This document shows, piece by piece, positions 1-27,153 of a stretch of DNA of 27,153 nt. The DNA lies in the IMG/VR virus record IMGVR_UViG_3300045789_000520, positions 1 to 27,153 of that record. One strand, given 5' to 3'. Below the pieces are notes generated by a model that was given only the letters and a program-made list of their open reading frames with translations, searched no databases and was not told the DNA's origin. This DNA is from a virus. Both the position numbers and the translations under genes were made by a program. Numbering within the stretch: the first letter of the stretch is position 1; each line of letters starts with the position of its first letter.

Positions 1-1027
1 CAGAGATCCCACCGATCGACAAAAAGGCTGGCGCTGAAGACAGGGCAGAGGCGGCTCCGGAAACGGCAGGCCGCCCAGGTGACGCGGGATAGAGAAAACT
101 GGCAGGATAGGTCCAGGGCGTGTCGGCGGTGTCGCTGGTTTGGAATGCCTGATTGGTGCAGATCTGCGTCCCGTCCGCAAAGCGCACATACTCGCCATTA
201 GCGTTGCTGCCGCGCTCGATCAAAGCCCCCGTCGGCACTCCGCCTGATTGGGCAACGGTGCCGAGAATGCTTCCCTGGGTGTACCCTTCCACCCAGTCGG
301 ACCAGCTTGTCCCGTCTTTCGCACGTACTGCAATCTGACCGAGACTGGATGTTGCCCGTGAGATCGCCAGTTGGGTGTGAATGTCAGCGGTTATAGAGGT
401 GTGGAGAATGGTGCCGTTTGTGAACGCGGGTCTGTTCAGGGTGGACGATTCAAAAGTGTAGAGGCCCGATGCCGTGATGGCGTTGCAGTCGCCGTTGGTT
501 GCGCTGAGACCGACACTCCCAAGCCCACCCGCACCGAGTTTCAACAGCTTTCCAACCGTGAAGTCATCAGGGCTGGACTGCACCGCCGCGCCACTGGCAA
601 CCCCACCCGCGAGCATGAGCTGAAGAACGTCACCAGCCTTAAGGCCAATGGCGTTTTCTGCGGGGTTTGTCAGGCCGGTGTCCTGGTCCGCCTGAAACAT
701 CAGATCCTGCGCCAGGCGGTATTGGCCGATGGTGTCAAAGAAGGTCTGATAGTTGCTAAGCAAACCCTGCACTGAGGACAGGAGCTGGTGAGCCATCGCC
801 ATGGTTGGCACTACGGCATAGAACTGATTGCTGGCGGTCGCGCCGCGATAATTCTGCCCCAGTGTGATCTGGTCCGAGCCGTCAACCGTCAGCACCTCAT
901 AGAGGCTGAAATCAGCCCCCACGAAGATCCAGCCTTGTTGCAGCGCGCCGAACCAATTTGTGCCGGTGCCGGCCACGATAGGCGAGCCGTTCACATAGTC
1001 TACCGTACCTGTTTTTTCCCAGGCCAT
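1..1027 (-). CDS. Tail fibre protein, 3' part missing (runs off left edge)
   Basis: An open frame of 342 codons starts at the ATG at 1027 and stays open to the window edge. The ATG is preceded by GAGGTGA at a normal distance and lies one base after the stop of the J-like gene. The protein begins MAWEKTGTVDYVNGSP, and residues 1-75 resemble the N-terminal attachment domain common to alphaproteobacterial phage fibres (W-F-G-A-L-Q, then a GATASNQFYA-type segment). A heptad-like stretch follows (about residues 75-105), then a beta-rich region. Near residues 255-280 there is an LIERGSNANGEYVRFADGTQ segment, a type seen in distal receptor-binding domains of fibres. Being last after the tip protein fits host recognition. 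The end of the gene and any chaperone lie outside the window. The large plus-strand frames over this stretch look like shadows. Confidence 0.85.
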   Translation of the reverse strand, partial: MAWEKTGTVDYVNGSPIVAGTGTNWFGALQQGWIFVGADFSLYEVLTVDGSDQITLGQNYRGATASNQFYAVVPTMAMAHQLLSSVQGLLSNYQTFFDTIGQYRLAQDLMFQADQDTGLTNPAENAIGLKAGDVLQLMLAGGVASGAAVQSSPDDFTVGKLLKLGAGGLGSVGLSATNGDCNAITASGLYTFESSTLNRPAFTNGTILHTSITADIHTQLAISRATSSLGQIAVRAKDGTSWSDWVEGYTQGSILGTVAQSGGVPTGALIERGSNANGEYVRFADGTQICTNQAFQTSDTADTPWTYPASFLYPASPGRPAVSGAASALSSAPAFLSIGGIS

Positions 1028-1028
1028 A

Positions 1029-4000
1029 TTAAGTCACCTCGTATAGTTTCCAGTGGATTTTTCCGCCCAAACTCGCGTTCTCCTGGCGGTGCAGGGTCAG
1101 CGGGCCTTTGGCCCAGAGCGAGACGCCCAGATAGAGTTGTTGCGGGCCGTTCCAGCGGGCAAAGGGCTGCACTTCGGCCTTGCAGCCCCAGAACTCGTCA
1201 TCGCCGGTGATCGTGCCGGGGGCTGATACCTCGCCTTCAAAAGCTGCAAAGGCGAGATAGGTCTTGTTTGACGCCATCCAGACCTGGTCCACAGGCAGTT
1301 CAACGCCGGTTGGTTTCAGGTCCCAGCGCTGCACCTCATGCAGCCCCAGGGCCGGGTTTGAACTCAGCACCCCGCCAGCCCAGAACCAGCCCTCAGCGAC
1401 AACGATATTGCGGCTGATTACGACATTGGCGGTCTTGATTTCGCCGGTGCTGAAATTGAGTTTCAGGCCAGAGGTCGGGTTGCCCTGGGCGTCTTCGGCG
1501 TAGTCATCGCTTTGGATGCTGTCCTGAATTTGCAACCGCCCAACCATGCCCTGGCCGATAAAGACGTTTTCAAGGTACGTGCCAGCAGGATAGGTGCGGC
1601 CGTCAATTACACGCGGCGTTGCGTAGTGGGTGAAGGGGATGCTTTCAGCGCTGCCATCCGGGGCCACAATGGAAAAGCTGTCAGCGACAAAAGCCGCCTT
1701 GGAAACCGGCGCACCCTGATCATCCAATTCAGACCGCAGAACCAAACCAGTAATATGCCCGTTCACGTCCAGGCGCAGGGTGTATTCAGCCATCACCCCG
1801 TCAACAGAATTCAGCAACTGAACAACCGATGCAGAGTTTTCCCCTACCGCTGTTTCCAGCTCCAGCAGCGCCGACGCATGAGATTTGATCTGGTCATTTT
1901 GCTGCTCAACATAGGTGGTCAAAATTTGCTGTGCCTGCGCCTGGCCTGCCAGCCCGGCTTCGGCATCGGCCAGCCGAGTATTCAGATCAAGCGCATATTG
2001 GCTCACCGCCGCGATCAGGGCCTCAGAGCTAGTGACCCGCGTGGACAGTCCCATCAGGGCATCGGCTGTGGTGGAGATTTCACCTTCTGCGGCTTCCACA
2101 TCCAGTTGAACCTGGTGCACCGCGCGGGCAATGCCAGAAGCGCTATCAACGGCCACCCGGTTAATTTCAGTAATTGCGCTGTCCTGGGCCTCTGTGGTGG
2201 CCTGCAGGGTGGCGATTTCAGAGACACGGGCGCTGTTCTCAGTGGCGCGGACCTTCTGCTCCTCTTTCAGGAGGGCCACGTTGTCGTCAATGGCCGCGCC
2301 AAGACGTGTTTCTGCTGCGGCGCGGGCCACGCGGTCTTCGCGCACCAGGGCGCGCAGATCCTGCTGACCATATGCAAGGTCGCGGCGCAGGGCCGCGCTC
2401 TGGTCGTAGGCCTGCATGAGATCTTCCAGGCTGGCCAAATCCGCCAGGGCCTGGGCATTGCCCAGATAGCGGGTATCGGCAACGGTCTGGCGGATCGACG
2501 GCCCCTCCAGGGCATCCAGGGTGATTTCGGCTGTTTGCTGGCGGGCTTCCAGCGCGTCAAACTCGTCGCGCTGCACCGTGAGCGCCAGAACAGCGTTCAC
2601 CGCGTCAATTTGCACCCAGGCGCTGGTCAGGCTGGCAGAAAGGCCATCTACGACAGTCTGGTCGGCTTTCAGGGCGATATTCGCCTCTGCCGCGTTTAGA
2701 TCGATCACCACCTGATTGACGATCAATTGCAGGTCATCGAGCAGCGGGATTTGGCTTGGGTCGGTCAGGGCATAGCTGATCTGCTGATTGACCCAGGCCT
2801 GGGTAGCAGAAAGGGTCAAAGAGGCCTCTGCAGCCGAGACGCGCAGCTCAACCTCGCTGACCCGTTGGGCCGCCTGCTCGACGCCGTAAATTCGCACATT
2901 TCCGGTCTCGGCATCAACGATCACGCCTGCATCGGCCAAGCGGCTGTCTACATCAGAAAGACGGGTGAAGGCCCAGAGGATCTGGTCGCCCATAATGCCA
3001 AGCGCCTCGGCAGAGCTGCGCTGCTGTATCTCCTGGAGTTCCAGGCGTCTGTCCACGCGGACGACTTCAGCTTCAATGGGCGCAATGCGGTTTTCTTCAA
3101 GCGCTTGATCCAGTTGGGTAGCCACTGTCCCGGCCTCTGCGCGGATAACCTCAAAGACGGCGTTGGAGAAGTCGGCGGGGGCGATCCCGACGTCCGGGGT
3201 CGTGACCGGTAACCAGGCAGACCAGCTCGTGGCGCGGTTTCTCGCGACTGGTTTGGCCTGGACCACATAGTCTGTCGCGCGGATGGTCGGCGCAAAGACG
3301 AACTCACCGGCGCTGACGTCCTGAGTGCTGGCCGTGATGATTTCAGAGGTGCCGACTACTTTGACCCGGAATGCCAGCCCGTCGGTTGCGTCCGCAATGT
3401 CGCCATCCCAGACGATCCGAATAGCGGGCGCGCGGTTGTTGCCTGCGCCGTCCTTGATCGCTGCCCCGTAGACCGCAAAACCGGTGACGCCGCTGTGGGT
3501 CGGGGATGGCGTGCTGGTCACCTGAGGGACGGTTGGCAGGGCAAGGGCGGGGTCCGGGTTATAGTCCTCGGGGTCGCATTCGCGCACGCTGATCGAGACA
3601 TTCAGGGTCAGCAGATCATAGGCAACCTCAGTAATGCGAAAGCTCTTTGAGGTGTATTCGTAGTCTTCGGAGGTGGCGTTGATTGTCTGAAGCGGACGCA
3701 GGCGGAAGAACTCTGGCAGCATAGGCCATTTGTGGGCTCTGAAGCGCCGGTTTTCCTTCAGCAGGGCGTCACCAATCTGGCGGCCTTGGTTGGCGTCAAA
3801 GACCATGGGCAGAGATAGGTCATAGAGTTTTTCTCGGCCGTCCTCAGCGATCCAGTTGGCCTTGGAGATCGTCTCCAATGTCGACGGGTTCCAAAGCGCC
3901 TCAGGAGAGGGGTGCGAGACGATGACGCCATTGAAGGTGCTGTTGAGATCGGGGAAGGGATCATGCGTCCAGGCGTCAGAGACAGACAGATCCGTGTCCA

Positions 4001-5081
4001 GAACGATCTCCGCCACCGCGTCGCCGCTGTCGCCAACAATGGGATACCAATAGCCGCCGATTTCCACGATCTGCGCGTTGGCCGCCGCAAAAAGCTCTTT
4101 GAGAATGTCGGCTGGCGGCTCTTCAAACTTGATCTCATAGCCGCAACGCGCGGGCTGCGGATCGCCGTTTTCGTCAATGAACTCCCGCGCGTTCATCGCA
4201 GCGAACCAGTCGGGAAGGGGGAGGTCTTCGGCGTCGAAATCCCCGCCATAGATACGCCCGCAAGGCAAAGTGATCCCGCGCAGGATATGATAGGCAATCA
4301 CCATCGCATTGTCGGTGAATTCCCATGTCTCCGGCGCGTCCCAGCGCTGCGGCCCATTGCCACCGACGGTGCTGTCCTGGCGTGGGTCATAGAAACCGGG
4401 GCCGTCCAATTCAAAGAGGTATTCTGGACGGCCATTGGGGTAAAGATAGGCCATGTGGTAGAAAGTCAGAACCGCATAGCAGACGCCGGTCAGGATGTGG
4501 TCGTCTGTCCAAGGGCGTTCCGGGTCGTCTTTGAAGCGCGCGACCAATTCCGGGTCAGCGGCGATTTGTGAACCGTCCAGAAAGCGAATGAAACCTGTAA
4601 ACGATGTCGATGTGTGGCGTTTGGTTTCAATGGGGTAGCCATAGGGCTCTTGCCAGTCGGTGCCGATTTCTGAGATCTCGCCGTCAATCACCAGGCGGCG
4701 CAAACGGGCACCGGGGAGGTCTCCGACTTCAACAACGTGGACGTTGTAGATATTGTTCGCACCGAAGCCGTTTTGATAGACGGCGTGGCCGCCTGTGGCG
4801 TAGCGGCCGATGATAGTGGCCTGCGGGTCAATGCCGCCTTTGGTCGTGTGAGTGGTGACTAGGCCGGGGTCACGCCGCTTGCTCTTTTGGTATTTCTCCA
4901 TCAGCACCGAAATGGCGGTGGTGATCAGTGTTTTGAGCGCGGCGGCGACCAGGGCTTTTACTGTGATAGAGGCGGCGAAGGCCTGCCCGAGGGCCACCAG
5001 AACACCAATAATGGGCGCCGCGTGGGCGGGTTGGCTGAACAGAAAGAGGCAAATCAGAGCGTAGGACAGCAGGCGGGTCAT
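1029..5081 (-). CDS. J-like tail tip / host specificity protein, 1350 aa
   Basis: This is the largest gene of the window, overlapping the NlpC-like gene by ATGA. The N terminus (residues 1-21, cut site after AHA) looks like a Sec signal peptide. A further hydrophobic, Ala-rich stretch runs to about residue 60, followed by KYQKSKRR. Residues about 60-520 are the globular tail-hub region. About 535-630 resembles a fibronectin III-like domain, ending in a Trp-Ser-Ala-Trp motif. About 640-1090 is a long series of heptad-rich Ala/Leu/Glu segments, probably trimeric coiled coil. About 1100-1210 resembles the DUF1983-type segment of lambda J (SFSIVAPDG, then IGQGMVGRLQIQDSIQSDDY). The last about 140 residues are a separate beta-rich domain. 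The family forms the central tip that contacts the host receptor. Its place after the NlpC-like gene matches lambda K-I-J order. Confidence 0.85.
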   Translation of the reverse strand: MTRLLSYALICLFLFSQPAHAAPIIGVLVALGQAFAASITVKALVAAALKTLITTAISVLMEKYQKSKRRDPGLVTTHTTKGGIDPQATIIGRYATGGHAVYQNGFGANNIYNVHVVEVGDLPGARLRRLVIDGEISEIGTDWQEPYGYPIETKRHTSTSFTGFIRFLDGSQIAADPELVARFKDDPERPWTDDHILTGVCYAVLTFYHMAYLYPNGRPEYLFELDGPGFYDPRQDSTVGGNGPQRWDAPETWEFTDNAMVIAYHILRGITLPCGRIYGGDFDAEDLPLPDWFAAMNAREFIDENGDPQPARCGYEIKFEEPPADILKELFAAANAQIVEIGGYWYPIVGDSGDAVAEIVLDTDLSVSDAWTHDPFPDLNSTFNGVIVSHPSPEALWNPSTLETISKANWIAEDGREKLYDLSLPMVFDANQGRQIGDALLKENRRFRAHKWPMLPEFFRLRPLQTINATSEDYEYTSKSFRITEVAYDLLTLNVSISVRECDPEDYNPDPALALPTVPQVTSTPSPTHSGVTGFAVYGAAIKDGAGNNRAPAIRIVWDGDIADATDGLAFRVKVVGTSEIITASTQDVSAGEFVFAPTIRATDYVVQAKPVARNRATSWSAWLPVTTPDVGIAPADFSNAVFEVIRAEAGTVATQLDQALEENRIAPIEAEVVRVDRRLELQEIQQRSSAEALGIMGDQILWAFTRLSDVDSRLADAGVIVDAETGNVRIYGVEQAAQRVSEVELRVSAAEASLTLSATQAWVNQQISYALTDPSQIPLLDDLQLIVNQVVIDLNAAEANIALKADQTVVDGLSASLTSAWVQIDAVNAVLALTVQRDEFDALEARQQTAEITLDALEGPSIRQTVADTRYLGNAQALADLASLEDLMQAYDQSAALRRDLAYGQQDLRALVREDRVARAAAETRLGAAIDDNVALLKEEQKVRATENSARVSEIATLQATTEAQDSAITEINRVAVDSASGIARAVHQVQLDVEAAEGEISTTADALMGLSTRVTSSEALIAAVSQYALDLNTRLADAEAGLAGQAQAQQILTTYVEQQNDQIKSHASALLELETAVGENSASVVQLLNSVDGVMAEYTLRLDVNGHITGLVLRSELDDQGAPVSKAAFVADSFSIVAPDGSAESIPFTHYATPRVIDGRTYPAGTYLENVFIGQGMVGRLQIQDSIQSDDYAEDAQGNPTSGLKLNFSTGEIKTANVVISRNIVVAEGWFWAGGVLSSNPALGLHEVQRWDLKPTGVELPVDQVWMASNKTYLAFAAFEGEVSAPGTITGDDEFWGCKAEVQPFARWNGPQQLYLGVSLWAKGPLTLHRQENASLGGKIHWKLYEVT

Positions 5082-5482
5082 GGGCGAAACACCCGGTAGG
5101 CGTTGGCGGGGTTGACGTAGTCCAGGCCGTCCAGGCTCAAGACGTGGATTTGCGGGCCGCCAAAGATGCCAAGTGCGATTTCACCAGCTTCCTGAATTGC
5201 GGCAATGTCACCGACCTGCGCCTGGGACCAGCCGTCGATTTCGACCAGGTGGTGCGCCGCCAGATCGTCCAGGCTGGAAAAGCCTGCCAAGGCGAGCTGG
5301 TCGCGCCCCTGATCCAGGCGACGGTACGTTCCGCGCCACTGCGCTGCCAGGTCCTTGCCCGAGCACCGCTTGACCCACTCGGCCGCGAAGAGCGCGCAGT
5401 CAAAACGCCCGGCCCGAAAGCGGCGTCCCGTGGCGCGGGTTTCGCGCAGGTAGCAAAACAGAAGGGGCGCTCGGTTGTTCAT
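5078..5482 (-). CDS. NlpC/P60-like tail tip hydrolase (DUF6950-like)
   Basis: The chosen start is the ATG at 5482 (MNNRAPLL), which has GGGG six bases upstream and follows the previous stop. An upstream in-frame start at 5506 would overlap the previous gene more. The 134-residue product has the FDCALFA motif with a candidate catalytic Cys29, a GDIAAI strand and a Gly-Gly-Pro-Gln-Ile-His segment with a candidate catalytic His113. This is the Cys/His pattern of NlpC/P60-type peptidoglycan hydrolases found in siphovirus tails and in the gene transfer agent. In the tail the enzyme would cut peptidoglycan during DNA entry. It sits between the hub protein and the J-like tip, as in lambda (K) and GTA. 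The family name is from recognition of the motif layout. Confidence 0.75.
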   Translation of the reverse strand: MNNRAPLLFCYLRETRATGRRFRAGRFDCALFAAEWVKRCSGKDLAAQWRGTYRRLDQGRDQLALAGFSSLDDLAAHHLVEIDGWSQAQVGDIAAIQEAGEIALGIFGGPQIHVLSLDGLDYVNPANAYRVFRP

Positions 5483-5484
5483 TG

Positions 5485-6078
5485 TCAGCCCCATCGGATC
5501 GACCATTCGCCCGCCACGTCGCTGTATTCGCGGCCCCGATCCAAGGGATTGCGGCGTTGCAATTCAGCGCTTGAACGCTTCAAGGGCAGGCCAAAGGTCA
5601 GGCGGCGGCCAGCGGAGACCAGCACCAATTCGGTAAAGCCCGTGCCGCCTTTTGCGGCAATTTCCTGCGGGGCCTGGTTCAGGAAACCTTTGAACATGCG
5701 CACGGGCTCGCCGAGGGGGGCGCCGGTGTCGATATCCATCGGGCAGGAATGGATCTGGACGGCGGCAAGGCGTGGCTCATAGGCGTGCAGAAGGGTTTTA
5801 ACCTCGTCCGTTAAAGGCGGTAATTTGATCCTCAAATTGCGCACAACAAAGCCGGGTTTGGCGATGATTGGGGGCACGTCGATCACATTGCCCGCGCCGT
5901 AGTAGGTGCGGATTTCGCCCCCGATCAAGAACTCCTGGTGGTCGTCTCCGCTCCAAAGTCCGAGGGCTTCTGGCGCGCCGGTCTCGCGGTTCTTCGCCTG
6001 GATCCACAAAAGGGCGTGGCCCTCAGTGCCCCGGCGCTCTTCTAACTGTGCCTGTGCTTCTGGACTGAGATTTGACAT
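5485..6078 (-). CDS. Tail hub-type protein, 197 aa
   Basis: Translation most likely starts at the ATG at 6078 (MSNLSPEAQ), with GAGG five bases upstream. An in-frame start at 6102 would read back into the distal tail gene. The protein is mixed alpha/beta without membrane segments. It has a charged N-terminal helix (LSPEAQAQLEERR), then beta-rich sequence and an LVLVSAGRRLTFGLPLKRS segment. The position between the distal tail protein and the NlpC-like hydrolase matches the DUF2163-like/GTA orf13 or lambda gpL hub components that join tube and tip. I infer that role from position and size. The end (NPLDRGREYSDVAGEWSIRWG region) resembles the C-termini of such hub proteins. Confidence 0.6.
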   Translation of the reverse strand: MSNLSPEAQAQLEERRGTEGHALLWIQAKNRETGAPEALGLWSGDDHQEFLIGGEIRTYYGAGNVIDVPPIIAKPGFVVRNLRIKLPPLTDEVKTLLHAYEPRLAAVQIHSCPMDIDTGAPLGEPVRMFKGFLNQAPQEIAAKGGTGFTELVLVSAGRRLTFGLPLKRSSAELQRRNPLDRGREYSDVAGEWSIRWG

Positions 6079-6080
6079 TT

Positions 6081-6731
6081 CTACCTCAAGGTCTGGACCC
6101 ACTCAAACGACCCGCCTTCGCTGATATTTGAGCGGCTCGCGCCGTAGTTTGCTGATTTCAAAACGGCCTTCAGGACCGGGGTTCCGAGCGTCACAGAAGC
6201 GCCAATCGCGGCTCCGGGGCGGATCTTTGGCGTGACCTCGATGTCGGTGATCTCGCCGCCCAGGCTGGCGGTGCCGCCCGTGAAAATCCGGTGATAGGCA
6301 TAGCGGGTTGGGTTTGCCCCGTAGCTAAAGCCCAGCAAATCGCCCCGTTGCAGAACATACCCTTGTGGCAGGCCAGCGAGAGTCAGTTCCCGATTGTTGA
6401 CGGAAAGGGCCGAGATATAGGGCGAGGCCGCGCCCAGGATGACCTTGCCAGGGTCAGCAATCGGGCCGGTCATTCGGGGGTCGCAGAATAGAAAGGACGC
6501 GCCGGGATCTTCAAGAACGGAAAGAGCCGCTTCTATGTCGGCCCAGAAATCGTGGGCTTCAATGTCCAGGGTGATGCTGCCCTGCCAGAGCCGGGCACCG
6601 CGTTTATGGGGAATGATCGATCCGTCCGCGCCTTCGGTGGTCGTGACCGCGCGGCCGGGAAAGGACGTGACCTTTGCAATGGGCAAAAAGTCCATGAATT
6701 CAGAGGTGGGGAGGGGCCAGGTTGCGGGCAT
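6081..6731 (-). CDS. Distal tail / minor tail protein, 216 aa
   Basis: The ATG at 6731 overlaps the tape measure stop as TAATG, showing coupling. The product is soluble and beta-rich. It opens with MPATWPLPTSEFMDFLPI and includes aromatic segments typical of tail proteins. No enzyme motif is visible. The gene directly after a tape measure usually encodes the distal tail protein (Dit, lambda gpM or GTA orf12 equivalent), which forms a ring at the tube end and anchors the hub. That function is inferred from gene order only. About 10 percent glycine and few cysteines fit a structural ring protein. A role as another minor tail protein is possible. Confidence 0.6.
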   Translation of the reverse strand: MPATWPLPTSEFMDFLPIAKVTSFPGRAVTTTEGADGSIIPHKRGARLWQGSITLDIEAHDFWADIEAALSVLEDPGASFLFCDPRMTGPIADPGKVILGAASPYISALSVNNRELTLAGLPQGYVLQRGDLLGFSYGANPTRYAYHRIFTGGTASLGGEITDIEVTPKIRPGAAIGASVTLGTPVLKAVLKSANYGASRSNISEGGSFEWVQTLR

Positions 6732-9154
6732 TAGCCTATTCCATGTGGGTCGTTCAGGGCGCGTCGGGCGGTCTCGGGGGCGGTGTTGCGGTCGTAGTCT
6801 TGAAGACCCTCGACGGTGATCCTGCCTGAGACCTCTTCGACGTAGCTATGAAACAGAGGGCTTGGCTGGATCACGACGCGGGCGTAGGGGATTTCTCCCG
6901 CGCTGCCCGTGGCCGAGCTGTTCGCCCCAGTTGCCTTGCCTCCGGGGATTTCGCCGCCGCTCGCAAAGCCGGGGATTTCGACGCCGTCATTCATAGCCTG
7001 CAGGACAGGGCGGTACTTGCGAGTGGCCTTTGCGTGGACCACGGTTTCGCCTGGGGACAGCCAGGCCGGAACCTTGTCGTCGCGGTTGCCGCCGTCGCCG
7101 TGGACCGTCCCGATTCCGACGTGACCCTCAGCCAGGCCCAAGCCGCCGAGAAAAATGCCCACAAGGCCGCCGAGTTCGCCATCCTTACCACCCAGGCCGA
7201 AGAGATTGCCCAAGGGGCCACCACCCAGAAGGAGCGCTTCTAGGGCCGCAGCCGCGATGGATGCCTTAACTTTGTCCCAGGCGTCGGCGGCTTCTTCGCC
7301 GCCTCTTACCAAGCCTTCGGTCAAAGAGGTTACATTGTCGCGCAGATAGTCAGTTGCGGCCTCTGTCTGAGCAATAGCCTTTTCTTCTTTTAGGCGCTCG
7401 CGGATCAGGGCCTCTACCGCTTCGCGTTCTGCATCTGTCGCGTCCTTGAGCTGGTCGCGGATGCGAAGCATTTCTTTCAGAACTGGGTCCGTCTCACGCA
7501 GCACCGCTATACGCTGGCGTTCCCGTTCCATCAGCCGTTCGATGGCCTTGCGCTCTTTGTCGTATGCGCTGGCCGCGCCGCCGCCCTTGCGAGACCGTCG
7601 CGTTTTGGGGTTCGACGGCATATCGACGTCGGGCAAACCGTGGTCTTGGTAGACATAGTCGGAGTTGCCTGCGCCCCGGCTTTCGCCGCGAGGGTCTGCA
7701 AAGTCGGGGTTCTCCCGGATGCGCCCCATGATCTCCTGGCCGTTGGCCTTCATCATATTGACCATGAGGCGGTGTGCCTCATCAGCCGCCAGCGAAATGT
7801 TGCCCGCCATATCCGCCGAAGCGACGCCATTGGCCGCGTCCCAGGCTTCCAGCAATTCGTCTTTCAACTGTTCGGAAAGATCGCGGCTCTCAAGCTGCTG
7901 TTCATAGGCCATGCGCTCGGCCTGCAGACGCAGTTCTGCGACTTCCACGCTGCCTTCACCAAATACGGTGATCGCCTGCTGGGTTTCGGCCTCAAGGCGG
8001 AGCAGCTCAATCTGAGTACGGGCCTGGGTTTCGACCTGCAAGCGCTTTCTCAGGTAGGTTTCCACATTGCTTGAGAGGCTGGACCACAGATCGGCGCCGG
8101 TCGCCTTCAGCTCATTCCAGGGCGCTTGTAGGGCACCGGCGAACAGCTCCAGATCGCGGATGATGGCGCTCAGGCCTTCATAGAATTCTCGCTGAGTGCC
8201 GTTTAGGTTTTCCAGCCCGCCAGCCGCGCCCAGGAGCTGCTCGCGCACATCAAGGGCCGCTTTAAGGCGGGTGGCAGCGTCCTCATTGCTGTTCAGGAGT
8301 TCTAGGTTCTGTGCAAAAGCATAGCCGGCCTCTCGGGCTGAACTCCCGATAGATCCCAAGCCAAGAAAGTCTTGAGACGCAGACACCGAGGATCGTTCGT
8401 CCCAGTAGCTTAGATCGAGAACCAGATCGCGCACGCTCTTTGCTGTGCCGTCAATCGCTTTCTGAGCATCCATCTTGGCCAGGGCGGCCATATCCGCCAG
8501 CACCAGGCGGAGTTCTGGCGAGGCCTTGCCAAACTCTTCGATCATCTCGGCTGTGCTAAACCGGGTCTTAGAAGCTTTTTCCGCATAGGCATCGATGGCG
8601 TCACCAAGCGCCTCGAGCTGGTCTTCAAACGTGGCAATGTCTTCGTCTGCGCCGGTCAACCAGTTCACCAGGGCGGCACCGGCTGCGATGGAGCCGATGG
8701 TGATCAGGGTCAGGGGGCTGACCATGGAAACAAGCGCGGCTTTGAGGGCTTTGGCGGCACCGGCCGCGCCCATGTTGCCGATGACCTGGGTGATCTGGGT
8801 GCCCTGTTGGATGGCGAGCTGAAACGGGTTTTGGCCCGCTGCCATCATCACGCCGATATCGTTGAACTGGGCTGTGAGGTTGCCAACCTGACCGGCCGCC
8901 AGTTGGTGGGACCGGCCCATGGTGACGGCCTCATTGGCCACCCTGGTCTCAGTTGCGGAGAGGAGGCGGTTCTTTGCAGCGGCCATTTCGGCCTGCGCTG
9001 CCAGTTTCCGAACCCCAACCGCAGCCTTTGCTTCTTCTGCCGTCATGGTCTTGGTGGACGTGGCAACGGCATCTTTTGAGGCTTTGAGCTGCGATAGCTC
9101 AGATTTGCCCTGGGAGGCATCAATCGTCAGCTTTCCAGAGACAACAAAGGTCAT
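6731..9154 (-). CDS. Tail length tape measure protein, 807 aa
   Basis: The ATG at 9154 follows the stop of the frameshifted chaperone frame by one base. The N-terminal 120 residues are heptad-rich (ASKDAVATSTKTMTAEEAKA and later). Residues about 75-105 carry AAGQVGNLTAQFNDIGVMMA, a segment seen in many tape measure proteins. A hydrophobic stretch lies near 130-165. Long charged helices follow (about 180-640). The C terminus has a Gly-rich segment and LAEGHVGIGTVHGDGGNRDD / WLSPGETVVHAKATRKYRP, a common tape measure ending. The protein sets tail length and is ejected with the DNA. At about 0.15 nm per residue, 807 residues would predict a tail of roughly 120 nm; this rule is general knowledge, not measured here. 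Plus-strand frames here are shadows. Confidence 0.9.
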   Translation of the reverse strand: MTFVVSGKLTIDASQGKSELSQLKASKDAVATSTKTMTAEEAKAAVGVRKLAAQAEMAAAKNRLLSATETRVANEAVTMGRSHQLAAGQVGNLTAQFNDIGVMMAAGQNPFQLAIQQGTQITQVIGNMGAAGAAKALKAALVSMVSPLTLITIGSIAAGAALVNWLTGADEDIATFEDQLEALGDAIDAYAEKASKTRFSTAEMIEEFGKASPELRLVLADMAALAKMDAQKAIDGTAKSVRDLVLDLSYWDERSSVSASQDFLGLGSIGSSAREAGYAFAQNLELLNSNEDAATRLKAALDVREQLLGAAGGLENLNGTQREFYEGLSAIIRDLELFAGALQAPWNELKATGADLWSSLSSNVETYLRKRLQVETQARTQIELLRLEAETQQAITVFGEGSVEVAELRLQAERMAYEQQLESRDLSEQLKDELLEAWDAANGVASADMAGNISLAADEAHRLMVNMMKANGQEIMGRIRENPDFADPRGESRGAGNSDYVYQDHGLPDVDMPSNPKTRRSRKGGGAASAYDKERKAIERLMERERQRIAVLRETDPVLKEMLRIRDQLKDATDAEREAVEALIRERLKEEKAIAQTEAATDYLRDNVTSLTEGLVRGGEEAADAWDKVKASIAAAALEALLLGGGPLGNLFGLGGKDGELGGLVGIFLGGLGLAEGHVGIGTVHGDGGNRDDKVPAWLSPGETVVHAKATRKYRPVLQAMNDGVEIPGFASGGEIPGGKATGANSSATGSAGEIPYARVVIQPSPLFHSYVEEVSGRITVEGLQDYDRNTAPETARRALNDPHGIG

Positions 9155-9155
9155 T

Positions 9156-9841
9156 TCAGTTTCCGTTCCATTCGGCCAAAGCGCCGTGTTCGATGATCTG
9201 GACTTGGCCGAATAGTTCCGGGTTCATTGCTACTCCGGCCAAGTCCCAAGCGGCGCGGGCACCGCCGTAGTCAAGCCCAAGCGATCTGGTGCTGCCGTCT
9301 GCCAGGCCGATCCGCTTGAACTGTGTGGCCGCATCGAAGAAGGCCTCAACAGCGGGCAGGTTACATTCCCAGACGCCTTCGCTGTCTTCTGGCGGCGCGA
9401 GGCTGTCAGCAGGGATGCCGAGGACATCGCAGTCTTGAAGGGCCTCGGCCTGACGGTCCTCTTGGTTCCCGGTGAACAGGGTTCCATTGGCAAAGGCCCG
9501 CCCGGCCCAGGTTAGTTTCCCGTGACGGCCTTTATCTGGGCCTTGGTGTAGGTGGAGAGCAGTGCGATACGCACGTAACCAAAGCCAAGAATTTGCTCTA
9601 GGATCTCGGGGCCGTAGGGGACGGGCTGCCCCTCGTCGTCGGTCAGATCGTCCAGGTGCAGGATGATTTCGCGCAGATATGCTTTGACGTTTTCAGTGAC
9701 GGACAGATCGCGGGCATCACGTTCTTCGTCGGACAGAACCTGAAAAGTTGCCTTAAAGGACTGTTCAACATACCCGTCTCCAGAGGGAACGGAGACAGGT
9801 ACGTCGCGGGTGAAGGTCGGGGCGGTGACGACATTGAACAA
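9156..9841 (-). CDS. Tail assembly chaperone, -1 frameshift fusion (lambda gpG-T-like)
   Basis: The -1 frame entered at the slippery heptamer is open from the CTA at 9515 to the TGA at 9158-9156, giving 119 codons without a credible start of its own. It begins LTWAGRAFANGTLFTGNQED and contains WECNLPAVEAFFDAATQF and LGLDYGGARAAWDLAG. Joined to the 109 upstream residues it predicts a 228-residue G-T fusion. The T part would recruit tail tube subunits to the tape measure-chaperone complex, as in lambda. The extension ends one base before the tape measure ATG, leaving no spare DNA between genes. Without frameshifting, about 350 bases here would have no gene. A separate gene using a rare start is the alternative but no start with a ribosome site is seen. 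Confidence 0.8.
9512..9841 (-). CDS. Tail assembly chaperone, short form (lambda gpG-like)
   Basis: No ATG exists after the tail tube stop. The best start is TTG at 9841, with CTGGAG seven bases upstream. It gives a 109-residue protein beginning (M)FNVVTAPTFTRDVPVSV, with an FKATFQVLSDEE segment near residues 28-39 and an acidic helical C terminus. Size, placement between tail tube and tape measure, and the end at a GGGAAAC slippery heptamer just before TAA identify it as the lambda gpG equivalent. Such proteins coat the tape measure during tail assembly and are absent from the virion. A GTG/ATG start further upstream would lie inside the tail tube gene and is less likely. The start choice is the weakest point. 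Confidence 0.8.
   Translation of the reverse strand: MFNVVTAPTFTRDVPVSVPSGDGYVEQSFKATFQVLSDEERDARDLSVTENVKAYLREIILHLDDLTDDEGQPVPYGPEILEQILGFGYVRIALLSTYTKAQIKAVTGN
9515..9521 (-). promoter_or_regulatory. Programmed -1 ribosomal frameshift site GGGAAAC
   Basis: On the minus strand the zero frame reads ACG GGA AAC TAA. The heptamer G GGA AAC has the X XXY YYZ form (GGG, AAA, C) and differs from lambda's GGGAAAG only in the last base. It abuts the zero-frame stop. Slipping back by one base re-reads the C as the first base of CTA and continues in the frame that runs to 9156. A strong structure just downstream is not obvious; lambda also works without a well-defined one. Confidence 0.8.
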
Positions 9842-9864
9842 GGGCGGGCTCCAGTTCTGGGCGC

Positions 9865-10800
9865 TTAGGTGAGAGTGAGGGACCACTGGGAGTTTACAGT
9901 GGCGGCACGGGGCACCAGCCGCAGGGGCCATTCCTTGATGTTCTGGCTCTGGCTGATGGAAGGCCGCTGCATCTGAGCAGTTGGCAAAGACAACGTGACG
10001 GTTTTCCCGGCTTCGGTGCCGTGGACCAATTCGACCGGCACCTGGGCCATGGCCAGGGCTTTTTGAAACGGGTCGTACTCGGCCAGGGTTTTGGCCTCTA
10101 CGGTGGCTTCAAACAGCTCTGATTTGTCGGTGATCAACACGCGCTCGGCTCCGACCAGGAACCGGTTTTCCAGCTTGTTGCCAAGGTTCAGCTTGGCGGT
10201 TTTCATAACGAAACCCACGCTGTCGATAGAGAATGTCGGGGTGTTTTGATGCGACACGACCAGCGGCTCTACCCAGCTCATCAAGTCGACAGTCGGCGGT
10301 GCCACATCGCTTGGCAGGGTAAACAGGCCGGTGAAATCGAACTTGATCTTGGGCGTCGCCTGGGCATCCAGCATCAGCTCGGCCTTGCCACGCGATCCGC
10401 GCATGACATAGCGGGTGCCGTCGATGTTGAGGTGGAATGTCCCGGCCTCATGGCCCTTGGCGACCGGCGTGTAGATGACGGAGGTTGCGGCGTTGGTTGT
10501 CTCGGCAACGGCGCAGGCGCGCAGCAGCGGCCCCCAGGCCGGCGCCGTCCCGGCAGCCCCGGAGGCGCTCAGATCCACGGTGAAGGACAGGGTGGAATGC
10601 AGCTCGGTAGGGATAGTGCCATTGGCACTCATGCCTGGCTGTTCCAGGTCACGTTCCTGGTCCTGACCTTCCATGGGCTTGTAAGTGACGTCCTGCGCCA
10701 GGATCGCATTGGCGGCGCCAGTGGGACCCGCGTCTTGGCCGTAGATGCCTTCCAGGGCAAACAGCAGGTACTTGTCTTTCCAGTAACGGGGAGCGGACAT
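9865..10800 (-). CDS. Major tail tube protein, 311 aa
   Basis: The ATG at 10800 has AGGAGG five bases upstream and directly follows the stop of the 48-residue gene. The protein opens MSAPRYWKDKYLLFALEGIY and contains ELHSTLSFTVDLSASGAAG and HLNIDGTRYVMRGSRGKAEL segments. This is the layout of siphovirus tube proteins with an immunoglobulin-like or beta-sandwich tube fold. Position two genes after the tail terminator and before the chaperone pair supports the call. It would polymerise around the tape measure to form a non-contractile tube. No sheath (Mu L) gene is present, which is the key sign that the tail is not Mu-like. Confidence 0.85.
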   Translation of the reverse strand: MSAPRYWKDKYLLFALEGIYGQDAGPTGAANAILAQDVTYKPMEGQDQERDLEQPGMSANGTIPTELHSTLSFTVDLSASGAAGTAPAWGPLLRACAVAETTNAATSVIYTPVAKGHEAGTFHLNIDGTRYVMRGSRGKAELMLDAQATPKIKFDFTGLFTLPSDVAPPTVDLMSWVEPLVVSHQNTPTFSIDSVGFVMKTAKLNLGNKLENRFLVGAERVLITDKSELFEATVEAKTLAEYDPFQKALAMAQVPVELVHGTEAGKTVTLSLPTAQMQRPSISQSQNIKEWPLRLVPRAATVNSQWSLTLT

Positions 10801-10947
10801 TTAGGCCTCCTGTTCCTTAGTGGTTTTTTTGGGGGGCAAAGGTTCGGGCCGGGTGGCCTCTTTTGCGGGTTGTTCGATCTGTTTCAGCTTGCCGCCCCTT
10901 TGAAGTTCAAAGCGGCCACCGCTGGCGGGAGGGGTGAATTTGGTCAT
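10801..10947 (-). CDS. Small basic tail-region protein, 48 aa
   Basis: A 48-codon gene starts at the ATG at 10947, overlapping the gp37 stop as ATGA, and ends at the TAA directly before the tail tube ATG. It begins MTKFTPPASGGRFELQRGG and continues with Lys/Pro/Glu-rich sequence (PKKTTKEQEA at the end). It fills the whole gap between two structural genes. Similar short proteins (FTPP.SGG pattern) occur before the tail tube gene in other alphaproteobacterial siphophages, from memory. Its role is unknown. Low complexity suggests a flexible peptide. Its stop region carries the tube gene's ribosome site, so its translation may also serve to couple gp37 and tube expression. Confidence 0.75.
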   Translation of the reverse strand: MTKFTPPASGGRFELQRGGKLKQIEQPAKEATRPEPLPPKKTTKEQEA

Positions 10948-11372
10948 TGGTGGACCCTCAAATTGGTGTTGATGGAAAAGACCAGTTCGAACATGAGACG
11001 GCCTTCTTTGAAGCTCAGCGGTCGGCCGCTGCTCACTTGGAAAACGCCGGTTGCACCAACCGGAGCCCAGCCAGCCAGAGCGCTCATGACAGAACGTAAA
11101 TGGGGGTCGATTTTATCCAGGGCTTTCCGGCCGACCTTGTCGCGAGAACTGACAACTAAGACCACGCCGTAGCTTTCCGCCAAAGCTTGGCTGAAAACGC
11201 CCGTGGCATCTGCCGGGGCCAAACCGCGAAACCCGGCGGGGTAGACCATGGCGGTTGCATTTTCTGGCAAGCGATTGCTGCGCAGGAGGTCCATCAAAGC
11301 CAAGACGCCTTCCGCCCGTCCGTTCAGACCTGCGACCTGGGCGTTGAGCCGGGCAACCATCTCGTCGATCAT
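10944..11372 (-). CDS. gp37-like tail terminator protein (DUF1834-like), 142 aa
   Basis: The ATG at 11372 overlaps the gp36 stop as TGATG. The protein has an amphipathic N-terminal helix (MIDEMVARLNAQVAGLNGRA), a VVLVVSSRDKVGRKALDKID segment in the middle and a beta-strand ending LMFELVFSINTNLRVHQ. The Mu gp37 family has this helix-strand layout and caps the tail tube at the head side. Its place after the gp36-like protein and just before the tube gene supports this. It is the last gene with a clear Mu-head counterpart before the tail module changes to siphovirus type. Confidence 0.75.
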   Translation of the reverse strand: MIDEMVARLNAQVAGLNGRAEGVLALMDLLRSNRLPENATAMVYPAGFRGLAPADATGVFSQALAESYGVVLVVSSRDKVGRKALDKIDPHLRSVMSALAGWAPVGATGVFQVSSGRPLSFKEGRLMFELVFSINTNLRVHQ

Positions 11373-11800
11373 CAGATGAACCCTTTGAGCGAAGCCGCAG
11401 TCAACGGGCGTTCGCGGTCTGTTACGCGCACACCTTGGCCAGGCTTCGCAGCGGGTTCGACGCCTGCGATAGGAAGGCGGACGACGCCTTTGGCGACTTT
11501 GTCCAGTGTGGCGAGAGCCGCCTTATGCTCGTCAACGATCTTTTCGGAGGGCGTGTAGCGGTGCAATTTGTAGATAGTGATCGCTTCTGCCAGTTCGCGA
11601 ACCAGGGGCGGAGTTTCTGACATCGGCAGCATGTAGCGCCCTTGCAGATATCCGTCGATCAAGGCGTCTGTGCCGCTGGCCGCTTTTTCAACAACCTGCG
11701 CATCAATTTCGCCCGTGGGTTCTTCTGCCCGGTCTGTCAGTTCGACCAAGAGACTGATGCCATAGCGGGTGACCAGATCATTTTGTGTAGCATAGGTCAT
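11372..11800 (-). CDS. gp36-like head completion protein (DUF1320), 142 aa
   Basis: The product begins MTYATQNDLVTRYG, the classic opening of the DUF1320/Mu gp36 family, followed by LTDRAEEPTGEIDAQVVEKA and DALIDGYLQGRYMLPMSETP. The helical bundle continues through LVRELAEAITIYKLHRYTP. The family is thought to act in head completion or the head-tail connector. GAGG five bases before the ATG at 11800 supports the start. It is the first gene after a strong hairpin and is coupled to gp37 downstream, so the two are probably translated together. Confidence 0.9.
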   Translation of the reverse strand: MTYATQNDLVTRYGISLLVELTDRAEEPTGEIDAQVVEKAASGTDALIDGYLQGRYMLPMSETPPLVRELAEAITIYKLHRYTPSEKIVDEHKAALATLDKVAKGVVRLPIAGVEPAAKPGQGVRVTDRERPLTAASLKGFI

Positions 11801-11830
11801 GACGGCCTCAATTGGTCAGATAGAAGAGGG

Positions 11831-11856
11831 GGGCCGCGCCGTCGTTGGCGCGGCCC
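11831..11856 (-). terminator. Strong 10-bp-stem hairpin between head and gp36 genes
   Basis: GGGCCGCGCC pairs perfectly with GGCGCGGCCC around a 6-base loop. On the minus strand it is followed by CCCTCTTCTA, pyrimidine-rich but not a clean T-tract. It lies just after the FluMu_N gene and before gp36, in the only long gap (62 bases) of the head-tail block. It could be a partial terminator, or a 3' stabiliser of the abundant capsid mRNA. Confidence 0.5.
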
Positions 11857-11862
11857 GTGCGC

Positions 11863-12198
11863 TTAGCTGAAGGAGACGATCAGCTCGGGATCTTTCTGGA
11901 GCGCTTCGAGCTGATCTTCGTCCAGATCCTCAAGGGGGATCTCCGTCGCTTCGCGGGTGAACTTGCGTCCAATGCGCCAGCGCCCTCGTTCCGGTCCTTT
12001 GACGACAACGAGGTCAATCGGATCTGCTTCGCTATTTTCAGCCGCATTGGTCTTTGCTTTGGCTTCCGCGTCAGCTGTTGCCTTCACTTCGGCTTCCGCT
12101 TCAGCAATCTTTGCCTTCAGCTTGTCGTCGCCAATATTGGCCGGGTGGGTGATGTTCAGCTCTTTGGCACGGGCCAGAAGGTTTTCACGTTCGTTCAT
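11863..12198 (-). CDS. FluMu_N/HeH-type head-region protein, 111 aa
   Basis: AAGGAG lies eight bases before the ATG at 12198. Residues about 1-33 (ENLLARAKELNITHPANIG plus KLKAKI) look like a small HeH/LEM-like helix-extended-helix motif. An Ala/Glu/Lys-rich linker follows (34-60). Residues 60-111 (VVVKGPERGRWRIGRKF, then EDLDEDQLEALQKDPELIVS) match the Mu-like FluMu N-terminal domain pattern found in HI1506-like proteins. The function is not established. It always tends to sit between the major capsid and gp36 genes. It is 12 bases from gpT and is probably co-translated with it. Confidence 0.75.
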   Translation of the reverse strand: MNERENLLARAKELNITHPANIGDDKLKAKIAEAEAEVKATADAEAKAKTNAAENSEADPIDLVVVKGPERGRWRIGRKFTREATEIPLEDLDEDQLEALQKDPELIVSFS

Positions 12199-12210
12199 GG
12201 GATCTGCTCC

Positions 12211-13101
12211 TTAGGCCAGACGCGTGACCATCAGCACTTCGGCAGTGCCTTTCCACTCGTTGTCCGAGCCGTCGATCTGGTCGTTTTTCATGAGACGGTT
12301 GGCGGCGCCTTCCAAAGCAGGAGGAACCATCAGCACATCAGGGGTGAGGTTGAGAGGCTCGCCGTAGTCGCTTTTCATTGACTGCACAGCAACGCGGGCC
12401 GCCTCATAGTTTGCGGCGGTCAGAGGTTGGCGAGAGACAAAAGCAGTCTGCCAGAAACCAAAGCCGACATTGCAACGCCCATCTGTCCCGTAGAGGAACT
12501 CTTTCTTCTTGAAGACGTTTTCATCGGTGGGGTTGTCCAGGGCCACGAAATCAAAGGCTTCGCGTTCCTGGTAGATGATCGGCTTGATCACTTCGCTGGT
12601 GCACAGCAGATACCAAGGGGTGCCAGCGCCGCCGCCATCATTGGACACGGTGTAGGTGTTGCCTTCGGCGTCCAGGACAGGGTGGTCGGTATCAAAGAAG
12701 TTTTGACCGTCGTAGCACTTCTGGTTTCCACCATCCTTCAGAAGGCCGAAGCAAAGCTTGTCAGGATGCGCAGCGACCTTGCGGCCGAAGCCTTCGAAGA
12801 CAGGCTTGTAGATGCCAATTTTATCATCTTTGATTTTGGTGCTTTGGACCCCGATGGTCAGCTCAAAGTCTTTGTTCTTGATGGCGTAGTCATGCTCCTT
12901 CAAGCCATGAACATGACGGTCGCCGATCCATTCGCGGATTTCGGGCATTTCCCCGAGCCAGCCGTAGGTTTCTTCCCCAGCCGTGGACAGCACTGTCGTG
13001 GCGATGCGCTCATAGCTGGTTTTTTCCTGGCCGATACCGCCCTGGAAATGGGCTTTAAAACCCATTCGAAGGGCGTTTAGATTTGCGGTTGTGATAAGCA
13101 T
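12211..13101 (-). CDS. Major head subunit gpT, 296 aa
   Basis: The product is a typical Mu gpT-family major capsid protein. It begins MLITTANLNALRMGFKAHFQ, then has a GEMPEIREWIGDRHVHGLKE segment near 50-70, LTIGVQSTKIKDDKIGIYKP near 80-100 and NFFDTDHPVLDAEG near 140. The size (296) is close to that of Mu T. AAGGA lies upstream of the ATG at 13101. It follows the protease/scaffold and decoration genes, the order expected for head assembly. About 415 copies form the Mu shell; the number here is unknown. Plus-strand frames of up to 217 codons on top of it are shadows. Confidence 0.95.
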   Translation of the reverse strand: MLITTANLNALRMGFKAHFQGGIGQEKTSYERIATTVLSTAGEETYGWLGEMPEIREWIGDRHVHGLKEHDYAIKNKDFELTIGVQSTKIKDDKIGIYKPVFEGFGRKVAAHPDKLCFGLLKDGGNQKCYDGQNFFDTDHPVLDAEGNTYTVSNDGGGAGTPWYLLCTSEVIKPIIYQEREAFDFVALDNPTDENVFKKKEFLYGTDGRCNVGFGFWQTAFVSRQPLTAANYEAARVAVQSMKSDYGEPLNLTPDVLMVPPALEGAANRLMKNDQIDGSDNEWKGTAEVLMVTRLA

Positions 13102-13112
13102 GAGAGGGTTCC

Positions 13113-13544
13113 TTAGCCTGCGTTGGTCAGCGCTTCGTCGAAGCGGACCCAGACGCCCTGGGCGTCAACATTGTCGATAAAGCCCGCGCGGGACCGGGTG
13201 CCGGTGCCGTCGGTTTTGGCAACGGTTTGGTCATCCACTACGAAGGCGAGGGTGCCGATCTCAGTAGCGGTGATTTCATCCGCGCCCGCAGAGTTGGCAT
13301 AGCGGAACAGGCCGGGATTGAACGGAACGTCCATATCGCCATCAGAGCCAAGCCGATTGTCGACCCGGTCATCGGCCCGACCTACGGCCACCAAACCAGC
13401 GGCGGTCTGGCCCTTGGTCAGAAGCCCGGCGGCGGTGCGCATAACGATGGCCCCGGCAAAGATCAAAACGCCAGCGGCGGCCTTGCCGATCCGGTTGTCA
13501 CCGATGGATTGTGGGGTGTTGCGGTTGTCGGTGAGCGCAGTCAT
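13113..13544 (-). CDS. Capsid decoration (cement)-like protein, 143 aa
   Basis: The ATG at 13544 overlaps the protease stop as ATGA. The protein is soluble and beta-rich, with AAAGVLIFAGAIVMRTAAG near 23-41, AAGLVAVGRADDRVDN near 48-64 and an FRYANSAGADEITATEIG segment near 80-98. It ends with VDAQGVWVRFDEAL. Small beta proteins with this GLVAVGRADE..VDN and FRYANSA pattern lie between scaffold and gpT in many Mu-like alphaproteobacterial phages. They are probably head decoration or stabilisation proteins, equivalent in position to lambda gpD. The role is inferred from placement and fold style. Confidence 0.65.
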   Translation of the reverse strand: MTALTDNRNTPQSIGDNRIGKAAAGVLIFAGAIVMRTAAGLLTKGQTAAGLVAVGRADDRVDNRLGSDGDMDVPFNPGLFRYANSAGADEITATEIGTLAFVVDDQTVAKTDGTGTRSRAGFIDNVDAQGVWVRFDEALTNAG

Positions 13545-14134
13545 TCGCTTGCCTCCGATTTGCCGGCCATTTCTTCAGGCGAAAGCCCCAGGAGAGTGGC
13601 GACATTGGCTTCTTCGGCATTGAGAGAAACCGCACCATCCTGAGCCGAAGGAGGCAGGATGGTGGTTGGGGTTGCGCCCAATTTGGGAAGCCCCGCGATA
13701 AGCTTTTCGGTGCCTTCTGAGTCCTGCTGGTGCATGGCGATGAAGTGTTCGCGACTGGGCTGAACCCCGACACGCATCTCCCGAATGGCCGCGTCGATCA
13801 CGGCTTCCGATGCGGTTTTCTTTGTTTCGGCCTGGGAGGTTTCAACCACCTGGGACAGGGAGGTTACAGTGCCCTGAAGCGCCGCGACACTGGATTGCAA
13901 CGCGACAATCTGAGCGTCTTTGCCGGTCTCCGAGCCCGCGCCTTGAGCAGCGGCCAGAATGTCGGTGACTTCTGCCCCTTCGGAACAGCCCAGGGCAACG
14001 CCGACCTGGCCGAGCTGGGATTGCAGTGCGATGACTTCCCCCGGCTTCAGATCTGTCAGCTTGTCGGTAATGGCCTCCTCGCTGGCATCGGCCCCAAGGC
14101 CCACCAATTTGGCGACGGTTTCGCGAAACGGCAT
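13541..14134 (-). CDS. Nested scaffold protein (Mu Z-like), internal in-frame start
   Basis: Inside the protease frame, codon 164 is an ATG (14134-14132) preceded nine bases upstream by AGGAG (14148-14144), the best ribosome site of the gene. Starting there gives a 197-residue protein, MPFRETVAKLVGLGADASEE, with long helical repeats such as LQSSVAALQGTVTSLSQVVE. It ends in the Ser-Pro-Glu-Glu helix region LLGLSPEEMAGKSEASE. This mirrors Mu, where the scaffold Z is made from an in-frame start within I, and lambda C/Nu3. The scaffold would guide head assembly and then be degraded by the protease. Confidence 0.75.
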   Translation of the reverse strand: MPFRETVAKLVGLGADASEEAITDKLTDLKPGEVIALQSQLGQVGVALGCSEGAEVTDILAAAQGAGSETGKDAQIVALQSSVAALQGTVTSLSQVVETSQAETKKTASEAVIDAAIREMRVGVQPSREHFIAMHQQDSEGTEKLIAGLPKLGATPTTILPPSAQDGAVSLNAEEANVATLLGLSPEEMAGKSEASE

Positions 14135-14623
14135 GGTTTCATTCTCCTGTTGGTTAAGTTCGGTCAGGCCTTGAAAGTTCGGCTGATTGACCAGAGAGGC
14201 GCGGTGGATGGCCACGATTTCGCGGCTACCTTGGGCGGGCAGGCCTACAACTGGTGAAAGACGGGTGAAGGCGCGGTCCTTGAGAAGTTCGCGCCCTGCA
14301 CCGGTCCATTCAACCCGGCCCCAGATCCCGCCTTCACGGGCTTGCATTTCGACAATCCAGCCGCGCGCCGGGGCAGGAAGCCCCTTGGGAGCGGCAAGGT
14401 CGGTGGAGTGGTTTTCGTCAATCACCAGCTTGTCTTGATTGGCGAAGCTGGCGGCGATGATCTTCTCTGCGTCTGCTACATTGTACGGCCCCCGGCGGTC
14501 GTTAGTCCGCACCAGGCCGGATGTAGTAGGCAATAAATGCACCCATTCTGGCACCTCGGCGATCGCTGTGCCGGGGAGTTCAGATTGCAGTGCTAAGATT
14601 GTGGTCTGATACGTTTTTCCCAT
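13541..14623 (-). CDS. Mu I-like prohead protease with C-terminal scaffold region
   Basis: The protein belongs to the Mu gpI family. After MGKTYQTTILALQSELPGT there is an EWVHLLPTTSGLVRTNDRRG segment, then VIDENHSTDLAAPKGLPAPA with the conserved Asp-x-Asn-His-x-Thr pattern, then WGRVEWTGAGRELLKDRAF and FTRLSPVVGLP. These form the protease domain (about residues 1-160). Residues 164-360 are helical, Gln/Ala/Glu-rich scaffold. I chose the ATG at 14623 (360 residues), but it lacks a clear ribosome site. A GTG at 14653 in frame would add ten residues. The gene follows an inverted repeat in the position of Mu's P_I promoter. Confidence 0.85.
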   Translation of the reverse strand: MGKTYQTTILALQSELPGTAIAEVPEWVHLLPTTSGLVRTNDRRGPYNVADAEKIIAASFANQDKLVIDENHSTDLAAPKGLPAPARGWIVEMQAREGGIWGRVEWTGAGRELLKDRAFTRLSPVVGLPAQGSREIVAIHRASLVNQPNFQGLTELNQQENETMPFRETVAKLVGLGADASEEAITDKLTDLKPGEVIALQSQLGQVGVALGCSEGAEVTDILAAAQGAGSETGKDAQIVALQSSVAALQGTVTSLSQVVETSQAETKKTASEAVIDAAIREMRVGVQPSREHFIAMHQQDSEGTEKLIAGLPKLGATPTTILPPSAQDGAVSLNAEEANVATLLGLSPEEMAGKSEASE

Positions 14624-14658
14624 GACCGCGAATGTCGCAGTGGGGGGCGCCACGAAAC

Positions 14659-14678
14659 ACCCGCACCAGGGTGCGGGT
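14659..14678 (-). promoter_or_regulatory. Inverted repeat ACCCGCACC-N2-GGTGCGGGT before protease gene
   Basis: A perfect 9-bp inverted repeat lies in the 85-base gap between gpG and the protease. Its core, CCCGCAC...GTGCGGG, is shared with the repeat at 22500-22517. The minus-strand sequence after both repeats (GGTGCGGGTG, then a C-run and ACTGC) is also similar. The position equals that of the Mu late promoter P_I. It may be an activator binding site, or a weak terminator (GTTTCGTGG follows). Which of the two cannot be told by eye. Confidence 0.5.
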
Positions 14679-14738
14679 CAGCGGGGAACGATCTGCAGTT
14701 GAGGGATAGGCGCAGGTTGGCGGCGGAAGGGGGGCGGG

Positions 14739-15230
14739 TCAACCCCGGCTTTGGGCAATCCGCTCCAGGTGTTCTTCCAGCTCAAGCGCCAGGTTGCTTT
14801 GGTCCTCATCAGATATGCCGACAAAAGGCCGGGCGGGAATGTCGCCCCAGGGCAAAGAGGAACCATTCGCAGCCTGGCCAAATTCGCCCTTTGAGGCACC
14901 AAATTGCATCACCGCCGCCTGAATGGCGTTTGAACCGAATTCGACGCTGTCGATGCCTGCATCATAGTGGAGGTGCTGTCGCATCTCGCCGGAGACGTTC
15001 AAAGGGGCACCAAAGCTGAGGCCAAGCTTTGCATAGCGCGCAAGCGTCGCGGGGGAACGCGGGGCAAATTGTGTCCCGTCGGGCTGTTCGCCGGCCAGCA
15101 CACGATCCTTTGTGGCAGACAGGAGTAGCTCCCCTGCATCCTGCATGAACTCGGTCATATCCCCTGTGGCTTCCAGTAGGGCGGCCAGCAGTGGGTCAAG
15201 CGTGTCTGTGTCGTAGACAATGCCGGTCAT
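14739..15230 (-). CDS. Virion morphogenesis protein gpG-like, 163 aa
   Basis: The protein has the typical layout of the phage virion morphogenesis (Mu gpG / tail completion) family. It has an N-terminal helix (TLDPLLAALLEATGDMTEFM), the DGTQFAPRSPATLARYAK segment near 50-67, the PLNVSGEMRQHLHYDAG motif near 77-93, and GSNAIQAAVMQFGASKGEFG followed by PWGDIPARPFVGISDED. The PARPF-x-G-I-S motif is a good hallmark. It starts two bases after the gp30-type gene's stop. In Mu, gpG is a virion or connector protein involved in head-tail joining. Confidence 0.9.
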   Translation of the reverse strand: MTGIVYDTDTLDPLLAALLEATGDMTEFMQDAGELLLSATKDRVLAGEQPDGTQFAPRSPATLARYAKLGLSFGAPLNVSGEMRQHLHYDAGIDSVEFGSNAIQAAVMQFGASKGEFGQAANGSSLPWGDIPARPFVGISDEDQSNLALELEEHLERIAQSRG

Positions 15231-15232
15231 GG

Positions 15233-16387
15233 TTAGAGCAGTCCTTCCCGGATCGCCTCTTCCCTGGTCAGGCGGCGAAGTTCGGTCACAAAGAGTCCCG
15301 CGTCGCCCCTGGTGACTTTGACCAAGACGAACTGCCGGCCCTCGACCTCGTGCAAGTAAAGGGCGTGGCCGGGTTCAGGCAACACGCGCCGGGTGCCCTC
15401 TGAGACGGCGGCTTGGGCCTGTAGGTAGTCTTTTGCTGCCAGATTGGGCTGGGCTGTCAATTGGCGCGCCATGGTTTCCGGGGAGATCTCGGCGACCAGG
15501 CGCTTGGAGCCGATTGCCTGCGCTTCCGCTGCCTTTAGGCGAAGCAACGGGAAATTGCCCTGCGGATCTTTCAACCAGGTTTCAAAGGGGCCACCGCGCA
15601 ACCAGCTTTGGATCAGGTCGGTCGAGGGGCGCTCGTTCAGGCTCTCCAGCTTGTCGCGAAACTGTACAATGGTCTCGCTGACAGTGTGGCCTGGTGCATA
15701 GTCCCATCCTTTGGAGATACCGGCGGGCGTTCCGGTTTGGGGATCAATCTTGTCCCAATCGTCAGGAAGCTTGAGGCTGGGATCGCCGCCCCGTCGGATC
15801 GCCCCGGCAATGGACCGCGCACCGTAGACGTCACAAGAGCAGCCCCAGCCGTTCGGAGGAAAGTGTTTGAGCCACCATTTGTGCGCAGCCTCAAGGATAA
15901 GACCGTCCCAGGCAAGGTGATGCAGGCGTGGCTCCGCAGACCCGCCGTGACGATAGACCAGGAAGGGAAAGCCGCCGTCTCGGAGCTGGGCAAGGCGACC
16001 CGCCATATAGCTGGTGCGCATGTTGGTGCGGTAGATCGTCCGCATTCGCCAGGCTTCACCCTTTGGGGTGCCTTCGCCGGTCCAGCCGTGCCAGCCATGC
16101 TTCTCCACGATAGCGCGAAAATCCCGCTTGAAGGCCTCAAGGCCGGTGCCTTCTGAGATTACCTTAGAAACGGCATTGGCCAAATCGGATAGCAGCTCAG
16201 CCTTCATGGCACCCGCAACCATAAACGACCGGTCATGGGCGTTATGTTTGAGATCGTCCCAAGCGACGGTCGGCACCAGGTCTCCCAAGCGGAGTTGGAA
16301 GGCAGCTACCTGTTCTTTGAACGGGCGGCGGAAGGTTGCGGCGAATGTATCAGTCAAGGGCTTCGTCCTCGACTTTCGCGCGCCCAC
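15233..16387 (-). CDS. Head morphogenesis protein gp30/F-like with extra C-terminal domain
   Basis: The N-terminal 240 residues match the Mu F/SPP1 gp7 minor head family. They include RDFRAIVEKHGWHGWTGEG, the YRTNMRTSYMAGRLAQLRDG segment, and HHLAWDGL followed by FPPNGWGCSCDVYGAR. The start is a GTG at 16387, overlapping the portal gene by 38 bases, because no later start lies before the conserved region. The ribosome site (GGGG) is weak. Residues about 280-384 are a separate domain ending GHALYLHEVEGRQFVLVKVT...LFVTELRRLTREEAIREGLL, resembling the Barnase-EndoU-ColicinE5/D-RelE-like nuclease (PBECR) domains that are often fused to Mu F proteins. A few copies sit at the portal vertex and may be ejected with DNA. 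Confidence 0.85.
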   Translation of the reverse strand: MGARKSRTKPLTDTFAATFRRPFKEQVAAFQLRLGDLVPTVAWDDLKHNAHDRSFMVAGAMKAELLSDLANAVSKVISEGTGLEAFKRDFRAIVEKHGWHGWTGEGTPKGEAWRMRTIYRTNMRTSYMAGRLAQLRDGGFPFLVYRHGGSAEPRLHHLAWDGLILEAAHKWWLKHFPPNGWGCSCDVYGARSIAGAIRRGGDPSLKLPDDWDKIDPQTGTPAGISKGWDYAPGHTVSETIVQFRDKLESLNERPSTDLIQSWLRGGPFETWLKDPQGNFPLLRLKAAEAQAIGSKRLVAEISPETMARQLTAQPNLAAKDYLQAQAAVSEGTRRVLPEPGHALYLHEVEGRQFVLVKVTRGDAGLFVTELRRLTREEAIREGLL

Positions 16388-17996
16388 TTGCCCCAGCGGC
16401 TTCAGTGGCCGCAGCTATGACGGAAACAAGGTCATCCAGGCCTAATTCGGGGAAGGCGCTCAACAGATGTTCGTGGATTTCCTCCAGGCTATCACCCGCC
16501 TGGACAATAGCTTCGACCTGTTCAAGGAGGCGGTGCATCAACGGAAGGCTTTCGGCCTGCAGCCGGTCGGCCAAGACGGTCACTGGCGACACCCCCGAAA
16601 TAACGTCCGTAGAGGGCTGTTGTGCCTGAAGTGCGGCAATGCCCCCTGAAATCTGCTGGAGGGCGTTAAACCCCCCTTTAAATTCAGTCTCAGAGGGGTT
16701 CTCGTCCTCACTCCCGGCCTTGGGGTCCGGCCGGGGCGGCTCGTCGGCGGTTTTTCCCAAGATCTTCTCTCCTTTCTTTGGGGCGGCAAATCCAAGTTTC
16801 GCCAGGACTTCGCTTTCGGAAACTTCCAATCCAAGTCCGATCCAAGGGGTTGCGGCCTCTGTCCAGGCTTTCAGGTCTTCGGCTTCCGGGCGGGCCAGAT
16901 TGATTTGGGGGTATCGCCTCTGTGGCCCGAAATTCAGATCTACAAAGGGACGCACCAGCATTTGGTTGAGAACCCCGGCCAGCAAGTTGGCGTCAGCGGT
17001 TTCAATGTCCTCCTGGACTTGGCGGTGTTCTGTCCCGGAACCCAGCCCGCCGGTGACGGCATCTGTAGTAGCAGTTTGCCCGAGAACGGCCTTTGACGTT
17101 TGCCGGTCCAGCCAATCGGCGCGCTTTTCATAGAGTTCGTGTGAGCCGCTGATGTTTTGCGCTTCCACGAATTCTAGCTGCATGCTGTCGGGCATGATCG
17201 CGGCGCAGTCCCCGGCAATGTTGACCACTGCGTGATAGAGGGTGTCCTTTTCCTCTTCAGAGGTGCCGGGGCCATATTTGCCGACTCGGATCGGCTGCCC
17301 GTAGGTCTGGGTGAAGATCGCCCAGTCCCGCTGGGTGAAGGCTTTGAACATCCAGGCCCAGGCAGCGGGACGGGCCAAACCACCCCGAATAGGCAACCCG
17401 GACTTTGCTTTGATCGGCGCATAGATGAACTTGTAAGGGGGCAGGAGTTCCTCTTGGCCGCCTTCCGTCAGCATGACTGGGGTGCGCAGGTCTTTGCGTT
17501 GGAAGCGGAACCAGCGAGGGTCGCGCCACTCAAGGCGCTCGGGAACTGTCATCCGGTCTACATGCGCCCAGATCATTTCGGTGAAGGAATAGCCCTTGCC
17601 GACTGCGTCCAGAATATCAAACAGCTCGCTTTGCAGCTCATCCCGCGTGAGCCAATCGCGCAGGGCGTCGGCGTGCTTCTTTTCGGCCGCCGTGGTCCCG
17701 CGTGTGGTCACTGTGATTTCGAGCTGGCTCACGGCCCGTTTTCGAGTGCCGACCACACCAAGGTAGTGCAGGTCCCGTTCCTCAATCGTCTCGGCCAGCT
17801 CGAGGTATTGGACAGGATCGCCCTGGTCGGCGGCGCGCAGGATGTTAGCCAGGCGCACAGGGTCCAACCCGTCGCCGGGATAACCTGATATCGGAGACCG
17901 CACGCTGCCGAAGGACGCGTCGGCGATGTCCTGCATTAACAGTTCGCGTTTTACCGGGCGGCCATATGGATCAAGTACTTTGGATGTAGCGGCCAT
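16350..17996 (-). CDS. Portal protein, Mu gp29-like (DUF935), 548 aa
   Basis: The ATG at 17996 overlaps the terminase stop as TGATG. A TTG one codon earlier is possible. The protein opens MAATSKVLDPYGRPVKRELL and includes the family signatures PGDGLDPVRLANILRAADQG, QYLELAETIEERDLHYLGV and GTRKRAVSQLEITVTTRG. Also present are the SFTEMIWAHVDRMTVPERLE region and WAIFTQTYGQPIRVGKYGPG. These identify the DUF935 family, the Mu portal. Twelve copies form the DNA channel. The C-terminal 110 residues are more variable and acidic. The gene lies between terminase and F as in Mu. Confidence 0.95.
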   Translation of the reverse strand: MAATSKVLDPYGRPVKRELLMQDIADASFGSVRSPISGYPGDGLDPVRLANILRAADQGDPVQYLELAETIEERDLHYLGVVGTRKRAVSQLEITVTTRGTTAAEKKHADALRDWLTRDELQSELFDILDAVGKGYSFTEMIWAHVDRMTVPERLEWRDPRWFRFQRKDLRTPVMLTEGGQEELLPPYKFIYAPIKAKSGLPIRGGLARPAAWAWMFKAFTQRDWAIFTQTYGQPIRVGKYGPGTSEEEKDTLYHAVVNIAGDCAAIMPDSMQLEFVEAQNISGSHELYEKRADWLDRQTSKAVLGQTATTDAVTGGLGSGTEHRQVQEDIETADANLLAGVLNQMLVRPFVDLNFGPQRRYPQINLARPEAEDLKAWTEAATPWIGLGLEVSESEVLAKLGFAAPKKGEKILGKTADEPPRPDPKAGSEDENPSETEFKGGFNALQQISGGIAALQAQQPSTDVISGVSPVTVLADRLQAESLPLMHRLLEQVEAIVQAGDSLEEIHEHLLSAFPELGLDDLVSVIAAATEAAGASGRAKVEDEALD

Positions 17997-19714
17997 CAAA
18001 AGCCCCCCTTGATGCGAGCGCCCAAGGGGCCGCTCCAGGTGTTTTTGGGATTGTCTGCGGCCCGGTTGCGGGCAAGACGTTCGGCCCCTGTCCGCGATGG
18101 GGCGCTAACGCTGGCGGGGGCCTTGGCGGCGCGGTAAGCGTATTCAACGAAACGCATTCGGGACGCGAAGTGTGCCAGGGCCAGACCGATTGCATAGTCG
18201 CCGTGGCGGCGCTTGCCACCCTTCTTTCCTTTGGCCAGCTCTTTGTCGCGAACATCGGGCACTTTTGGAATGCCTCGGATCTCTTTCACAGCGCGCAGGT
18301 CTGTGAGGTGATCCGCATCTGCACCAATGGAAATCATATCGTCTTCAAAGGCGGTTTTTAGGGGCGGCATATTCACCCGATACCACTCCAGACTAAACTT
18401 GATCGCCCAGATCAGACCGGGGGCGTCTTCGCTTTCCCTCAGACCAAATCTTCGCCCCATGTCTTCTGCAACGGTCCAGCCCATGCCGGTGGCGTCAAAG
18501 GCCGCACCGAGCAGGCGGGGAAGAATTGCCTCGAGCACATCTCCGACAATTGCTTTTTGTTCGTTGCCGGGGACATTGCGCATTTCCAAAGACATTGCTT
18601 CGCGGCGGCGCAAGTTCTGCTCCAGCATCAGGACAGGCAAGACCGAGAGGTCCGCTACCCTGGCAAAGTCAAACCCGGCCGCATAGTGCGGCGTCATATC
18701 CAGCCCGCCCAAGGTCTTGTCCAACTCTCGCATGAAAGGGCGCATGTGTTCGGATTGGTGTTGCGGCGTCATGTGCAGGTAGTTGTCCGGCAACTCTAAG
18801 CGCAATACCGGGGCGTCTGCTGTCATGCGGGCCTCAATCAATGGCGCAGGCAGCCAGGCGCCAGATCCAGACTTTGGGATACAGTGCAGTTCTTCATCTG
18901 CGTCATCGCCGTAAACGGCGTGAATACTGTCAATCCACTTTTGCCGCTCTTCAGGGGTGTCAGGCTTGCCAGTGACCAGGGCAATCCGCTCATATAGCCC
19001 GGCGTCGACGGCTTCGTTGAAAGTGACACGCACCACTTTTGCAATATCGCCACGCTCTCCAGCGTTGACCTGGCGCACCAGGATGTTGAACGGGTTGCTG
19101 TCACCGTCGTGGGTGGAAATGACCAGGACTTTGCCGCCCCACATCAAGAGAGCATTGGCGGCCTTCAGCATTTCGTCGAGTTCGTCATGGAATGCGGCCT
19201 CGTCAAAGATCACGAAACCTTGGCGGCCACGCAAAGAGCGTGGCCTACTGGTCAGGGCAACGATCTCAAATCCGCTAGCAAAGCGGATACGAAAGGCGCT
19301 GATGTGTTGGTCTTCTTCGCCCTCTTTTTCTTTCCGAACCTTAAAGAGGAACTCTTGCACGGCGGAGGCGGCGGGCATGAAGGCCTTGGCCCACATGGCA
19401 CAGGTGTCAATGAACTCGCGCGCCATATCTAGGTTGAAACCGATGTAGAGCGTATCCATGCCGCCTGCTGGTTTCGAGGCCCCAGAGGTCAAAACGGCGT
19501 CAGCCCCGACCGCCCAGGTCATGCCAATCCGGCGGGACTTTTCGCATACGGTGAATTGGTAGGCGGCGGTCGTTTGCAGCAGCTTCGTTTGATAGGAAAG
19601 AAGCACAGCAGGCAGCCCCGCGGCCGCGTCCAGGTTTTCCGGGAATGCCTGTCGGCTTTCAGCGCGCAGTTTGTCCCATTCTTCGTCGGTCATCGGCTCT
19701 GCCGGGGCGCTCAT
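17996..19714 (-). CDS. Large terminase subunit, Mu gp28-like, 572 aa
   Basis: The ATPase motor shows CEKSRRIGMTW at residues 57-67 in the Walker A position (Arg-Ile-Gly-Met-Thr is a deviant form typical of gp28). It also shows VIFDEAAF at about 168-175 as Walker B with catalytic Glu, then VLVISTHDG as motif III. The C-terminal RNase H-like nuclease shows Asp349 in GFDFARVADLSV, Asp407 in AAFDATGMGW and Asp506 in RRHGDYAIGLALAHF, three acidic residues for metal binding. The enzyme packages DNA by headful, with the first cut just outside the integrated left end in Mu. It follows the preceding gene without a gap (TGAATG). The active-site set looks intact. Confidence 0.95.
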   Translation of the reverse strand: MSAPAEPMTDEEWDKLRAESRQAFPENLDAAAGLPAVLLSYQTKLLQTTAAYQFTVCEKSRRIGMTWAVGADAVLTSGASKPAGGMDTLYIGFNLDMAREFIDTCAMWAKAFMPAASAVQEFLFKVRKEKEGEEDQHISAFRIRFASGFEIVALTSRPRSLRGRQGFVIFDEAAFHDELDEMLKAANALLMWGGKVLVISTHDGDSNPFNILVRQVNAGERGDIAKVVRVTFNEAVDAGLYERIALVTGKPDTPEERQKWIDSIHAVYGDDADEELHCIPKSGSGAWLPAPLIEARMTADAPVLRLELPDNYLHMTPQHQSEHMRPFMRELDKTLGGLDMTPHYAAGFDFARVADLSVLPVLMLEQNLRRREAMSLEMRNVPGNEQKAIVGDVLEAILPRLLGAAFDATGMGWTVAEDMGRRFGLRESEDAPGLIWAIKFSLEWYRVNMPPLKTAFEDDMISIGADADHLTDLRAVKEIRGIPKVPDVRDKELAKGKKGGKRRHGDYAIGLALAHFASRMRFVEYAYRAAKAPASVSAPSRTGAERLARNRAADNPKNTWSGPLGARIKGGF

Positions 19715-20029
19715 TCAAACGCCCTCCCATGCCCGCTCGTATCGCGACCGCAGGGTATCTCGCTGGGGGCGGTCGCCGAGCAGATCGGGGAAGAACTCCC
19801 CTTCGCCCAACCGCCAAAGGTGGCGCGTGTTCCGGGAATTCACGATCTGGCTTTGTGGGGGATACACCTCAATAGCAGCAGCATCGTCCCCCCAAACGCA
19901 GCACTTGATAGTCTGAAGCTGGTCCCAGGTGATTGTGCCGTCATGTTCGACCCAAAGGTGCCCGAGTTCTACGTCGAGGTGGACGCAGAAACCATAGAAG
20001 GACATTTCCCGAATGTCGCGACTGCTCAT
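19715..20029 (-). CDS. Conserved phage protein, DUF7694-like, 104 aa
   Basis: The ATG at 20029 overlaps the DUF3486 stop as ATGA. The protein contains MSFYGFCVHLDVELGHLWV, TWDQLQTIKCCVWGDDAAAI and NSRNTRHLWRLGEGEF. The Trp-Asp-x-Leu-Gln...Trp-Gly...Ala-x-Glu-Val-Tyr-Pro pattern resembles small DUF7694 proteins found beside terminases. No catalytic motif is visible. It is sandwiched between the DUF3486 (gp27-like, candidate small terminase) and the large terminase. A packaging accessory role is plausible but only by position. Confidence 0.55.
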   Translation of the reverse strand: MSSRDIREMSFYGFCVHLDVELGHLWVEHDGTITWDQLQTIKCCVWGDDAAAIEVYPPQSQIVNSRNTRHLWRLGEGEFFPDLLGDRPQRDTLRSRYERAWEGV

Positions 20030-20598
20030 CGCTTGCCCCCAAACAGGATCTTCTCGCGAATATCCTCGATTGTCTCGGAGGTTAGGCCTAGCTGCGTTGC
20101 CGCCTTTTCCATATCTCCAGCAGCTTCTTCCTTGGCCTTCTGAGCCACGCGACTGCGTTCGTCCTCCATCAGTTTTTCGCGGATGCCGGAACTGTGCATG
20201 ATGTCTTTGAGCATCTTGCCGATGAAGTGCAGGTCCTGCGGCTTGATCTCGTCGCCGCCCTTGGTCATCTGGCTTTGCATGACCTTAAACGCCAGCGTGG
20301 TGACCATCTGGAAAAGGACGTTGTGCCGTTGCGCTTCTTCTTCCAGGCCGTTGTCATTCATCCAGTCGGCGGCCCATTGGCTGGCCTGTTCCTGGTATTT
20401 GACGAATTCGCGGTATTCCTGGCCGTATTCATGGACTGCGGATTTGCCAACGCTGATTTCAAAACCGGCTTCCAAAAGCTTGCTGTTCAGTTCGTCAGCG
20501 ATCCTGGCATAGCCGCTCCAGCCGCCTGCCTTGAGCGTCTCGTGAAGCCAGTCCCGGAACTCTTCCGGCAGCATGTCGATTTTACGTGGAGGCGGCAT
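20026..20598 (-). CDS. DUF3486 family protein, Mu gp27-like, 190 aa
   Basis: I start it at the ATG at 20598 (MPPPRKIDMLPEEFRDWLHE), just after the preceding stop. A longer in-frame reading to 20691 covers the previous gene and has no support. The N-terminal 70 residues contain a helix-turn-helix-like region (LPEEFRDWLHETLKAGGWSG, then ADELNSKLLEAGFEISVGKS and VHEYGQEYREF). The rest is helical, with QRHNVLFQMVTTLAFKVMQS. DUF3486 is a Mu gp27-type family placed right before the large terminase gene gp28. It is suspected to be the small terminase or DNA-recognition subunit. Confidence 0.85.
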   Translation of the reverse strand: MPPPRKIDMLPEEFRDWLHETLKAGGWSGYARIADELNSKLLEAGFEISVGKSAVHEYGQEYREFVKYQEQASQWAADWMNDNGLEEEAQRHNVLFQMVTTLAFKVMQSQMTKGGDEIKPQDLHFIGKMLKDIMHSSGIREKLMEDERSRVAQKAKEEAAGDMEKAATQLGLTSETIEDIREKILFGGKR

Positions 20599-20599
20599 T

Positions 20600-20899
20600 T
20601 CAGAAGCCGTTGTCCGGCAGGCGCAGACCTTCGTCACGGATCTCGTTCCGGGCTCGCCGTTTGCCGCGATTAGTGATCTCGGCCAGGACAACGTCGTTGT
20701 CGCCGCCGGTCTTTACGTAACCTTTCTTTTCGAGCCAGTTTACGGCTTCAAGGATCTCGTCAAAGTAGGAAGGAACGCCGCTGCCTTTGACAACAGCGAG
20801 GAGCATATCAGCGCTTGCTGTTTGCCCGTTTGCCTCATGCAGAAATGCGATGATGACGCCTCTGCGAATGACCTTTTGCTCTTCTTTGTAGCTCATCAT
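20600..20899 (-). CDS. VpaChn25_0724-family winged-helix phage protein, Mu gp26-like, 99 aa
   Basis: The start overlaps the DUF2730 stop as ATGA (two adjacent ATGs, 20899 and 20896). The sequence has the order helix (YKEEQKVIRRGVIIAFLHEA), a segment GQTASADMLLAVVKGSGVPS, a recognition-like helix (YFDEILEAVNWLEKKGYVKT) and a wing with DVVLAEITNRGKRRARNE. This is a winged-helix layout as in the VpaChn25_0724 family seen at the gp26 position of Mu-like phages. It may bind DNA or a partner protein. Its role in Mu is not defined. The order DUF2730, this gene, DUF3486, terminase is strongly conserved. Confidence 0.8.
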   Translation of the reverse strand: MMSYKEEQKVIRRGVIIAFLHEANGQTASADMLLAVVKGSGVPSYFDEILEAVNWLEKKGYVKTGGDNDVVLAEITNRGKRRARNEIRDEGLRLPDNGF

Positions 20900-21258
20900 T
20901 GTTGCGGTTCTTTCGGAAGTTTTAGGTCTCTTAGGAACTTTTCGTGGCCGCCGAGAGTACGTTCCAGGCGCTGTTGGCTGGCGGTCAGGCCATCCATTTG
21001 CGTTAGAATAGCTTTCACATTGCCATTCATTCGCTCGATCCCGATATTCAGATCGTGAAACTCGCCTTTCGTCGGCAAGTCTTCGATCTGCTGTTCAAGT
21101 TTCTGGATTTTGAGATCGTGGGCATCCATGCGCTTGGAGCCTGCATAGAGGCGCTTGTCCAAATCCTTCCGGCGTGTGGCAAACCAAGTGAAAATGATCG
21201 CGGCTAATGCGAAGGCGAAGTTCGCCAGCTTTAGCCCCGTGTCTAGATCTAGGGCCAC
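20896..21258 (-). CDS. DUF2730 membrane-anchored coiled-coil protein, Mu gp25-like, 120 aa
   Basis: I choose the GTG at 21258 because AGGAGG lies seven bases upstream. A GTG at 21276 in frame has no ribosome site. The protein has one N-terminal membrane segment (ANFAFALAAIIFTWFAT, about residues 12-28), then a positive RRKDLDKR patch. A coiled coil follows to residue about 110 (LKIQKLEQQIEDLPTKGEF, MNGNVKAILTQMDGLTASQQ). This is the DUF2730 layout. It overlaps the holin gene's end and sits in the lysis cluster. A spanin-like or other envelope role is possible but not shown. Confidence 0.8.
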   Translation of the reverse strand: MALDLDTGLKLANFAFALAAIIFTWFATRRKDLDKRLYAGSKRMDAHDLKIQKLEQQIEDLPTKGEFHDLNIGIERMNGNVKAILTQMDGLTASQQRLERTLGGHEKFLRDLKLPKEPQQ

Positions 21259-21830
21259 TCTTTGCCCTCCTGCCACTCGGTCACAGCGGGGTTTTCGCTT
21301 TGCTCTGTGGCGGATTGGGCCAGGCTAGTGTCGGTGCCCGTATCAGCGACGCCTGGGCTGTCGTGGCGCAGGCTGCGGAGAGCGTCGATATTCTCCACGA
21401 CTTGGGGAACGCGGCTCATGGTTTCCGCCAGATCACGCTGAAAGTCCTGGGCCTTCACCTGTTGCCGTGCACCAAAATAGAAGGACACAACGGCCCCCAG
21501 GAGCCACCACAACGGCTCGGGAACAAGCGCCAGTCCCTGCATCCGCTCTGCAAACCAGATTGGATTGGTCATGGCCGATGTGAACAGCGCCAGGATACCG
21601 ATCACCATAGCGGGGCGGGGCAGGCGGTTTAGACCGTCCATAAAGCGATCAAACCAGCCGCGCTGGCGCTGGCCGAACTCAGCCGAAAACTGTCCCATAG
21701 CCCCGGTCTGGATTTGAGCGCTTCGCACGGCCCCGGCCTCAGCGTTTTCCCGGAAGACTTCGACGGTCTCAACGACCATGTTGCGGCCCCCGCCAAAGAG
21801 CATTCCCCAAAATTGACTGATCATCCCCAT
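21249..21830 (-). CDS. 3TM-type holin family protein, 193 aa
   Basis: The N-terminal region is amphipathic (MGMISQFWGMLFGGGRN, then VETVEVFRENAEAGAV). Two clear hydrophobic segments follow: AMVIGILALFTSAM near 73-86 and EPLWWLLGAVVSFYFGA near 104-120. The RLPRPAMVIGILALFTSAM and ALVPEPLWWLLGAVVSFYFG segments match the 3TMs_holin family found in Mu-like and GTA-like lysis cassettes. The C-terminal 70 residues are soluble and charged. It follows the endolysin by a 10-base overlap. It would form the membrane holes that time lysis. Confidence 0.85.
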   Translation of the reverse strand: MGMISQFWGMLFGGGRNMVVETVEVFRENAEAGAVRSAQIQTGAMGQFSAEFGQRQRGWFDRFMDGLNRLPRPAMVIGILALFTSAMTNPIWFAERMQGLALVPEPLWWLLGAVVSFYFGARQQVKAQDFQRDLAETMSRVPQVVENIDALRSLRHDSPGVADTGTDTSLAQSATEQSENPAVTEWQEGKEWP

Positions 21831-22432
21831 TTTGCGGTCCTCTTCTGAAACTCTGATTGGCTCATATGAAAGCGCGGCGAGATGAACTCTTCAGCCCGCT
21901 TGATCCAACCGCCTTTGCTATCAGCACGGGTGCGGGCATATTTGCGGGAGGCGCGCCGCCGATCCGCCAGCCGGAAATAATAATTGCGACGGGCAATGCC
22001 GTAGGCGTCGACAAAGTAGCCGCCTGCCTTTTTGAACGCGCGGTGCACCGCTTGCGCGGTCTTCGGGCCAAGCGCGCCATCAACGGCCACCGGCTCTTGA
22101 AATTCGCCCAATAGCCGCTGGAGGATCTTCACTGCATTGCCTCCGGCGTTGACGTACATGTCAAAGACGGACGCCTGCAACTCGGTTGGCAGCAGGTCGA
22201 TCTTGGGTTTTACAAAATAGTGCTGGATGAAGATCTCGACGGCATCTTCTCGGGTCAGCTTGCGCACGTCCTGGGCATCGACGTCGCCGTCGCGGTCCAG
22301 ATCCAGCCCAAGGCGGCGCATGGTGTGGATGGTGACACCAAACTTGGTGGCTCCGCCCGGATCGTCCGGGTCGTTCACGTAGCCGCCTTCGCGCGCAACG
22401 ATTTCTTTCGCGATGTGCTGGACTGAGTGCAT
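21821..22432 (-). CDS. GH108 endolysin, 203 aa
   Basis: A longer frame starts inside the terminator at 22471. The ATG at 22432 (MHSVQHIAKEIVAREGGYV) is the better start, keeping the terminator outside the gene. The catalytic region carries REGGYVNDPDDPGGATKFGV with candidate general acid Glu15, the signature of glycoside hydrolase 108 muramidases. Residues about 45-56 have an Asp-x-Asp-x-Asp calcium-loop-like segment (LDRDGDVDAQDV), seen in this lysozyme group. The C-terminal PG-binding-like half contains GALGPKTAQAVHRAFKKAGG. No signal peptide is seen, so it depends on the downstream holin for release. It is the first gene of the late operon. Confidence 0.9.
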   Translation of the reverse strand: MHSVQHIAKEIVAREGGYVNDPDDPGGATKFGVTIHTMRRLGLDLDRDGDVDAQDVRKLTREDAVEIFIQHYFVKPKIDLLPTELQASVFDMYVNAGGNAVKILQRLLGEFQEPVAVDGALGPKTAQAVHRAFKKAGGYFVDAYGIARRNYYFRLADRRRASRKYARTRADSKGGWIKRAEEFISPRFHMSQSEFQKRTAKWG

Positions 22433-22445
22433 TGCCGACCCCAAA

Positions 22446-22468
22446 GAAAAACCCCGTTTAACGGGGTT
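22446..22468 (-). terminator. Rho-independent terminator between Mor-like gene and endolysin
   Basis: AACCCCG pairs with CGGGGTT around TTAAA (22450-22468), and on the minus strand the stem runs into TTTCTTT (22446-22452 plus). It ends leftward transcription of the early/middle operon. It also overlaps any longer reading of the endolysin frame from 22471, so the ATG at 22432 is favoured. Confidence 0.8.
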
Positions 22469-22499
22469 CAAAATGGCAGCAGTAGGGGGATCGGAGCCA

Positions 22500-22517
22500 C
22501 CCGCACCTATGTGCGGG
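22500..22517 (-). promoter_or_regulatory. Inverted repeat CCCGCAC-N4-GTGCGGG before the lysis operon
   Basis: This 7-bp perfect inverted repeat lies just after the Mor-like gene's stop, in the position of the Mu P_lys promoter. Its core and its downstream bases (GGTGCGGGTG, then a C-run and ACTGC) match the repeat at 14659-14678. No clear -10/-35 pair was recognised, which fits activator-dependent Mu late promoters. It could act as a binding site for a Mor-like activator or as a transcript hairpin. Confidence 0.5.
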
Positions 22518-22525
22518 GGAGGCGG

Positions 22526-22924
22526 CTAGTGGCCTAAAAAGAGAGATGGCTGATTGGGGTCCGCCTCGGGGCGGGCACCTGGTTTGGCCAGCCAGCGGCG
22601 GACACTGGCGTCAGCCACACCGAGCTTGCGGGCAATCTCGACAGTTTTCAAGCCCTGAGAGAAATAGACCTTTGCGCGCCATTCTTTGACTAGGGGAACG
22701 CGGCTTTGCAACCGGGCCTCAACATCGGCCAGCATTTTGGCCTTTGGAAAACCGAGAAGATCAACGACTTGGGACCGTGCCGTTGGGTGGGTGGCAATGT
22801 AGATCTCGGTGCCTCCAAAGGCCTCCAGGAACCTCAAGGTGTCGTCCAGGCCGAGCGCCTCTATGTAGGGTTCTACCTGAGCCGGAGGCTTGGGAAAGGG
22901 TGGCTTTGGTTCAGACTTTGCCAT
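22526..22924 (-). CDS. Mor/C-like transcription activator, 132 aa
   Basis: The N-terminal half has the Mor-type dimer segment GLDDTLRFLEAFGGTEIYIA (residues about 24-43). The C-terminal half has a helix-turn-helix, GLKTVEIARKLGVADASVRR, at about 91-110. Mu Mor and C have this same two-part plan: they bind the promoter as dimers and replace the -35 contact. In Mu, Mor turns on C and C turns on late genes. Here only one such gene lies between GemA and the lysis genes. The protein may therefore switch on late transcription directly. It overlaps the previous gene by 14 bases and ends before the late-operon repeat. The C-terminal ESPSLFLGH-like tail (DPNQPSLFLGH) is unusual. Confidence 0.65.
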   Translation of the reverse strand: MAKSEPKPPFPKPPAQVEPYIEALGLDDTLRFLEAFGGTEIYIATHPTARSQVVDLLGFPKAKMLADVEARLQSRVPLVKEWRAKVYFSQGLKTVEIARKLGVADASVRRWLAKPGARPEADPNQPSLFLGH

Positions 22925-23165
22925 TGGATCGTCCCTTGCGGCGCGCCTTGCGGTTACGACAAACCGGAATGACAGTGGTCACAACGCCGTTCTGGATCTT
23001 GTACGAGCAGCCGCATGAGAAAACCCCCGTGGCTCCGGGGTGATCCGCTAGAAAATCGACTTTGCGGGCAATCTTGTAGCGTAGCGTTTCAACATCGAGA
23101 CCTTCAACATGTCTCAGATGGCGGAGGACCGCCTTGTCGGAAACTGAAATACGGGGCCGTTTCAT
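22911..23165 (-). CDS. Small unknown protein, DUF4258-like pattern, 84 aa
   Basis: The ATG at 23165 overlaps the GemA stop as ATGA. The protein has ISVSDKAVLRHLRHVEGLDV, then a helix (LRYKIARKVDFL), then GATGVFSCGCSYKIQNGVVT and VIPVCRNRKARRKGRS. The helix-first, strand pair-last order, with His/Arg residues and a GVVTTVIP strand, resembles small DUF4258/RelE-fold-like proteins common in alphaproteobacteria. The Cys-Gly-Cys and basic tail are notable. Function is unknown. Position between GemA and the Mor-like activator suggests an early regulator or nucleic-acid binder. Confidence 0.6.
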   Translation of the reverse strand: MKRPRISVSDKAVLRHLRHVEGLDVETLRYKIARKVDFLADHPGATGVFSCGCSYKIQNGVVTTVIPVCRNRKARRKGRSNGKV

Positions 23166-23614
23166 CGCTGGTGAGCCTCCCAGTCAAAGTCGATATCGAC
23201 GCGCTGGCCCCAGGCCTTGAGAGCTTGAATGACCTGGTCGATTTCAACGTGATCGCGCATCATGTCCACGTCTGCGGGCACATTGCTCCAGGCTTTGCCA
23301 AAGCGCTCGCGAATGAACTTGTTGAGGCCTTTGCGGCTCGGGTCTCGTAGTTTGCCAGCCTCGCCGAGCTTGCGCCAAAGGACGTGGATCAAGCGCAGAT
23401 CAGCGCGCGAGGACTTGACGTGTTTCTTTCCGCCTGATCCGGCCTTGAAACCGTCCTGTTTAAGGCGGTTTAAAACTGCGTTTAAATCTGCTTCGGACAT
23501 GTCCGTCATGGACGCCTTGCCGGTAACAGCAAGTTGCAGCGCCTGGCGGGCGTCACCGTCAAGGCCGAGTTCTTTGCACCCGACGTGGATCTTCTTTTGC
23601 AGGGCACGGCTCAT
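23162..23614 (-). CDS. gemA: GemA-type regulator (DUF1018), 150 aa
   Basis: The ATG at 23614 overlaps the previous stop as TAATG. The protein matches the Mu GemA/DUF1018 family. It opens MSRALQKKIHVGCKELGLDG, then has DARQALQLAVTGKASMTDMS, LNAVLNRLKQDGFKAG, ADLRLIHVLWRKLGEAGKLR and GLNKFIRERFGKAWSNVPAD segments. The family is associated with control of host gyrase and replication genes during Mu growth. It has no membrane segment and is helical throughout. Its place just before the middle activator agrees with Mu order. Confidence 0.9.
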   Translation of the reverse strand: MSRALQKKIHVGCKELGLDGDARQALQLAVTGKASMTDMSEADLNAVLNRLKQDGFKAGSGGKKHVKSSRADLRLIHVLWRKLGEAGKLRDPSRKGLNKFIRERFGKAWSNVPADVDMMRDHVEIDQVIQALKAWGQRVDIDFDWEAHQR

Positions 23615-23868
23615 TACGAGATCTCCTGCAGGAAAGGTGTTGCCGGGTGGCAGATCTGGACGTTGGCTTGCATACGCCGGTCGGCCACTTCCATTTCTTC
23701 CCGCGCAACCTGGTCAAAGCGGCCGTCTGGAAGTTTGGCCAGGTCAGCCTCCTGGCGAAGGACTGCGAGCCGGTTGCCCAGCACCAGATTGGCGCGGTGC
23801 AACCTGGTTGCGTAGAGGCTCATTCCCTCTTTGAGGCTGGCGCGGATTTCATCTTCGGTCAGTGCCAT
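23614..23868 (-). CDS. Unknown small helical protein, 84 aa
   Basis: The ATG at 23868 has AGGAGG eight bases upstream, a strong site, so it is very likely translated. The sequence is a charged helix pair: MALTEDEIRASLKEGMSLYA, then RLHRANLVLGNRLAVLRQEA, then DQVAREEMEVADRRMQANVQ. No motif is recognised. Its stop overlaps the GemA start. It could support or modulate GemA, but only position suggests this. Confidence 0.75.
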   Translation of the reverse strand: MALTEDEIRASLKEGMSLYATRLHRANLVLGNRLAVLRQEADLAKLPDGRFDQVAREEMEVADRRMQANVQICHPATPFLQEIS

Positions 23869-23880
23869 GATCGCAGCCTC

Positions 23881-24558
23881 CTACGCCTTTGAAAGATCAA
23901 TGGTGATCGCTTCCCATGCGGCGGTCTGAGAGGCCCGCTCGTAGAACCGGACATAGGTTTTGGAACCGACCACCCGCATGGCGTCGCGGATAGCCTGCAT
24001 GGCCCGCTTCCAGCGCTCGTCGGCGATGTCCAGGTTCAGGAGCATGAAGATTTCAGAGCGGTTGATTTGCCCCTCTTTGTCGGTGTTGAACGCCTTGGTC
24101 ACGATGGCGCGCAGCTCAGGGCCAGAGTCTGCGGCCCACTCATTCAGGCACTCGTCCACCAGCCCTTTGGCGATCTGCAATTCAGGGCCAAAATCAAAGG
24201 ACTCGGCGATCTGCACCTGGACCTTGTACAACCCGTCATAGCTGAACAGGGTCTTGTTGCCTTTCTTGCCACCGACAGTGGCGTCGTATTCTTGGGCCAG
24301 CAGCGCTTCGAATGCGCTGATGTCGTTGAATGTATGGGCCTTGAACCGGGCAATCTGTCCGCTAAGGGCCTTGCCATAGCCGATCATCTTGCGGACCGTC
24401 TCGTCCTGGAGCGCGTCCTGGGCTTTCACCAGCTCAGCGGGCACCAATGAGCCTTTGGCATTGGTGCGGTATTTTTTGCCTTTAATCTCGACGACCCCAT
24501 CGGGGATCTTTGCGGGCCTTGAGGTTGTTTCGGGAGTCGGATTCTGGGCGTGTGTCAT
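23881..24558 (-). CDS. DUF3164 family protein, 225 aa
   Basis: The N-terminal 60 residues (IPDGVVEIKGKKYRTNAKGS, LVPAELVKAQDALQDETVRK) are the usual opening of DUF3164, found in the early operon of Mu-like phages. LFSYDGLYKVQVQIAESFDF and INRSEIFMLLNLDIADERWK are further family segments. The structure is mostly helical with one charged C-terminal helix. The biochemical role is not known. The family is almost always near the transposition and GemA genes. The start at 24558 has only weak GAAAG upstream, so translation may be modest. Confidence 0.85.
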   Translation of the reverse strand: MTHAQNPTPETTSRPAKIPDGVVEIKGKKYRTNAKGSLVPAELVKAQDALQDETVRKMIGYGKALSGQIARFKAHTFNDISAFEALLAQEYDATVGGKKGNKTLFSYDGLYKVQVQIAESFDFGPELQIAKGLVDECLNEWAADSGPELRAIVTKAFNTDKEGQINRSEIFMLLNLDIADERWKRAMQAIRDAMRVVGSKTYVRFYERASQTAAWEAITIDLSKA

Positions 24559-24628
24559 GAGTGGTTTCTTTCGAAAATCGGGGCGTTTGGCTGCTCATCA
24601 GACCAGGACCGCCACGCCCTGGTGACCG

Positions 24629-24647
24629 CGCCCGGCTAGACCGGGCG
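24629..24647 (-). other. 7-bp perfect inverted repeat between HU and DUF3164 genes
   Basis: CGCCCGG-CTAGA-CCGGGCG lies in the 106-base gap after the HU gene. No T-run follows on either strand, so it is a poor terminator candidate. It may be an operator or mRNA hairpin separating a highly translated HU gene from the next gene. The rest of the gap shows only a partial CCAGG...CCTGG repeat. Confidence 0.4.
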
Positions 24648-24664
24648 GGTTTCGCGTTGTTGGT

Positions 24665-24949
24665 TTAGGCGTTCAGCTCATCCTTCACCGCCTGCGCCTG
24701 CTTGAAGCCCAGGGAGGACGAGGCCGCGATGTCGATGGCCTCGCCGGTCGCTGGGTTGCGGCCCTTGCGAGCCGAATTCTCTTTGCGCTTGAACGTGCCA
24801 AAGCCGGAAAGGGTGACGTCGTCCCCATTCTTGACGGTCTGGATGATTTTGTGGGTCAGCGCCGAAAGGGTCTTGTCCACCGCGTCCTGGCTTTGGCCGG
24901 TTTCTTCGGCAACGGCACGAATGAGTTCTGCTTTGGTCAGTTTAGGCAT
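24665..24949 (-). CDS. HU-family DNA-binding protein, 94 aa
   Basis: The protein is a full-length bacterial-type HU/IHF fold. It opens MPKLTKAELIRAVAEETGQS, continues with QDAVDKTLSALTHKIIQTVK and VTLSGFGTFKRKENSARKGR, and has the conserved arm region with NPATGEAIDIAASSSLGFKQ and a short C-terminal helix. AGGAG lies 7 bases upstream of the ATG. HU or IHF bends DNA at Mu transposition ends and is needed for transpososome assembly with host HU. Here the phage carries its own copy in the early operon, next to A and B. This suggests a dedicated partner for MuA, which is inference. Confidence 0.95.
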   Translation of the reverse strand: MPKLTKAELIRAVAEETGQSQDAVDKTLSALTHKIIQTVKNGDDVTLSGFGTFKRKENSARKGRNPATGEAIDIAASSSLGFKQAQAVKDELNA

Positions 24950-24995
24950 GGTTCAGCTCCTGTGGCTGGTTGGTGCGCTCTATGGCGCGGGTTGA

Positions 24996-25073
24996 TCAGG
25001 CTCCGGTCGGATCAAGCCGGTCGGCAAGACTGCGGAGCCAGATGGCGAGTTTGGTTTTCCGGGGCAGGATCAC
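24996..25073 (-). CDS. Very small protein, 25 aa
   Basis: A 25-codon frame begins at a GTG (25073) overlapping the previous stop, with GGAGG seven bases upstream. It reads VILPRKTKLAIWLRSLADRL and ends DPTGA. Two features support translation: the excellent ribosome site inside the previous gene's end, and an amphipathic helix with LAIWLRSLADRL. No family is recognised. It may be a leader peptide or small regulator before HU. It sits 46 bases upstream of the HU gene. Confidence 0.55.
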   Translation of the reverse strand: MILPRKTKLAIWLRSLADRLDPTGA

Positions 25074-25444
25074 TCTTCGGCCTCCGGCTTGAACTTGGGG
25101 CAGGCCCGGCAGGCGTGAAACATCATCACGCGCATGGGGCTTGAAGACGTGAGATCTTCGGCCCGGCGCCGCCAGGTGAGGCAGGTCGCGCTTTCAATCT
25201 CGCCGCCCAGGGCACCGCACTGCACGGGTGCGTTCATGAAGGTTTCGCGAACAATGGTTTCCACATTGGCCATGTTGCCTTTGTATTGGTTGCGAATGGT
25301 CTGGCTGACCAGTGCCGAGCTGACGTTCAGCTTTTTGGCCACGGTCGCCTGGGAAGATTGGTCGCATTCGGTGACAAGAACGGTCACCCAATCGGGAACG
25401 CTGCCGTTCCAGCCGTCATCGGCGAGGATTGCTCGGTTGCTCAT
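25070..25444 (-). CDS. Helix-turn-helix protein with four clustered cysteines, 124 aa
   Basis: The start overlaps the previous stop as TAATG. Residues about 29-56 form a clear helix-turn-helix (SSQATVAKKLNVSSALVSQT). After residue 60 the protein has Cys76, Cys88, Cys112 and Cys115 in the order C-x11-C-x23-C-x2-C (GALGGEIESAT between, then HACRACPKFKP at the end). A Zn or Fe-S site is plausible. Such proteins can be phage transcription regulators, with a possible redox or metal sensor part. Its place directly after the B-region genes suggests early control. It is not recognised as a named family. Confidence 0.7.
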   Translation of the reverse strand: MSNRAILADDGWNGSVPDWVTVLVTECDQSSQATVAKKLNVSSALVSQTIRNQYKGNMANVETIVRETFMNAPVQCGALGGEIESATCLTWRRRAEDLTSSSPMRVMMFHACRACPKFKPEAEE

Positions 25445-26319
25445 TATACTTGCCCTAGTGGTGAGTAAGAAATTCTGTCTTCGTTGGGGTCAACAATCAC
25501 GGTCACGCGCTGAGAGTGAGGGGGGAGCGGGCCGGTGTTGTTGACCAGATTGAACGGAGTTTCACAGGTGATCTTCTTGGTTGGCTTCGGGGGCTTGATG
25601 TAGCCCGCCTTGTTGAGGGTGCGGCAGTACCTGGTCACCTCGTCTTGGCTGAGTTCGGGGCGCGTTGGGAGAAGGGCCTGGTGCAGCTCAAGGGGGCGGA
25701 AACGGCGCTTGATGCGGATCGCGGACCAGATTGCGCCCTCGGTGCTGCTGCGCATGTCTTTTGCCGCTACACGCTGCTCTTTGGGGGAGTGAACCGTATA
25801 GAAGGCTGTCGCCTTTTCACGCCCCCAGAATTTGACCACTTTTGCCGCGCGCAGCGCGCGCAGAAAGCCCATGGTCTCAAGCGGGTTCTCTGGAAAGGCT
25901 GCCATGACATCGCCGTTGGTGAAATGGCGGTGTGCAGAGATGAATTGCCAGATCTTGCGTTCGTGGTCGGTGCGGGGCTTTGAAGTCGGGATATCAACCG
26001 AAACGCCTTCGGCTGCTGCCCCTTCGATCAGCTCAAGCAGGTAGGAGCGGGCGCGTTTCGTTGTGAGTTCGCCGGCTTTGTCCATGGCGTCGATCTTGAC
26101 CGCTTCCCGTGGCCCCCAGGCGGTGAGGTAGCGCAGACCGCCCGAGACGCCACAGGGGACCACCGCGCCCATGTCCCGCAACTGTTCCATGAAGCGGGAT
26201 ATTGCTTCCGGCCTGGCAGAGCAATGCTCGGAAACGTCCATTTCGACAAAGCGAAGCTGGGAACGGATGAACTCCAGCATTTCCCGTTCCGGGCCTTTTT
26301 TTACGGGGACCTGCATCAT
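25444..26319 (-). CDS. Unknown protein with three winged-helix-like modules, 291 aa
   Basis: The ATG at 26319 overlaps the MuB stop as ATGA, with GAGG upstream. Three stretches of about 55-65 residues have a helix-helix-recognition helix-wing order: about 10-70 (FIRSQLRFVEMDVSEHCSAR, then FMEQLRDMGAVVP), about 120-178 (FISAHRHFTNGDVMAAFPEN, then FLRALRAAKVVKFWGREKAT), and about 190-255 (AIWSAIRIKRRFRPLELHQA, then YCRTLNKAGYIKPPK). The name is by eye, with no database match. It may be a DNA-binding helper of transposition or an early regulator. No catalytic motif is visible. Confidence 0.65.
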   Translation of the reverse strand: MMQVPVKKGPEREMLEFIRSQLRFVEMDVSEHCSARPEAISRFMEQLRDMGAVVPCGVSGGLRYLTAWGPREAVKIDAMDKAGELTTKRARSYLLELIEGAAAEGVSVDIPTSKPRTDHERKIWQFISAHRHFTNGDVMAAFPENPLETMGFLRALRAAKVVKFWGREKATAFYTVHSPKEQRVAAKDMRSSTEGAIWSAIRIKRRFRPLELHQALLPTRPELSQDEVTRYCRTLNKAGYIKPPKPTKKITCETPFNLVNNTGPLPPHSQRVTVIVDPNEDRISYSPLGQV

Positions 26320-27074
26320 TTCAAGCCACCTCTAGGAACAGGCGCCGTATCGCTCATAAACTCAAGGCCGCCCCAGCTTTCTAGTGTGACTTCTCCGATG
26401 GCATTGCGCTTGGCGTGTTTGCAGATGTGGGCGATTTCCTTGACGATCCACCGCGCGTTGCCGGTGTGACGCTCCCGAACCACCTCCAAGATCTCGTCAT
26501 CAATGCTGATATCAATGCTGGTCTCGGCGCGGGTTACTATGTCCGCCAGTTCGCGCGTATCCTTGAGATCGGCAGGCAACGCCTCTGCGTAGGACATAAT
26601 TCTGCTGTCGAGTTGAGTGAACCGCCGGAGCTTCTGGGGTAGGTCTTCCTCACCGATCAGAAGGATAGGAACTTGAGAGCCGTCGTGAAGATCGCGAACG
26701 ATGCCAGTCAACTTCTTGGAAACCAGGTAGTCAGCTTCGTCAATGATCAGCGGGCGACTTTCGAGTGCCAGGGCCTGAGTGGCGGCCTGCACCAGCGCAG
26801 GAACGGTCCCTTTGGGAGAACGCCCGAGTTCGTGCAGGAGCTGCTGGAGGAAGAACGATTTGCTCCATTCACTTTGCACGACCAAGTGAATTACGTCCAT
26901 TTTGTCGGCGCAAAAAATCGCACCGAAACTCTTCCCGTAGCCCGGCGGTCCATGGAATACCCCAAATCCTGGTGCACCAAAGACGCGGCCTTTCAGCTCT
27001 TCAATAAGCCCGGCCATTCTGGCCACATTGGTCAGAGGCCTAACAGCGTTGCCGATTTCAGAAAGATATGCCAT
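26316..27074 (-). CDS. MuB-like target-DNA ATPase, 252 aa
   Basis: I choose the ATG at 27074 because AGGAG lies five bases upstream. A TTG at 27089 extends it by five residues. Walker A is GPPGYGKS (about 42-49), and Walker B is LIIDEAD (about 109-115). The region after has a sensor-like LLIGEEDLPQKLRRFTQLDS, and the tail carries a C-terminal helical part (EVVRERHTGNARWIVKEIAH). This is the AAA+ plan of Mu B/IstB-like helper proteins, which bind target DNA, form filaments and activate transposase A. It lies 18 bases from the end of the transposase gene. Residues for nucleotide binding look intact. Confidence 0.93.
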   Translation of the reverse strand: MAYLSEIGNAVRPLTNVARMAGLIEELKGRVFGAPGFGVFHGPPGYGKSFGAIFCADKMDVIHLVVQSEWSKSFFLQQLLHELGRSPKGTVPALVQAATQALALESRPLIIDEADYLVSKKLTGIVRDLHDGSQVPILLIGEEDLPQKLRRFTQLDSRIMSYAEALPADLKDTRELADIVTRAETSIDISIDDEILEVVRERHTGNARWIVKEIAHICKHAKRNAIGEVTLESWGGLEFMSDTAPVPRGGLK

Positions 27075-27092
27075 GCTCACTCCTATCAAGTC

Positions 27093-27153
27093 TTATGCCG
27101 TCGCCTTGGGGTCCAGCCAGGCGGCGGCTTTTTCGTTTGGTGCTATCCAGCGT
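27093..27153 (-). CDS. Transposase A (MuA-like), last 19 codons only
   Basis: A frame enters from the right edge and ends at the TAA at 27095-27093 (reads RWIAPNEKAAAWLDPKATA). It is followed 18 bases later by the MuB-like gene. The 19 residues do not prove identity. The A-B gene order of Mu-like phages and the C-terminal placement make MuA-type transposase the expected gene. The catalytic domain lies outside the window. Confidence 0.6.
   Translation of the reverse strand, partial: RWIAPNEKAAAWLDPKATA

Follow-up and report, generated by a model that had tools for sequence, protein, structure and literature searches.

The closest described system is the tail chaperone pair of Escherichia phage T1 (AY216660, CPTT1_038/039), the two frames of which lie ahead of the tape measure gene and match PHROG 569 and PHROG 680, and Pfam PF08748 and DUF1799, respectively, while PHROG 17368 covers both halves. 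The 0-frame ends in AAA AAC TAA, and in its GenBank entry the two frames are joined under the name 'tape measure chaperone, frameshift product'. A conserved frameshift in T1-like chaperones is also mentioned in the description of phage Stevie (PMC4319613), and in Burkholderia phage KL1 a GGGAAAC-stop site and a −1 fusion were predicted in 2012 (PMC3483164). In phage lambda, where a −1 frameshift before the tape measure gene yields G and GT, coating of the tape measure protein and recruitment of tail tube subunits are established; the slip site G_GGA_AAG, not GGGAAAC, is named as highly shift-prone in E. coli, where sites ending in G are described as the most shift-prone (PMC5009743). The mechanism has long been known in tailed phages, and the T1 annotation and KL1 prediction predate the present finding, which adds one more case of the known tail-chaperone frameshift.

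The locus lies in a viral DNA stretch of 27,153 nucleotides (IMGVR_UViG_3300045789_000520), the whole of which is referred to here as the window. Judged from its sequence, the tail assembly chaperone gene almost certainly undergoes programmed −1 ribosomal frameshifting at GGGAAAC, with a predicted fusion product of 228 residues. The window shares with T1 the same two families (the same PHROGs) in the same order ahead of the tape measure gene, but GGGAAAC replaces AAAAAAC, and T1 is far diverged: its −1 domain gives no BLASTP match to that of the window and is 17% identical in alignment. KL1 gp18/gp19 have the same heptamer directly before the chaperone stop, although the C-terminal part is Phage_TAC_18 rather than DUF1799 and an extra gene precedes the KL1 tape measure gene. 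The original prediction likened the arrangement to lambda G/G-T. This holds for its placement, with the tail tube gene on one side and the tape measure gene on the other; the better comparator, however, is the T1/DUF1799 type with a stop abutting the slip site, as in Pfam and PHROGs the frames match T1-type families and no lambda G/T family. Of the systems described so far, the T1 chaperone pair (PF08748-PF08809), and not lambda G/T, comes nearest on these matches. The closest named relatives, Rhodovulum/Rhodobacter phages RS1/RC1 and Thiobacimonas phage vB_ThpS-P1, carry GGGAAAC TGA at the same place but are annotated with two hypothetical or tape-measure genes and no frameshift, and the vB_ThpS-P1 paper makes no mention of one (PMC5488378).

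Two overlapping frames ahead of the tape measure gene

The 109-codon frame ending in ACG GGA AAC TAA, with its G GGA AAC heptamer, and the 119-codon −1 frame that stops one base (9155) before the tape measure ATG at 9154 lie on the minus strand exactly as originally predicted (Table 1). The −1 frame stays open from 9692 onward to its TGA, and a scan for ATG, GTG and TTG found none until TTG 9242, with just 28 codons left to the end of the frame, in agreement with the earlier view that it has no usable start. A search of both strands of the window found GGGAAAC a single time, compared with 4.8 copies expected from shuffles, and this sole copy is the chaperone junction, in the correct frame for slippage. 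An 87-codon TTG-started ORF (9230-9493, minus strand, frame 0, past the chaperone stop) is open but spurious, as the third-position substitutions of the −1 frame fall on its second codon positions; a gene caller could choose it over the DUF1799 frame.

Table 1. Features of the predicted chaperone locus and its neighbours (window coordinates).
Feature	Position	Strand	Details
Tail tube protein, upstream	9865..10800	−	PF18906 Phage_tube_2, E 1.5e-6
0-frame tail assembly chaperone (G-like), 109 aa	9512..9841	−	TTG start at 9841, GGAG upstream, TAA stop
Slippery heptamer G GGA AAC, followed at once by TAA	9515..9521	−	Sequence; conservation in relatives
0-frame stop TAA, abutting the heptamer	9512..9514	−	Same adjacency in 52/56 relatives
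−1-frame extension (T-like, DUF1799), without own start	9156..9515	−	119 codons, CTA 9515 to AAC 9159, then TGA 9158-9156
Predicted 228-residue frameshift fusion (G-T analogue)	9156..9841	−	Junction ...AVTGN-LTWAG...; frames and T1 precedent
Tape measure protein, downstream	6731..9154	−	PF06791 TMP_2, E 1e-17; PHROG 25241, E 2e-98

Elsewhere the window encodes Mu-type head proteins (portal, gpT, protease I, F-like and Gp36), together with GemA and an AAA/TniB-like ATPase. The head and tail genes indicate a phage with a Mu-like head and a siphophage-type tail, which is related to the Rhodobacteraceae phages RS1, RC1 and vB_ThpS-P1. A prophage of Phaeobacter sp. 11ANDIMAR09 (L091) is also among its close relatives. 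T1 is a lytic phage, and its head is not of the Mu type.

The 109-residue protein matches PHROG 569 (E 4e-9), which also takes in the T1 chaperone (E 4e-44), and is a predicted member of this T1-type tail chaperone group. A Pfam search did not report PF08748 (Phage_TAC_4) for the window protein; its relative in RS1 scored just above the cut-off. The AlphaFold model of the chaperone is confident (pLDDT 85), and comparison with an 87% identical relative (locus L012) gave dN 0.068 and dS 0.438. A further candidate relative of the upstream frame (L008) proved to be false. Another locus (L009) is ∼55-75% identical to the window upstream and 93-100% identical downstream, with a sharp switch ∼15 nt before the heptamer (window 9550-9500); this is a mosaic recombination joint almost at the slip site, at which the chaperone half was swapped and the DUF1799 half kept.

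The −1 frame matches Pfam DUF1799 (PF08809; E 7e-6, 26.6 bits against a curated cut-off of 26) and PHROG 680 (E 8.5e-15). When compared with its 79% identical counterpart in L012, 42 of the 71 substitutions lie at the frame's own third positions (p 7e-6), and dN (0.124) and dS (0.753) give a dN/dS of ∼0.16, showing that the frame evolves under purifying selection. The AlphaFold model of the domain has a pLDDT of 92.5, and its nearest predicted structures include tape measure chaperones of phages Shivani, F20, Solomon and Stubb, with TM ∼0.5 and weak E-values. Foldseek searches of the PDB returned no match at E ≤ 0.001 for either the chaperone or the −1 domain; among solved structures, ribosomal L20 was a chance hit for the −1 domain and the chaperone had none. 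The family matches, purifying selection and confident fold show that the −1 frame is a genuine part of the gene; a lack of conservation, named originally as an observation that would count against the frameshift, is not what the comparisons gave.

Conservation of the slip site

When viral and genome contigs were searched with a profile of the −1 domain, 110 loci were recovered; with phage records added and the window included there were 115, reduced to 56 after dropping those >90% identical. The original prediction had also held that loss of the heptamer in relatives would argue against it. GGGAAAC or AAAAAAC is kept in frame in all 56 non-redundant relatives, directly before the 0-frame stop in 52 of them (GGGAAAC in 29, AAAAAAC in 23). 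The remaining four (L033, L051, L058 and L080) are not heptamer-less, as GGGAAAC is present 8 codons ahead of the stop, bringing its total to 33/56. In these loci the 0-frame reads L/S-KAPRGIG past GGGAAAC, a natural variant without stop adjacency. An identical frame break in isolates, prophages and metagenomes bears on whether the window simply holds a single gene that has been degraded or mis-sequenced. A one-base change would indeed fuse the two frames, but the recurrence of the break in 56/56 relatives, together with purifying selection on both halves, makes a mutation or sequencing error extremely improbable, and the comparative data already refute such an origin.

The upstream proteins of the relatives are mostly only 12-45% identical to that of the window, and thus the slip site outlasts the protein. 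The codons that precede GGA vary (CTG, TTG, GAG, CAG, ACG, CCG, GCG, TCG and CGG) but their third base is always G, while those preceding AAA (GCA/AGA/CGA) always end in A, even though A is the rarest third base in these genes. Similarly, Gly at the site is encoded by GGA, whereas elsewhere in these genes GGC outnumbers GGA by 224 to 50 (∼4.5-fold). Conservation of the site therefore exceeds protein-level constraint, being complete across the 56 relatives with a preceding wobble base that tracks the heptamer type. By comparison, the family loci contain 344 further open frames that are 100 codons or longer; a GGGAAA/AAAAAA-type heptamer terminates none of them, and an XXXYYYZ sequence of any kind is found at the end of three.

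These patterns also bear on slippage by RNA polymerase rather than the ribosome. The A6 run of AAAAAAC in some relatives would suit transcriptional slippage, but the GGGAAAC of the window, shared by 33 of the 56 relatives, offers no long homopolymer, and the strictly kept codon phasing of both triplets is relevant to tRNA re-pairing and not to a polymerase; this origin of the −1 product has next to no likelihood.

DUF1799 could alternatively be a separate protein, made from a non-standard start codon or by re-initiation after the TAA at 9514-9512. Several relatives are annotated with two genes, the downstream start in RS1/RC1 coinciding with the upstream stop, and in the window CTG 9479 could leave a protein of 107 codons. 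The RS1/RC1 'start', however, is the CTG inside AACTGA, an annotation artefact rather than an independent start, and the window offers no ATG, GTG or TTG until 28 codons from the end of the frame. Re-initiation gives no reason for the G/A-GGA/AAA-AAC pattern with its matching wobble base in 56/56 loci. The heptamer is also kept in the four relatives whose stop lies 8 codons further on, and the first residues that the −1 frame encodes past the slip include a K and an L that never vary among aligned relatives. A separate protein is thus very improbable, and the search for a distinct start for the downstream frame, the other observation that was to tell against the original prediction, found none.

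The universality of the heptamer is qualified by more distant phages. Five Weberviruses (L123, L128, L129, L130 and L131) have A AAA GTT/GTC TAA at the chaperone stop, phiEB49 (L133) has A AAG GTC TAA and P85_2 (L132) has A AAG CAC TAA. In all of these the two frames still overlap and the stop is still adjacent, but the second slippery triplet is lacking. Distant DUF1799 phages without a full heptamer may, on the sequence of these sites, slip on a single tRNA.

Proposed frameshift and its signal

In the proposed programmed −1 frameshift, the majority of ribosomes would terminate at TAA to give the 109-residue chaperone, while a minority, when decoding GGA-AAC, would slip one base back, re-pair on GGG-AAA and read on to produce the 228-residue chaperone-DUF1799 fusion. 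If the roles are those known in lambda, the chaperone part would coat the tape measure protein, with the additional domain of the fusion recruiting the tail tube protein, such that a low ratio of fusion to chaperone sets up tail polymerisation. The frames, the slip site with its conservation, selection on the −1 frame and membership of the families are shown by the sequences; that ribosomes slip and the fusion is made, how efficiently, and what it does in assembly we infer. The terminal C of the GGGAAAC heptamer counts against the frameshift reading, as do the lack of a significant downstream RNA stem and the incomplete heptamer of some distant DUF1799 phages.

A downstream stimulatory stem was not significant in the window when folded as a single sequence (z −0.87), and z ranged from −1.66 to +1.56 in other relatives. 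An alignment of 13 sequences, analysed for nested stems, gave a consensus of only −1.4 kcal/mol, its 6 pairs all weak. Apart from the slip site, the stop abutting it was the one conserved element observed. It is conceivable, though we consider it unlikely, that the frameshift signal of the DUF1799 chaperone family includes this stop. If so, slow or competing termination at TAA/TGA would take the place of the RNA stem that is lacking and adjust the ratio of fusion to chaperone. Such a role would account for the stop adjacency in 52 of the 56 relatives, a heptamer that invariably ends in C, and the retention of the adjacent stop in Weberviruses and phiEB49 after loss of the second triplet.

The ribosome-binding sequence ahead of the tape measure ATG is weak (9154-9183, minus strand). 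In view of this, and of the −1-frame TGA one base away, termination of the frameshift product and translation of the tape measure protein could be coupled.

Annotation of DUF1799 genes

Given that DUF1799 in the window has no start of its own near the junction, standard gene callers will probably cut it short, place it wrongly or leave it out, as has happened in relatives; the expectation that automated annotation would miss the fusion is borne out by the deposited annotations of close relatives, which do so. Many phage records list DUF1799 as of 'unknown function' or as 'tape measure'; in general, however, the domain is the half of a tail chaperone that arises by frameshifting, and this correction is useful both for annotation and for anyone expressing such chaperones. 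PHROG 569, 680 and 17368 bear the label 'tail length tape measure protein', whereas the members considered here are tape measure chaperones; RefSeq phage records carry the same label.
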